A stretch of 64,000 nucleotides of DNA from an uncultured Fidelibacterota bacterium. GTDB taxonomy: Bacteria; Fidelibacterota; Marinisomatia; Marinisomatales; TCS55. A model generated the notes under the pieces. The model worked only from the letters and a program-made list of their open reading frames with translations, searched no databases and had not been told where the DNA came from. Each line of letters starts with the position of its first letter. The first letter of the stretch is position 1. This document shows, piece after piece, positions 1 through 64,000 of this stretch. Made by a program: the position numbers and the translations under genes. The stretch covers positions 1 to 64,000 of the forward strand of contig CACHMU010000002.1 of NCBI GenBank assembly GCA_902581045.1, written 5' to 3'.

Positions 1-666
1 ACTTTTTATGTCAGCCGGACAAAAATAATCGGTTAAACCTTTTGAATATTTTGACTCATAATCATATAGCCCTTTTTTTGGAATAATTTCAACTATTGGA
101 TAAGGTTTATTGCCAATTATAGTTACCGTAATCTCCCTGCCTTTAACAAAATCTTCTATTAAAACAATCCTCGTAAATTTCCGAGCTGAAGCAATAGCCA
201 CATTTAATTCTCTATCATTATTTACTACTGTTAAGCCTATCGTGCTCCCTTGATCATTTGGTTTTACTATTAATGGAAAATTAAATTTATGATTTTTTGG
301 TATTTCTTCATCTTTATCTAATGAAATCCATTCTGGTGTCAAAATCTTTTTTTGTTTAACTAAGGATTTGCTTAACCTTTTGTCCATGCAAATGGCTGAA
401 GCCTCATTGCTAGAACCAGTAAACCTTACTCCTATCGTTTGCAATAGGCCTTGAATAACACCATTCTCACCATCTCCACCATGTAATCCATTGAATACCA
501 GATCTAAATTTTTTAAATCATTCATTAAACTATCAATACCATTAATTGGATCAATGCTAATTACATCATGTCCGAGTTCTTTACATGCAGAAATAATTGC
601 ACTTCCTGAATTTAAAGAGACCTCTCTTTCTTCAGAGTTTCCACCATTTAACACTCCAATTTTCAT
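1..666 (-). CDS. ddl: D-alanine--D-alanine ligase, truncated by the left window edge
   Basis: Not in the ORF track because it has no stop in the window. Reverse-strand translation from ATG at 666 reads MKIGVLNGGNSEEREVSLNSGSAIISACKELGHDVISIDPINGIDSL...VFNGLHGGDGENGVIQGLLQTIGVRFTGSSNEASAICMDKRLSKSL, with ATP-grasp Ddl motifs. Confidence 0.93.
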   Translation of the reverse strand, partial: MKIGVLNGGNSEEREVSLNSGSAIISACKELGHDVISIDPINGIDSLMNDLKNLDLVFNGLHGGDGENGVIQGLLQTIGVRFTGSSNEASAICMDKRLSKSLVKQKKILTPEWISLDKDEEIPKNHKFNFPLIVKPNDQGSTIGLTVVNNDRELNVAIASARKFTRIVLIEDFVKGREITVTIIGNKPYPIVEIIPKKGLYDYESKYSKGLTDYFCPADIKS

Positions 667-667
667 C

Positions 668-1228
668 TTATAATTTTTCCATAATTTCTGCTCCAACCAT
701 AATATTATCAGCAATTAGTTTTGGAGCTAATCCATTTAAATTATTTTTAGAAGTTTCCCCTTCTCCAGTTAACACAAGCATTGTATCCATATTCAAATTT
801 AATCCGGCTTCAATATCAGATACAGCATCACCAATCATAATAGAATTGCTAATATCAATATCATGCTCTTTAGCAGCTAACTTAAACATGCCGGTTCCTG
901 GCTTACGATTTTCAGATGCTTCATCAGGATGATCTGGGCAAAAATATATGCCAACAAGATTTAGATCATTTTCATAAAACTCATTTAAAATATAATTATT
1001 AATCTTACTAAGCTCATCTAATTCTATTTTACCTCTTGCTAAGCCAGATTGATTTGTAATAATACAAAACCTTGATGCGTAAACATTCATTCTTTTCAAG
1101 GCATCAATTGTAAAATCGTAAAATTTAAAATCATTTAAAGAACTAATATAGCCAGGGTCAGGATTCAATGTCCCATCACGGTCAAGAAAAATTGTATCAT
1201 ATTTTTTTATTATTTTTTTCATTTTCAT
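668..1228 (-). CDS. gmhB: D-glycero-D-manno-heptose 1,7-bisphosphate phosphatase-like HAD family protein
   Basis: FLDRDGTLNPDPGYI, ITNQSGLARG and IGDAVSDIEAGLN motifs typical of GmhB/HisB-N HAD phosphatases. Confidence 0.85.
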   Translation of the reverse strand: MKMKKIIKKYDTIFLDRDGTLNPDPGYISSLNDFKFYDFTIDALKRMNVYASRFCIITNQSGLARGKIELDELSKINNYILNEFYENDLNLVGIYFCPDHPDEASENRKPGTGMFKLAAKEHDIDISNSIMIGDAVSDIEAGLNLNMDTMLVLTGEGETSKNNLNGLAPKLIADNIMVGAEIMEKL

Positions 1229-1232
1229 TTAT

Positions 1233-2186
1233 TCATTTTGTTATATCTTTAAGTCTAACAGAACTACTAATAAAAAAAAATGCACCTATTGAAATTAATG
1301 GAATAAAACCAACAAAATGTAATAATACTGCAAAGGACTGAGATGCTAGTCGATCAAATAAAAACATTTCAGTTAATACATAAATAGCTGCAGCGTGGTA
1401 CGTTCCGATCGCTGATGGAGCTGCAGGTATAGCAATGGCTAAAGATGTAAATACTAGAACAATTCCAACGCCAATCCAATTTAAACCAATCCCTGTAGCT
1501 AAATTAACTGTCCATGTAATAAGATAGTATAGAAACCACATTGTAATTGTTGAAAAAATAATCTTCCATAAATCTTTTTTATCTGGCAATGAGGTTAATC
1601 CATCAATGATACTATTAACAATATTTGCCATATTTTTAAAAATAGGGAATTTTGTTAAATAATTGAAAAAATGAGATTGATTATTCTTTAATAAAAAAAT
1701 ACAAAATAATCCTGCAAGAGTAATTAAGACTGCAAATAACATAAATTGACTACTTTCGTAAGAGACAGGATATAGGAATATAAACAAAAACATTGTAGAA
1801 ATTAGTCCAAGCATATCGATAAGTCGTTCTGTAAGAATTGTCCCAAATGCTGTAGTCGTTTGGATTGTAGATGCTTGCGATATTGAATAGGCTCTTAATA
1901 ACTCACCTAATCTAAATGGAAAAACCGCATTCCCAAAATAGCCGGTCATGATAGATGAAAATAAATGGTTGATTTTTACTGATTCAATTGATTTAATCAT
2001 TATTTGCCATCGGAATGCACGTATAATTACTGTTATAATTAATAAAATTGAACCGAAAAATAACCAAATTATATTAGCTGAAGATAGATTCACCCAAAGA
2101 TCTTGAGTATTTACCTTACTAAATGAATAGTAAAGACCAATGCAACTAATTATTATACTAATTAATAACTTAAGCCACTTATTCAC
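1233..2186 (-). CDS. Lysylphosphatidylglycerol synthase TM region / UPF0104 flippase-like membrane protein
   Basis: Multi-TM protein with FRLGELLRAYSISQ and TERLIDMLGL motifs of the LPG_synthase_TM family. Confidence 0.75.
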   Translation of the reverse strand: MNKWLKLLISIIISCIGLYYSFSKVNTQDLWVNLSSANIIWLFFGSILLIITVIIRAFRWQIMIKSIESVKINHLFSSIMTGYFGNAVFPFRLGELLRAYSISQASTIQTTTAFGTILTERLIDMLGLISTMFLFIFLYPVSYESSQFMLFAVLITLAGLFCIFLLKNNQSHFFNYLTKFPIFKNMANIVNSIIDGLTSLPDKKDLWKIIFSTITMWFLYYLITWTVNLATGIGLNWIGVGIVLVFTSLAIAIPAAPSAIGTYHAAAIYVLTEMFLFDRLASQSFAVLLHFVGFIPLISIGAFFFISSSVRLKDITK

Positions 2187-2745
2187 GAAGGTCTATAATT
2201 TCTACATTTTGTGGGTTAAAATTATCATAAAGAGCAAGTTCCCCAATCTTAAAATTGTTTACAGTAAGTATTACAGATTGATCATAGCCATAATTTATAT
2301 TAATCTCTTTTGGCTGACCTGAATTATACATTATCATACTGCCGTCATATTCCATTGATTCAATACGAAAATCTAATTTAACATAATCTCCTACTAATGT
2401 AGTTTTACCTAAACTAAGTTCTTTAAAATCTCCTGTAAGCAAATCAAAAATTGTGATTTCTCCTTCAACCTTCTTATCAATAATGAGTTGATTATCGATT
2501 TTGTTCCATGTCTTAATAATGTCATCATTTATGAATACTGTTTCATTTTGCAATTCTAGTATATATTTATTTTTTCCCTTTATTTCAATAAAACCAGTAT
2601 CAATTATGGTTGATTCGAACTGCTTCTGATGTATTACGACTGAAATTGATACACCATCTAGATGGTTAACTATATCAATAAATTTTTTGTACCAATTATT
2701 AGATTGAAAAGATAGTCCTGCTATTAACAGAATAACATATAACAT
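2179..2745 (-). CDS. LolA-like outer-membrane lipoprotein carrier protein
   Basis: N-terminal hydrophobic signal, about 188 aa, LolA-like beta-rich composition; directly downstream of ftsK. Confidence 0.6.
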   Translation of the reverse strand: MLYVILLIAGLSFQSNNWYKKFIDIVNHLDGVSISVVIHQKQFESTIIDTGFIEIKGKNKYILELQNETVFINDDIIKTWNKIDNQLIIDKKVEGEITIFDLLTGDFKELSLGKTTLVGDYVKLDFRIESMEYDGSMIMYNSGQPKEININYGYDQSVILTVNNFKIGELALYDNFNPQNVEIIDLRE

Positions 2746-2752
2746 TGCAAAG

Positions 2753-5140
2753 CTACTCTAAGGTTTCTAAATATGATTCATCCACTAGGACTTCCCTAGC
2801 CTTACTTCCAGTAAATGGGCCCACTATACCTACTTGTTCCATATCGTCAATTAGCCTTGCTGCTCTAGAGTATCCTACTTTTAAGCGCCTCTGAATAAGA
2901 GATATTGATCCCTGTTGATGCATAACAACTAATTTTATAGCTTCATTAAAAAGATCATCTGTGCCACTACTTTGGCTTTCATCAACAAGACCACCAGCCC
3001 CTAAAGTTTCTTTTGGGCTCGCAATAATAAGCTCATCTGCTTTTGATTGCTCAGAAATATGCTTCATCAGCCCTTCTATTTCTTTTAAATCCAAATAGGC
3101 ATTGTGAAGACGAATAGGTTCTGAAGATCCATATCCTAAATATAGCAAATCGCCACGACCAATTAATTTTTCAGCTCCAGGAGAATCAATTATAGTTCTT
3201 GAATCAATTTTTGTTGCTACTTGAAATGCTATCCTAGATGGGAAGTTTGCTTTAATAACTCCAGTAATCACATCAACAGATGGTCTTTGCGTTGCTACGA
3301 CTAAATGAATACCTACAGCTCTTGCCAATTGAGCTAATCGAGCGATCGGCGCTTCAACCTCTTTAGCATTAAGCATCATTAAATCGGCCAATTCATCAAT
3401 TAATACTACAATAAAGGGCATTATATCCTCACCTTTATCTTCCATTTTTTTGTTATACTCAGAAATATTTCTAACTACGGCATCTGCAAGCACATCATAT
3501 CTTCTACCCATTTCCTTTTCAACTGCACGTAGCGCAAGTACAGCATTCTCTGGTTTAGTTACAATTGGTTCATCAATATCTTCTATTTTTAATAAATGAT
3601 AATCTTTCAAAGAACGATAAACGGCCATTTCCACTTTCTTTGGGTCAATAATAACAAACTTTACTTCATCGGGAGTTGCTTGATAAAGCATGCTTGCTAA
3701 AATAGTGTTCATACAAACTGACTTACCAGATCCAGTAGTTCCGGCAATCAATAAATGAGGCATTTGCGCCAAATCAAGAGTTGCAATTTCGCCTGTTGTA
3801 TTTTTTCCTACAGCCAGAGTAAGCTTTGACTTCGACGATGCAAATTTTTCTGAATTAATTACTGACTTAAAATGCACCATATCTGGATTATGATTAGGAA
3901 TTTCTATTCCGACAGAAGATTTTCCTGGAATTGGAGCAATTACACGTACTCTACTGGCTTCCATTACTCTAGCTAAATCATCAGAAAGTGCAACAAATTT
4001 GTTCACTCTAACACCTTCAGCAGGTTCGACTTCAAAAAGTGTAATAACAGGCCCTGGGCTTACATTCACAACTTTACCAACAACACCAAAAGTTTCAAGA
4101 GATTGTTGAAGAAAATTGGCGCGATCGACGAGCTCTTCCTTACTCATTCCACTTTGAATATTTACTGAAGGATTTTCCAATATATCAACAGGAGGTAATT
4201 GGTAAGCTTTTTTAGGAGCTTTTCTATCTTCAACTTGATCTAAATCAACTTCGGCTTCTTCAACTATCTCCCCAACTTCTATATCTGAGAGAGCACCCGT
4301 TTCATTTATATCATTTGTTTTTAAACTGGGTGATGATGTTTTAGAAGATTGATCCTCAATCTTTTCGTCATTATCTTGAATGTCTTTATCTAATGGTTTA
4401 TTCTCACTATTTAAGTCCCCATTGTTTTCATTAGATCCATTTAATTCAACCTCATTCTTTTCCTCTAAAGAGCTAATTTCATTTGGTTTATCATTTTTTT
4501 CATTACTTTGTGAAATATCAAGACTTTCTTCTCTTGACCTATGTTCATCAATTTTTGAAATAAGATTTTGTGTGTGAAGTTTTTTTTCATTTTCAATAGA
4601 TTTTTCCTTAGAAAGCAATTTCTTCTCTTCTTGCTTCTTTTTTACCTTAGCTAATAACTCTTTTATTGGTTCGTAAAAACTAAATCCAAAATATCCTCTT
4701 ATTAAAATAAGCCATAATGCTAAAAGAAGAATTCCACTTCCAATTCTTCCAAGGAAATCAACAAACATCGTCCCTATTAACCCTCCAACCATTCCACTTA
4801 TACTATAAAAGTTGAAAACACCAAAACTAATAGAAAAAAGAATCATAGCCCCGATTATATATCCAGATAATCGAGCTATAGGATCAAAATCTTTATGCGT
4901 AAAAAACCATATACCCCATATAATCCCAAGTAGAGGTAAAACGAAAGATATGTAACCAAACCCTACTTTAATAAAATAATAAGCAATCCATAAACCAAGT
5001 ATACCTAAAGGGTTTTCTATATTTACATTTGGTGAGATGCCAGGATCTTCATTAGGATTATAACCTAATAGGCTAATCAATACCAATGAAGAAACCGTTA
5101 CTAACAATATTCCTAATATTTCTAGCCTTCTTTGGTTCAT
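2753..5140 (-). CDS. ftsK: DNA translocase FtsK/SpoIIIE
   Basis: N-terminal TM region, low-complexity acidic linker, Walker A AGTTGSGKSVCMN, FVVVLIDELADLMM and C-terminal winged-helix (gamma) domain. Confidence 0.97.
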   Translation of the reverse strand: MNQRRLEILGILLVTVSSLVLISLLGYNPNEDPGISPNVNIENPLGILGLWIAYYFIKVGFGYISFVLPLLGIIWGIWFFTHKDFDPIARLSGYIIGAMILFSISFGVFNFYSISGMVGGLIGTMFVDFLGRIGSGILLLALWLILIRGYFGFSFYEPIKELLAKVKKKQEEKKLLSKEKSIENEKKLHTQNLISKIDEHRSREESLDISQSNEKNDKPNEISSLEEKNEVELNGSNENNGDLNSENKPLDKDIQDNDEKIEDQSSKTSSPSLKTNDINETGALSDIEVGEIVEEAEVDLDQVEDRKAPKKAYQLPPVDILENPSVNIQSGMSKEELVDRANFLQQSLETFGVVGKVVNVSPGPVITLFEVEPAEGVRVNKFVALSDDLARVMEASRVRVIAPIPGKSSVGIEIPNHNPDMVHFKSVINSEKFASSKSKLTLAVGKNTTGEIATLDLAQMPHLLIAGTTGSGKSVCMNTILASMLYQATPDEVKFVIIDPKKVEMAVYRSLKDYHLLKIEDIDEPIVTKPENAVLALRAVEKEMGRRYDVLADAVVRNISEYNKKMEDKGEDIMPFIVVLIDELADLMMLNAKEVEAPIARLAQLARAVGIHLVVATQRPSVDVITGVIKANFPSRIAFQVATKIDSRTIIDSPGAEKLIGRGDLLYLGYGSSEPIRLHNAYLDLKEIEGLMKHISEQSKADELIIASPKETLGAGGLVDESQSSGTDDLFNEAIKLVVMHQQGSISLIQRRLKVGYSRAARLIDDMEQVGIVGPFTGSKAREVLVDESYLETLE

Positions 5141-5147
5141 AAAAGCT

Positions 5148-6236
5148 TTAGTTTTTTAAACTACCCTTCCTGAAAAAAGGAGAATCAACTATTTTACATT
5201 TTATTTTTTTCCCTCTTACTAACATATACAATTCAATACCTATCTTTGAGAAATCTTTTTGGACATATCCTAGACCAATTCCAACATTTAAAGTAGGAGA
5301 TTGAGTCCCACTTGTAATTTTGCCAATCATAGTGTCATTATAAAAAAGCTCATAACCTTTTCTAGGAATTCCTCTGTCAACCATTTTAATGCATACTAAA
5401 TCTCGACTTAATGAATTATTTATCTGTTCAAGAGCATCTTTACCAACAAAATTATTTTTTTTACTTAACTTAGTTATCCAACCTAATCCTGCTTCAATTG
5501 GATTTGTATTTTCATCGATATCATTACCATATAGTGCATATTTCATTTCTAATCTGAGAGTGTCTCGGCAACCAAGCCCAGCAGGATGAATCAGATCAGA
5601 ACCTCCTGTTATAATTGCATCCCAAATTTTCACTATATTTTTATTATCTGCATATATTTCATAACCAAGTTCTCCGGTGTAACCCGTTCTGGAAATTGTA
5701 CATGGGAAATTATCAAATTTTGCAATTTCGAATTGATAATACTTCAACTTATTAATTTCAACATCGATCAAATTATTAAGTATTTCTCGTGACTTAGGGC
5801 CTTGAAGTGCAATCAATCCTACTTTCTGGCTAATATCAATTATATCCACATCCTTTGGCTTGTGAGCCATAAGCCAATCAAAGTCTTTAGTGGCATTTGA
5901 ACAATTTACTACAAGCATAAAATAATCAGGATACCTATAAACAAGTAGGTCATCAACTATACCTCCATCCTCAAAACACATTGCAGAATATTGTACCTGC
6001 CATGGTTCTAAATTGGTGATGTCATTAACAGTTATATATTCAAGAAATTCTTGTGATCCTTTTCCTGAAATGATGATTTCGCCCATGTGACTTACATCAA
6101 AGATACCTGCAGATTCGCGAACAGCAAAATGCTCTTTTGTAATGCTATCATATTGGATGGGCATCATATATCCAGCAAAATCAACTAATTTTGCATTTAA
6201 TTCAATATGCTTTTCATAAAGAGGAGTTTTTTTCAT
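5148..6236 (-). CDS. gcvT: Glycine cleavage system T protein (aminomethyltransferase)
   Basis: FDVSHMGEI, SRTGYTGELGYEIY and AGLGCRDTLRLE motifs. Confidence 0.96.
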   Translation of the reverse strand: MKKTPLYEKHIELNAKLVDFAGYMMPIQYDSITKEHFAVRESAGIFDVSHMGEIIISGKGSQEFLEYITVNDITNLEPWQVQYSAMCFEDGGIVDDLLVYRYPDYFMLVVNCSNATKDFDWLMAHKPKDVDIIDISQKVGLIALQGPKSREILNNLIDVEINKLKYYQFEIAKFDNFPCTISRTGYTGELGYEIYADNKNIVKIWDAIITGGSDLIHPAGLGCRDTLRLEMKYALYGNDIDENTNPIEAGLGWITKLSKKNNFVGKDALEQINNSLSRDLVCIKMVDRGIPRKGYELFYNDTMIGKITSGTQSPTLNVGIGLGYVQKDFSKIGIELYMLVRGKKIKCKIVDSPFFRKGSLKN

Positions 6237-7429
6237 CAGTCTTCAAAATAAGTTTTTAATTTTTTCAATCCTTCATCAATATCTTCAGCAGAAATACCTG
6301 AATATGCAAACCTAATAAAATAATCGACCTCATCTTCTTGAGGCCTACCAAAGTGTTCTCGCGTACAAAATGAAACATTCGCATTATGTAAGGCACCTAA
6401 TTGAAGATCCTCAACTGATTTTAATCCTTTTTTCTTCATAATATCATTTACTTTAGGGAATAAATAAAAAGTAGATTGTGGCGTAGGAATATCAATTCCT
6501 TCAATAGAATTAAGTCCAGAGACAGCAACATCCCTTCGTTTTTTTAATCTACTTAGAATCTCCTCAGGTCCAGACGAATCACCGATAAGTGCCTCTACCA
6601 TCGCTTCCTGTATAAAATGTGTGGTACAGGATTCTGCATTAACATTTAATTTTGCAATAATTTTAATAAGCTTTTCTGGCCCTATAGATCCTCCAACCCG
6701 CCAGCCGGTCATTGCATATTTTTTTGAGAATGTATATAAGATTACAGTTCTCTCTTTCATTCCTGGGATATCAACAATTGATTGTGAATTTCCTCCATAT
6801 CTTATTTCATAGTATGCATCATCTGCTAACACCCAAAGATCATTAGAAATAGCGATTTCGGCTATTTGTTCCATTTCTGATCTTGAAGACTCTGCAGAAA
6901 TAGGATTTTGGTAGTTGTTATATATAAGCGCAACTGTATTACTAGAGATTGAATCTTTTAATCGCTCAAGATCTATATCAAATCCACTGTCTGTTCTAAT
7001 ATATCTATACGGTATAGCCTGTCCACCTTGGTATTCAATTTGAGATTCATAAATAGGATATCCAGGATTAGGATAAAGGACTTCATCTCCAGGATTCATT
7101 ATTGCTGAAATAAACTTTCCAATTGTTGGCTTGCCTCCAGGCTGAATTGCAACATTCTCTGGATTATAATCTATACCTCTACGGTAACCAACATCATTAG
7201 CCAATGCTTCCCTTAATGGTAAAATTCCTTCGGATGGACAATATCCCGTTTTACCATCTTGTATAGCTCTCATTGTAGCTTCAACAATATTTGGTGGTGT
7301 CTTCATATTCAAATCACCCAAATGAAAAGGATATACTTTATTACCCTTACTCGCCCAATCTTTAGCTTGGGCAGAAACGGCAAATGCTGTTTCAGTACCT
7401 AATTGTTTTATTTGTTTAGCATATTTCAT
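6236..7429 (-). CDS. PLP-dependent class I/II aminotransferase (aspartate aminotransferase-like)
   Basis: YNNYQNPI, ADDAYYEI and TFSKKYAMTGWRVG (PLP lysine) motifs. Confidence 0.88.
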   Translation of the reverse strand: MKYAKQIKQLGTETAFAVSAQAKDWASKGNKVYPFHLGDLNMKTPPNIVEATMRAIQDGKTGYCPSEGILPLREALANDVGYRRGIDYNPENVAIQPGGKPTIGKFISAIMNPGDEVLYPNPGYPIYESQIEYQGGQAIPYRYIRTDSGFDIDLERLKDSISSNTVALIYNNYQNPISAESSRSEMEQIAEIAISNDLWVLADDAYYEIRYGGNSQSIVDIPGMKERTVILYTFSKKYAMTGWRVGGSIGPEKLIKIIAKLNVNAESCTTHFIQEAMVEALIGDSSGPEEILSRLKKRRDVAVSGLNSIEGIDIPTPQSTFYLFPKVNDIMKKKGLKSVEDLQLGALHNANVSFCTREHFGRPQEDEVDYFIRFAYSGISAEDIDEGLKKLKTYFED

Positions 7430-7434
7430 AATAT

Positions 7435-8043
7435 TTAAATCATTTTTGATAGTGCTTTCCGAATTAGATCTTCAAGACCACCTTTTAATTCTCCTAATTT
7501 ATTTAACTCTGACAATGTGTTGTTTATTTGATTTGGTTTATAGCCCAAAGATTGTAAAGCATTTCGCACATCTTTAATTAAATTATTATTAATATCATCA
7601 CCTGAAAAGCCAAGCTCATCCTTACTAGAAGTATTATCCGTAAATTTCTCACTCAATTCAACTATAATTCTCTTTGCAGTTTTTGCTCCAATGCCAGGAA
7701 TAACTGTTAATGATTTTACATCGCCAGCAATAATTTGATTTTTAAATTTATTTGGATCTGTTCCTGATAATATATTCATTGCTGATCGAGGTCCAATCCC
7801 ACTTACCATATTTAGATGAACAAAAAGGGATCTTTCAGATAGATCTTTGAATCCATAAAGATCTAAAATATCCTCTTTAACATGCAAATAAGTTAAAATT
7901 TCTATATTCTCACCATTTTTTGGAAGGCTCTCATATGTTACTATTGAAATATTTATTCGGAATCTAATTCCGTAAATATCTATAATAGCTTCCGTTGGAT
8001 TCTTAGATATTAGCTTTCCTGATATTGAATCAATTAGACTCAT
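7435..8043 (-). CDS. ruvA: Holliday junction branch migration protein RuvA
   Basis: HhH motifs VSGIGPRSAMNIL and IPGIGAKTAKRIIVEL. The likely start is the internal Met (MSLIDSISGKL) rather than the longer ORF start at 8070. Confidence 0.93.
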   Translation of the reverse strand: MSLIDSISGKLISKNPTEAIIDIYGIRFRINISIVTYESLPKNGENIEILTYLHVKEDILDLYGFKDLSERSLFVHLNMVSGIGPRSAMNILSGTDPNKFKNQIIAGDVKSLTVIPGIGAKTAKRIIVELSEKFTDNTSSKDELGFSGDDINNNLIKDVRNALQSLGYKPNQINNTLSELNKLGELKGGLEDLIRKALSKMI

Positions 8044-8528
8044 AAATATTTTTTTTGATTTATATGACATAATGCAACTGCTAAAGCATCTGAAGCATCT
8101 AATGGTTTAGGTGGTTTATCCATATTTAAAATTTTCTGAACCATAAATTGAATTTGCTTTTTATCAGCACCTCCATTGCCTGCAACAGATTGCTTTACTT
8201 TCCGAGGAGCATATGAAGAGGATTGAATATCCATTGATGCTGCTGCCAAAAGCAAAACACCTCGTGCCTGTCCAAGTAAAAGAGCCGATTTTACATTGAT
8301 ACTATAAAAAGTATCTTCAATGGCCATTTGAAATGGATCAAATTTTTTTATCAAATCCTTCATGTTATCATTTAAATATTTTAATCTATTGGGAAGTGAT
8401 TCTCGACTTGGTGGCTTAATAGTGCCATGCGCCACTAAGCGAATTTGATCGTTTTTTTGATCTAAAACTCCGAACCCAGTAATACTTAGGCCAGGATCTA
8501 CACCAATTATTCTTTGTATACTTGACAT
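8040..8528 (-). CDS. ruvC: Crossover junction endodeoxyribonuclease RuvC
   Basis: IIGVDPGLSITGFGVL, AIEDTFY and DASDALAVALCH motifs; adjacent to ruvA. Confidence 0.96.
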   Translation of the reverse strand: MSSIQRIIGVDPGLSITGFGVLDQKNDQIRLVAHGTIKPPSRESLPNRLKYLNDNMKDLIKKFDPFQMAIEDTFYSINVKSALLLGQARGVLLLAAASMDIQSSSYAPRKVKQSVAGNGGADKKQIQFMVQKILNMDKPPKPLDASDALAVALCHINQKKYL

Positions 8529-8548
8529 AGAGATAAATAAAAATTCAA

Positions 8549-9283
8549 TTATAATTGATCATCGTCAACTTCAAAGTTAGAATAGATATTTTGAATATCA
8601 TCATGTTCTTGAAGATGTTCAATCAAATTAATTAGTTTTTTAACGTCATCACCTTCAACCTTTAATATGTTTTTTGGGACCATCTCTATTCCTGTAGAGG
8701 TCACAGTATAACCTTTATCCATTAACTGGTCAGAAAGTTCTACTGTGTTTGAAGGGTCAGTGGTAATTAAAAAAACATTATCTGAAAAAATAAAATCATT
8801 AGCCCCAATCTCAAGGACTTCTTCAAATACTTTATTTTCATCATGCCCATTTGCAACGATTGAAATTTGACCCAATTTTTCAAACATCCATGAAACAGAT
8901 CCATTCTCTCCAAGATTTCCACCATACTTAGCCATCAAATGGCGTATTTCCGCAACTGTTCTATTTTTATTATCCGTCATTATATCCATTAGAATAGCAG
9001 CACCACCAGGGCCAAATCCTTCATAAGTCATCTCTTCATAGTTTGTACCTTCGAGCTCTCCAGCACCTTTTTGGATTGCACGCGCCATAGTGTCATTGGG
9101 CATATTAGCAGCTTTTGCAGTAGAGATAGCTTGCCGCAAACGGGGATTTGCTTCAGGGTCACTTCCACCATTTTTTGCAGAGACCATTAATTCTTTAATG
9201 ATTTTGGTGAAAACTTTTCCCCTTTTTGCATCTTGGGCAGCTTTTTTATGTTTGATATTAGCCCATTTGCTGTGTCCAGCCAT
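8549..9283 (-). CDS. yebC: YebC/PmpR family transcriptional regulator
   Basis: MAGHSKWANIKHKKAAQDAKRGK N-terminus (internal Met of the 9316 ORF), ARAIQKGAG, YEGFGPGG. Confidence 0.95.
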   Translation of the reverse strand: MAGHSKWANIKHKKAAQDAKRGKVFTKIIKELMVSAKNGGSDPEANPRLRQAISTAKAANMPNDTMARAIQKGAGELEGTNYEEMTYEGFGPGGAAILMDIMTDNKNRTVAEIRHLMAKYGGNLGENGSVSWMFEKLGQISIVANGHDENKVFEEVLEIGANDFIFSDNVFLITTDPSNTVELSDQLMDKGYTVTSTGIEMVPKNILKVEGDDVKKLINLIEHLQEHDDIQNIYSNFEVDDDQL

Positions 9284-9362
9284 AAATTCCTTATGATAAT
9301 GATAAGTTGAATTCAAAATTACGATGATAATTCAATCATTCCCAATGGACGGATTAATATAA

Positions 9363-10262
9363 ATGCAAAAAAATAGTTTTCTATCATTGAATTCCAATTC
9401 AAACATGAAGTTATATATTTCTTTAGCTATAGCAATGTTTATTTGGGGAATTTCATGGCCAAGCGCAAAAGTTGTAGGCAAATATGCTGATGCAGAATTA
9501 ATTATGATTTGGCGCTTCTTTTTCGGCGCAATAACTATGGTTCCTATAATGTACCTATTAAAATTAAAGTTAAGTTGGCCCAAAAAAGCATTCAAATATG
9601 TTCTTATTGCTTCATTTTGCTTAGTTGGATATAACTATTATTATTTGAAAGGAACTCAATTAGGGATGGCCGGGATAGGTGGTGTTATTGTTCCTACTTT
9701 AAGCCCATTAGTGACGATTATATTAGCTAGTATAACTTTTAAACAACAAATTCAGAGAAGAGAAATTTTAGGAATTATTTTTGGGATTCTGGGGGGAATT
9801 ATTTTATTAAATATTTGGAATTTAAATTTAGACGATTTATCAAAATCTGGAAATCTATATTATATTAATGCAGCTATTATTTGGGCCGGCGCTACTATAT
9901 GTACTCAAAAAGCGAAATCAGAATTGAATGCGGTAAATTTCAGTATATGGCTTTATATAATTGCAATAATTATAGTTCTACCTATCACGCCAATAAATTC
10001 ACTTATGGATGTAATGAATTATGATTCGATTTTTTGGATGAACTTTATCGTTATATCATCACTGTCATTAGGTTTTGGAACAACGATTTTCTTTTTAGCT
10101 ACAATGAAAATAGGCTCAAATAAAACATCGTCATTCATGTATCTAGTCCCAATCAGTGCATTGGCATTCTCAGTCATCTTTCTAGGCGAAGAGCTCGCTT
10201 TAACAACAATTTTGGGTGGAAGTTTAGCTATATTAGGAGTATACTTGGTTAATCAGAAATAG
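9363..10262 (+). CDS. EamA/DMT family transporter
   Basis: About 10 hydrophobic segments; WGISWPSAKVVGK and C-terminal GEELALTTILGGSLAILGVYLV typical of EamA repeats. Confidence 0.88.
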   Translation: MQKNSFLSLNSNSNMKLYISLAIAMFIWGISWPSAKVVGKYADAELIMIWRFFFGAITMVPIMYLLKLKLSWPKKAFKYVLIASFCLVGYNYYYLKGTQLGMAGIGGVIVPTLSPLVTIILASITFKQQIQRREILGIIFGILGGIILLNIWNLNLDDLSKSGNLYYINAAIIWAGATICTQKAKSELNAVNFSIWLYIIAIIIVLPITPINSLMDVMNYDSIFWMNFIVISSLSLGFGTTIFFLATMKIGSNKTSSFMYLVPISALAFSVIFLGEELALTTILGGSLAILGVYLVNQK

Positions 10263-10662
10263 CAGAGTTTAATTTATCCAAAAAAAACTGCGGTGGGCGC
10301 TTAGGCTTACCTTCTTTACCTATAAAAGCATGAATAGTGTGACCTTCAGCTAGAAGCCTCTTATCTTTCTTCCTAAAAACTTTGTATATAATTTTTAATC
10401 TAGCAGGAGAAAAATTATTAATTTTTGTAGAAATGATAATTTGATCTTCAAAGCGAGCACCTTCTTTATATTCACATTTTGCTGAAACGACTGGAAGAAA
10501 AAATCCTTTTTTTTCAATTTCAGTAACAATCAAACCGATATTAGATAACAACTCGGTTCGAGCTTTTTCAAAGAATTCAAAATATCGAGAATAGTATACA
10601 ACACCCATTTGATCAATATCTTTATAATAAACTTTGGTATGATAATCAAATTTCACCATCAA
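10249..10662 (-). CDS. Acyl-CoA thioesterase (YbgC/4HBT family)
   Basis: VYYKDIDQMGVVYYSRYFEFFEKARTELL hotdog-fold thioesterase signature. Confidence 0.9.
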   Translation of the reverse strand: MMVKFDYHTKVYYKDIDQMGVVYYSRYFEFFEKARTELLSNIGLIVTEIEKKGFFLPVVSAKCEYKEGARFEDQIIISTKINNFSPARLKIIYKVFRKKDKRLLAEGHTIHAFIGKEGKPKRPPQFFLDKLNSAISD

Positions 10663-11612
10663 GATTTTGAAAAAATTCCCATTTTATCATATCTATCTAT
10701 TCTTTTTTCTAGAAAATTATCAATTTTACTTTCTTGAATAAGCTTAATCTCGTTAAGGATAGCATTCTTTACTTTTTCGGCTATTTTTTCAAAATCTCTA
10801 TGTGCACCTCCTAATGGTTCTTTGATAATTTGATCACAGATACCCATTTTTTTTAGATCCTCAGGCATTACTCTCATTGCATCAGCTGCATCAGGTGCTT
10901 TTGCAGCATCACGCCATAAAATAGATGCACAACCTTCAGGGCTAATTACTGAATACCAAGTATTCTCAAGCATTAGCATCTTATCACATACGCCAATACC
11001 CAATGCTCCACCACTCGCTCCTTCACCAATAACAATTGATATTATTGGCACTTCTAATTTTGACATTTCTAATAAATTTTTAGCTATTGCTTCACCTTGA
11101 CCTCTTTCTTCGGCACCAAGGCCTGGGTATGCACCAGGAGTATCTAGAAAAGTAATTACTGGAAGCTCAAACTTTTCAGCTAATTTCATTAATCTTAATG
11201 CTTTGCGATATCCTTCTGGACGCATCATTCCAAAGTTCCGAAAAAGGTTTTCTTTCGTATTTTTACCTTTTTGCTGCCCAATAAAAACTACTTTTGTTTC
11301 TTTAATTCTTCCAATTCCACAAATTGCAGCTTTATCATCACCAAAATAGCGATCTCCATGTAATTCAATAAAATCATCTGATATATAATTAATATAATCT
11401 AAAGAAAGAGGCCTCTGAGGGTGGCGAGCCAACTGAACGCGATCCCATCGAGAAAGATTAGAAAAAATTTCTTTAATAGTTGTTTTTCTAGTTGCTTCTA
11501 AAGATAATAACTCTGAAGATTGTTTTTCTGATGACTTATCATTTTTTAATTCTAAAATTTTTAAGTCAATTTCTTGAATTGGCTTTTCAAAATCTAAGTA
11601 ATAATCTGACAT
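10659..11612 (-). CDS. accA: Acetyl-CoA carboxylase carboxyltransferase subunit alpha
   Basis: ARHPQRPLSLDYI, FGMMRPEGYRKALRLM, DTPGAYPGLGAEERGQGEAIA motifs. Confidence 0.97.
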   Translation of the reverse strand: MSDYYLDFEKPIQEIDLKILELKNDKSSEKQSSELLSLEATRKTTIKEIFSNLSRWDRVQLARHPQRPLSLDYINYISDDFIELHGDRYFGDDKAAICGIGRIKETKVVFIGQQKGKNTKENLFRNFGMMRPEGYRKALRLMKLAEKFELPVITFLDTPGAYPGLGAEERGQGEAIAKNLLEMSKLEVPIISIVIGEGASGGALGIGVCDKMLMLENTWYSVISPEGCASILWRDAAKAPDAADAMRVMPEDLKKMGICDQIIKEPLGGAHRDFEKIAEKVKNAILNEIKLIQESKIDNFLEKRIDRYDKMGIFSKS

Positions 11613-11630
11613 AACTGAATTTAGATATTA

Positions 11631-12347
11631 TTATTTATTCCAACCAAAGATTCGCCAAATTCTCAATCTCCATACCATCCATATTGCTTCAAACATAATT
11701 TTTCTACTCATTTTTGATTGGCCAATAGTTCGATCTATAAAAATAATTGGGTGTTCAACCAATTTAAATCCTTTGATCCATGCTCTAAAATTCATTTCAA
11801 TCTGAAAAGAATATCCGGATGATTTTACATTATCTAAATCAATAGACGCTAGGACCTTTCGCTTCCAAACTTTAAAACCACCAGTTGCATCTCTAAGGGG
11901 CATACCTGTAATAATTCTAGAATATAAGTTTGCACCATAACTTAATATTAATCTTCTAATTGGCCATTTTACTACACTAACACCATCTATATATCTACTG
12001 CCAATTGAAAGATCGTAATTTTTTAATAATTTTTTCATTTGCTCAATTTCTTTTGGATGATGTGACATATCTGCATCCATTTGAGCTATTGCTTCAAAGT
12101 CTCGCTCTAAAGCCCATTTAAACCCAAAGATATAAGCTTTACCCAACCCATTCTTTTTATCTCTTACTACCAGGTGTAGATTAGAATAAGTTTTTTTTAA
12201 CTCTCTAACTATATCAGCCGTCCCATCTGGAGAGTTATCATCAATTATAAGCATATGATAGTTATGATCTCTAACAAATACTTCATGAATTATTGTTGAA
12301 ATATTATCTTTTTCATTATAGGTAGGTGATATTATTAATGTCTTCAT
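11631..12347 (-). CDS. Polyprenol monophosphomannose synthase-like glycosyltransferase family 2
   Basis: SPTYNEKDNI, IDDNSPDGTADIV, QMDADMSHHP, GSRYIDGV, RDATGGFKVW motifs (Dpm1-like). Confidence 0.9.
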   Translation of the reverse strand: MKTLIISPTYNEKDNISTIIHEVFVRDHNYHMLIIDDNSPDGTADIVRELKKTYSNLHLVVRDKKNGLGKAYIFGFKWALERDFEAIAQMDADMSHHPKEIEQMKKLLKNYDLSIGSRYIDGVSVVKWPIRRLILSYGANLYSRIITGMPLRDATGGFKVWKRKVLASIDLDNVKSSGYSFQIEMNFRAWIKGFKLVEHPIIFIDRTIGQSKMSRKIMFEAIWMVWRLRIWRIFGWNK

Positions 12348-13207
12348 ATTGATAATTGTTTACGAATTTCTTTAAGACAAGTTTCAACAGATTTAGGTTT
12401 AATTTCTAGTTCAGATTCAATTTTTTCTGTTAATAATCCACTTTTCATTGGGCGAGGTGCTTTTTGCCTTAAATCGGCAGTTGATATTGGTGAAATTAAT
12501 GAGCCATCAAGTTCAAAAACTTGAGCTATTAACTGTGAAAATTCAAATCGATTTAAAATATCTTTATCTGCATAGTGAAATAAACCGTATACTTCATTCT
12601 CAATTAGCAATTGAATTATTTCTGAAAGAGAGTTTGTCCAAGTAGGATTGTTCCATTGATCATCAACCACATTAATTGACTTTTTATTAATAAGTGATTC
12701 AACAATCCATTTAAGGAAACTAGCTTTGGTATTTTTTGAAAAACTATATATAACATTCGATCGTAGGATAGTGAATTTAGAATGATTATTCATAAGCCAA
12801 TTTTCAGCTTCAAGCTTAGTTTTACCATATATAGATATGGGATTGGTTTTATCATTTTCACTATAAGGGCCACTTTTACCATCAAAAACATAATCTGTAG
12901 AAATCTGAATAAAATGGCCCGTAAAATGTTTACATAAATTTTTTACACCATCAACATTAATTCTATAAGCATTCTCAATATCTACCTCGCACTGATCAAC
13001 ATCAGTCAATGCAGCTAGATTTACTATTGTATCAGGGGATTTTTTATCTAAAACTGTTTTTACAGATTTTTGCTCTATTACATCGAGTTTAATTCCACTA
13101 TCTGATGGGTGAAGTCCACTTAATATTAATTCAAAATTATTTTTTAATAATTCTGAGCAAGATTTACCCAATTGTCCAAATGCACCTGTTATTAGTACGG
13201 ATTTCAT
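12344..13207 (-). CDS. rfbD: dTDP-4-dehydrorhamnose reductase-like SDR
   Basis: VLITGAFGQLGKS, STDYVFDGKSGPYSENDKTNPISIYGKTKLEAE motifs. Confidence 0.9.
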   Translation of the reverse strand: MKSVLITGAFGQLGKSCSELLKNNFELILSGLHPSDSGIKLDVIEQKSVKTVLDKKSPDTIVNLAALTDVDQCEVDIENAYRINVDGVKNLCKHFTGHFIQISTDYVFDGKSGPYSENDKTNPISIYGKTKLEAENWLMNNHSKFTILRSNVIYSFSKNTKASFLKWIVESLINKKSINVVDDQWNNPTWTNSLSEIIQLLIENEVYGLFHYADKDILNRFEFSQLIAQVFELDGSLISPISTADLRQKAPRPMKSGLLTEKIESELEIKPKSVETCLKEIRKQLSI

Positions 13208-13212
13208 TATGA

Positions 13213-14229
13213 TTAATCTATAGGAATAGTTTCAAAGGTATGTGCAATAATATCAACTTGACGTAAAAGTAAATATTTGTCCCTACCGGGGTGAAAAATC
13301 ATTGAATGAATAAAAAATGATCTATCAGTTAATTCATCATAAAAGAGGTATGATATAAATGGTCCACCTTGTGCTTCTTCTATACTTTCCCACAAACCCG
13401 AGATTTTCCAAGCACCATAATCTTTAAAAGTAACTGGTTCAATTTTTAATAAAAAGTCTGAATACCTTATATTTTTAAAATATTTTAAAGGTAACTCCGT
13501 TACATAAGAATGAACTGAACTTGAGTCAGAAAAGACTAATCCATCTTCCCACTTTACAGCAAGCCATCTATAGGGAATATCACGTCCCATCCAAAAAAAC
13601 TTCCCTTCTGAACTATCCCGTATGACTGTATAACCCCAGGGAATTTTAAGTGTCCAATTATATTTTTCAGATAAAGATTCTTCTAAATCTTTTTGCCGAG
13701 TTGACCCCTCAAAAAGATGAACACTTTGTCTCTTTATTAATAAATCATCATATTGTTTTTTTAACCAGGGACCTTGATCGATACTCTGCTCAATGATTTT
13801 ATTTTTATTCGGACCATTTATTATTAGGTAATTTTGATCACGCGAAAAAATATTTTTTGAAAAAATAAGCTGATTATTACCTTCTATACTAGATATGTAC
13901 TGATCATTGGTAAGAATTTTTTTAACTAGCCTTGTTCCAAAATTACTGGAATCTGTTCCTATTGCAGCTATAATAACATTAACATGTGATTTAATATCAT
14001 TAAAATTCTCTGGGTCTACCCATATAGTTTTATAATATGGTTCTGGCTGAGGAGTATAAAGTGTATCATCAAATATGATAGATAATATTGATCTAATATC
14101 ATCTCTATCGTCAAAAGATGATACTAATACCAATTCATTATCTGCACCCTCAGCCCGGGGCTTTGATAATTCACATCCATATAAAATAATTATTAAAACG
14201 GGCAAATATCTAATGATTAAATTTTTCAT
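13213..14229 (-). CDS. DUF4837-like lipoprotein
   Basis: Lipobox IILYGC; C-terminal GLWESIEEAQGGPFISYLFYDELTDRSFFIHSMIFHPGRDKYLLLRQ resembles DUF4837 as recalled from Bacteroidetes. Confidence 0.6.
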   Translation of the reverse strand: MKNLIIRYLPVLIIILYGCELSKPRAEGADNELVLVSSFDDRDDIRSILSIIFDDTLYTPQPEPYYKTIWVDPENFNDIKSHVNVIIAAIGTDSSNFGTRLVKKILTNDQYISSIEGNNQLIFSKNIFSRDQNYLIINGPNKNKIIEQSIDQGPWLKKQYDDLLIKRQSVHLFEGSTRQKDLEESLSEKYNWTLKIPWGYTVIRDSSEGKFFWMGRDIPYRWLAVKWEDGLVFSDSSSVHSYVTELPLKYFKNIRYSDFLLKIEPVTFKDYGAWKISGLWESIEEAQGGPFISYLFYDELTDRSFFIHSMIFHPGRDKYLLLRQVDIIAHTFETIPID

Positions 14230-14305
14230 AATTAACTATCTTAAAATTAGCGTTTAAAAACTGGAATTCTACATAAAGAACAATAATAGTTTAATATATT
14301 TAATT

Positions 14306-15568
14306 TCAAAGGTTAGTCATAAATGAGATATGGATTTTCCCCATTGAAATATCACCAGGGAAACCTATACTAATATTATATGAAATTGATCCGTTATACT
14401 GTCGAATACCTACCCCATATGCTGAACTAATATTTGAAATAGGACTAAACGGAATATCTGTAAACAAAAATAGTTGCATTCGATCCAAAGAACCAGAAAT
14501 CCATTCTATAGTTTGAATCATAACCCAATCTGATGCGAACTGATTGTCGTGATATCCTCTTAATAATTTAGAACCGCCAAATTTTATTTTTTTTGAAGCA
14601 CTTAACTCACGATCATCAATCCAATTTCTTCCACCCCACATTGAAAAACGTAAAACACTACTATTTAATGTTTTATACTGATCTAATTGAAAATATGAAT
14701 CTATTATTTGTGTTTTTCCAAAAATATCATTTTGATGACCAATATTTAAATTCCATACCCAATATTTACCTAAATAAGGTAACCAACGATTATTTCTTTT
14801 ATCACCTTTTAATCCAATACCAATAGATGTAGAATTGAATTTATTATTTAAATAAAAGTTCCTACTACTTTCAGTTTTTCCACCAAATCTCCACTGGCCT
14901 AATGGACCAATAAAAGTCAATAATGCTGTTTTTGACTCTATATAATAGTTTTTTTCATAGAATTCTTGATCAAAACTTATAATTGAACCGAATGGCAAGT
15001 TAAATAATATTGGAAACTCAACAGTTAATCCAATCAAACGAGATTGTGAATCAGGCTGTCTCCAAAGTAAATCAACTATATTTCCCTTTTCTCTAAAATT
15101 TTCTAAATGCAAATCAAGTTCACCAGTAGTTATCCATTCTCCTTTATTATCTCTACTAGCACCCAATATTCCACCTATATGGCTTTTAAAAATTGGATTC
15201 ACATTTAATATGGCTGCTATTCTTTCATTGTCATATTTTGCAAATGATATAGAAGATGCATTTTTTAAAAATGGGTAAGCCTCCTCAATAGAATTTAATT
15301 GGCCAAAAACTTGATTAGCATTTGAGAACCCTTTAATTGAATAAAATAGGCGGTTTAAGGTATTTTTTTCTATTTTATTGTTAGATATTAAGTAAATGGA
15401 ATCTAGTTGTACACTATTAGATACATGTCTATATGTACCATTTTCAAAAAGGTAATAATCACCCCATTCGCCTTTTGTTTGAAGGTTATTATAAAGTTGA
15501 GATTCAATCTCTTGTGAATTAACAAAGGTAACAAAAAAAAACAATATATTTAACTTAGAAATGCGCAC
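14306..15568 (-). CDS. Putative Omp85/surface-antigen-like outer-membrane barrel protein
   Basis: Signal peptide VRISKLNILFFFVTFVNSQ from a probable GTG start at 15568 (the track ORF runs to 15634). KFGGSKLLRGYHDNQF resembles the conserved (L)RGY loop motif of Omp85 barrels; C-terminus alternates like beta strands. Confidence 0.55.
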   Translation of the reverse strand: MRISKLNILFFFVTFVNSQEIESQLYNNLQTKGEWGDYYLFENGTYRHVSNSVQLDSIYLISNNKIEKNTLNRLFYSIKGFSNANQVFGQLNSIEEAYPFLKNASSISFAKYDNERIAAILNVNPIFKSHIGGILGASRDNKGEWITTGELDLHLENFREKGNIVDLLWRQPDSQSRLIGLTVEFPILFNLPFGSIISFDQEFYEKNYYIESKTALLTFIGPLGQWRFGGKTESSRNFYLNNKFNSTSIGIGLKGDKRNNRWLPYLGKYWVWNLNIGHQNDIFGKTQIIDSYFQLDQYKTLNSSVLRFSMWGGRNWIDDRELSASKKIKFGGSKLLRGYHDNQFASDWVMIQTIEWISGSLDRMQLFLFTDIPFSPISNISSAYGVGIRQYNGSISYNISIGFPGDISMGKIHISFMTNL

Positions 15569-18500
15569 GAATTTCAGCCTGAATTTTAAAAAAATTGTTA
15601 TATCGTTTATTATCCAAATAGAATATTGTTCCATTTAAAGATAATGATCGACTCAAAAGAATCGAAGCCGAGATGTTAGATTTTAAAGTCTGATTATCTG
15701 CAACTCCATTTAAAGCTTCAGGGGGCATATCTTTAAAGCCATTAGCCATATAATACTCAAGAGCACCTTCAATGCGTCCCTCTTTACCAATAAAATGTAG
15801 CCAACTAGTTTTCAAGCCATATGCATTAACATTTTTTGAATCAAGTTCTTTGTAAAATACACGGTCCTTATAGTAAATAAAACGAGATTCCCATTGAAAA
15901 TATCCTATTCTATTTTCCTTTAAACCAATCTCAGATGTAAATCCTGATATATTACGTTCAACAATCCTATCCTCCTGTGATGAAACTTGAGAATTACGTA
16001 ATTCAGCTAACAATATCAGATGTCTTGAATTATTTATCGATATTTGAGATTCACCGACTACAAGAGTATTGCCTCTTTTCTCCCACCCTCTTGTATCTAG
16101 GCCGCTAAAGTTTGTACGATTTTCATACCAAAAACGTAGGCGATTTGAATTTATTTTTTTTCTATGAATAATTTCATGCCGCTGAAAGTTTTGATATAAT
16201 TGAACGTTATGAATTTCTAATTGCTTGGCACAGCCCTCTATGGGGCCATGAAAATCTAAACGATTAATAAACCGATAGAGATAATTCTTTAATTTTTTAT
16301 TTTTTCTCTTTGAAAAATCAATCGTAAACCGAGCCAATCCATCCATTCGAAAACCTGATTCGTAATTCCCTGTAAATATTGTATGAGCAATATAATTTCC
16401 ATTTTGATCTCTAATATATTCATTTAATGATTTATCATATCTATAATGGCCAAAACCAATACCTACTGAATCATATACAACAGTCCTTGATTCATGGAGT
16501 GAGTTCTGTGCGTTTAATACAAAATCTAGCTTATAAGGACTAGATCTTTTCTTATAATTGACTAAAGCTCTTAAAGAATTAAAACTATCTTTATTTTGAC
16601 TTCGACTATCTTCTTGGATACGTTGACGAAAGATCCATTCCTGTTGCCACCCTGATGATTTGATATTTTTTATATCTAATTCAAAATATTTACCAGATTT
16701 TGTATGCTCCAAAATCTTTCTATCTTCTTTTGAAGCCATGAAATCACTTCTATTTCCCAAGCCTAAAGAATACAGCCAACTGTTCTTTGAAATATTCATT
16801 CCCATAAGAATATCGTCAAATCTATATCCTTGTTCTCTCGTTTCATGCGCATAATTAATAAAAGGATTAATTGAACCCTTCTGGAAAGAAATATGTGCAT
16901 CTAATTCGCGAAAGTTGATTTCAGATATTACCTGGTTAAAACTTATTGATGCTGATTTAATATCCTCTCCTCTATATATAAAATTTAACATTTGACGATC
17001 TCTCTTATGATTATTTTGCATTAATTGAAATAATTTAATTTGAGAATCTATTCTATCTCCTACTTGAATTTGAGAGGTAAAAGAAGTCATAGCTTCATCA
17101 ATATTCTCCTTTGGGTCTATTACATCCCAAGATTCATTGAAATTGACGTTCCTATCTCTACCTAAAGATCCAAATCCTTTTGAGTTTTTCCAAAACTCTA
17201 ATTTATAACCCAAATTTACCTGCCCCAATTCAAATAGATCCTTATCTAGGCCTATCCTAAATGCATTCCCATTGGATAGCGTATCAGAATTATTAGATAA
17301 TAAATTATTATTTTTTATTGAGAAAGCAGTCTCAGTAATAATCGACATCCCCTTTTTTAAATCTATGCTGGAATTAAATTGTAAAAGCTGATGCCCTTCA
17401 GGTGCTTTAATAGATCGACCAGGAGAAAATCTATCAATACTTTCTATATTATTCTGAATCCCAATATATTCATAGAATATCCGATCTTTTGTTGAAATCC
17501 TTCTAACATATAATCCATTAGGATCAGGACTAAATATGATAGTATATCTATCTTTTGATGGTACTGCAGTTGGTTTATAAATATATATATTATTAACTAA
17601 TTCATAATCTCCTAATGAATCTGGACTAATACCTGACTGATAGATTATATCCTTTGATTTAAAGGATTTTTTCTGAAGTTTTGATAAGACTGAGCCATTT
17701 ATATTATCTTTCTCATTTACATAAGTGAGATTATATTTAATATCTTTATTTAAGCTACCATTTATATCTGTTTCAAAATAATTTGATTTATATGTTGATT
17801 CACTATACTGGTATTCAATATCTATATCTGAATCAAAAAAAATTAAATTTTTTGGTGTAAATGTAAGTTCTCCGGAAGTGTAGTCAATTATATAGTCACG
17901 ATCTTGGCCCCTTTCCAATTGCAATCCATTTAACCATACTAATTCTGAACCAGCTGAAATAATTACATTTCTCATTCCATCTTTTGATGTTAAAAAATAT
18001 GGGCCTTGATGCCCATCCCTACCTTTCATTTCAATTCTATTATACTTACCCTTACTTTGGCCATATGTTGTCTTAATATCATAACTACTTCTATTTAAAT
18101 TATTTGTGATACCAACAATATTTCTATTCCCAGTATTGTATCTTCCATTGTTATTAGATATTGTTATATCACCTGCGACTAACTCAACTGATGGATGTGA
18201 AACTTTTAAATATATTTTATCTAATTCCTCTAAAGAAGCAGTTGTCCCATCAGGCTGGATAGGTATTGATTCATCTGTAACTATCCCTGCTATACTAGTC
18301 TTTTCATTTAATTTTCCTGCGATTTGAAATCGCAAACCACCATTTAACATCCCGGGTCCCTGGCTACTAAGTTCCAATCCTCTAAAAAATGTACCTGATG
18401 CATTTATCGGATAAAATTGTGTTTTTGAATAGTTATATTTTTTTTTAACTATTTTATCAGTTGAATCTTCCTCAATAACAATTAGTGTATCTAGATCTGG

Positions 18501-18620
18501 TAGATCATTAAGTATAGGTCCAATCTGCCTTTTAAAAGCACTTTGAGTTGAATCTTGTCCAAACAATAAAGAAAAAGCCAGGTAAAAGAAAAATACTTTA
18601 TTGTGAATTGATAATTTCAA
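15555..18620 (-). CDS. Large (1021 aa) secreted, predicted outer-membrane beta-barrel protein
   Basis: Signal peptide MKLSIHNKVFFFYLAFSLLFG; alternating beta-strand pattern throughout; RDYIIDYTSGELTFTPKNLIFFDSDIDIEYQYSE motif seen in large FCB outer-membrane proteins. Confidence 0.6.
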   Translation of the reverse strand: MKLSIHNKVFFFYLAFSLLFGQDSTQSAFKRQIGPILNDLPDLDTLIVIEEDSTDKIVKKKYNYSKTQFYPINASGTFFRGLELSSQGPGMLNGGLRFQIAGKLNEKTSIAGIVTDESIPIQPDGTTASLEELDKIYLKVSHPSVELVAGDITISNNNGRYNTGNRNIVGITNNLNRSSYDIKTTYGQSKGKYNRIEMKGRDGHQGPYFLTSKDGMRNVIISAGSELVWLNGLQLERGQDRDYIIDYTSGELTFTPKNLIFFDSDIDIEYQYSESTYKSNYFETDINGSLNKDIKYNLTYVNEKDNINGSVLSKLQKKSFKSKDIIYQSGISPDSLGDYELVNNIYIYKPTAVPSKDRYTIIFSPDPNGLYVRRISTKDRIFYEYIGIQNNIESIDRFSPGRSIKAPEGHQLLQFNSSIDLKKGMSIITETAFSIKNNNLLSNNSDTLSNGNAFRIGLDKDLFELGQVNLGYKLEFWKNSKGFGSLGRDRNVNFNESWDVIDPKENIDEAMTSFTSQIQVGDRIDSQIKLFQLMQNNHKRDRQMLNFIYRGEDIKSASISFNQVISEINFRELDAHISFQKGSINPFINYAHETREQGYRFDDILMGMNISKNSWLYSLGLGNRSDFMASKEDRKILEHTKSGKYFELDIKNIKSSGWQQEWIFRQRIQEDSRSQNKDSFNSLRALVNYKKRSSPYKLDFVLNAQNSLHESRTVVYDSVGIGFGHYRYDKSLNEYIRDQNGNYIAHTIFTGNYESGFRMDGLARFTIDFSKRKNKKLKNYLYRFINRLDFHGPIEGCAKQLEIHNVQLYQNFQRHEIIHRKKINSNRLRFWYENRTNFSGLDTRGWEKRGNTLVVGESQISINNSRHLILLAELRNSQVSSQEDRIVERNISGFTSEIGLKENRIGYFQWESRFIYYKDRVFYKELDSKNVNAYGLKTSWLHFIGKEGRIEGALEYYMANGFKDMPPEALNGVADNQTLKSNISASILLSRSLSLNGTIFYLDNKRYNNFFKIQAEIRAHF

Positions 18621-19434
18621 AAATAATCAATTCTGATTCAGTTAATAGGTAAAGAGAATCTTTATAGGAAATGGCATCTAAGATTCTTTGTTCATCTAAT
18701 ATCAATCTAATTGGTTTTTTATCAATGAATTGAGCTATACCATCTCTATTTATTATCAACCAAGAATTATTAAAATTTATAGCCCTAATAGGATTGTTGA
18801 TATCTATTGAAAATCTACGAACTAATCTTCCAGAACGTGAAAAAAAGTAAAGTTCTCGTATGCAATCAAATAATAAAATGAAATTATCATTCTTATCAAA
18901 CTTAAAATCAACAATACAATCTTCATTTAATCCTGACCTGCTAAGATCCAAGTACATATTAAATTGACCAGATAAAGATCTGGTTTTATAAATATTATTG
19001 GTCTCAAATGAATAAAAGTAAAAATTTTGTCTAGAATCAATAGTGAAAAATTTTGGCAATACAAAATCATTTCCTGACAGAGAAAAGGATTGAATATAGT
19101 TTAATTGATTATCATATCGTTTGATTTTATTGTCCGTTCTATCTAAAAGATAGATATCTAATTGATTAGATAATATATCAACTGGATCAAACATACCTGA
19201 AGCATCAGTACCATAGCCACCTTGAAATTTAACAGAATCTGAAGACCATAAGCCTAATCTCCTACTATCAATATCTAGAAAAATTAAGCCATCAACTGTA
19301 TGTGCAAAACGATCTGGATTAAAGTTAGAACTAGATATATTTTGTTTAAGAGTTACCCTGTCTACTTCTATTATAGTTTGGAGTTTAACTAAACTAATAA
19401 ATAAAAAATAGATTAGAAAGTATTTATGATTCAG
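18598..19434 (-). CDS. Secreted beta-propeller-like (NHL/6-bladed-like) protein; probable non-ATG start
   Basis: The track ORF ends at ATG 19194, but the same frame is open for 80 more codons, reading LNHKYFLIYFLFISLVKLQTIIEVDRVTLKQNISSSNFNPDRFAHTVDGLIFLDIDSRRLGLWSSDSVKFQGGYGTDASG-M. A signal peptide appears at the new N-terminus (CTG at 19434..19432). Confidence 0.55.
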   Translation of the reverse strand: MNHKYFLIYFLFISLVKLQTIIEVDRVTLKQNISSSNFNPDRFAHTVDGLIFLDIDSRRLGLWSSDSVKFQGGYGTDASGMFDPVDILSNQLDIYLLDRTDNKIKRYDNQLNYIQSFSLSGNDFVLPKFFTIDSRQNFYFYSFETNNIYKTRSLSGQFNMYLDLSRSGLNEDCIVDFKFDKNDNFILLFDCIRELYFFSRSGRLVRRFSIDINNPIRAINFNNSWLIINRDGIAQFIDKKPIRLILDEQRILDAISYKDSLYLLTESELIIFEIINSQ

Positions 19435-20272
19435 ATTTAGAATCCACAGGTTGTTTAACAGGATGCATTAAAAACCAAGCACCTATTGTAATCATCAAAA
19501 TAGATATTACTTGTGCACCAGAAAGACCAATAAAATATTTTTCATTTACTCTTAAAAACTCAACTATAAAACGTTCAGTGCCAGCTAAAATCAGATATGT
19601 AAAAAACAAACTACCAACTATTGTGACGGAAGTTCTTTTTTGATATAAATAGTAAAAAATTAAACCTCCAATAATAGTCTCATAAATTGGAGTAGGATGA
19701 ACTGATAGGACACCAGGCTCAAAATTATCTAAGTTAACCCAAGGATAATAAGTTTGAAAAATGCTATAGGTTGATGGAGGTAATCCATTTGGGAATTCTA
19801 TACCCCACGGCAAATGAGTAGGAAGACCATAGTCGTCGCCCACTAGCAAACATCCAATCCTTCCAATCGCGTAACCAAGAATTAACAACGGCGCAACAAT
19901 ATCTGCAAAAGTAATCCATGATAGATTGTTTTTATTGATTACAAAAGTAACACCAAGAGTACCACCCATTAAGCCACCAAGAAAAACTAATCCAGCACCT
20001 GAAAAAATCATACCTGTTGGGTCAGCTATGACTCGATCAAAGTTTTCAATAAGATAATATATTTTTGACCCAAGTATACCACCTACAGCAGCTGCAAAAA
20101 CAATATCACCAGATAAATTTGAATCATAACCCAATCTTTTTAAATCTTTATTTAGAAAATAATAACAAGAGTAGAATGCCATCATTAACATGAAGCCATA
20201 TGAATTAATGACTGGGTTAAACTCAAATCCAAAAATATTTATATTTCCAAAATCATAGATAACTGGATACAT
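19424..20272 (-). CDS. lgt: Prolipoprotein diacylglyceryl transferase
   Basis: GYAIGRIGCLLVGDDYG, LPWGIEFPNG, HPTPIYE motifs of Lgt. Confidence 0.95.
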   Translation of the reverse strand: MYPVIYDFGNINIFGFEFNPVINSYGFMLMMAFYSCYYFLNKDLKRLGYDSNLSGDIVFAAAVGGILGSKIYYLIENFDRVIADPTGMIFSGAGLVFLGGLMGGTLGVTFVINKNNLSWITFADIVAPLLILGYAIGRIGCLLVGDDYGLPTHLPWGIEFPNGLPPSTYSIFQTYYPWVNLDNFEPGVLSVHPTPIYETIIGGLIFYYLYQKRTSVTIVGSLFFTYLILAGTERFIVEFLRVNEKYFIGLSGAQVISILMITIGAWFLMHPVKQPVDSKSES

Positions 20273-21142
20273 TTATAATTTTCCTCCACAATTAGAACAA
20301 AATTTATCTTTTAAATTTACTGGACTACCACATTGTGTACAAAATTTCCCCTTTTTTTGTTTGGACACTTTTAAGGGAATTGCTTTTTCATCTTTTGATT
20401 GATGCGAATACATCCAACCTACAACAACAGCTACTACACTTAATACTAATAAAGGCTGCCAAGAAGGTAATTTATGCCGTAAAGGCGGTACAATAGAAGA
20501 GCTTGATGTAGATTCAGTTGGTGGTAAAGGACTTTGACCATTGTCAGATAATATAGTTTGTAACTTATTAATAGAAATATCTCCAGATGGATTACTATAA
20601 TTAAATGAGATTGTCTTATTTGTATTTGCTTTATAATTGTTTAAATGAATTCTTTTAAAGTTAATTCCATGTTGATCTTTAAATGATTCTATATCTTTTT
20701 CAGGAAAAATAAAGTCTTCTGCTATTAATGGCTCCTGTAAAATTATATGTGCATCATCAATGGAATGATTTAACTCAAATATAAAAGATCCAGATCGTTT
20801 ATCATTATTCTTAATCAAATCATAAAAAATAAATAGTCTAAATTTTTTGTCTAAAATATCAATGTTAATAAATGACCTATCATTTTCTTTTTTAATTGAC
20901 AAGATTTTTACATCAGGTTCGTTAGGATTATCACCACTAACAAAGAAAATACTATCAGCATTAACTGGAACAGTCATTTTGAGATTTAATGGCAAATCTG
21001 ATTCTTTAATTTCAGCTTCAAGCTCAGCCATTATACCTTCAAAATAATATTCAGGATAAATAATTACATTAAAAGAATCGAATGGTTTGCTTTGTCCATT
21101 TAAAACATTAAAAATTAATATTATTAATAAATATCGTTTCAT
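20273..21142 (-). CDS. Signal-peptide protein with one C-terminal TM and a terminal zinc ribbon
   Basis: N-terminal signal MKRYLLIILIFNVLNGQ; TM LLVLSVVAVVVGWMY; C-terminal FCTQCGSPVNLKDKFCSNCGGKL. Confidence 0.65.
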   Translation of the reverse strand: MKRYLLIILIFNVLNGQSKPFDSFNVIIYPEYYFEGIMAELEAEIKESDLPLNLKMTVPVNADSIFFVSGDNPNEPDVKILSIKKENDRSFINIDILDKKFRLFIFYDLIKNNDKRSGSFIFELNHSIDDAHIILQEPLIAEDFIFPEKDIESFKDQHGINFKRIHLNNYKANTNKTISFNYSNPSGDISINKLQTILSDNGQSPLPPTESTSSSSIVPPLRHKLPSWQPLLVLSVVAVVVGWMYSHQSKDEKAIPLKVSKQKKGKFCTQCGSPVNLKDKFCSNCGGKL

Positions 21143-21199
21143 TTATATTTATCTCTCATAAATAGAGTAAGAAAATTTACTTAAAATCTTAATTAATAA

Positions 21200-21919
21200 T
21201 TAGGCTGAAGTAGTGAATTTTGTCAAAACAAAAAGATCATATATTGTATGTGTGTATGCGGCAACACCAAAACCACGAAAAACATAAACACTTCCTAAAA
21301 ATATTCCAGCTAATAAACGAATAAAAAATAAATTTATTTGTGGAGTGTCTCCATACGGACCCATAAAATGAAACATTGAAAAAAGGATAGCAGATAAAAC
21401 GATGGCTCCAGTTTTCTTAGAAAACTCATTCCACTGAAAAACGAAACCTATAACAGAAGTTAATCCAGTGATTAAAATTACGCGAAAAACAAATTCTTCA
21501 TAAATACCAGCCCCAATAGCTAAAACTACTCTTTGAATTAAAACTCCATCTTTATTTAACATTAAAAGGTTTGGCATCCAAATCATCAAAATAGTTAGCA
21601 TAATTGCCCAGCCAATACTTTCAAAAAACATCGTTAATAAATATTCACCTTTAATTGATGATGTCTTAAGTGATTTTTTTTGTCTCAAAAATGCTATAAT
21701 AAATCCAAAAAGAAAGGTTCCACTAAATCCATAAGCTCCATAAATGCCAAATACTTCCATAACCTGCCTCATCAAAACATCTGCACCATTCCTAAGCAGG
21801 GGTAAATCACTAGCAGAAATAGTAAATACACCTAATTCATATATAAGGAATAATGGCATTGTAAAAATAAAACTATATAAAGGTGTATGCGTCTCCTTCC
21901 AGTAATTTGAAGATACCAT
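21200..21919 (-). CDS. CPBP family intramembrane metalloprotease-like protein
   Basis: GIYEEFVFRVILI (EExxxR-type) and SAILFSMFHFMG, HTIYDLFVL motifs. Confidence 0.8.
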   Translation of the reverse strand: MVSSNYWKETHTPLYSFIFTMPLFLIYELGVFTISASDLPLLRNGADVLMRQVMEVFGIYGAYGFSGTFLFGFIIAFLRQKKSLKTSSIKGEYLLTMFFESIGWAIMLTILMIWMPNLLMLNKDGVLIQRVVLAIGAGIYEEFVFRVILITGLTSVIGFVFQWNEFSKKTGAIVLSAILFSMFHFMGPYGDTPQINLFFIRLLAGIFLGSVYVFRGFGVAAYTHTIYDLFVLTKFTTSA

Positions 21920-21922
21920 ATA

Positions 21923-23725
21923 TTATTCAGAATCAATTTGAAGAACAGCTAAAAGTGCCTCTTGGGGGATTTCTACTTTTCCAATTGATTTCATCCTTTT
22001 CTTGCCTTCTTTTTGTTTTTCCCATAGCTTTCGTTTTCTAGTAATATCTCCGCCATAGCATTTTGCAGTTACATTCTTTTTAATTGCTTTCACAGTAGAT
22101 CTAGAAATTACTTTATTGCCCAAAGCAGCTTGTATTGGCACATCAAACATTTGTCTAGGTATTAATTCTTTTAATTTTGAACATAAAGCCACTCCCCTAT
22201 GGTACGCATCATCAGAATGAGTAATAATTGATAATGCATCAACTGGGTCGTTATTTATCAATATATCTAGTTTTTTTAAATCTCCAGCGATATAATCATT
22301 TAAATGATAATCAAGAGAAGCATATCCCTTAGTTGTTGATTTCAATTTATCATAAAAATCAAAAATAATTTCTCCAAGTGGCAAATCATAATATATCTGT
22401 GCCTTATCAGATGTAAGATAATTGGTATTCTTATATATACCTCTCTTATTCTGACATAGTGTCATAATACCTCCAATAAATTCTTTAGGGGTTATGATTT
22501 CTGCAGATACATGGGGCTCTAAAATAGTCTGAATATTTCCAGAAGGCGGCATTTTTGCTGGCGTATCAACATCAAGAATTTCACCATTCTTCAGTTCAAC
22601 TTTATATTTTACATTTGGTGTCGTAGTGACTAAAGCAAGAGCGAACTCCCTTTCTAGTCTTTCTTGAATAATTTCCATATGGAGAAGGCCTAGAAAACCA
22701 CATCTAAAACCAAAGCCTAAGGCTTCACTAGTTTCAGGATCAAATAATAAAGAAGCATCATTTAATTTTAATTTTTCAAGTGCCATTCTTAATTGATCAT
22801 AATCATCTGCATCCGAAGGATATAATCCTGAAAAAACCATAGGTTTAATCTCCTTAAAACCAGGTAAAGCCTCAGATGCAACATTATCCGTAGTTGTTAT
22901 TGTATCTCCAGGTAATATATGAGATACATCACGAATACTTCCTAGTAAATATCCAACATCACCAGCTCTAAGTTCTTTAGTTGGGACTTGTTTTAGAACA
23001 AAATGACCAACCTCGGATATATCATATTTATGATTATGAGCAAAAAATTGGGCAGTACTTCCTGGCTTAATTACTCCGTCAAAAACTCTAACATATGGAA
23101 TAGCTCCTTTATAATTATCATGAAGTGAGTCAAATACCATAGCACGTGCTGGTTTATCAGATCTATCCTTTGGAGGTGGAATCTTTTCTATAATTGTATT
23201 CAATATCTCTTGAATACCTAATCCACTTTTGGCACTTGCACTAATAATTTCATCTTCATTACAACCAATTAATTCTATTAGTTGCCCTTTTACTTCATCA
23301 ATACGAGCACTCTTTAAATCAACTTTATTAATAACAGGAATAATTGTTAAGTCATTATCTATAGCTAAATATAAATTGCTAACAGTTTGTGCCTCTACTC
23401 CCTGCGCTGCGTCTACCAGCAATAAAACGCCTTCACAAGCAGCTAAAGATCTTGAGACTTCATATGTAAAATCAACATGACCTGGAGTATCAATTAGATT
23501 AAAAATATATTTCTTTTTATCAATATGATTATAAGTCATTTGAATAGGATGACTTTTAATTGTAATCCCCCGTTCACGCTCAAGGTCCATACTGTCTAGG
23601 ACCTGAGCTTTCATGTCTTTTTTTGCTAAGGTATTAGTTTCTTCAAGCAGACGATCAGCTAATGTTGATTTGCCATGATCAATATGAGCTATAATACAAA
23701 AATTTCGTATATGAGATGTGCTCAT
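21923..23725 (-). CDS. lepA: Elongation factor 4 (LepA)
   Basis: IRNFCIIAHIDHGKSTLADRLLE, DTPGHVDFTYEVSRSL, C-terminal AKCYGGDITRKRKLWEKQKEGKKRMK. Confidence 0.98.
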   Translation of the reverse strand: MSTSHIRNFCIIAHIDHGKSTLADRLLEETNTLAKKDMKAQVLDSMDLERERGITIKSHPIQMTYNHIDKKKYIFNLIDTPGHVDFTYEVSRSLAACEGVLLLVDAAQGVEAQTVSNLYLAIDNDLTIIPVINKVDLKSARIDEVKGQLIELIGCNEDEIISASAKSGLGIQEILNTIIEKIPPPKDRSDKPARAMVFDSLHDNYKGAIPYVRVFDGVIKPGSTAQFFAHNHKYDISEVGHFVLKQVPTKELRAGDVGYLLGSIRDVSHILPGDTITTTDNVASEALPGFKEIKPMVFSGLYPSDADDYDQLRMALEKLKLNDASLLFDPETSEALGFGFRCGFLGLLHMEIIQERLEREFALALVTTTPNVKYKVELKNGEILDVDTPAKMPPSGNIQTILEPHVSAEIITPKEFIGGIMTLCQNKRGIYKNTNYLTSDKAQIYYDLPLGEIIFDFYDKLKSTTKGYASLDYHLNDYIAGDLKKLDILINNDPVDALSIITHSDDAYHRGVALCSKLKELIPRQMFDVPIQAALGNKVISRSTVKAIKKNVTAKCYGGDITRKRKLWEKQKEGKKRMKSIGKVEIPQEALLAVLQIDSE

Positions 23726-23811
23726 TTATTATAATTAATTTTATCTTTATATAATGAATTATTTAAATTAAAAATGAGTATAAAAAATATGGTCACCAAT
23801 AAAATTTTAAT

Positions 23812-26800
23812 CTATGCCTCTCCATCGAATTTAACTGATACTAATTTAGAAACGCCTTTCTGTTCCATTGTAACTCCATATAAATAATCTGCTATTTCCA
23901 TTGTAAGTTTGTTATGAGTGACTACGATGAATTGTGTATCATCAGAGAATTTATTTAATACTTTTTTAAATTTTTGAATATTCACATCGTCAAGTGGAGC
24001 ATCAACTTCATCTAATATACAATATGGACTTGGTTTATATTGATATATGGCAAACAGTAGCGCTATAGCAGTTAGGGATTTTTCGCCAGCAGAAAGCATT
24101 CTTAAACTTTGATTTTTTTTACCGGGAGGTTGAGCAAGTATTGTGATATCTGATTCAAGTGGGTCAGGGTCACCAACCAATGTTAAGGATGCTGTTCCAC
24201 CTTCAAAAAATAATTCAAAAAGTTTAGAAAAATTAATTTTGATCTTATCGAAAGTATCTTGAAATTTCTCGCGAGCAACTTTATCAATTTTTTGGATAGT
24301 TTCTCTCAAATTATCTTCAGAAGAAATAAGATCAATACGTTGTTCAATAAGAATTTCAAGACGAGATTCTTGCTCTTCAAATTCATCTTGAACTGCCATG
24401 TTTATTGGTCCAATGCTTTCAATTCCTCTTTGGATTTTTTCAATTCTTAACTCCAAATCATCAACCTCTTCATCAACGATTAAATCCTTTGGTATTTCAG
24501 ATTGATACCGCTCTTGAATTCGCTCAACAATCATTTTGATTTTTTGTTCTAATTCTACAATCTTTAGCTCATTTGTTTTCATTTCCTCAATTAATGATTC
24601 ACGTCTTTCTTGTTCATTTCTAATCTTTAATTGAATCTCTTGAATTAATTCGTATGTGCTATTTACCGTTTCTTTTTTTAGTTCCATTAACGAACGATCT
24701 TTTACTATTTGGGCTGAAATATTTTTTAATTCTTTTTCACCATCTTGAATTTCAATTTTCAATTGTGCTCTATGTTTATTTTGATTACTGAAATCAATCT
24801 CAATTTGTTTTTCACGTTCTTTTAATTCATGAATTGTTTCTTTTGCTACTTGGCTCTGAAGATTAATGGTGTCACGTTGATTTTCTAAGTTTAATAAATC
24901 AATTCTTAACTTTTGAACAGTCTGCTGAAAATCATCTCTTTCAGATTGAATATTTAATAATAGTTTGGAAGCATTATCTATATCTTTCTTTAATTTTTCA
25001 ACCTTAGATATAGATTTATCTAATTGAGGCTTCAATTTTTTGACAGAATTCTTAAGGTTTTTCAATTCATCATTTGTTTGAGCCAAATCTTTCTTCATAT
25101 TAATTAATGACTCAGTCGATTGAGATTGAATATAGTGATTTTTGACAAGACCAGATTCAACTTCACTAAGTTTTGTCCTAATTTTATCTAAATTATTTTC
25201 AAACTTTTTTAGAGCATCAGTATTACTATCAATATTTATTTTTTTTGAATCAAATTTTTTCTCTAAAATATTAATTTTATTAGAGACAGATTTTATTTCT
25301 TTTTTTAAAGATTCAATTTTCTTTTTACGACCTAAAATATTTCCATCAACTGAATTAATACAAACCTTCAAAAGAAAATTTCCTCCAGAAAAGGAGCCAC
25401 TTAAATCAACGATATTCCATCCAGGAAGATCATATAAATTCATTGCCTGTTCGAGGTCTTCTACTATTAAAAGATTTCCTGCAAGGAGCTTGGCTATTGA
25501 ATTATATTTTTCGCTAACACCACTTAATTGATCTCCAGTGCCTAGAATTCCTTTCCCCTTAGGAACAGTTTTTTTCTCATCAATTAATTTACTTATTTCT
25601 TTAAGAGGTAAGATGGAAAATGAGCCTACCTTAGAAAGCTTAGCTGAAGACGCAATCTTTAATGCCGATTTCCTATCTTTTGCAATTATACAGTTAACCC
25701 AATCTCCCAAAGCACTTTCAAAAGCCAATTTATATTTTTGATCTACCTGGAAAAGCTCTCCTACAGTTCCTATAGTTTCAGGAAAACTATCAGGTGAGTC
25801 AAGAATATTACGAACACCTTCAGGATAACCTTCTTTTTTCTCTACCAATTCATTGTAGAAGGAAAGTTGTCTTTGCAAAAATTCTAGCTTCCCTTTATTT
25901 TTATGAAGATTCAAAGAAACTTGACTTAGTTCTTCTTCATCATCATTTAATGTTTTTTGAAGAGATGATAGCTTCAAATTATCTTTTTGAATCACATTAT
26001 TTAAATCAGTCTTTTCCCGATCCAATTTTTTTTGCTCTTTTGATTGTGCTTTCTGATCCAATTCAGTCTGCATAACCTTATCATTTAATTGATTTGATAA
26101 GTTGTTTTTTTCATCAATTAAAGATAGCGTTTTATCCAATAAAGATTTATTATCAGACATTTCTCGTTCAGCATCCCACCGCATATTTTGAATTGAGTTC
26201 AATGATTTTTGCGCATCTTCATATTTCTTTTGAACTTTATCAAAATCTTCTTTTTTTAACTTATATCTTTTTAACTGTTTATCTAATTCTGGTGTTAAAG
26301 CAAGAACATTGTCATCATAAGTTTTAATTTCATCACCTAACAATATTTTTTTATCTGCATTTGCTAAGGATTCCTTATTTAACCGCTGAATATTTTCATC
26401 AGCTGATCTATCTTTTTCTATACATACAATTACATTATTTTGAATTGATTCACGTTTTCCTTCTAATAAATTAAGAGAGTTTTGATATTCATTTAATTCA
26501 GATTGTTGTTCCGAATAAAGCTTATTTAATTTGCTTAACTCCTTATCATGCGCTGAAGTATCTGTGGCAGCCTCATCTTTTAAATGTCTATAATTGATTA
26601 CTTGTTTTTGAAGTGGTGAAATTTCATTCTCAAATTCATGGATTTTAATAAAAGCTAATGACAATTCTTTTTCTTTTAACTCCATAGAAAGTTTTTCATG
26701 CCTTTTAAAACGTTTCAATTGAAGATTTAAGCCATTAACCTTTTGCTCCACTTCTTGAATCACATCGCTAATTCTCTCTAAATCCTGCTGAACTGCATCA

Positions 26801-27342
26801 AATTTTCGCAATGCAGAGCGTCGTCTCTGTTTATATTTATTTATACCAGCAGCTTCTTCAAACATCCGCTTCCTGTCATCAGCAGTTTCAGATAAAATTT
26901 GCTCAATCATTTTTAGTTCTATCACTGAATAAGCATCTGATCCCATACCTGTATCTACAAATAAATCATGGATATCCTTAAGGCGACAAGGAGTTCGATT
27001 AATATAATATTCAGATTCTCCATCTCTAAAAACTCTGCGACCAATCTCGATATCATTATATTCTAAAGGGAGCTTTCCTTGATTATTGTGAACTGTTAAG
27101 AAAGCCTCGCAAACTGAAAGTGGCTTAAGTCCGTCAGCTCCATTAAAAATCACATCACCCATTTTGCCTGACCTTAAAACTGAGTATTTTTGTTCGCCTA
27201 GTACCCAGCGGATTGCATCTACAATATTCGTTTTACCACATCCATTAGGGCCAACTATTACTGTGACTCCTTCGCCAAATTTCAGCTTTTCTTTTTTGGC
27301 AAAGGATTTGAATCCATGAAGGTTAAGTTCTGAGATATACAT
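23812..27342 (-). CDS. smc: Chromosome segregation protein SMC
   Basis: Walker A VGPNGCGKTNIVDAIRWVLGEQ, coiled coils and hinge, signature LSAGEKSLTAIALLFA, Walker B YCILDEVDAPLDD. Confidence 0.98.
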   Translation of the reverse strand: MYISELNLHGFKSFAKKEKLKFGEGVTVIVGPNGCGKTNIVDAIRWVLGEQKYSVLRSGKMGDVIFNGADGLKPLSVCEAFLTVHNNQGKLPLEYNDIEIGRRVFRDGESEYYINRTPCRLKDIHDLFVDTGMGSDAYSVIELKMIEQILSETADDRKRMFEEAAGINKYKQRRRSALRKFDAVQQDLERISDVIQEVEQKVNGLNLQLKRFKRHEKLSMELKEKELSLAFIKIHEFENEISPLQKQVINYRHLKDEAATDTSAHDKELSKLNKLYSEQQSELNEYQNSLNLLEGKRESIQNNVIVCIEKDRSADENIQRLNKESLANADKKILLGDEIKTYDDNVLALTPELDKQLKRYKLKKEDFDKVQKKYEDAQKSLNSIQNMRWDAEREMSDNKSLLDKTLSLIDEKNNLSNQLNDKVMQTELDQKAQSKEQKKLDREKTDLNNVIQKDNLKLSSLQKTLNDDEEELSQVSLNLHKNKGKLEFLQRQLSFYNELVEKKEGYPEGVRNILDSPDSFPETIGTVGELFQVDQKYKLAFESALGDWVNCIIAKDRKSALKIASSAKLSKVGSFSILPLKEISKLIDEKKTVPKGKGILGTGDQLSGVSEKYNSIAKLLAGNLLIVEDLEQAMNLYDLPGWNIVDLSGSFSGGNFLLKVCINSVDGNILGRKKKIESLKKEIKSVSNKINILEKKFDSKKINIDSNTDALKKFENNLDKIRTKLSEVESGLVKNHYIQSQSTESLINMKKDLAQTNDELKNLKNSVKKLKPQLDKSISKVEKLKKDIDNASKLLLNIQSERDDFQQTVQKLRIDLLNLENQRDTINLQSQVAKETIHELKEREKQIEIDFSNQNKHRAQLKIEIQDGEKELKNISAQIVKDRSLMELKKETVNSTYELIQEIQLKIRNEQERRESLIEEMKTNELKIVELEQKIKMIVERIQERYQSEIPKDLIVDEEVDDLELRIEKIQRGIESIGPINMAVQDEFEEQESRLEILIEQRIDLISSEDNLRETIQKIDKVAREKFQDTFDKIKINFSKLFELFFEGGTASLTLVGDPDPLESDITILAQPPGKKNQSLRMLSAGEKSLTAIALLFAIYQYKPSPYCILDEVDAPLDDVNIQKFKKVLNKFSDDTQFIVVTHNKLTMEIADYLYGVTMEQKGVSKLVSVKFDGEA

Positions 27343-27438
27343 TTACGAGGTTAAATTGTTTGAATAATCTAATAATGTTTGAGCCTGAAACTATAAAGAT
27401 AAATCATCAAAATTGCGGCAAATTAATTATTCTGCAAT

Positions 27439-27783
27439 TCAACCTGGTGGCCAATCCATTTTACGACCACCAATTAGATGCATATGAATATGAAATACTG
27501 TTTGACCTCCATCATCATTTGTATTAATAACTGTTCTATATCCAGATAAATTAATTTTTTCAGATTTTGCAATTTTTTTAGCAGAAAGAAGCATCTCACC
27601 AGCTAAAAACCTATCTTCTTCTGATAATTCATTTAATGAACTAATATGCTTTTTAGGAATAATTAAAATATGAGTTGGTGATACTGGCGATATATCTCTG
27701 AAAGCAATTAATAATTCATTTTCAAAAACCTTATCACAAGGAATTTCACCAGCTACGATTTTACAAAAAAGACAATCACTCAT
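27439..27783 (-). CDS. HIT family protein (histidine triad)
   Basis: SDCLFCKIVAGEIPCDKVFE and HIHMHLIGG; internal Met chosen over the 27810 ORF start. Confidence 0.93.
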   Translation of the reverse strand: MSDCLFCKIVAGEIPCDKVFENELLIAFRDISPVSPTHILIIPKKHISSLNELSEEDRFLAGEMLLSAKKIAKSEKINLSGYRTVINTNDDGGQTVFHIHMHLIGGRKMDWPPG

Positions 27784-28495
27784 ATTGATTTTCCATAATT
27801 TGATTTGCATTCACAATTGAAGCAATCGCTGCAGATTCACTTCTAAGCCTTCTTGAGCTGAGTTTTACAAATTTAATTTTTGTTTTTTTTAACTGAATTA
27901 GTTCATTTTCAGAAAAATCTCCTTCAGGGCCAACAATTATATTGATTGAATTCATTTTTTTCTCAATTGTTTTTATCATTGAATTATTTGAATTAATATG
28001 ACATAAAATTGAAAATTCATCAGAATGATTAGCTAACCAATTGTGAAGATTAGTGAGCTCGTACAGCTTTGGAAAAAAACTACGACCGGATTGTTTAGCA
28101 GCAGAAATAATAATTTTTTCCGCTCTAGAATAATTTAATTTAGTTTTAATACAACGATCTAATAAAAGTGGTTGAATTGATTTTACTCCTAGCTCTGTTG
28201 CCTTTTCTAACAATAAATCCATTCGCTTTCCTTTAATCAATCCTATAATGAGATTAATATCAAACTTAGATTCACCATAATTATTAAATGAATTAACGAT
28301 ATTACCTTCTACACAATTATTATTGATTGAAGAAATCAATCCTTTATATGCTACACCTAAGCCATCTAAAAGCCAAATTTCATCTCCAATATTAGAGCGT
28401 AAAGATTTTATTAAATGCTTAGATTCTGATTTTGAAAGCGAAAAACGGTTTTGATTTATAGTTTCTGGATCAACTTTAAAAAAATTTTCTTCCAT
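27776..28495 (-). CDS. rsmE: 16S rRNA (uracil1498-N3)-methyltransferase
   Basis: GLIKGKRMDLLLEKATELGV, IIVGPEGDFSENE, SSRRLRSESAAIASI motifs. Confidence 0.93.
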   Translation of the reverse strand: MEENFFKVDPETINQNRFSLSKSESKHLIKSLRSNIGDEIWLLDGLGVAYKGLISSINNNCVEGNIVNSFNNYGESKFDINLIIGLIKGKRMDLLLEKATELGVKSIQPLLLDRCIKTKLNYSRAEKIIISAAKQSGRSFFPKLYELTNLHNWLANHSDEFSILCHINSNNSMIKTIEKKMNSINIIVGPEGDFSENELIQLKKTKIKFVKLSSRRLRSESAAIASIVNANQIMENQYE

Positions 28496-29088
28496 TATTT
28501 TTGGCGACTACTACCAAAAGTAAATGTTACATTTATTGTTGTCCCATCATAGCTTCGACGCCCATCAATTGATCTGCCTAAAGGTAAAAATTCATATCCA
28601 ATAGATGGGGAGATAATTGCACCACTCATTTGTAAAAAAGCCACACCAATAACAATTTGGCCACCATAAGAAGTATAGCTAGGTGCCCCATCCCACCTGT
28701 CTTTAAATCGTCTGGCATCTCCATCTCCATCAATCGCGAAATTTGGCCCCAATTTAAACTCAATAAAAGGTGAAAAATTGTTAGCGATCTTCCCCTCAAA
28801 TGGTAAGTATCTAATTTTAGCATATATAGGAAACATAATTAAAGCTTTGTCTCCTACGTTAAATGAATTGCCGGTATAAGGGTTATAAACTGGGAGCTCC
28901 TCTTCATTTTTTATATCGATAAATCTTAATTCAAAACCATAAAACATATTATCATCTAATCGCCAGTCTCCTGCGAAGTGAAAACCTGATCCCCACGTTC
29001 CTGTTCCAAAGCCAAGCCCGCGTTTGAACTGAGAAAAAAGTGGTGAGCATACGTTTATTAAAAATATAATCGTGATTATTTTTTTCAT
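28495..29088 (-). CDS. Small outer-membrane beta-barrel-like secreted protein
   Basis: Signal peptide MKKIITIIFLINVCSPLFSQ; alternating beta-strand pattern; C-terminal INVTFTFGSSRQK. Confidence 0.5.
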   Translation of the reverse strand: MKKIITIIFLINVCSPLFSQFKRGLGFGTGTWGSGFHFAGDWRLDDNMFYGFELRFIDIKNEEELPVYNPYTGNSFNVGDKALIMFPIYAKIRYLPFEGKIANNFSPFIEFKLGPNFAIDGDGDARRFKDRWDGAPSYTSYGGQIVIGVAFLQMSGAIISPSIGYEFLPLGRSIDGRRSYDGTTINVTFTFGSSRQK

Positions 29089-29447
29089 TCTAAAATATAG
29101 TCCTTTTTTCTAATACTATCTATTTCTTGCCAAGTTTGTTCTGTAGACACTAATCTTTCAACAATTTTATCATTCAGAACAGATGCCTCAAAAATTTCAT
29201 CTACATCAGAAAGTTTAAAATTAGTATACCATACACCTAATGGATAAATAACAATAGCTGGTCCCATTTCACAAACATCAAGGCAACCACTTTTATTTGC
29301 ACGCACTTTTCCCTTCAATGCGTGTTTGTTAATTAATTCTACAAAGCGCATTCTAATTTCTTTGCCACCTACGCTACTACAGTCACCTTTAGTACTGCAA
29401 TCAGATCTTTCATTTATACAAATAAAAATATGTTTATTATATTTCAA
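29085..29447 (-). CDS. Thioredoxin-like (2Fe-2S) ferredoxin domain protein
   Basis: IFICINERSDCSTKGDCSSVGG ... KSGCLDVCEMGPAIVIYP, Cys spacing of the [2Fe-2S] thioredoxin-like fold. Confidence 0.88.
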   Translation of the reverse strand: MKYNKHIFICINERSDCSTKGDCSSVGGKEIRMRFVELINKHALKGKVRANKSGCLDVCEMGPAIVIYPLGVWYTNFKLSDVDEIFEASVLNDKIVERLVSTEQTWQEIDSIRKKDYILE

Positions 29448-29463
29448 AATATGCTCTAGAAGA

Positions 29464-29904
29464 TTACGAATTATTATTGGAAAAAAATATTTTATCCAAA
29501 CTATATTTACCTGGACCTAATAGAAAGATAGCTAAAAAAATAGAAAAATAAAGCCACGCCTTCTCAGGGCTACCGGTTGTAGTGATATGTTTTAATGCAG
29601 CTATGAGCATGGTAAACAAAGCCAAAAAAGATGCTGGCCTAGTAAATAAACCTATTAAAATTAATATGGCACATATAGATTCAGAAAAGGCTGCAAAAAA
29701 ACCAAAAAATGGATTTGCAAAATCTAAAAATCCACCAAAATATTTTGTAAAGGCATCTCCAAGATTTTCCCACTTAGAAGGATTAGTGATTTTACTCCAG
29801 CCATGATCTACAATAAAATAATATGCTGGGAGTATTCTTAATGCAAGTAATCCTAAATCATTTGAATTAGGATTTTTCTCAAGAAAACTAATTATATTTT
29901 TCAT
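29464..29904 (-). CDS. DoxX family membrane protein
   Basis: ALRILPAYYFIVDHGWSKI, 4 TM segments, AILILIGLFTRPASFLAL. Confidence 0.85.
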   Translation of the reverse strand: MKNIISFLEKNPNSNDLGLLALRILPAYYFIVDHGWSKITNPSKWENLGDAFTKYFGGFLDFANPFFGFFAAFSESICAILILIGLFTRPASFLALFTMLIAALKHITTTGSPEKAWLYFSIFLAIFLLGPGKYSLDKIFFSNNNS

Positions 29905-30119
29905 GATTCATTTTCCTTCTCTATATCTTCATAATCAGCATCAGTAATATCAAGATTCTTATACTCTTCTTTTTCTTTTTTCCTATTAATACCAAAATTT
30001 GATAGAAATTTGGTATCTTTAAATAAGTAATAAGCCAAATAACCGATTGCAAAGTATACTATTATCTTAATCAAAAGACTATAGACCAGAAATAGGATTA
30101 AAAAATTTGGTACCAGCAA
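29901..30119 (-). CDS. Small single-TM protein (start uncertain)
   Basis: TM LLIKIIVYFAIGYLAYYLF followed by a charged tail DADYEDIEKENES; overlaps the dNK gene by up to 41 nt if the full ORF is used. Confidence 0.5.
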   Translation of the reverse strand: MLVPNFLILFLVYSLLIKIIVYFAIGYLAYYLFKDTKFLSNFGINRKKEKEEYKNLDITDADYEDIEKENES

Positions 30120-30720
30120 CAGGCTTTCTAATATAATTAATCATCTCTTCAAGATCTTCATTATTATTTACAAAATCAATGTTATTTGTATTTATTATGA
30201 CTAATGGTGTATCCTGATATCGAAAGAAATATTCATTATATACTTGGTTAAGTGCATCAAGATAGTCTTCAGAAAGATTTTTTTCAAATTCTCTACCTCT
30301 TCTAGAAATATTTTTCATCAAAGTATCAGTATCAGCCTGCAAAAAAATAACTAAATCAGGATGTATAACATTTTTTTCCATCATATTTGCTACCGTATCA
30401 TAAAGAGACATTTCTTTTTCACTAAGATTTAAAGAAGCAAATAGTCGATCTTTGACAAACATATAATCCGTAATAACCAGGTTTTGGAACATATCAATTT
30501 GCCTAAGGTCTTGCTGCTGTTGATATCTTTGGAGTAAAAACCATAATTGTGTTTGGAAAGCGTGTCTTTCAGGATCATCATAAAAATCAGATAAAAACGG
30601 ATTTCCTTCAAAGCTCTCTAGGACTAACTTGGCTCCCAGTTTTTCAGATAACAAATTGGCAAGGCTTGTTTTACCTACACCAATTGTACCTTCTATTGCG
30701 ACATAATACAAATTTCTCAT
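30079..30720 (-). CDS. Deoxynucleoside kinase
   Basis: YYVAIEGTIGVGKTSLANLL P-loop; ITDYMFVKDRLFA, dNK family. Confidence 0.92.
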   Translation of the reverse strand: MRNLYYVAIEGTIGVGKTSLANLLSEKLGAKLVLESFEGNPFLSDFYDDPERHAFQTQLWFLLQRYQQQQDLRQIDMFQNLVITDYMFVKDRLFASLNLSEKEMSLYDTVANMMEKNVIHPDLVIFLQADTDTLMKNISRRGREFEKNLSEDYLDALNQVYNEYFFRYQDTPLVIINTNNIDFVNNNEDLEEMINYIRKPVAGTKFFNPISGL

Positions 30721-31223
30721 GCTGTTTTTTCCAATTTATAATCCATTACATTTGAAGTATCAGGGCAAATTTTTAATAAGTCCGAAACAGTACGTCCAAA
30801 ATCTTGTACCATGAAGTCCGGAGCAATTTCATTCCAAGGAACAAGGACAAACTTACGAGTAATTAAATCAGGATGTGGAATCTTTAAATGATCTAAATCA
30901 ATTGATTTTGTTGCATAAGCCAAAATGTCTAAATCAATTACTCTCGGATCATTTTTTTTATGATTGCTTGATCGACCCAGCATTAATTCAACACCCTGGC
31001 AAACCTGGAGCATAATCTCAGGATCTAAACTAGTTTTTAATTCAACAACGGTATTCAAAAATTTGGGCTGTTGAAGATTGTACAATGGATCTGTTTCATA
31101 TATTGAAGCTGTACGCATAACTTTAATATCATCACGTACATCAAGCGCTGCAATTGCTGAAAAAATATTTGTCTCTCTATCTCCAATATTTGAACCAATT
31201 CCAAGATAAATTAATTCAGACAT
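30717..31223 (-). CDS. folK: 2-amino-4-hydroxy-6-hydroxymethyldihydropteridine diphosphokinase
   Basis: YLGIGSNIGDRETNI, RVIDLDILAY, IPHPDLITRKFVLVPWNEI. Confidence 0.95.
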   Translation of the reverse strand: MSELIYLGIGSNIGDRETNIFSAIAALDVRDDIKVMRTASIYETDPLYNLQQPKFLNTVVELKTSLDPEIMLQVCQGVELMLGRSSNHKKNDPRVIDLDILAYATKSIDLDHLKIPHPDLITRKFVLVPWNEIAPDFMVQDFGRTVSDLLKICPDTSNVMDYKLEKTA

Positions 31224-31584
31224 AATCTTCTTTTTTTCGCTCTAATTCAACTTCAACAGTATCTAAAACCCCTTTAACTGGCGCATGAGGTTTACGGACA
31301 CGAACTAAAAGAGAATTAATTGGGAAATTATCCAATACATCCACAGCTATAGAATTTGCCAATGCTTCAATAAGATAAAACTTATCTTTTTTAATACATG
31401 AATCTACAATTTTATAAATTTTTTCGTAATCAACAGTATCGTTTAAATCATCTGAATCACATGATTTTTTTAAAGAAAGCTCCATTTCTAAATCAACTTC
31501 AAAGCGACCTCCAAGATGTTTTTCAGATTCACTTACTCCATGAAACCCATAAAACTGCATATTTTTTAAACGAATTATATCCAT
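31216..31584 (-). CDS. folB: Dihydroneopterin aldolase
   Basis: FYGFHGVSESEKHLGGRFEVDLEM, LIEALANSIA, RVRKPHAPVKG. Confidence 0.94.
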   Translation of the reverse strand: MDIIRLKNMQFYGFHGVSESEKHLGGRFEVDLEMELSLKKSCDSDDLNDTVDYEKIYKIVDSCIKKDKFYLIEALANSIAVDVLDNFPINSLLVRVRKPHAPVKGVLDTVEVELERKKEDYV

Positions 31585-31643
31585 ATGAAAAAGAATTTAA
31601 TTGGTGAAATCTCCTTTAGTCAAGATGATGGGAAAATTGCTTT

Positions 31644-32492
31644 TTATTTTTTTGAATTTAAAGAAATTATAAAACCATTGTAATTATTATCAGGAAGTTC
31701 AGTTGGAAGCTTATAATCAAAGTTTGTCAAAATAGAATATATTGAAGGATCACCATTTTTAACTTTCTCCAAAGTATTTAATTTCCATTCATGCTTGATT
31801 TCTTCAAATCTTCCTGGATATGCTTGTGCTCCTAAAATACTCGTTAGCGACCAATAAGTGTATTCAGTAATCATACAACTATAATCACAGGTTTTATCAT
31901 CATAAGAGTACCATGCACCTGTTGGATATTTTGAAGGAACAGTTATAAAATAACCGCCTCTTGCATTATCCATAGCTTTCGCAACTTCCGATCCTTTACT
32001 TTCTCCAAATATTTTTGGATATACTTTTGCATATCCCTCATGTGTTATCAAATGGAGTACTTCTTCTAATGAAGCATCAAAACGAAAATTATTAGTATTT
32101 TTATTAAAAGAAGGTATTGTTTCATCATCCCAAAGACCTTGAATATGCCCATGATCAGGTATTTTATAATTAGAAGTTTCTGCTTCTAATTCAGTTTCAA
32201 ACATAATTAACGTAGCATTTACGGATGTTAACTTATCAACTACAGCCTGATTATCAACTTTTCCATCTTCATTGTTATCTAAATACTGAGCCATAATTTT
32301 TGCTGCATGAATTATTTTCTCATCTTTCACTTTTTCGGAAGCTAAAATAGTTATTCCAAAAATATTTATTTTCTTTGGAAAATCTTTTAAATCATCTGAG
32401 CTTTGTTTTTCTTTACATCCTGATACACTAAAGAAAAATAATAGCAATAAAAAAAGTGATTTAGATAAATATTTTTTAAACAAAATTGACAT
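31644..32492 (-). CDS. Lipoprotein with EF-hand-like loop and His-rich putative metal site, unknown function
   Basis: Lipobox FFSVSGC; DNNEDGKVDNQAV; EEVLHLITHEGYAKVYP. Confidence 0.6.
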   Translation of the reverse strand: MSILFKKYLSKSLFLLLLFFFSVSGCKEKQSSDDLKDFPKKINIFGITILASEKVKDEKIIHAAKIMAQYLDNNEDGKVDNQAVVDKLTSVNATLIMFETELEAETSNYKIPDHGHIQGLWDDETIPSFNKNTNNFRFDASLEEVLHLITHEGYAKVYPKIFGESKGSEVAKAMDNARGGYFITVPSKYPTGAWYSYDDKTCDYSCMITEYTYWSLTSILGAQAYPGRFEEIKHEWKLNTLEKVKNGDPSIYSILTNFDYKLPTELPDNNYNGFIISLNSKK

Positions 32493-32583
32493 AATATAGA
32501 TTGAATAAATAAATAATTATACAAAAGTAAATTTTCAAATTTTTTTATCCTAAACAAAGTTGAAAAACTTTATAATTCAAAAA

Positions 32584-32615
32584 AAAACCCACTATTATAT
32601 AAAATAGCGGGTTTT
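32584..32615 (-). terminator. Predicted terminator after groEL
   Basis: aaaacccactatt-atataa-aatagcgggtttt hairpin with one internal mismatch and a T-rich 3' side on the minus strand. Confidence 0.7.
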
Positions 32616-32646
32616 CTTATAAGCTAATAAAAAAGCTAACGTATGA

Positions 32647-34287
<1,641 letters not shown>

Positions 34288-34294
34288 TTACTCC

Positions 34295-34585
34295 TTAAAG
34301 CACGGCGAGAATATCACTCTCGCGCATAATTAAATATTCGGTTCCTTCAAATGAGAATTCGGTACCACTATATTTTCCATAAAGTATTCTATCCCCTTTT
34401 TTAACTTCCATTGCTACAGTTTTACCTGAATCTGAAACTTTACCTGGACCAGCAGCAACAATAGTACCTTGTTGCGGTTTCTCCTGAGCAGTATCTGGCA
34501 AAATGATGCCTCCTGAGGACACATCTTCAGCCGGAGCAGGCTCTACAACAACACGATCTGACAAAGGTTTTACTTTAAGTGCCAT
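34295..34585 (-). CDS. groS: Co-chaperonin GroES
   Basis: [42 protein letters not shown]. Confidence 0.98.
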
Positions 34586-34690
34586 TTTGTATTCTCCTGT
34601 TTTAATTTATCTTTAGTTTTTATAATTAAATTCTAATTTGCAATATGCAGCGCGGAATTTAGATGCAAAGACTTGCAAATTCAATGATTT

Positions 34691-34717
34691 TTAGCAGTCT
34701 TTGAATAAGAGTGCTAA
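34691..34717 (-). promoter_or_regulatory. CIRCE element (HrcA operator) upstream of groES-groEL
   Basis: TTAGCAGTC-TTTGAATAA-GAGTGCTAA; matches the consensus TTAGCACTC-N9-GAGTGCTAA with one mismatch and the exact 9-nt spacer. Confidence 0.92.
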
Positions 34718-34741
34718 GTATGGTTTTATATAATATTCTTA

Positions 34742-35179
34742 TTATTCGCCAGTACTTCCAAACCCTCCCTCTCCTCTAGTGCTTTCAGAAAGCTTATCAA
34801 CGAGTTTGAAATGAATAGGTGAACCGTCCATAGCTACTAATTGAAACAGTCTTTGTCCAGGGCTGACAGTATAAGATTGTTTTTTAATATTATCAACAAC
34901 GGCCATTATTTCACCTCGATATCCACCATCAATAAGTCCAATAGAATTACACAATCTTAAAGGTGTTTTTGCAATACTAGATCTTGGCATAAGAAGATAA
35001 GGACGTCCATCATCTGTTTCGCAGGCTATCTGCAGGTGGATAAATGTTGTTTCATCAGGCTCAATAGTTTGTTTATCAATAACATATAGATCAAGCCCAG
35101 CATCACCATCATGAAAATGTCCGTGATCTTGATATATTTTTTTTACCTCACTATTAAAAGGTCTGATATTTAAATTCAT
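34742..35179 (-). CDS. dut: dUTP diphosphatase
   Basis: GDAGLDLYVID, RSSIA, GLIDGGYRGEI, STRGEGGFGSTG motifs. Confidence 0.95.
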   Translation of the reverse strand: MNLNIRPFNSEVKKIYQDHGHFHDGDAGLDLYVIDKQTIEPDETTFIHLQIACETDDGRPYLLMPRSSIAKTPLRLCNSIGLIDGGYRGEIMAVVDNIKKQSYTVSPGQRLFQLVAMDGSPIHFKLVDKLSESTRGEGGFGSTGE

Positions 35180-35233
35180 TTACAATTGGTCTCTTTTATT
35201 TATTATAGTCTCTAATTTATTTATAATCATTTA

Positions 35234-35599
35234 TTATAACGCACGCATCTTTATTATAAATAGTACCCATCCAGCAATAAAAGATAAACCGCCAATTGGA
35301 GTTATGGCCCCAAGCCAACGATAGCCAGTTAGTACTAACGAATAAAGACTACCTGAGAAGACAAAAATACCTAAAACCAACAAAATCGCAGGTAAGCGAA
35401 TTAAATTTTCATCATAATTAAGACCTACTACACCTAAAATAATAATTGCTAAAGCATGATACATATGATAGCGGACTCCCGTTTCAAATATCGCAAGATC
35501 TTCAGGAGGCAGTTTACTTTTTAGAATATGTGCTCCAAAGGCACCAAGTATCACTGCTATTATTGCTAAAAAGGCTCCGATTATAATCCAATTTTTCAC
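35234..35599 (-). CDS. DUF423 family membrane protein
   Basis: AVILGAFGAHILK, GVRYHMYHALAIIILG, ITPIGGLSFIAGW. Confidence 0.9.
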   Translation of the reverse strand: MKNWIIIGAFLAIIAVILGAFGAHILKSKLPPEDLAIFETGVRYHMYHALAIIILGVVGLNYDENLIRLPAILLVLGIFVFSGSLYSLVLTGYRWLGAITPIGGLSFIAGWVLFIIKMRAL

Positions 35600-35601
35600 A
35601 A

Positions 35602-36642
35602 CTAATCATTCTTATTTATTATTGTACGAATTGGGAATGGGATTTCAATTTTTTCACTTATATAACGCTTATGTAATCTCCGAATAAATTCATCAATAAT
35701 CGGATGTTGATCTCCATACTTTTCACCGCTAAAATATACTTTTAAATCTATACTTGATGGCCCAAATTGAAAACAACGGACAACTGGAGAAGAATCTTTT
35801 TTTGCACCGTCAACATCTTTAATAACGCTATTAGCGACATCTTCAGTCACTGAAATAACATGATCCAAATCACTATCATAAGATATACCTACTGGAACTC
35901 GGATTGAAAAACTCGGATCACCTTTATCGTAATTCTTTACTATTGCTGCAGATATTTTTGCATTTGGAACAGTTACAACATTATTTGTTCGCTCCATGAG
36001 TGTAGTATGCCTCCAAGTGATATTCTGAATATATCCCATATAGCCAGTATCTAGCTCAACAAAATCACCAGGCTTTACTTTTTGAGAAAGCAAAATATGT
36101 AACCCCGCAAAAAAATCAGACAAAGTATCCTTTAAAGCAAGTGATACAGCTAAGCCTCCAACTCCTAAAGCAGTCAGTAATGGAGTAATAGATATACCTA
36201 ATGATTGTAATATCACCAAAACCCCTACTGATACAATTACTATTCTAGCTAAATTAACAAAAATTGTTGTAGAGGGAAGATTTGTGCCTTGTCTCTCTGC
36301 CCAAAAATTCAGCAATCCTACACCCACTTTTGAAGCAGCCAAAGTAACAGATAGAATTAAAATGGAAATAATAATCTTACTTACATACTCATGGTAAGAA
36401 TCAGTTAAAAATGGTAAATCACTTGAAGCTATATTTAATGCAACTAAAAAGAACCATAAAACTATGTGTGACTCAATGGCTTGAAAAATAACATCATCAC
36501 CTTTCCATTCAGTACTTTCAGTAAATTTTTTTAACCTTTGATGGATAAATCGCTTAAATATCCATCCCAGAACTATTCCAATTATTATTGCTGAAATAGG
36601 CATCAAATATGCATCAAAATAATCTATAATTAATTTTTCCAT
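35602..36642 (-). CDS. MscS family mechanosensitive ion channel
   Basis: TALGVGGLAVSLALKDTLSDFFAGLHILLSQKVKPGDFVEL; VTVPNAKISAAIVKNY. Confidence 0.93.
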   Translation of the reverse strand: MEKLIIDYFDAYLMPISAIIIGIVLGWIFKRFIHQRLKKFTESTEWKGDDVIFQAIESHIVLWFFLVALNIASSDLPFLTDSYHEYVSKIIISILILSVTLAASKVGVGLLNFWAERQGTNLPSTTIFVNLARIVIVSVGVLVILQSLGISITPLLTALGVGGLAVSLALKDTLSDFFAGLHILLSQKVKPGDFVELDTGYMGYIQNITWRHTTLMERTNNVVTVPNAKISAAIVKNYDKGDPSFSIRVPVGISYDSDLDHVISVTEDVANSVIKDVDGAKKDSSPVVRCFQFGPSSIDLKVYFSGEKYGDQHPIIDEFIRRLHKRYISEKIEIPFPIRTIINKND

Positions 36643-36669
36643 ATATAAAATTACATCGTTTATTGATTG

Positions 36670-38196
36670 TTATTCATTTGTTTCATATTCTATTTTATGA
36701 GAGACAATCATTCTTCCATTGTCATACAAATTTATTTTAGTTGGATTCCTCTGATCATCAAACCACCATTCAATGCCATGTTTTTTTGTCCCTTTATAGA
36801 TGCACTCGTATTTAATATTTCCTGAAATAAAATAGTCACTATCTGTTCGAGTCCCAGAGATAAATAATTCATTTGTTTCTTCAACACCGTTATAATTCCA
36901 CTTACGCTCATAAAGTGTCAAACCATCATCAATAGTCATTATCCGCTTGAACCGTTCATTGTCATGATACTCAAATCTCGCAATTTCATCTCCTTTCTTA
37001 TAATACGATTCACGCTTCAAAATGTTTGACAATGAATAAACTTGCATTAATCCATTTAATAAACCATCTTTGTATGTATATAAAGATGCTGGCGATCCAT
37101 TCGAATACCATCTTTTTATTTTACCATGTAACTGATCTGACAAGTATGAACCTATTTCTTCCATATTGCCACTTGGAGCCCAAATCTCATAATTACCCAT
37201 TTTTTCACCTGCACTATATGTAGTTTTTTCTTTTAATTGTCCAGAAACATAGTATATTGATTCCACGCCATCTAGTTTATCTAATCTAAAATTCGCAGAT
37301 CTTGTTATTTCACCATTATCGGAATATATCACCAAAGGTCCATTTAAATATCCGTTAGAAAATGTTTTAATTGAATCTATACTTGCATCCTCTGCCCACC
37401 ATTCCCATCTACCCTCGCGATTAGCATTAAGATATTTTCCAGCAATTGCCTGCTCACCATTTTGATGATAAACTTCATATAAACCATTACGGAGTCCTTT
37501 TGAAAAGGTTATTAATGAATCCAACTTTTTTCCTGATCTAAACCACTTCCATTCTCCACTCTGAAGATCGTCTTCAAAGGCGCCAGATAAAGTTAATTCA
37601 CCACTATTCCAAATTTTAAAATCTCCAGATTTTATACCTTGTTTATAATTAATCAATCTTGAATTTGATTTATCCTCTAATTTCCATATCCATTGTTCAT
37701 TAGGGATATCATCTAAATATGAGCCAGAAACTTTTAAAACACCTCCAGGATAATATTCGGTAAACTTTCCATTAAGTTTTCCATTAAGATATTTTTGTCG
37801 AATTATTAATTCTCCATTATTAAAAATTTTGCTCCATCCATTTAATAAATTTCTATCATAGGAATGAATAGAATCAATCATGCCACTAACATTTCTCCAT
37901 GTCCATTTCCCAATTTTTTCTCCGTAACTATATCTACCTTTAACGTTTATTTGTCCATTAAGGTGGTATTGAAAAAAATTACCATGCATTTTTTTATCAG
38001 CAAAAGTTACTTCAGATAAGATTTTGCCATCTTGATAATAATTAATTCTTTTAATGAGCTTAAAGGAGTCTCCCTCTTCTTTTATCACATCAACAGTCTT
38101 TTCCTGATTGTTAGGATAACGATCACTAACTCTAATAGTTGGCACGCATGATGATAATAACAAACCAAAATAGATTATATAATATCTATACATCAT
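36670..38196 (-). CDS. MORN-type (MORN_2/YwqK-like) repeat lipoprotein
   Basis: Lipobox LLLSSC; many repeats of the type xxGxW(E/K)WW...DSI..(F/Y)..G.(L/R)NG...(V/I)Y..NGE... Confidence 0.8.
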   Translation of the reverse strand: MMYRYYIIYFGLLLSSCVPTIRVSDRYPNNQEKTVDVIKEEGDSFKLIKRINYYQDGKILSEVTFADKKMHGNFFQYHLNGQINVKGRYSYGEKIGKWTWRNVSGMIDSIHSYDRNLLNGWSKIFNNGELIIRQKYLNGKLNGKFTEYYPGGVLKVSGSYLDDIPNEQWIWKLEDKSNSRLINYKQGIKSGDFKIWNSGELTLSGAFEDDLQSGEWKWFRSGKKLDSLITFSKGLRNGLYEVYHQNGEQAIAGKYLNANREGRWEWWAEDASIDSIKTFSNGYLNGPLVIYSDNGEITRSANFRLDKLDGVESIYYVSGQLKEKTTYSAGEKMGNYEIWAPSGNMEEIGSYLSDQLHGKIKRWYSNGSPASLYTYKDGLLNGLMQVYSLSNILKRESYYKKGDEIARFEYHDNERFKRIMTIDDGLTLYERKWNYNGVEETNELFISGTRTDSDYFISGNIKYECIYKGTKKHGIEWWFDDQRNPTKINLYDNGRMIVSHKIEYETNE

Positions 38197-38211
38197 CTAA
38201 AATTACTTATG

Positions 38212-38299
38212 ATAATAGGTTTATCAAAAATCTTGAAATGAAATCAAAGCTTATTGTGATATAATGTCCTAAATTTACTAGCTGTTTTAAACCTATTAT
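38212..38299. promoter_or_regulatory. 12-bp inverted pair TAAACCTATTAT in divergent promoter region
   Basis: ATAATAGGTTTA at 38212-38223 and TAAACCTATTAT at 38288-38299, each exactly 15 nt from the divergent start codons (38196 and 38315). Confidence 0.55.
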
Positions 38300-38314
38300 A
38301 TTTGGATTAATTAA

Positions 38315-39451
38315 ATGATTGCGGCCATTTTAAAAGAAACTATCGTAGGGGAAACCCGTGTTGCAGCTACTCCTAAAACCATTTTAGAATTAATTGATAG
38401 TGGTTTGACAGTCTATGTTGAATCCGGAGCCGGGAACGAGTCTTGTTTTTCAGATCAAGATTATATTGAAGCAGGCGCCCAAATTAAGGAAGATGCTAAA
38501 TCTACTCTTAATGAAGCTAATTTAATATTAAAAGTAGTTCCTCCAACCTTAGATGAAATAGAATTATTTCCTAATGATACTATATTTATTTCTTTCTTTC
38601 AAACAACAAATGAAACCAAAACAGTTATGAAATTGAGAGATAAAAATATAACGAGTTTCTCAATGCATTTGATTCCAAGGACAACTTTAGCGCAAAGTAT
38701 GGATGCTCTAAGCTCTCAAGCTAATATTGCAGGATATAAAGCTGTTCTTGTAGGAGCTTCACACTTATCGGTATATATGCCTTTACTAATGACAGCTGCC
38801 GGCACAATTGCTCCTGCTAAAGTCCTTATAATTGGTGCAGGCGTAGCTGGACTTCAAGCTATTGCAACTGCCAATCGTTTGGGTGCCCAAGTAGAAGCCT
38901 TTGACGTTAGGCCTGAAGTAAAAGAACAAGTTGAATCTTTGGGCGCAAAATTTGTGGAGGTTGAATCAGAAAATATCGAAGGTGTGGGTGAAGGTGGATA
39001 TGCTAAAGAGACTTCCGATGATTATAAAAAACAACAGGAATTAAAAATTAAAGAACGTGCAATGAAATCTGATTTAGTTATTACAACTGCACTAATTCCT
39101 GGCAAACCTGCCCCTACATTAATAAATAAAGATATAGTTGAAAATATGAAGATGGGATCAGTAATTGTAGATTTAGCTTCTGAGAATGGCGGAAACTGTG
39201 AATTAACGCAAAAGGATGAAATAATTACTCATAAAGGAGTCATTATTGATGGAACATCTAATTTCCCTGCTACTATGCAAACTCACGCATCTCAACTCTA
39301 TTCTAAAAATATATCTTCTTTTGTCAAACATATGCTTAAAGAAGGTGAGTTAAACTTGGATCTCAAAGATGAAATTATCGCTGGTGCAATGTTTACACAT
39401 AAAGGTGAAATTACTCACCAACCAACTAAAGAATTAATATCAAATACTTGA
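38315..39451 (+). CDS. pntA: NAD(P) transhydrogenase subunit alpha, NAD-binding part (PntAA)
   Basis: KETIVGETRVAATPKT, RTTLAQSMDALSSQANIAGYKAV, IIGAGVAGLQAIATANRLGAQVEAFDVRP. Confidence 0.96.
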   Translation: MIAAILKETIVGETRVAATPKTILELIDSGLTVYVESGAGNESCFSDQDYIEAGAQIKEDAKSTLNEANLILKVVPPTLDEIELFPNDTIFISFFQTTNETKTVMKLRDKNITSFSMHLIPRTTLAQSMDALSSQANIAGYKAVLVGASHLSVYMPLLMTAAGTIAPAKVLIIGAGVAGLQAIATANRLGAQVEAFDVRPEVKEQVESLGAKFVEVESENIEGVGEGGYAKETSDDYKKQQELKIKERAMKSDLVITTALIPGKPAPTLINKDIVENMKMGSVIVDLASENGGNCELTQKDEIITHKGVIIDGTSNFPATMQTHASQLYSKNISSFVKHMLKEGELNLDLKDEIIAGAMFTHKGEITHQPTKELISNT

Positions 39452-39461
39452 GGTATTATAT

Positions 39462-39734
39462 ATGGATATGATTAACATTTTTACTGTATTTATACTTGCT
39501 ATTTTTGTAGGTAATGAGATAATTACTAAAGTACCTCCAACATTGCATACACCTCTCATGTCAGGCTCAAATGCAATTTCTGGAATTGCAATAGTTGGTG
39601 CAATTATTGCAACTAAAATAGATGGTGGATTAGGAGCATGGTTAGGCTTGGTTGCTGTAATCTTTGCAACCATAAATTGTGTCGGTGGTTTTATGGTAAC
39701 AAATCGAATGCTAAAAATGTTTAAAAGGAAATAG
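39462..39734 (+). CDS. NAD(P) transhydrogenase subunit alpha part 2 (PntAB, TM)
   Basis: VGNEIITKVPPTLHTPLMSGSNAISGIAIVGAI. Confidence 0.95.
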   Translation: MDMINIFTVFILAIFVGNEIITKVPPTLHTPLMSGSNAISGIAIVGAIIATKIDGGLGAWLGLVAVIFATINCVGGFMVTNRMLKMFKRK

Positions 39735-39738
39735 ACTT

Positions 39739-41118
39739 TTGGAATATACAAACTTGGCATATGTCCTTGCTGCAGTGCTATTTATTATAGGAATTAAGAG
39801 ACTTAGCTCACCTAAAACAGCACAGAGTGGCAATACTATTGCATCAATTGGCATGCTCATAGCGATCATTGCAACTGTTCTATCATTTGAGTTATTAGAT
39901 TTTAAATTAATTGGAGTCGGAATAATCGTTGGAACCATTATTGGCTCAACTTTTGCTCTGAGGGTTCAAATGACTCAAATGCCACAAATGGTCGCCATAT
40001 TTAATGGGTTTGGTGGTGGTGCATCTGCTCTCGTAGCAGCTGCAGAATATTTCGGAAAGTACGATACTACTGAATTAGGTTCATTTATTTCTGGAACAAT
40101 AATTTTATCTGTTTTTATTGGAACACTAACTTTTTCAGGTAGTTTTATAGCTTTTGGCAAACTACAGGGGTTTGTGAGTGGAAAACCTATTGTTTTTAAA
40201 GGACAACAAATTATTAACGCTCTAATGGTAATTGGAATTTTGTTGTTGGGTAGCTTTATTATTTTTGGAGTTAACCAAGAGTTAAATCTTTTTTATGGTA
40301 TTGTTCTTTTGGCACTTCTATTAGGCATTACGCTTACGATCCCAATTGGTGGTGCAGATATGCCAGTTGTGATTTCTTTATTAAACTCATACTCAGGAAT
40401 TGCAGCATCAGCTACAGGATTTGTATTGATGAATAATGGTCTTATCATTTCCGGTGCATTAGTTGGAGCATCAGGTCTTATTTTAACTAATATTATGTGC
40501 AAGGGAATGAATCGATCTTTAGCCAATGTCATTTTTGGTGCAGTTGGATTAGATGAGCAAACTTCAAATGATGGTGGCGAGCAAATTAGCTTTAAATCAT
40601 CAACAACTGATGAAGCAGCGATGATTTTAGATGCAGCAGATAAAGTGATAATTGTACCTGGGTATGGTTTGGCTGTCGCTCAAGCTCAACATGCTGCTCG
40701 TGAAGTTGCAGATCAATTAGAAGCCATGGGAAAAACTGTTCTTTATGCAATTCATCCGGTAGCTGGACGAATGCCTGGCCATATGAATGTTTTACTTGCG
40801 GAAGCCAATGTACCTTATGACAAACTAAAAGATCTTGATGATATTAATCCTGAATTTGAAAACTGCGATGTCGCAATTGTGCTTGGTGCCAATGACGTAG
40901 TTAATCCAGCGGCTAGACATGAGACCTCAAGTCCTATATATGGAATGCCAATTCTAGATGTAGATAAATCTAGAACGGTTATAGTGAATAAAAGGACAAT
41001 GAACCCTGGTTTCGCAGGAATTCAAAACGAACTCTTTGGATTTGAAAATACAGTTATGGTATTTGGCGATGCAAAAGAGATGCTCACTAATCTTTTTAAA
41101 GATTTAAAAGAGCTGTAA
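39739..41118 (+). CDS. pntB: NAD(P) transhydrogenase subunit beta (TTG start)
   Basis: MTQMPQMVAIFNGFGGGASALVA, VPGYGLAVAQAQHAAREVAD, HPVAGRMPGHMNVLLAEANVPYD; starts with TTG at 39739. Confidence 0.96.
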   Translation: MEYTNLAYVLAAVLFIIGIKRLSSPKTAQSGNTIASIGMLIAIIATVLSFELLDFKLIGVGIIVGTIIGSTFALRVQMTQMPQMVAIFNGFGGGASALVAAAEYFGKYDTTELGSFISGTIILSVFIGTLTFSGSFIAFGKLQGFVSGKPIVFKGQQIINALMVIGILLLGSFIIFGVNQELNLFYGIVLLALLLGITLTIPIGGADMPVVISLLNSYSGIAASATGFVLMNNGLIISGALVGASGLILTNIMCKGMNRSLANVIFGAVGLDEQTSNDGGEQISFKSSTTDEAAMILDAADKVIIVPGYGLAVAQAQHAAREVADQLEAMGKTVLYAIHPVAGRMPGHMNVLLAEANVPYDKLKDLDDINPEFENCDVAIVLGANDVVNPAARHETSSPIYGMPILDVDKSRTVIVNKRTMNPGFAGIQNELFGFENTVMVFGDAKEMLTNLFKDLKEL

Positions 41119-41741
41119 TGCAAAACCACAACCATTCAATAAAAATAATAACTATTTTTCTGCTATTATTTACAGCAGTTATATGTCAGCAAAAAAGGAC
41201 TACAATTATGTCAAAAGAAGAATCTCAAGTAGCAATCTTAGGAGGTGGTTGTTTCTGGTGTGTGGAAGCTGTTTTTGAGCGAGTAGATGGAGTGATTGAT
41301 GTTATTTCAGGATATGCTGGAGGACACACTAAAAACCCTACTTATAAAGATGTGACTAGTGGCAATACAGGCCACGCTGAAGTGTGTGAAATAACCTTTG
41401 ATACAAAACTGATCTCTTACGATGAAATATTAGATGTTTTCTGGCAAGCTCATGATCCTACGACTTTAAATCGACAAGGAAATGATTATGGGACCCAATA
41501 TAGATCAGCTATTTACTATAAAAATGATTCACAAAAAAAATCAGTTGAAAAATCAATTTTAAAAGCTAAAAAAATGTTTGATGATCCTATAACTACGGAG
41601 ATTAAGAAATTAGATAAATTTTATAAGGCTGAGGTTTATCATCAGGATTATTTTGAAAATAATCCTAACGTTCCTTATTGTACATTCGTTATCGCTCCAA
41701 AACTAAATAAACTAAAGAAAAAAGGTACAATCTGGGATTAA
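41118..41741 (+). CDS. msrA: Peptide methionine sulfoxide reductase MsrA with N-terminal signal-like extension
   Basis: AILGGGCFWCVEAVFERVDGV...GYAGG; N-terminal hydrophobic IITIFLLLFTAVICQ precedes an internal Met (MSKEES). Confidence 0.94.
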   Translation: MQNHNHSIKIITIFLLLFTAVICQQKRTTIMSKEESQVAILGGGCFWCVEAVFERVDGVIDVISGYAGGHTKNPTYKDVTSGNTGHAEVCEITFDTKLISYDEILDVFWQAHDPTTLNRQGNDYGTQYRSAIYYKNDSQKKSVEKSILKAKKMFDDPITTEIKKLDKFYKAEVYHQDYFENNPNVPYCTFVIAPKLNKLKKKGTIWD

Positions 41742-41747
41742 TAATTA

Positions 41748-42260
41748 TTGAGCATTCTTGAAACTGATCGATTAATTCTATCTGAATTAAAAACCAAAGA
41801 TGCAAAGTTCATCCATAAGCTATATAATGATCAGGACTTTATAAATTATATTGGTGATAAGGGTATACACTCTGTTCAAGATGCTCTGAGTTTTATTAAT
41901 ACCGGTCCAAAACAAAGCTATAAGAATCATGGACATGGTTTATATCTCGTAAAATTAAAAGACGAAACATCCATTGGTGTCTGTGGATTACTTAAACGTG
42001 ATGATTTGGATCTTCCAGATATTGGTTTTGCGATACTTCCTGATTACAGAAGAATGGGATTTATTTACGAAGCATCTAAAGCAGTAATCGAAGATGCAAA
42101 GAATAGACTTCATCTTGATAGCCTTTTTGCCATTACTACTCCAGACAATAATGAATCAATAAATTTACTGAAAAAGCTTGGCTTTACATTAAAAGATATT
42201 ATTAAAAGAGATAAAAATAATGAACCAATTCAATTATATGCTATTTACCTAGACTCATAA
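41748..42260 (+). CDS. GNAT family N-acetyltransferase (TTG start)
   Basis: LETDRLILSEL, DIGFAILPDYRRMGFIYEASKAVIEDA, NNESINLLKKLGF. Confidence 0.88.
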   Translation: MSILETDRLILSELKTKDAKFIHKLYNDQDFINYIGDKGIHSVQDALSFINTGPKQSYKNHGHGLYLVKLKDETSIGVCGLLKRDDLDLPDIGFAILPDYRRMGFIYEASKAVIEDAKNRLHLDSLFAITTPDNNESINLLKKLGFTLKDIIKRDKNNEPIQLYAIYLDS

Positions 42261-43321
42261 TCTTTCATTGCTTGAATTAAAGCATCAACCCCAGCTTCAG
42301 GCATTGCATTATATATTGATGCACGAAAACCACCTACCGAGCGATGGCCCTTTAATGTTCTTAGTCCTCGATCATTACAAAAAGATAAGAAGTCTTCTTC
42401 TTCAGACTCATTAGAAAATATAAATGGTACATTCATTATTGAACGATCTTCTTTGGCTATCGGGCTGACAAATAAAGAATTTCTTTCTATTTCTTTATAA
42501 AGCTTATCAGCTTTTAATTTATTTTTATTTTCAATAAAATCAACACCACCAATATTTTTTAACCAAACCAATGAACGATTAACGGCATATATAGCCATTA
42601 CTGGTGGCGTATTAAACATCGAATTCTTTTCAATATGTGTCCTATAGTTCATCATTGTAGGAATTTTTCGATCAATCTTATCTAAGATATCATCTCGTAT
42701 AATTAGTAAAGTCACTCCAGCTGGACCAATATTTTTCTGAGCGCCAGCATAGATCAATCCAAATTTACTTACGTCAATTCTCCTGCTAAAAATATCGGAA
42801 GACATATCTGCAATTAAGTATGCATTAGTATTGAACGGCTTAGGAAAATCATGCCACTGAGTTCCAAATATTGTGTTATTACTTGTAATATGTAAATATC
42901 TAGCATTCTCATCTTGGGTAAGTTGCTTTGGTATATGATTATATATCGATTCCTTTGATGAGCATACTATATTTACTTTACCATACAATTGAGCTTCTTT
43001 AATTGCTTTTGCGGACCAAGCACCTGTGTCAGCATAATCAGCTATCATATTTGTATCTAATAGATTCATTGGGATCATTGAAAATTGTAGAGAAGCGCCG
43101 CCCTGAAGAAATAACACATGATAATTATCTGATATATTTAACAATTGCCTGGTCAAAGATTCTGTTTCTGCTACCATCTCCACAACTGGTTTTGACCGAT
43201 GACTCATTTCCATTAAACTTTGTCCATGATCATTATAATCCTTAGACGCTTTAGATACAGCCTCTAGGACTGAAGAGTGCAGCATTGCTGGACCGGCGCT
43301 AAAATTGTATATTTTTGACAT
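42245..43321 (-). CDS. serC: Phosphoserine aminotransferase
   Basis: YNFSAGPAMLHSSVLE, LFLQGGASLQFSMIPMN, YAGAQKNIGPAGVTLLI. Confidence 0.96.
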   Translation of the reverse strand: MSKIYNFSAGPAMLHSSVLEAVSKASKDYNDHGQSLMEMSHRSKPVVEMVAETESLTRQLLNISDNYHVLFLQGGASLQFSMIPMNLLDTNMIADYADTGAWSAKAIKEAQLYGKVNIVCSSKESIYNHIPKQLTQDENARYLHITSNNTIFGTQWHDFPKPFNTNAYLIADMSSDIFSRRIDVSKFGLIYAGAQKNIGPAGVTLLIIRDDILDKIDRKIPTMMNYRTHIEKNSMFNTPPVMAIYAVNRSLVWLKNIGGVDFIENKNKLKADKLYKEIERNSLFVSPIAKEDRSIMNVPFIFSNESEEEDFLSFCNDRGLRTLKGHRSVGGFRASIYNAMPEAGVDALIQAMKDYESR

Positions 43322-43366
43322 TAAATACCTTAGATAAGGCTCTACAAATTAGCACTTAACTAAAAT

Positions 43367-43395
43367 AAAAAGCCCCCAATTATTGGGGGCTTTTT
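43367..43395. terminator. Strong intrinsic terminator
   Basis: aaaaagcccccaat-t-attgggggcttttt perfect GC hairpin with T/A tracts on both sides; lies between the Spy-like gene end and the serC start. Confidence 0.85.
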
Positions 43396-43410
43396 AACAA
43401 TTACTATAAA

Positions 43411-43917
43411 TTAAAATCGTCGTTTACCTTTTTGTTTTCCACCACGCATTGGAGGTCTATAGCTTTCTTTCATTCGTTTTTGAATTTGTTGCTTGACAGT
43501 AGGTTCAAACATTAGAAGCTTTATCTGTTGATTTGAATCCAAAATATCACCAGACTTTTTAATAAAATCAATTCTGCCTTTAGTCTTTTTTTCTTCAAAT
43601 GATTTTATATTTCCTAGAAGCCTATTAACATCAGATTTGGAAACTGTTTCGCCTTTTTTTACTTTAGTAAAAGTAGGCTCAAATAATTCCTTTTCCTCTT
43701 TGCGAATTTCCATCAATTGTTTTTGATGTGCACGCATAACAGGAAAAAACTTTTCTGCCTGACTTTGTGAAAGTTCCAAATGATCGGTCAATTTCCAGAC
43801 CATCATCATTTCCATTCTTTCACTATATTGGCCACCTGGTCCTTTTGGTTTCCCAGGTTGAGCCAATAGAAATCCTGTGGCAATTAAAAGGGTTGAAAGG
43901 ATAACATTTTTTTTCAT
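43411..43917 (-). CDS. Spy/CpxP (LTXXQ)-like periplasmic protein
   Basis: Signal peptide MKKNVILSTLLIATGFLLAQ; LTDHLELSQSQAEKFFPVMRAHQKQLMEIRKEEKELF, helical and highly charged. Confidence 0.7.
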   Translation of the reverse strand: MKKNVILSTLLIATGFLLAQPGKPKGPGGQYSERMEMMMVWKLTDHLELSQSQAEKFFPVMRAHQKQLMEIRKEEKELFEPTFTKVKKGETVSKSDVNRLLGNIKSFEEKKTKGRIDFIKKSGDILDSNQQIKLLMFEPTVKQQIQKRMKESYRPPMRGGKQKGKRRF

Positions 43918-44294
43918 TCTATACCTCTATTGTTCATAGCAATTATAGGTTCATATTGGATTTCATCCAAAAATATTATTGTTTCCCAGATATCATCGCT
44001 TGTATCAACTAAATAAGAAGCAATCTCATAAACATACTCCTCTGTTTCTGCATCCATTACTTCTAATGCTTGCAGATCATTTGATGCATAAACAGTAAAA
44101 TCATCAGTTAGTTGACTTATCGATGCAAATCCGAAGATAGCTAAAAATGCTGCTGCTGATACTCCATTCAAAAAACCAATTTTTTTCGCATATCGACGTT
44201 TAAGCTCCAAATGCAAATTATTAATAAAATTTTTCTCATCTATAGTCTGATTATGAGACTGGATGATATTTTTAAATTCTTTTTCGATATTCAT
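43914..44294 (-). CDS. Putative single-TM anti-sigma factor
   Basis: Immediately downstream of the ECF sigma gene; charged N-terminal domain, TM GFLNGVSAAAFLAIFGFASI, short extracytoplasmic domain. Confidence 0.6.
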   Translation of the reverse strand: MNIEKEFKNIIQSHNQTIDEKNFINNLHLELKRRYAKKIGFLNGVSAAAFLAIFGFASISQLTDDFTVYASNDLQALEVMDAETEEYVYEIASYLVDTSDDIWETIIFLDEIQYEPIIAMNNRGIE

Positions 44295-44297
44295 AAT

Positions 44298-44819
44298 TCA
44301 ATTCTCTAATTGATCTTTTAAGGTATTTACCGCATGATGATAATTTACCTTAGCAGAATTTTCACTTATTCCCATAACTTCGGCAATCTCTTTATACGGC
44401 TTTTCTTCCGCGATACGCATAGTTACTACTATCCTTTGCCTAGAAGGAAGTTTTGATACCGCAGCCCATAATTCTTCACGTCTCCATTCGTCCTCATTTG
44501 TAGTATCAAAATGGACTGGCTCAGGAGCTTGATCCAAGTGTAATAAGTTTCTCCATTTAGTTCTTTTAAGATACGTGTTAGACATATTTATATTTGCCCG
44601 ATAAAGATATGTTTTAAACTTTGACTGAAATCTAAATTTTTTAAGAGCTTTATACATTTTGATGAAAACATTTTGAGCTAAATCCTCTGCCTCAACGGGA
44701 TCTGCGGTGAACTTAATAAAAAAACCATAGGTTCCAGGTAGATGACGTTTAACCAATTCATTAAAAGAATCTTCATTTCCACTTTGAAATTGCTTTATTA
44801 GTTCTTCGTCCGTTTTCAT
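44298..44819 (-). CDS. ECF (RpoE-type) RNA polymerase sigma factor
   Basis: DSFNELVKRHLPGTYGFFIKFTADPVEAEDLAQNVFIKMYKAL (region 2); LPSRQRIVVTMRIAEEKPYKEIAEVMGISENSAKVNYHHAVNTLK (region 4). Confidence 0.96.
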   Translation of the reverse strand: MKTDEELIKQFQSGNEDSFNELVKRHLPGTYGFFIKFTADPVEAEDLAQNVFIKMYKALKKFRFQSKFKTYLYRANINMSNTYLKRTKWRNLLHLDQAPEPVHFDTTNEDEWRREELWAAVSKLPSRQRIVVTMRIAEEKPYKEIAEVMGISENSAKVNYHHAVNTLKDQLEN

Positions 44820-44831
44820 GCATATACCTAC

Positions 44832-44859
44832 TTAGACAAGTAAACGATTAAAAAGTTAA
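44832..44859 (-). promoter_or_regulatory. Predicted ECF-sigma promoter of the sigma-factor operon
   Basis: Minus strand TTAAC TTTTTAATCGTTTACT TGTCTAA; AAC and TGTCTAA separated by 16 nt, as in the two other copies in this window. Confidence 0.7.
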
Positions 44860-44870
44860 AATGTTCATGT

Positions 44871-44907
44871 AAAAAAAAAGGCTATTTCAATCTATTGAAA
44901 TAGCCTT
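44871..44907 (-). terminator. Intrinsic terminator downstream of LTxxQ lipoprotein 1
   Basis: Minus strand AAGGCTATTTCAAT-AG-ATTGAAATAGCCTT perfect 14-bp stem followed by a T tract. Confidence 0.9.
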
Positions 44908-44934
44908 AAAACTAAATGTAATGATATAGCCTAA

Positions 44935-45897
44935 TTATTTTTTGCCGGTACCATCACGGCCATCCTTATCTTTACCATCTCTTTTTCCACTGCAATGTTT
45001 TGAATATTGCATACTTAATGCTGTATAAATTTTTATAATTTCAATTTGTTTGTCGCTAAAGAGAGCTTCAATTTTACTATTTCTGTCTGCAATTAGTTGT
45101 TGCAGAGATTTTTTGATATCTTCTCTACTCATCTTTTCAGCTTTTGCTTTTTCCATTAAAGCTTTTTGTGCATCTGCAGATTCCTTATTAATTGCATCTA
45201 AAGATGTTTCTTGATCTGATGTCATTTCTAATGCGCCGACCATAGCATCGCGCTCTGCTTTTCTCATTGCATCCATTTTTTGTTTCATTTCAGCAAGCAT
45301 AGCATCAATTTTTGCTTTTTGCTCATCTGTTAACAATGCTTCAATTTCTGCAAGCATAGCGGTTTCAAGTGCTTCTAGTTCAACTCTTGCATCATCCCTA
45401 CTTAAAGTGCCAGCTTTTACTTTTTGCATTACGGCACCCATTTGAGCTCTATAAGACTCTGAAATAGACCGTAGAGCCAATTTTTGATTGTCGTCTAAAA
45501 CAGAATATATCATTTTCAAATCTGCTCCACCACGTTGATCGCCTCCAGGACCTTTACCACCACGATCAGCAACACTAGTACCATATAAATAAGGCACCAG
45601 CTGATCATTCATCCAACCAAAAAGTCTTTCTTTTTCATCATCAGAGAGTGAAGTTTGTAGCTCAGCTGATACTTTCCATAAAAAGCCTGGCTCACGGTGT
45701 TTCCCATTTTTCCCGTGACGATTTAAAGCATCATTTAATGAATTCAAACTACTTTTACTTAGACCAATATCTGAATCTAATCCTTGGGATAATGCAAGAA
45801 GATCAGGGTCCTCAACTAGGATATCTTCTTTATTTAATTTTTCACAACCAATCATTGCAAAAAAGACAACTAAAAGAAATAATGATAGTTTTTTCAT
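44935..45897 (-). CDS. Lipoprotein with repeated Spy/LTxxQ-like motifs (paralogue 1)
   Basis: Lipobox FFAMIGC from internal start MKKLSLFLLVV (the track ORF runs to 45987); SLSDDEKERLF, VLDDNQKLAL, LLTDEQKAKI, MTSDQETSL, LFSDKQIEII. Confidence 0.8.
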   Translation of the reverse strand: MKKLSLFLLVVFFAMIGCEKLNKEDILVEDPDLLALSQGLDSDIGLSKSSLNSLNDALNRHGKNGKHREPGFLWKVSAELQTSLSDDEKERLFGWMNDQLVPYLYGTSVADRGGKGPGGDQRGGADLKMIYSVLDDNQKLALRSISESYRAQMGAVMQKVKAGTLSRDDARVELEALETAMLAEIEALLTDEQKAKIDAMLAEMKQKMDAMRKAERDAMVGALEMTSDQETSLDAINKESADAQKALMEKAKAEKMSREDIKKSLQQLIADRNSKIEALFSDKQIEIIKIYTALSMQYSKHCSGKRDGKDKDGRDGTGKK

Positions 45898-45940
45898 AAG
45901 GCTTCCTATTTTTCCTAAATAAATTATTATACGCAGTGTT

Positions 45941-45968
45941 TTAGATAAAATATACTTTATTAAGTTAA
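45941..45968 (-). promoter_or_regulatory. Predicted ECF-sigma promoter of LTxxQ lipoprotein 1
   Basis: Minus strand TTAAC TTAATAAAGTATATTT TATCTAA; 16-nt AAC-to-TATCTAA spacer, 44 nt upstream of the ATG. Confidence 0.7.
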
Positions 45969-45985
45969 CATTTTTTTCCCTAATC

Positions 45986-46021
45986 AAAAAGAGCTGAACT
46001 ATAAAATAGTTCAGCTCTTTT
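45986..46021. terminator. Intrinsic terminator downstream of LTxxQ lipoprotein 2
   Basis: aaaagagctgaactat-aaa-atagttcagctctttt perfect stem with A/T tracts. Confidence 0.9.
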
Positions 46022-46052
46022 AATTAACTTATTTAAAGAGATTGTAAAAAAT

Positions 46053-47000
46053 CTAACCTTTACTTCCCTTTTTACCACCACGCATTTTTCCTTTTCCACT
46101 TTTATGCTTTTTCATACGAATCTCAAGAGCCTTATAAATTTTAATGATTTCTAATTGATTATCATCAAAAATGTTTGACATCTTTTCATTCTTAGTTGCA
46201 AAAATAGTTTTTAATCCTTCTCTTAATGTATCTTTATCTATATCACCATTTTTTGCTTTCTCAAAAAGACCCTTGGCCGCATCTCTTGCTTCTTGATTCG
46301 CAGTATCAAATTCAGATACCTGGCCTGAGGTCATTTCAAGGATAGCGATCATTACAGCTTTTGATGAGTCTTTATACGCTTGACGTTTAGCTTGATGATC
46401 CGCTTTATTCTGCTCAAGTTCAGCTTTTTGTTCATCAGTAAGTAGCGCATCAACTTCAGCCTTCATCGCTTCTCTTAAAGCATCCAGTTCGGCCTTAGCA
46501 TCTCCTTTAGATAGATTGCCATCTTTCACTTGCTCATGGACTGCTTTAAATTTTTCTTTATAAGCAACAATAATAGCTTTAAAAGTTACTTTTTGCTCAT
46601 CAGTCAGAACCTTAACAATACCACTAAATTCGCTACGATTTTTTCCGCCTTTCTTTCCTTTACCTTTTTTCCCTTTTGGATTACCAAATAATGGGATTTC
46701 TTTTTCTTCCATTTTTTCAAATAGGCGTGCTTTCTCTTCATCAGATAACTTATCAGCTAGTTCATCAGCAACTTTCCATAAGAACCCTGGTTCACGATGC
46801 TTTCCACCACGACCATGCTTATTTAAAATGCCATTAACTTCATTGGCAGATGTTTTACTTAGTCCAAGGTCCGATGATAATTCGGATGAGAAGTCTTGTA
46901 ATTCTGAATTGTCTAGTTCAACTCGATCATCAACCATTGGATTATCACAACCAATAGTCATTAGAAGTAGAGTTGAGATTGGCAAGATTAGTCTTTTCAT
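46053..47000 (-). CDS. Lipoprotein with repeated Spy/LTxxQ-like motifs (paralogue 2)
   Basis: Lipobox LLMTIGC; shares LNKHGRGGKHREPGFLWKVADEL and QLEIIKIYKAL with the neighbouring paralogue; KLSDEEKARLF, VLTDEQKVTFK, LLTDEQKAEL, MTSGQVSEF, IFDDNQLEII. Confidence 0.8.
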   Translation of the reverse strand: MKRLILPISTLLLMTIGCDNPMVDDRVELDNSELQDFSSELSSDLGLSKTSANEVNGILNKHGRGGKHREPGFLWKVADELADKLSDEEKARLFEKMEEKEIPLFGNPKGKKGKGKKGGKNRSEFSGIVKVLTDEQKVTFKAIIVAYKEKFKAVHEQVKDGNLSKGDAKAELDALREAMKAEVDALLTDEQKAELEQNKADHQAKRQAYKDSSKAVMIAILEMTSGQVSEFDTANQEARDAAKGLFEKAKNGDIDKDTLREGLKTIFATKNEKMSNIFDDNQLEIIKIYKALEIRMKKHKSGKGKMRGGKKGSKG

Positions 47001-47047
47001 AATTTACTTCCTTTTTTTCCTTTTATTAGTTTCATTCATTTAGCCAA

Positions 47048-47075
47048 TTAGATAATAGTTTTATTCAAAGGTTAA
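47048..47075 (-). promoter_or_regulatory. Predicted ECF-sigma promoter of LTxxQ lipoprotein 2
   Basis: Minus strand TTAAC CTTTGAATAAAACTAT TATCTAA; 16-nt AAC-to-TATCTAA spacer, 48 nt upstream of the ATG. Confidence 0.7.
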
Positions 47076-47147
47076 AAAAATTAATAATAATAGATTGAAA
47101 TATCGACGAAATATTTTTTATCAAAAACTATTTTACTAACTTCTATA

Positions 47148-50100
47148 ATGCCATATTCATATGGAAACTTTAAAGCAAGTCAAAGTCAAGATGAGGCCAT
47201 CAAAAGACCCCCTTCACCTTTGATGCTTATTGCTGGAGCTGGAACAGGGAAAACATCCACTCTCCTTCATCGTATCCGCCATCTAATTAATTCTAAAACG
47301 ATAGAACCAGATAATACTTTACTACTTACTTTTACTGATAAAGCTACTGCTGAAGCACATGATACTTTAAAATCTATTTTAGGAGATCAAACAGATTCCG
47401 TTTTTGTAGGGACGTTTCATAGTTTTTGCCATTTCATCATGCGAAGATACGGATCAGAAAATAATAGTGATGATATTCTTTGGGATAAAAGCGATGGGCT
47501 TTATCACCTTACAAATAATTTTGATAAAATGACCTTTATCAAATCTAGTACATTCCTTGAGAACCCATTAAGAACAATACAAGAATCTTTCATGCCATTT
47601 TTTGGACATCTGAGCGATGAATTGCTATCCTATAACGAACTCAAAAAGAAATTGAATAGTATCGAACTTTCTAAAGAATGGATCAATACTAATTTCCCAG
47701 GAATCAACCTCGAAGATACAAACATAGATGAGATAAATTACCAATTACAAGATTTAGTGAATGCTTATGCATTCTATAAACAATTAAAGTCTGATAACAA
47801 TGCATTAGATTTTGGAGATATGATTATTGGTTGTTATAAACTACTTAATAATGATCTAAAAGCTTTAAAAGAGGTACGAAAACAGTTTAAACATATTTTT
47901 ATCGATGAATATCAAGATAATAATTACGCTCTTAATAAGATTATTGATCTAATTATGGATAAAAGACCAAGTATCACTGTTGTAGGAGATGAAGATCAAT
48001 GTATATATTCATTTCGCGGTGCGAATTATCATAATATTTCAGATTTCAGACATCGATACAAATCTCAATCAAATTATGCAGAAATTACTCTGATTGAAAA
48101 TCGACGCTCAACACAACAAATTTTAAACTTAGCCAACTCTACAATTATTAATAATCCTAATAGAACACCTAAGGTTTTAAAGAGTCTTGATGAAAAAATA
48201 AAAACTGGCCCCAACCCATCATGGATTCAGGCAAATAAAAAAGAAACTTTGGAGCAGCTCCCTAATCTAATACATTCTCTAATTAATAATGGAGAAGCAC
48301 TATATGGTGACATTGCCGTTATTTGTCGTGGGTGGGGAAATGTTACAGCTATATCTGATGCAATGCAAAAGTCTGCAATCCCTGTTGATATCCATATTGA
48401 AAAATTTTTTGATGTCCCAATTGTGAAAGATGTTTTGTCTTGGTCTCATCTAATCTTAAAAAATGAAAAATCCGATGTTGCGCTTTACCGAATATTAAAA
48501 CAATACCTTGGCCAAGAATGGACAACAAGTTTTTTTCAATCAGTCGAATGTACATCAATTGATAAAAAATTAATTCAACTTGAAAAAATTAAAAAAGATT
48601 CAAATCATATTTTATTTGTGATTGAATCAATATCAAATCTTCAAATAGCTTATCAAAAAACACTCAAAGCTGATGAAATGGTATGGGAAATTCTCAAAAC
48701 TTTAAAGCATTCACCTTTAGTGAAAAACTTACGTAGTCATTATAGACATTCTCATAGGTTAAACTTAGCCAATGCTGGAAAAATTTTAGATATTGCAGAA
48801 AAATTTGTAAATAAAAATCCAAATGGTAATTTAAATAATTGGATAAGATATATGGATGTTATGGCTTTAGATAAAAACCAAAATGCAGCCCAGCCTGATA
48901 TTAATAATAAGAATCTAGCAGTTCAGGTTATGTCAATCCATCAAAGTAAAGGTCTTCAATTCCCAATAGTAATGATGCCATTCCTTTACAGCGGTAGTTT
49001 CCCAAGTAATTTGAAACGTCCTCGAATTATAAATCGTCCTCCAAAGTCATGGACGGCCTGGGGAAAAAATATAGATGAAGAAATTAAAGAATTACATCTG
49101 CAGGAAGAAAGAAGAGTCTTTTATGTGGGAATTACAAGGGCAGAAAAACAGCTATTTTTATTTGGGCCAACTACAAAACAATCTCTTTTTATAAAAGAAT
49201 TAGAAAGTTTAAATCCACAACCTATGGAGATAAAAGAAATGGATAATCATCCAAAAAAACAGTTTTCATTGAATGAAAAACAACAACAATTATTGGCTAA
49301 TCTTAATCGAGAGATCGCTGCAAATCAAATAAATAATGCACGAGAGATTCTATCTGAGATAGAAAAAAATACAATTACAAATGATAAATCAGTCAATAAT
49401 TATAAATTTGCATCTAGTTCAAAACTTAAGCTATCATCAAGCAAAATTAGTACATACAATACTTGTTCCTATAAGTATAGATTAAAATATATTGATAAGG
49501 TACCTGAGCAAAGAACTCGAGCTAGTTCTGAGTTTGGCTCGATTATGCATTCTATATTAGAAGAGTATCATTCTCTTCCTAAAGAAGAACAATTAAAGGA
49601 TAAACTTTTGGAATTATTAGATAAGCATTGGCGTGAAAATTCCTTTGAGTATCGCTTACGCGCAGATGAATTCAAAAAACAGGGTATAGAATTATTATCT
49701 AATTATTATGAATATATAAATAAAAATCAACCTAATGTAGTTGGAGTAGAGAAACATTTCTCTTACGATATAGATGATATAAATGTAAGTATTTCAGGGA
49801 AAATTGATCGAATTGATGAGAATGATGGCTTTTTAAATATAATTGATTATAAAACTAGCCGTAAAAAAGAAAAAGCATCTAAAAATATGCAAATGGCACT
49901 TTACACTGAAGCAATAATTAGTAATGCTTTTCCAGATATTAAAGGTAATGCTGGCCAAGCAATCCTTCATTATTTACGATTTGATGATGATCCAATTTCT
50001 TCACATAAGTTTACAAGTGATGAATTAGAAGAAAATAAACAGAAAATTCGAAAAATTGCCCAAGGAATAAGAAATGGTGAATTTGAGACAAATAAAAACG

Positions 50101-50159
50101 ACTTTATATGCAAAAACTGCGATTATAAAGATTTTCTATGTCCAGCATGGGAAGAATAA
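47148..50159 (+). CDS. UvrD/PcrA-like SF1A helicase fused to C-terminal PD-(D/E)XK Fe-S nuclease
   Basis: Walker A IAGAGTGKTSTLLHRI; IFIDEYQDNNYAL; VMSIHQSKGLQFPIV; YVGITRAEKQLFLFG; C-terminal YNTCSYKYRLKYI...GKIDRIDENDGFLNIIDYKTSRK...ICKNCDYKDFLC. Confidence 0.92.
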   Translation: MPYSYGNFKASQSQDEAIKRPPSPLMLIAGAGTGKTSTLLHRIRHLINSKTIEPDNTLLLTFTDKATAEAHDTLKSILGDQTDSVFVGTFHSFCHFIMRRYGSENNSDDILWDKSDGLYHLTNNFDKMTFIKSSTFLENPLRTIQESFMPFFGHLSDELLSYNELKKKLNSIELSKEWINTNFPGINLEDTNIDEINYQLQDLVNAYAFYKQLKSDNNALDFGDMIIGCYKLLNNDLKALKEVRKQFKHIFIDEYQDNNYALNKIIDLIMDKRPSITVVGDEDQCIYSFRGANYHNISDFRHRYKSQSNYAEITLIENRRSTQQILNLANSTIINNPNRTPKVLKSLDEKIKTGPNPSWIQANKKETLEQLPNLIHSLINNGEALYGDIAVICRGWGNVTAISDAMQKSAIPVDIHIEKFFDVPIVKDVLSWSHLILKNEKSDVALYRILKQYLGQEWTTSFFQSVECTSIDKKLIQLEKIKKDSNHILFVIESISNLQIAYQKTLKADEMVWEILKTLKHSPLVKNLRSHYRHSHRLNLANAGKILDIAEKFVNKNPNGNLNNWIRYMDVMALDKNQNAAQPDINNKNLAVQVMSIHQSKGLQFPIVMMPFLYSGSFPSNLKRPRIINRPPKSWTAWGKNIDEEIKELHLQEERRVFYVGITRAEKQLFLFGPTTKQSLFIKELESLNPQPMEIKEMDNHPKKQFSLNEKQQQLLANLNREIAANQINNAREILSEIEKNTITNDKSVNNYKFASSSKLKLSSSKISTYNTCSYKYRLKYIDKVPEQRTRASSEFGSIMHSILEEYHSLPKEEQLKDKLLELLDKHWRENSFEYRLRADEFKKQGIELLSNYYEYINKNQPNVVGVEKHFSYDIDDINVSISGKIDRIDENDGFLNIIDYKTSRKKEKASKNMQMALYTEAIISNAFPDIKGNAGQAILHYLRFDDDPISSHKFTSDELEENKQKIRKIAQGIRNGEFETNKNDFICKNCDYKDFLCPAWEE

Positions 50160-50160
50160 A

Positions 50161-51189
50161 TTATTTTTTTTTAAGAATTTTTTCCATTTGATCTTTTGAT
50201 ATAACACATCGGAAGCCAGTATTCTCTAAACTTGTATCAGGGCTAGATTTCATTCTAGCAGTAGTTCTATAGCCAGCACAGTACTGATCATTACATAAAA
50301 AAGACCCTCCTCGGGTAACTCTTTTGGGAACTGTAGGCTCCATTGGGTCAAAGCTCGATTTAGGTCCAATTGGATTCTTAGATCGACCTTCCATTGAATA
50401 TGTATTTGGGTGATACCAATCTCGCACCCATTCCCAAACATTACCTGCCATATCATATAATCCAATACTATTTGGTTTATAATATTTAACAGGGTTTGTT
50501 TTTAAATGACCATCATCTAGATTATTATTAATTGGGAATATTCCTCGCCAAATATTCATTTCTCGAGTATTTGTTACTTTTCCTAACTTTGCAGCATATT
50601 CCCACTGTGCCTCTGTTGGCAATTCCATTCCTGACCATAATGAAAATTCTATCGCATCATACCACGATACATGTACAACAGGATGATTTCCTATTCCATC
50701 TAATGTCGGATTTTCTGAACGAGGATTTTTCCAACTTGTTTTAGGAGACCATTTCCACCAATTAATTGATGAGTATGGATTAGCAGCTTCACGACCACCA
50801 ATGAAAATCAAAGAACCTGGGACTAAATACTCATCTGGTATAGGAGGAGTATCTTTTGGTAATTGTGACATCATTTCCTTAAGAGATGGGGCTTTTTCAG
50901 CTGTTGTTACATAATTTGTTGAATTAACAAACGCGGCGAATTGGTTGTTTGTTATTGGAGTTTCAGTCATCCAAAATCCATCAATATGAATTCTATGAGA
51001 AGGCTTTTCATCATTATTAGCAATTAATTCTGAACTACCCATTATAAATGAACCTCCATCAACCCAAACCAGACTGATTTCTTCATCTCCAATTAGAATA
51101 GTAATTTTATCTGAACTTGGGCTTGAATTGCATCCGAAAATGAAGAGGCCCATTAAAATAAATAAATATTTTTTTATCATTATTTTCAA
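50161..51189 (-). CDS. Lipoprotein of the formylglycine-generating-enzyme (SUMF1/FGE-sulfatase) family
   Basis: Lipobox LFIFGC; WVDGGSFIMGSS, ELPTEAQWEYAAK, DMAGNVWEWVRDWY, RVTRGGSFLCNDQYCAGYRTTARMKSSPDTSLENTGFRCV. Confidence 0.9.
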   Translation of the reverse strand: MKIMIKKYLFILMGLFIFGCNSSPSSDKITILIGDEEISLVWVDGGSFIMGSSELIANNDEKPSHRIHIDGFWMTETPITNNQFAAFVNSTNYVTTAEKAPSLKEMMSQLPKDTPPIPDEYLVPGSLIFIGGREAANPYSSINWWKWSPKTSWKNPRSENPTLDGIGNHPVVHVSWYDAIEFSLWSGMELPTEAQWEYAAKLGKVTNTREMNIWRGIFPINNNLDDGHLKTNPVKYYKPNSIGLYDMAGNVWEWVRDWYHPNTYSMEGRSKNPIGPKSSFDPMEPTVPKRVTRGGSFLCNDQYCAGYRTTARMKSSPDTSLENTGFRCVISKDQMEKILKKK

Positions 51190-51283
51190 TTTAATCCAAT
51201 AACAATGATTTTCTAGGTCAATTTAATACATAACTTTTTTCCTGTTTCATTTATTCCTACACAATTAAATTGACGTCCATACA

Positions 51284-53812
51284 GTGCACAAAGAGGAGGT
51301 AATTGTGAAAAAAATTTTTCTATCAATATTGACAATCAGTTTTATCATGGGTGGGCCTATAGATGAAAAAACAAAATCGATGGAAAAAATGACTGGTTTT
51401 TTCAATATGTATTGGGATAGTAAAGCGGGAAAACTTTGGATAGAAATAACAAAATTTGATCAAGAATTTTTGTATGTTAATTCATTGACTGCAGGTGTCG
51501 GCTCTAATGATATTGGACTAGATCGTGGCCAATTAGGTAATGAACGAATAGTATATTTTCATCGAGTTGGACCTAAAATTCTATTGATACAACCAAATTA
51601 TTCTTATCGAGCAATTACTAATGATCCTAATGAAAAGAAATCTGTAACTGATGGGTTTGCAAAATCAACTCTTTGGGGTTTTAAGGTTGGAATTGAAGAA
51701 AAAAGCCGAGTTCTAATTGATGCAACTGACTTTTTTTTACATGATGCGCATCAAGTAATCCAAAGACTAAAAGGCAGAAGAATGGGTAATTTCAAAGTTG
51801 ATAAAAGTAGATCTGCTATTTATTTGCCTGCCACAATGAATTTTCCTGAGAATACTGAAGTTGAAGCACTAATGACCTTTACCGGATCAAATCCTGGCAA
51901 TTATCTTCGTCAAGTTACTCCAAGTGCTAATTCAATAACTGTTCGAATGCATCATTCGTTTGTTAAGCTTCCTGATAATCAATATACTCCAAGAAAACAT
52001 GATCCTAGAGCTGGATACTATGCAATGTCATTCCAAGATTATGCAGTACCTCTTGATGAATCAATTTATATTCGATATATAACCAGGCATAGACTCCAAA
52101 AAAAGAATCCACGAGCTCGTATTAGTGAGGCAATTGAGCCAATCATTTATTATGTGGACCCTGGAGTTCCTGAGCCTGTCAGAACAGCTATGCTAGAAAG
52201 TGGAAGATGGTGGAATCAAGCCTTTAATGCTGTAGGTTATAAAAATGCATTTCAAGTAAAAATGTTACCAAAAGGTGCCCATCCAATGGATGTTAGATAT
52301 AACATGATCCATTGGGTTCACCGTGCGACAAGAGGTTGGTCTTATGGAAGTAGTGTAACTGATCCAAGAACAGGTGAAATAATAAAAGGAAATGTATCTC
52401 TTGGTTCATTGAGATTAAGGCAAGATTATTTAATTGCTACTGGGTTATTAGCTCCTTATAAACATGGTGGAAAGATACCAGGCTACATGAAAGAATTAGC
52501 ATTAGCTCGAGTAAAGCAATTAGTTGCTCATGAAATTGGTCATACAATTGGTTTACAGCATAATTTTATTTCAAGTGCAGCTGATCGTGCATCAGTAATG
52601 GATTATCCACACCCTACAGTCTCATTAAATAGAAATGGTGACGTTGAATGGAGGAATGCATATGATGTTGGCATAGGTGAATGGGACAAAATTACAATAG
52701 CATATGGCTATCAGGACTTTCCTGATGACATTGATGAGGATTCAGCGTTGGAAGATATTATACAGGATGGAATAGAAAGAAATTTGATTTTCATTACTGA
52801 TAAAGATGCTAGGCCTTTAGGGTCAGCGCACCCTAAGGCACACCTTTGGGATAATGGAAAGGATCCTGTGACTGAATTATCTAACCTGATGGAAGTAAGA
52901 AAAGTAGCTTTAAACAATTTTGGTGAAAATAATATCCGCGTTGGACAGCCTTATAGTGATATTGAGGATGTCTTAGTTCCAATTTATTTTTTACATAGGT
53001 ATCAAATAGAAGCCGCTTCTAAGGTTGTTGCTGGATTAAACTTTACATATGCATTAAGAGGTGATGGACAATTAGTAACTGAATTCATTGATCCAAATTT
53101 TCAAATAGAAGCTTTAGATGGATTAATAAATACTTTGCAACCAAGTTCGCTAGTTTTAAGAGAAGAATTATTAAAGTTGATACCCCCTAGAGCATCAGGC
53201 CACGAAAGAACTAGAGAATCTTTTAATTCCCGAACAGGTGTAACATTTGATGGTGTGAGTTTGGCAGAAACTGCAGCTAGCTTAACATGTAGAGTTCTTT
53301 TACATCCAGAAAGAGCTACTCGATTAGTTGAGTATCATGCTAGAGATTCCAAACAGCCTGGATTAGAAAAAGTAATCGATCGTATTATTGATGGAACAAT
53401 ATTACGTTCTGCGCCCAGTGGGTTAAGTGGGGAAATAAAACGAAATATCGATTTTGTAGTTTTAGATCATTTACTATCACTTATAAAGAATAAAAATACA
53501 TCTCCAGCAGCACAAACAATTGTAATGGCTAATGTAGAATCATTAAACTACCAGTTTAAGTTGCTGGGTGGAATACCAACAAACTATAAAGAGAGCTCTC
53601 AAGTAGATGAATTGAAAAGTGCTAAAAGACAAGTAGATGAATTGTTGAAATTTTCAAAGTCAAAGCGAGACCGCGATCATTATAAAATGCTATATAAAAG
53701 GGCTCAATCTTTCATCGATAATTCAGAAGATTTTGAAATGATTAAAATACCTAATGCCCCACCGGGGTCCCCTATTGGATCTGAATTTGGGTGTACATTT
53801 GGAAACTATTAA
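51284..53812 (+). CDS. Secreted zinc-dependent metalloprotease (DUF5117/DUF4953-like)
   Basis: Signal peptide; LVAHEIGHTIGLQHNFISSAADRASVMDYPHP (HExxHxxGxxH plus downstream Met-turn-like SVMDYP). Confidence 0.88.
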   Translation: MHKEEVIVKKIFLSILTISFIMGGPIDEKTKSMEKMTGFFNMYWDSKAGKLWIEITKFDQEFLYVNSLTAGVGSNDIGLDRGQLGNERIVYFHRVGPKILLIQPNYSYRAITNDPNEKKSVTDGFAKSTLWGFKVGIEEKSRVLIDATDFFLHDAHQVIQRLKGRRMGNFKVDKSRSAIYLPATMNFPENTEVEALMTFTGSNPGNYLRQVTPSANSITVRMHHSFVKLPDNQYTPRKHDPRAGYYAMSFQDYAVPLDESIYIRYITRHRLQKKNPRARISEAIEPIIYYVDPGVPEPVRTAMLESGRWWNQAFNAVGYKNAFQVKMLPKGAHPMDVRYNMIHWVHRATRGWSYGSSVTDPRTGEIIKGNVSLGSLRLRQDYLIATGLLAPYKHGGKIPGYMKELALARVKQLVAHEIGHTIGLQHNFISSAADRASVMDYPHPTVSLNRNGDVEWRNAYDVGIGEWDKITIAYGYQDFPDDIDEDSALEDIIQDGIERNLIFITDKDARPLGSAHPKAHLWDNGKDPVTELSNLMEVRKVALNNFGENNIRVGQPYSDIEDVLVPIYFLHRYQIEAASKVVAGLNFTYALRGDGQLVTEFIDPNFQIEALDGLINTLQPSSLVLREELLKLIPPRASGHERTRESFNSRTGVTFDGVSLAETAASLTCRVLLHPERATRLVEYHARDSKQPGLEKVIDRIIDGTILRSAPSGLSGEIKRNIDFVVLDHLLSLIKNKNTSPAAQTIVMANVESLNYQFKLLGGIPTNYKESSQVDELKSAKRQVDELLKFSKSKRDRDHYKMLYKRAQSFIDNSEDFEMIKIPNAPPGSPIGSEFGCTFGNY

Positions 53813-53838
53813 AACTCTTTTAACTCGTTGAGGAAAAA

Positions 53839-56800
53839 ATGAAACAAAAAATTCTATTTTCATTAATAACAATATCATCAATTTTATTTGCTGATGGATT
53901 AGATATGGAAAAATTAAAGGCTATGAAAGCTCGCTCAATTGGACCGGGAGGAATGAGTGGGAGAGTTACAGCAATTGATGTTGTTCTTTCAAATACAGAT
54001 ATAATATATGTTGGAACTGCATCAGGAGGCCTATGGAAATCAGAAAGTGGTGGCGTCAAATGGGAACCAATTTTTGATAATCAAAAAGCTGCATCTATTG
54101 GTGATGTTGCAGTTGATCCAACAAATCCAGATGTAATTTGGGTTGGAACTGGCGAAGGAAATCCTCGAAATAGTCAGTCTGCTGGATTTGGCGTATATAA
54201 AAGTTTAGATGGTGGAAAAACATGGGAATATAAAGGCCTTGGCGAAACTAGGAATATTCATCGAGTTCTTATTAACCCACATAATGCAGATATAGTATAT
54301 ATTGGTGCACAAGGTTCAGCCTGGGGTGACAGCAAAGATCGTGGAGTTTATAAAACAACTGATGGTGGCGAAACATGGGAAAAAATTCTATATGTTGATG
54401 AATCAACTGGGATTGGTGAAATGATCATGGATCCTTATAATCCAAATAAATTAATTGCTAATATGTGGCAATTCAGGCGTTGGCCTTGGTTTTTTGAATC
54501 TGGTGGACCAAGCTCTGGTTTATATATCACATTTGATGGAGGTAAAAAGTGGAAAAAACTATCTGAAAAAGATGGGCTCCCTAAAGGAGATCTTGGAAGG
54601 ATGGGACTTGCAATAGCAAGAAGTAATCCTAAAGTCATATATGCTTTAATTGAATCAAAAAAGAATGCTTTATATAAATCAGAAGATGGTGGATTCAAAT
54701 GGAAAAAAGTTTCTGAAAAAAATATTGGAGGTCGCCCTTTTTATTATGCTGAAATTTATGTTGACCCTGTAAATGAAAATCGAATATATAATCTTCATAC
54801 CTATGTAACAGTTTCAAATGACGGTGGGAAAACTTTTGAATCTCTAATGACAGCCTATGGAGCAAATGGAGTACATCCTGACCACCATGCTTTTTGGGGA
54901 CACCCAACTAATCCTCAATTCATAATTGAAGGTAATGATGGCGGATTAAACATATCTCTAGATCGTGGGAAAACATGGCGTTTCGTTGAAAATCTTCCAG
55001 TCGCACAATTTTATCATATTAACTATGATATGGACTGGCCATATAATGTTTATGGTGGAATGCAAGATAACGGTTCATGGAGAGGTCCAGCATATGTTTG
55101 GAGGGCAGGTGGAATAAGAAACTCATATTGGGAAGAACTATTTTTTGGTGATGGCTTTGATGTGGTTCCCCATCCAGCTAATTCACGTTATGGATATGCA
55201 ATGAGCCAACAGGGTAATGTTGGTAGATATGATTTAATTACTGGTCATACACAATTGATAAAACCTGTTCATCCAAAAGGAGAATATTTAAGATTTAATT
55301 GGAATGCAGCAATTGCTCAAGATCCATTTGATGAAGATGCTATCTTTTATGGAAGTCAATTTGTTCATTATAGCAAGGATAGAGGAAATAATTGGGAAAT
55401 TATCTCGCCAGACTTAACAACAAATGATATTAGTAAACAAGAACAGCATAAAAGTGGTGGATTGACCTTTGATGCAACTGGAGCAGAGAATCATACAACA
55501 ATTCTTGCCATTGAACCTAGTCCTATTGATAAAAATATAATTTGGGTAGGAACAGATGATGGAAACCTACAGGTTACTAAAGATCGCGGGAACACATGGA
55601 ATAATGTATCAAAAAAAATCTATGGAGCTCCAAAAGGAAGTTGGATACCACAAATCGTTGCATCTACCTATAATTCTGGGGAAGCAGTTGTAATAGTAAA
55701 TAATTACCGAAGAAATGATTGGAAACCTTATGTATTCAAAACTGAAAACTTTGGAAACTCATGGAAAGCAATAGCTTCGGAAGAAAATATTTGGGGCTAC
55801 GCATTAAGTTATGCTCAAGACCCAGTTGAACCCAAACTCCAATTTTTAGGGACAGAATTTGGGTTGTATGTGACAACTGATGGATCTAAAACTTGGACAA
55901 AATGGACAAATGGATATCCGACTGTTTCGACAATGGACATCAAAATTCATCCAAGAGAGCATGATCTAGTGATTGGGACTTTTGGAAGAGCAGCATATAT
56001 TTTAGATGATATTAGACCTTTACGAGAAATAGCTAGCTCATCTGAAAATCTACTAGAAAAACAACTTCACTTTTTCGAACCACCAACTGCTGTTTTAGCA
56101 ATAAATCGTCAAGCTGCTGGGACTCGTTTTGAGGCAAATGCAATTTTTTCTGGAGAAAACCGGAGAAATGGGGCAATGTTAACTTTTGTATTTAACTCTA
56201 ATTCAACAGATAAGAAAAACGCTAAAAACAGTCGAAGAGATATAAAAGAAGATGCCTCTTCAAAAAAAGAAAAAGTAAAGATGGAAATCTTAGATGCAGA
56301 GAATAATATCATAAGAACAATCAACTACAATGTAGAACCAGGAATAAACCGGATATATTGGAGTCTAAGGAGAAAAGGCATTCGAAATCCCAACTCACCT
56401 AAACCAACAAGGCCTGATGCTCGCGAACCAAGTGGACCTCCTGTTTTACCAGGTGAATATACAGTTCGATTATCACATGGAAAAAAATCAGTTACTAAAG
56501 TTGTAAATGTTATTAGTGATCCTCGAGTAGCTATCGATAAGCGAGCTTTAGAGCGACTTGAGCCAATTTATGAAAAACAAATGAAAATTACTTTATCAGT
56601 CACAAAGGCAATGGATCAGATAAGAGAGGCAAAATCAATTATAAAATCCGTGAATAAAATGCTAGACACAAAATCTAATGATTCTCATAAAATACTTCAA
56701 AAAAGTGGAAAGGCTATGTCTGATAGTCTAAAAACATTAGAAGAGTTAATTGTAAATAAAAAAGGGCTTCAAGGCATAGTTCGTAGTCCAGATATTTTAA

Positions 56801-57018
56801 GTGCAAAAATCAGAGCAATTGGTAGATACTTATATAGCAATTTGACAGGACCAAATAACAGCCACCAATATCTATTAGACTATTCAGAAGATGAAACTGA
56901 AAAAGTTTTAAAAAAGGTTAACGAATTCTTTAATAATGATTGGCAAGAATATCAATCCAAAGTTGAAGATTCAAATTTAAGTTTTTTCAAATCTTATAAA
57001 CCGATAAAGATTGAATAA
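53839..57018 (+). CDS. Secreted Asp-box/BNR (VPS10/sortilin-like) beta-propeller protein
   Basis: Signal peptide MKQKILFSLITISSILFA; repeated SLDGGKTW, TTDGGETW, TFDGGKKW, SEDGGFKW, SNDGGKTF, SLDRGKTW, SKDRGNNW, TKDRGNTW, TTDGSKTW. Confidence 0.9.
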   Translation: MKQKILFSLITISSILFADGLDMEKLKAMKARSIGPGGMSGRVTAIDVVLSNTDIIYVGTASGGLWKSESGGVKWEPIFDNQKAASIGDVAVDPTNPDVIWVGTGEGNPRNSQSAGFGVYKSLDGGKTWEYKGLGETRNIHRVLINPHNADIVYIGAQGSAWGDSKDRGVYKTTDGGETWEKILYVDESTGIGEMIMDPYNPNKLIANMWQFRRWPWFFESGGPSSGLYITFDGGKKWKKLSEKDGLPKGDLGRMGLAIARSNPKVIYALIESKKNALYKSEDGGFKWKKVSEKNIGGRPFYYAEIYVDPVNENRIYNLHTYVTVSNDGGKTFESLMTAYGANGVHPDHHAFWGHPTNPQFIIEGNDGGLNISLDRGKTWRFVENLPVAQFYHINYDMDWPYNVYGGMQDNGSWRGPAYVWRAGGIRNSYWEELFFGDGFDVVPHPANSRYGYAMSQQGNVGRYDLITGHTQLIKPVHPKGEYLRFNWNAAIAQDPFDEDAIFYGSQFVHYSKDRGNNWEIISPDLTTNDISKQEQHKSGGLTFDATGAENHTTILAIEPSPIDKNIIWVGTDDGNLQVTKDRGNTWNNVSKKIYGAPKGSWIPQIVASTYNSGEAVVIVNNYRRNDWKPYVFKTENFGNSWKAIASEENIWGYALSYAQDPVEPKLQFLGTEFGLYVTTDGSKTWTKWTNGYPTVSTMDIKIHPREHDLVIGTFGRAAYILDDIRPLREIASSSENLLEKQLHFFEPPTAVLAINRQAAGTRFEANAIFSGENRRNGAMLTFVFNSNSTDKKNAKNSRRDIKEDASSKKEKVKMEILDAENNIIRTINYNVEPGINRIYWSLRRKGIRNPNSPKPTRPDAREPSGPPVLPGEYTVRLSHGKKSVTKVVNVISDPRVAIDKRALERLEPIYEKQMKITLSVTKAMDQIREAKSIIKSVNKMLDTKSNDSHKILQKSGKAMSDSLKTLEELIVNKKGLQGIVRSPDILSAKIRAIGRYLYSNLTGPNNSHQYLLDYSEDETEKVLKKVNEFFNNDWQEYQSKVEDSNLSFFKSYKPIKIE

Positions 57019-57035
57019 AAATTAAATGATATAAA

Positions 57036-57440
57036 TTATTTAGCGGTAATACTCAAATCAATGATGCCGCTAAAGTTTTTTACTATAACAATTGCCTTTT
57101 TTGGTTTTTTTGAGGATGTTGTATTTAGTTCGGTAAAGTCTTTAGTGATTTCATATTTATAGATCTCTTCACCATTATCATCTTCAATCTTAATCATAGT
57201 TGTATCATTAATTTTGCTTTCAGTAACTATTATGCTAGAAGCAACAAATTGGTTTGCTTGTAAAGTTAATAAAAGTTCAATGTTTTTTTCGTCCGAATAG
57301 TTTTCTGCTCTCAAAATATAAGAAAAAGCAGAAGGTGAATTAATAATAGCTGGTAAATTCTTCACTAAGCCGTGATCTGCTTCAGGAGCACCAACACACG
57401 AAAAATTAATCAAAGCCATTAAAGAAATAAAAAATTTCAT
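57036..57440 (-). CDS. Small hypothetical lipoprotein
   Basis: Lipobox-like ALINFSC; 134 aa, no recognisable domain. Confidence 0.55.
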   Translation of the reverse strand: MKFFISLMALINFSCVGAPEADHGLVKNLPAIINSPSAFSYILRAENYSDEKNIELLLTLQANQFVASSIIVTESKINDTTMIKIEDDNGEEIYKYEITKDFTELNTTSSKKPKKAIVIVKNFSGIIDLSITAK

Positions 57441-58543
57441 TATTCTATTTCTTTTTTATCAGTTTTCTGCCCTAACTGCAATTTATTTATATCATCCATT
57501 GGTTTTTTCAAAGCAGTTGCGCGAGTTGTGGAAAGATTTTTATAATGAGTATTTACAGTGCCTAAAGATTTCCCTAGAGCATTCATTGTTTCAAAAAACT
57601 TGTTCCATTGTGCTTTAAATGATTGAACCAAATCTTGAACCTCTATAGCTTTAGATTCAAGATGAAAACTCTGCACAGATTGACGAACCATCGCTAATAT
57701 AGCAAATAATGTTATTGGTGAACATAATAGAACTTTATTTTCCATTGCAAATTCAACCAGATTATCTTCACCTGTTTTTGGTTTATTTAAAAAAGCATAT
57801 ATCCCTTCATTTGGAATAAACATTAAAACAAAATCTAAAGTACCATCGGCAGGATCAATATAATCTCTCTTTGATAAAGTTTTTACATGTCCTTTCACAT
57901 CTTTTAAAAATGACTTCCTTTCTATTCCATTATCATCTTCATCATCAGTTGAAAAAAGTTTAGCATAATGATCCCATGGAAACTTTACATCCATATTTAG
58001 CCTTTTACCCTCAGGAAGTAAAAAAGTAAAGTCAGGCTTACCAGCTTTACTGCCAGATTGTGTTTCAAAGTTGATACCCTTTTTTAATCCTAGGTGATCT
58101 AATATATCTTTAACCATTCTCTCCCCCCACTGACCTCGAGCCTGTGAACTATCCAATATTCTACTTAGCTTTGATGTTTTATCTGAGAGTTGATCAATCC
58201 CTTTCTTTGATTCTTCCATCTGACCTTTAAGTTCAAATGTTGATTTACTTAAACCTTCTAAGTTTTTACTCATTCCTTCCAGACTAGCATCGATAAGTTT
58301 TTTCTTCTCATCCATAGTAGATTCTGACGATTTAAGAATATCACCAAATTTTTGAGTGGCCACTTTATAAAAAGTTTCCATATTCTGTTCAAGTGCTTGC
58401 CTAGAAAGATCACCAAATTCGGCTTTCAACTGATCTTTACTTGATTGGGCTAGGTCAACTTCTTTCTGACGTATAAACCAAATAATCAATCCTCCAATTA
58501 TAAAGCCGCCTAAAAATAAAATTATTCCCATTAATGAAGTCAT
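57440..58543 (-). CDS. rmuC: DNA recombination protein RmuC
   Basis: One TM, coiled coil, SSQARGQWGERMVKDILDHLGL, KPDFTFLLPEGKRLNMDVKFPWDHY. Confidence 0.92.
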   Translation of the reverse strand: MTSLMGIILFLGGFIIGGLIIWFIRQKEVDLAQSSKDQLKAEFGDLSRQALEQNMETFYKVATQKFGDILKSSESTMDEKKKLIDASLEGMSKNLEGLSKSTFELKGQMEESKKGIDQLSDKTSKLSRILDSSQARGQWGERMVKDILDHLGLKKGINFETQSGSKAGKPDFTFLLPEGKRLNMDVKFPWDHYAKLFSTDDEDDNGIERKSFLKDVKGHVKTLSKRDYIDPADGTLDFVLMFIPNEGIYAFLNKPKTGEDNLVEFAMENKVLLCSPITLFAILAMVRQSVQSFHLESKAIEVQDLVQSFKAQWNKFFETMNALGKSLGTVNTHYKNLSTTRATALKKPMDDINKLQLGQKTDKKEIE

Positions 58544-59127
58544 AATGATAAGAGCTCACCTTTCAAGCCTAACTCCTCTGCTTTCTCAGAAAGTGCGTCA
58601 ATTACAAACTGAATATGTTCAGTTAAGTCTAGATTTAATTCCTCAACACTTTGGAAAATATCTTCCCTTATAACTGAAGCAGCAAATGATTTTTGTTTTA
58701 GTTTTTTCTTAACCGATCGTGGTTTAACCTCAAAAATAGATTTTGATGGGCGAACATATGTAACAGCAAAAATAAAACCTGTTAATTCATCAACAGCAAA
58801 TAAAGATTTTGCCATATCAGTTTCTCTTTCAATCCCTGTATATGTAGCATGTCCCATTATAGCTTGAGTAATTGAATCAGGATATCCTTTTGATTTTAAT
58901 ATCTTATTACCTTTATATGGGTGTTCATCTACTGTTGGATACATTTCATAATCAAAATCATGCATGAGTCCAGTTATACCCCATTCATCAGGGTCTCCAT
59001 GATATTTTTCAGCCATTTTTCTCATAGCTTGCTCTACGCCTAATGCATGTCGACGAAGACTGTCGGTTTTTGTATACTCATGCAACAAATTAATTGCATC
59101 TTCTCTAGTTGGATAATTCTGATTCAT
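58540..59127 (-). CDS. HD domain (HDIG-type) protein
   Basis: RRHALGVEQAMRKMAEKY, ITGLMHDFDYEMYPTVDEHPYKG. Confidence 0.88.
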   Translation of the reverse strand: MNQNYPTREDAINLLHEYTKTDSLRRHALGVEQAMRKMAEKYHGDPDEWGITGLMHDFDYEMYPTVDEHPYKGNKILKSKGYPDSITQAIMGHATYTGIERETDMAKSLFAVDELTGFIFAVTYVRPSKSIFEVKPRSVKKKLKQKSFAASVIREDIFQSVEELNLDLTEHIQFVIDALSEKAEELGLKGELLSL

Positions 59128-60593
59128 ATTTCTAATAAATCTACAACCAAACGAATCATCTCGCCTGTTGCTAAACCTTTATTTTGATAAGGTAAGTTTT
59201 TATTACCCCATGCAGATCCAGCAATATCAAAATGACACCAAGGAATATTTTCACGTACAAACGAATGCAAAAATGCTCCTCCTGCAATGGATCCTGCCTG
59301 TCCAGGCGCGCCTAGATTTTTTACATCCGCAATTGTTGATTTTACTTGATCCAAATATTCTTCCCAAAGAGGAAATTCCCATACCTTTTCTCCTGTTATA
59401 GCTGATGAAAATTTAATTTTTTCAATCAACGAATCATCCGTACCCATTATACCGGTTGCCACATGTCCTAGAGCAACAACAACTGCACCTGTCAATGTTG
59501 CAAAATCTAGAATGAATTCCGGATCATAGTGCTCTGAAGCATATGATAGTGCATCAGCTAAGATAAGACGACCTTCTGCATCTGTATTCAATACTTCTAT
59601 TGTTTTACCATTATATGCAGTAAGAATATCCCCAGGTCGGTAAGCTTTATCTCCGCTCATATTTTCAGTTGAAGGAACAATCCCAACTATATTCATCTTT
59701 GGTTTCAAGATTGAAATAATTTTCATAACACCTATAACAACCCCAGCTCCACACATATCATATTTCATTTCATCCATTTTTGATGCTGGCTTTATCGATA
59801 TACCTCCACTATCAAACGTTAAACCCTTACCAACTAAAATTTTTGGTTTTTGATTTTTAGGACCCGCCATATGTTCCATAATGATAAATTTGGGAGGTTC
59901 ATCTGTTCCAGATGCAACGCCAGCAAGTGCACCCATTCCCATTTTAGTAAATTTTTCTCTTTCGAAAACAGTAACCTTCATATCTGGTGTTTTTCCAATT
60001 TTTCTTGCGTGATCAGCCAGATGACTAGGTGTAGACACATTACCAGGTCTATTTTCTAAGTTACGTGCCAAACAAACACCTTCAGCAATAATAGCACCTT
60101 TAGTAATTGCTTTTTTATTACCACCTAATATGATTGCACTTTTTATATTAAATGGCTCTTCACCAGTCGTTTTAAATTCGTTAAACTGATAACTTCCAAG
60201 CACCAACCCTTCGGCCGCAGCTTGAGATATATAATCATCCTTTGCTTCCTTTGGGATTAAAAAACTTACAGAACTTACTGAATTAGAAATGCATAATTTT
60301 GATACACCAGCAGCAGCCTTACGGAGTGTTTCTGGGGCAAGATTTCCTACCTTACCTAAACCAAATACAAAAGCAAGATTACCTTTTTTACCAATAATTA
60401 TCTTGACTTCACCAATTTTACCTTTTAGCAAATTAGCAGATAATGCATTAGATATTCCTCTTCCTAATTCTCTATTAACACCTTGTATTTGACGAGACAT
60501 TTTTAGATCCTCATAAATACCTACAGCCACTGCATCAGTTTTATTGTTGCGCCAATCGCCAGAGCCATATTTTACATTAGAAAGATGTGCCAT
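59124..60593 (-). CDS. pepA: Leucyl aminopeptidase (M17)
   Basis: LVGKGLTFDSGGISIKPASKMDEMKYDMCGAG, NTDAEGRLILADAL. Confidence 0.96.
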   Translation of the reverse strand: MAHLSNVKYGSGDWRNNKTDAVAVGIYEDLKMSRQIQGVNRELGRGISNALSANLLKGKIGEVKIIIGKKGNLAFVFGLGKVGNLAPETLRKAAAGVSKLCISNSVSSVSFLIPKEAKDDYISQAAAEGLVLGSYQFNEFKTTGEEPFNIKSAIILGGNKKAITKGAIIAEGVCLARNLENRPGNVSTPSHLADHARKIGKTPDMKVTVFEREKFTKMGMGALAGVASGTDEPPKFIIMEHMAGPKNQKPKILVGKGLTFDSGGISIKPASKMDEMKYDMCGAGVVIGVMKIISILKPKMNIVGIVPSTENMSGDKAYRPGDILTAYNGKTIEVLNTDAEGRLILADALSYASEHYDPEFILDFATLTGAVVVALGHVATGIMGTDDSLIEKIKFSSAITGEKVWEFPLWEEYLDQVKSTIADVKNLGAPGQAGSIAGGAFLHSFVRENIPWCHFDIAGSAWGNKNLPYQNKGLATGEMIRLVVDLLEI

Positions 60594-60729
60594 ATTTTCC
60601 CCTTACTTTTTATATAATATATCTTTAAATGATATTAAAATTAGTATTTTCAATACCATTATCAAATATTCTAATAAATAATTTAATTTTTATATAATTA
60701 TACATTAAAAATTATGGGAAAATAACAAA

Positions 60730-61098
60730 ATGATTCAAAAGCAAATAAATTTGAAGAAAAAATTTGGCAAATTTTCTGAATATTGGTCTCCCAAAGTAAT
60801 CGCAGAAATGAACTCTTATCAATTTAAGTTGGCTAAAGTCAAAGGTGAGTTCATCTGGCACCAACATGTTGATACGGATGAAACATTTTTTGTAATTCAA
60901 GGAAAGCTAACAATTGAATTTAGAGATGGAAAAGTGGATATTAATGAAGGCGAAATGTATGTTGTACCAAAGGGTGTTGAGCATAAACCACAAGCTTTAG
61001 ATGAATGTCATATCATGATTATAGAACCGAAGGGAATTGTTAATACTGGAGATAAAATGGATAGCAAAATGAAGGCAGATAACGACGTTTGGATTTAA
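60730..61098 (+). CDS. Cupin domain protein
   Basis: GEFIWHQHVDTDETFFVIQGKLTIEF...GEMYVVPKGVEHKPQA. Confidence 0.9.
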   Translation: MIQKQINLKKKFGKFSEYWSPKVIAEMNSYQFKLAKVKGEFIWHQHVDTDETFFVIQGKLTIEFRDGKVDINEGEMYVVPKGVEHKPQALDECHIMIIEPKGIVNTGDKMDSKMKADNDVWI

Positions 61099-61110
61099 GA
61101 TTGTTACAAT

Positions 61111-63048
61111 CTAATTAGTATTATTTATAAGACTATCAACAACACTTGGATCAGCAAGCGTAGATATGTCTCCTAAATTATCAAAATCACCTTCTGCTAT
61201 TTTTCTTAAGATTCTTCTCATTATTTTACCTGAACGTGTTTTAGGCAAAGCAGGTGTAAATTGTATTCTATCAGGTTTTGCATGAGGCCCAATCTCTTTA
61301 GAAACCTTATCCCGAATATTATTTACAATGGAATCACTTGAGTCAATCCCAGTCATCAATGTCACAAAAGCATAAATACCTTGACCTTTAATATCATGAG
61401 GAAAACCTACAACAGCTGCTTCAGCAACATCTTCTGTTTTGCCAATAGCTCCTTCAACCTCTGCAGTACCAATTCTATGGCCAGATACATTTAATACATC
61501 ATCTACTCTCCCTGTTATCCAATAATATCCATCTTTATCACGTTTCGCACCATCACCCGTAAAATAATATCCTGGGAATTGAGTAAAGTATGTCTCAATA
61601 AATCGTTTATGGTCTCCATAGACTGTTCGCATCTGGCCCGGCCATGATGATTTTATTGCCAATAGTCCAGATACATCATTCCCAACTATTTCATCACCCT
61701 CTTCTGTTAATAAAACAGGTTCTATTCCAAAAAATGGAAAAGTAGCTGATCCTGGTTTTGTAGGAGTTGCTCCCGGCAAAGGGGCAATCATTATACCTCC
61801 AGTTTCAGTTTGCCACCATGTATCAATAATCGGTGACATCTCTTTACCAATTACACTATGATACCACATCCATTCCGGCTCTTTAATAGGCTCGCCAACT
61901 GTGCCAAGCAAACGGAGAGATGATAAATCACGATTCTCAACCCATTGATCACCTTCTTTCATAAGAGCCCTAAGAGCCGTGGGCGCTGTATAAAATAAAT
62001 TAACCTTATGCTTATCTACGATATCCCAAAAACGACCAAAATCTGGATAATTAGGAACTCCTTCAAACATAATTGATGTCGCACAATTTGATAGCGGGCC
62101 ATAAACGATATAAGAATGTCCTGTAATCCAACCAATATCAGCTGTACACCAATAGATATCTTCTTGTTTGTAATCAAAAATCATTTCAAATGAAAAATTA
62201 GTGTATAAAAGATAGCCAGCTGTAGAATGTAGCACCCCCTTTGGCTTTCCTGTAGAACCTGAAGTATATAATATAAATAATGGATCTTCAGCATTCATTT
62301 CTATAGGCTCACATTCATCATTTACCTCTAACATTTCATCCTGCCACCAAACATCCCGTCCTTTAACCATATTAACTGGTTCACCAGTCCTTTTAACAAC
62401 AACCACATGTTCAATCGAGGGAGTTTCAGCAACCGCCTTATCAGCATTAGCTTTCATCGAAATATTCTGCTTAACTCCTCTAACTCCTGTATCTTGCGTA
62501 ATAAGTATCTTACAAGTTGAATCATTAATTCTATCTCTTAAAGAGTCTGAACTAAATGCTCCAAAAACTACTGAATGGACAGCACCGATGCGTGCACATG
62601 CTAACATTGCTATTGGTAATTGAGGAACCATTTGCATATAAAGACAAACTCTATCCCCTTTTTGGATACCTAATCCTATTAAGACATTTGAAAACTTTTT
62701 TACTTCGATAAGTAAATCATTATAAGAAAAAGTTTTATTCTCTTCCGGGTTATTACCTTCCCAGATTAATGCAGTTCTATCACCTTTACCTGATTCAACA
62801 TGTCGGTCAAGACAATTATAGCTTACATTCAGTTTTCCGCCATCAAACCATTTAATTACACCATTTACGTAATCAAAAGATCCAACGCTGTCCCATTTTT
62901 TATACCAACTAATTCTCTCAGCTTTTTCTTCCCAAAACAAATTTTGATCTTTAATTGACCTGTCGTATTCATTATTATATTCCTCTAAGGAACCAACATG
63001 TGCTTTTTGAGATAATTCTTTTAGTGGTTTAAATAATTTTTCTTTCAT
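61111..63048 (-). CDS. acs: Acetyl-CoA synthetase
   Basis: LFILYTSGSTGKPKGVLHSTAGYL, WWQTETGGIMIAPLPG, YYFTGDGAKRDKDGYYWITGRVDDVLNVSGHRIGTAE, TRSGKIMRRILRKIA. Confidence 0.97.
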   Translation of the reverse strand: MKEKLFKPLKELSQKAHVGSLEEYNNEYDRSIKDQNLFWEEKAERISWYKKWDSVGSFDYVNGVIKWFDGGKLNVSYNCLDRHVESGKGDRTALIWEGNNPEENKTFSYNDLLIEVKKFSNVLIGLGIQKGDRVCLYMQMVPQLPIAMLACARIGAVHSVVFGAFSSDSLRDRINDSTCKILITQDTGVRGVKQNISMKANADKAVAETPSIEHVVVVKRTGEPVNMVKGRDVWWQDEMLEVNDECEPIEMNAEDPLFILYTSGSTGKPKGVLHSTAGYLLYTNFSFEMIFDYKQEDIYWCTADIGWITGHSYIVYGPLSNCATSIMFEGVPNYPDFGRFWDIVDKHKVNLFYTAPTALRALMKEGDQWVENRDLSSLRLLGTVGEPIKEPEWMWYHSVIGKEMSPIIDTWWQTETGGIMIAPLPGATPTKPGSATFPFFGIEPVLLTEEGDEIVGNDVSGLLAIKSSWPGQMRTVYGDHKRFIETYFTQFPGYYFTGDGAKRDKDGYYWITGRVDDVLNVSGHRIGTAEVEGAIGKTEDVAEAAVVGFPHDIKGQGIYAFVTLMTGIDSSDSIVNNIRDKVSKEIGPHAKPDRIQFTPALPKTRSGKIMRRILRKIAEGDFDNLGDISTLADPSVVDSLINNTN

Positions 63049-63056
63049 TTCCAGTC

Positions 63057-63965
63057 CTATTTAAGATCAACATTTTTTGATAAAACCCATCCTGAAAAAT
63101 AATTATAATTCTTTTGCTTATCTAAATATACCCTTACACGCCCATATAGGCGATCTCCAGCTACTTTTGATATAGCTAATTGCTCTCCACTATTTAAAAA
63201 AAATAAGACATCAGAACCATTTTCTGGACCTTTTCTAAAAGGTGCCAAATCTGTATTAACAGTATAAATAGATTCGCCTTTTAATAATTCTAAAGCTGAT
63301 AATTGAATTGTTTTATTAGAAGAGCCATTTGGGACAAAATAAGTTTCTGTCCAAGTTGGAAATAATCCATCTGTAATAATAGATATAATAACTTCATGCT
63401 CTAAATTTCTAGACACTGGAATCCTAACTCTTGTGTATCCAAGGCTATCTGTGATCGCATGAGTTAGAAGCTTTCCTGCTTGAGTTACTTTAATCTTTGC
63501 AGATGGTACAGCATTTTCATTTGAATCTATAATTTTCATTTTAATTATATCTGATATATATCTAATAGAGAAAGGTTTTAAAACAATGTCTCCTTTACCC
63601 TTATTAAACATTCGGTATTGAACATCGTATTTCCCACCTAATGGCTCTAACCTTGCTACATTACCCAATGTATCATCACTCAATATGCCTTCAGGTATTA
63701 CTACTTGCATTTTCTCACCTGGGAAAAAAAGTTTTGTTATATATGGTTCAGCTGGATGATTGCGAGGATAATAGCTCATTCTATATGCCGTTGGTTTAGC
63801 ATCAATTACATTGACTTCAGTTGTAATAGTAACTGAAGTTGCTTCAATAGCTTTTGAGCTAGAATCAACAACCGTGATGCCCTCACCATTAGATTCATTT
63901 TGAGCAATGCAATAATTACTAAAAAGTAAAACTATTATTAGTTTGTATTTATAATGATTTCCCAT
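63057..63965 (-). CDS. Secreted hypothetical protein (SH3-like C-terminus possible)
   Basis: Likely start MGNHYKYKLIIVLLFSNYCIAQ (signal peptide); C-terminal VNTDLAPFRKGPENGSDVLFFLNSGEQLAISKVAGDRLYGRVRV resembles bacterial SH3. The track start is at 63995. Confidence 0.5.
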   Translation of the reverse strand: MGNHYKYKLIIVLLFSNYCIAQNESNGEGITVVDSSSKAIEATSVTITTEVNVIDAKPTAYRMSYYPRNHPAEPYITKLFFPGEKMQVVIPEGILSDDTLGNVARLEPLGGKYDVQYRMFNKGKGDIVLKPFSIRYISDIIKMKIIDSNENAVPSAKIKVTQAGKLLTHAITDSLGYTRVRIPVSRNLEHEVIISIITDGLFPTWTETYFVPNGSSNKTIQLSALELLKGESIYTVNTDLAPFRKGPENGSDVLFFLNSGEQLAISKVAGDRLYGRVRVYLDKQKNYNYFSGWVLSKNVDLK

Positions 63966-64000
63966 GAGCAATTTTTTTATATGTGCCATCTTCACTTTTC

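Follow-up and report, generated by a model that had tools for sequence, protein, structure and literature searches.

Comparison of promoter conservation, operon make-up and target list across related genomes indicates that a five-gene cluster in a Candidatus Neomarinimicrobiota (SAR406) MAG (943 kb, 58.5% complete) encodes an autoregulated envelope-stress system built on an RpoE-type ECF sigma factor, a reading to which we assign a probability of roughly 65%. The cluster lies within the 64-kb stretch of DNA that was analysed (hereafter, the window), for which a first-pass annotation had proposed a self-regulating ECF sigma factor controlling Spy/LTxxQ-type envelope proteins. This proposal is supported by shuffled controls, by order-wide conservation of a promoter-like motif and by recurrence of that motif at further genes.

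All five proposed genes withstood inspection of their open reading frames (ORFs), and the genes form three transcription units on the minus strand (lip2; lip1; and sigma with anti-sigma and Spy-like), which are separated by hairpins; every unit has TTAAC-N16-TRTCTAA in front and a hairpin at its end. The lip2 unit begins with an exact match to the promoter-like site TTAAC-N16-TATCTAA (47048–47075), followed by the gene for lipoprotein 2 (46053–47000; 315 aa, lipobox IGC, two LTxxQ motifs, all-helical), which is supported by its ORF, orthologues and an AlphaFold2 model, and by a terminator-like hairpin (45982–46030; MFE -21.2 kcal/mol, z -6.6) that drew no flag from a consensus terminator scan. 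The lip1 unit similarly opens with an exact TTAAC-N16-TATCTAA site (45941–45968) and contains the ORF of lipoprotein 1 (44935–45897; 320 aa, lipobox, one LTxxQ motif), a paralogue of lip2, before an intrinsic terminator identified by the consensus scan (44878–44907; MFE -15.9 kcal/mol, z -5.6). The lip1 start was placed at the ATG that yields a lipobox (45897 end), since a gene beginning at the listed TTG (45987) would overlap the promoter. Finally, the sigma operon is preceded by TTAAC-N16-TGTCTAA (44832–44859; an exact match conserved in orthologues) and encodes the ECF sigma factor (44298–44819), a putative anti-sigma factor with one TM segment (43914–44294) and a Spy/CpxP/CnrX-like periplasmic protein with a signal peptide (43411–43917); its single terminator, placed after spy and ahead of serC, was again found by the consensus scan (43366–43396; MFE -21 kcal/mol, z -4.0).

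The three motif copies were verified in position, minus-strand orientation, sequence and 16-nt spacer, and are the only exact matches in the 64 kb. Among 100 dinucleotide shuffles of the window, matches averaged 0.29 and never reached three; the lip1 site, a weak match to the matrix (score 5.2), had a shuffle p of 0.015. Genome-wide work took the form of pattern searches. A whole-genome scan, which the first-pass annotation had suggested as a check, fell short of its purpose: a looser pattern matched 9 times in the MAG and 5 times in a reversed control, too common to prove a regulon. Proof by own-genome motif count was thus dropped as too weak, and comparative evidence was needed and obtained.

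Across orthologous loci, TTTAAC[CT]TTT-N12/13-nGTCTAA precedes the sigma gene in 50 of the 51 loci having upstream DNA and is found in 13 of the 14 families possessing a sigma orthologue. The spacers of these sites have diverged while the motif has been kept, and the TTT preceding AAC, which was not used for selection, is 96–100% conserved. The lip2 site recurs 34–49 nt ahead of lip2 in orthologues from three genera; the lip1 site scores strongly in one congener and in the majority of genus-g7 orthologues, and was not found in some of the lip1 orthologues examined. Strong sites in 635 kb of orthologous loci were distributed as 51 at sigma, 14 at lip2, 8 at lip1 and 6 elsewhere (7 in the reversed control). 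Apart from the recurrent targets, match numbers were at control level. Furthermore, the sigma gene, the one-TM protein gene and the Spy-like gene are adjacent in orthologous loci throughout, and in genus g6 a Spy-like gene with its own site is placed ahead of sigma. Conservation of this DNA tag throughout an entire order makes the switch well predicted at the sequence level. Apparent sites in distant Verrucomicrobia look like coding sequence and were rejected.

The regulon also appears, from motif placement, to reach beyond the window to TonB-receptor-like outer-membrane proteins. For one such protein, OMP1, the motif is present at most orthologues: each of the 25 whose start was usable scored better than shuffles (p <= 0.025 to 0.03), and 20 of these had a matrix score of 9 or more (1 of 14 among paralogous receptors). 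The OMP1 site is retained in three MAGs in which sigma went undetected (G006, G031 and G052; 70–86% complete), and in another genome (G043) OMP1 lies directly behind spy inside the sigma operon, without a site of its own. A second receptor, OMP2, shares one site with a Spy-like gene in genus g7, where it lacks an adjacent site because the Spy-like gene intervenes; OMP2 was rejected as a universal target, as most of its orthologues either did not yield a called start or had no site nearby. More generally, the motif recurs in front of additional genes for Spy-like and outer-membrane proteins. Of the off-cluster intergenic matches, 24 lie no more than 110 nt ahead of a gene, and the product of that gene appears to be exported in every case (19 called automatically, 5 by eye reading of the start), compared to 27% of background ORFs.

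The protein products fit such a module to differing degrees. The sigma factor contains sigma-70 regions 2 and 4 only, exceeding curated cut-offs (Pfam Sigma70_r2, 7e-14; Sigma70_r4_2, 7e-16; TIGR02937, 105 bits vs a cut-off of 42.9), and thus belongs to the ECF class (group 4). Its closest solved chains are P. aeruginosa sigma-H (AlgU) and RpoE (2e-15 to 1e-12), and CnrH (3e-5) is not the nearest relative among solved chains. The one-TM protein, for which we infer anti-sigma activity, comprises a ~38-residue cytosolic N-terminus, a TM segment (residues 39–57) and a ~65-residue periplasmic part, an arrangement based on hydropathy in 42 orthologues, where the TM segment starts at residue 39–45, on the position between the sigma and Spy-like genes in orthologous loci and on an orthologue alignment. 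The zinc motif HxxxCxxC is present in 0 of these 42 orthologues, and neither this motif nor the long cytosolic domain of class I zinc anti-sigma (ZAS) factors is seen. By length comparison, the cytosolic segment is within the range of class II (CnrY-like) anti-sigma factors, whose cytosolic domain of under 50 residues forms two helices wrapping the sigma factor (PMC7406223). By sequence, no known anti-sigma family matched; the only hits among solved structures, one to a designed membrane protein and one to an unrelated protein, were discarded.

Matches of the remaining proteins to known families were weaker. The Spy-like protein scored below the cut-off for Metal_resist (PF13801; E 0.004, 17.7 vs 29.2), and its structure model shows a tentative resemblance to STV protein, Spy and CnrX, which ranked near the top of the solved structures (probability as high as 1.00, but E 0.05 or worse). 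The two lipoproteins are 42–44% identical and both fall below the cut-off of 24.3 for LTXXQ (PF07813; lip1, E 5e-4, score 21.2; lip2, E 0.037, score 15.2). The description of these proteins as LTxxQ-like therefore stands, but "repeated LTxxQ motifs" was generous given one strict motif in lip1 and two in lip2. The AlphaFold2 model of lip2 (pLDDT 79) is all helix; no confident solved match to the lipoprotein fold was found, nor any Spy/CnrX-type match to the lip2 model. A suspected homology of both lipoproteins to a ~320-aa lipoprotein encoded after spy in other genera was dismissed, as signal peptides alone align.

We propose that, in unstressed cells, the anti-sigma factor would keep sigma at the inner membrane via its short cytosolic segment, and that the co-transcribed Spy-like protein, a putative periplasmic sensor, probably binds its periplasmic part. 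Unfolded or unassembled envelope proteins, the presumed inducing signal, would titrate the Spy-like protein off or trigger proteolysis of the anti-sigma factor, and freed sigma would then read TTTAAC[CT]TTT-N12-nGTCTAA promoters. Transcription of its own operon would create positive feedback with the anti-sigma and Spy-like proteins as a built-in brake. Sigma would additionally transcribe the genes of both LTxxQ-type helical lipoproteins, which would act in the periplasm like holdases, and in other parts of the genome those of TonB-receptor-like outer-membrane proteins, one of them located behind an additional Spy-like gene in a related genus. It is possible, at clearly less than even odds, that the system acts as an order-wide SAR406 receptor-assembly checkpoint: one regulon would raise TonB-receptor-like outer-membrane proteins along with Spy-type chaperones, without shutting down outer-membrane protein synthesis, and the Spy-like protein would sense by titration.

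With sigma, anti-sigma and promoters unchanged, the module could instead serve delivery rather than general stress, Spy-like holdases escorting particular TonB receptors whose assembly state is the signal. Presence of the site at two receptor families, the genus-g7 operon joining a Spy-like gene with OMP2 and the inclusion of OMP1 in the sigma operon of G043 favor this reading, as does the contrast with E. coli RpoE, which lowers porin synthesis. An excess of outer-membrane protein activates the E. coli factor (PMC8103513). However, receptors lie outside the cluster in most genomes and the constant partners of sigma are the Spy-like and LTxxQ proteins, so we consider the delivery reading unlikely.

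Metal sensing of the CnrYXH type, with the Spy-like protein as a CnrX-like sensor whose metal binding frees sigma, would account for the same three components, the short class II-like cytosolic segment and the similarity of the predicted Spy-like model to CnrX structures (TM-score by target 0.59–0.66). This reading is improbable because conserved ligands are lacking: the orthologues share a single His column above 50% conservation (72%), no conserved metal-binding ligand set was found and the window protein has no Cys. Furthermore, sigma is nearer AlgU/RpoE than CnrH, and no metal-efflux gene was seen behind the examined sites. Alternatively, a different sigma factor, either housekeeping or another ECF, could recognize the motif, with this sigma gene simply lying next to it; the pairing of sigma and motif comes from sequence comparison. 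We judge this highly improbable: AAC at -35 with GTCTAA at -10 is of ECF type, and matches to the motif are few across the genome and cluster around the sigma genes. In addition, a distinct motif (TGACAACC-N12-TGTCATA) lies upstream of one other ECF group in the same genomes and a further group has no strong upstream site, such that the site fits this sigma and the promoters are likely recognized by it.

Under the preferred envelope-stress reading, a major uncultured ocean lineage gains a sigma factor together with a promoter sequence and a set of predicted targets; a full-text literature search (Marinimicrobia with ECF sigma factors) found no paper, and metatranscriptomes allow a direct test of the predicted regulon. 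The module also hints at a design that recurs elsewhere, with an ECF sigma and anti-sigma followed by the gene of a Spy-type chaperone. Of 71 distant relatives in other phyla, about 28 have a Spy-like gene after sigma, which makes Spy-based sensing of envelope damage, an alternative to RseB/DegS, directly testable.

Among known systems, E. coli RpoE/RseA/RseB shares an RpoE-like ECF sigma, an AAC...GTCTAA-type promoter, a membrane anti-sigma, an envelope regulon and autoregulation (here predicted), but the cytosolic part of the anti-sigma here leaves no room for an RseA-like domain, the position of RseB is occupied by a Spy-like protein and outer-membrane receptors are among the apparently activated genes. 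E. coli Spy/CpxP (LTxxQ family) are likewise helical periplasmic LTxxQ proteins induced by envelope stress (predicted here), yet E. coli spy is under Cpx/Bae two-component control, and the lipoproteins here, at about 320 aa, match that family weakly. The parallel previously drawn with CnrYXH of Cupriavidus metallidurans holds for layout and apparent fold, with a short cytosolic anti-sigma segment, one TM, a periplasmic partner of putative Spy/CnrX fold and an ECF sigma. Gene order, sigma subgroup, the lack of a conserved metal site and the absence of metal-resistance targets among those seen all differ, and CnrYXH is thus an analogue, not a shown relative, given the AlgU/RpoE affinity of sigma and the histidine and cysteine content noted above. 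In Phocaeicola vulgatus CirYZ-Spy, the sigma/anti-sigma/spy operon is autoregulated by experiment, and CirY additionally targets two genes whose products presumably act on carbohydrate or peptidoglycan (PMC13114119). Distant Bacteroidales sigma-Spy loci other than cirY have a different -35 (CGCAAGTTTT) and the same 12-nt spacer. The SAR406 module resembles CirY/CirZ-Spy in that spy shares an operon with the genes of an ECF sigma and its anti-sigma and is co-transcribed with them, with predicted own-operon activation and a small predicted envelope regulon; it is therefore of a sigma/anti-sigma/Spy kind already known, from which its tandem LTxxQ lipoproteins and TonB-receptor-like targets set it apart.

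The first-pass annotation had placed three copies of a predicted promoter, TTAAC-N16-TRTCTAA, ahead of the ECF sigma gene (44832–44859) and the LTxxQ-like lipoprotein genes lip1 (45941–45968) and lip2 (47048–47075); all three were confirmed there and are the sole exact matches in the window, compared to a mean of 0.29 in shuffled windows, which never reached three. Each copy heads its own minus-strand unit: lip2 ending in a hairpin (45982–46030, folding z −6.6 vs shuffles), lip1 ending in a terminator (44878–44907, z −5.6), and the operon of sigma, one-TM putative anti-sigma and Spy-like genes ending in a terminator (43366–43396, z −4.0), both terminators also being positive in a terminator scan. 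The sigma ATG, often within ATGNATG, lies ~8–17 nt 3′ of the −10 box (44819–44840 in the window, and at orthologous loci), and the sigma mRNA is therefore predicted to be leaderless or almost so; unlike it, the lipoprotein units would be expected to carry leaders of ~30–40 nt. In the source MAG (943 kb, completeness 58.5%), a looser pattern gave 9 matches against 5 in reversed controls, a mild enrichment that makes a single genome insufficient as regulon proof. The nearest named sigma relatives are from Candidatus Neomarinimicrobiota (SAR406) MAGs (identity: SAT170, 94%; NAT51, 84–86%).

Across the bacterial order, the gene order sigma/anti-sigma/Spy-like is maintained, usually with serC downstream and a divergent UvrD/PcrA-like helicase gene upstream (both named by eye). 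TTTAAC[CT]TTT-N12/13-nGTCTAA precedes sigma in 50 of 51 loci with upstream DNA (L111, without such DNA, was excluded) and in 13 of the 14 orthologue-bearing families; the sole locus without it is G050 (L117). In genome G007 (L094) the canonical site occupies G007:C40:27565–27593, and some sigma loci carry GTCTTA or GTCAAA as the −10 box. A matrix of 49 sites gave (in %) T96 T100 T100 A100 A100 C100 C59 T96 T98 T98 on the −35 side and T47 G98 T100 C100 T90 A86 A98 on the −10 side; conservation at the AAC, T-rich and GTCTAA-like positions is partly circular, because the sites were chosen by these same boxes. Outside these selection criteria lie the TTT preceding AAC and the near-constant spacing to the start (about 8–17 nt). 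Two MAGs, G002 (L071/L072) and G025 (L082/L083), hold near-identical clusters on separate contigs, reflecting either duplication or mixed strains. In L077 (G015), an additional 128-aa ORF between the anti-sigma and Spy genes (+902 to +1289 from the sigma start) joins a Spy-like signal peptide to anti-sigma-like sequence.

Judging by two further ECF groups examined in these genomes, the motif is not a promoter type used generally by ECF or housekeeping sigmas of these bacteria: a strong upstream site was sought and not found for one group, and the other (L318–L325) carries a TGACAACC-N12-TGTCATA-like sequence, probably marking another autoregulated system.

At the lipoprotein genes, lip2 orthologues carry the site 34–49 nt ahead of the start, with CATCTAA or TATCTAA as the −10 box. 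Most lip1 orthologues of genus g7 have a site with GTCTAA-like boxes; the lip1 site of the source genome scores weakly against the matrix (5.2, p 0.015), none was found in congener L070, and none lies within 150 nt in genus g8. In the 635 kb made up of the orthologous loci and the window region, matches with a score of 14 or more fell at sigma (51), lip2 (14), lip1 (8) and elsewhere (6, two being genus-g6 Spy-like sites in L087 and L088), compared to 7 in a backwards control.

Strict-pattern scans of 18 and 38 genomes matched mainly at the cluster; the remaining matches, despite numbering near control level, include recurrent targets. One is OMP1 (833 aa; PF14905 and TonB-barrel matches), whose upstream site exceeded its own shuffles in each of the 25 orthologues whose start was usable (p ≤0.03; score at least 9 in 20); of 14 paralogous receptors with usable starts, one has a site (L283, second receptor of G020). 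Further OMP1 orthologues with the site are L326, L329, L330 and L332; in G043, OMP1 lies directly 3′ of spy and its own site is absent. Another is OMP2, a TonB receptor with plug, with a site 10 nt 5′ of its gene in the source genome; in genus g7 the site heads a Spy-like gene of ~130 aa with an LTDEQ, LTEDQ or LSxxQ motif, and OMP2 comes next in G036, G024, G028, G034 and G008. The two genus-g6 loci L087 and L088 have a small Spy-like gene, preceded by a site of its own, directly 5′ of sigma, the lipoprotein position of other genera.

All 24 off-cluster intergenic matches with a gene within 110 nt, a non-independent set including repeated OMP1/OMP2 orthologues, precede an apparent exported-protein gene. 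A simple signal-peptide test passed 19 of the 24, compared to 27% of background ORFs; the five failures are starts called too early or late (L220, L221, L224, L304) and a missed lipoprotein (L287). Incomplete MAGs, strict search patterns, heuristic signal-peptide calls and script-called starts limit this survey. The motif also precedes related exported proteins, YHYH-like by eye, in G035, G033 and one genome of another family (L213, L296, L289), a possible additional regulon member, and, in further families of the order, small exported proteins rich in His and Lys (L288, L291).

The nearest solved structures to the ECF sigma are AlgU, SigW and RpoE, with a much weaker match to CnrH. The putative anti-sigma has a single TM beginning at residue 39–45 and no zinc motif (42 orthologues), its cytosolic part resembling in size the <50 residues of class II (CnrY) anti-sigmas (PMC7406223). 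The Spy-like protein has a signal peptide and a conserved WKLTxxLxLxxxQAxxFFP core, and its model (pLDDT 73) shows likeness to STV protein, Spy and CnrX (E-values 0.05 or worse); we infer a sensor role for it, and an inducing signal. The lipoprotein model is all-helical (pLDDT 79) and gave no confident match among solved structures; over part of its length, the lipoprotein profile shows a weak alignment with the Spy-like one.

A pairing of such a sigma system with LTxxQ lipoproteins in tandem and with TonB-receptor-like proteins is not described in the papers found. Among systems studied by experiment, P. vulgatus CirYZ, with which spy is co-transcribed (PMC13114119), is the closest one found, and a Spy-like gene follows sigma in ~28 of 71 distant relatives from outside the phylum. 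Where a Spy-like gene accompanies sigma in Bacteroidales and KSB1, the loci have in common an upstream CGCAAGTTTT-N12-TGTC[TA]-type sequence (L146, L148, L153, L154, L156, L157, L166, L172, L187, L192, L207), identical in spacing to the Neomarinimicrobiota site but different in its −35; at several Bacteroidales loci this is a predicted parallel promoter. Given CirYZ-spy and the ~28 distant sigma-Spy loci, the Neomarinimicrobiota system is one lineage's version of a broader type of system.
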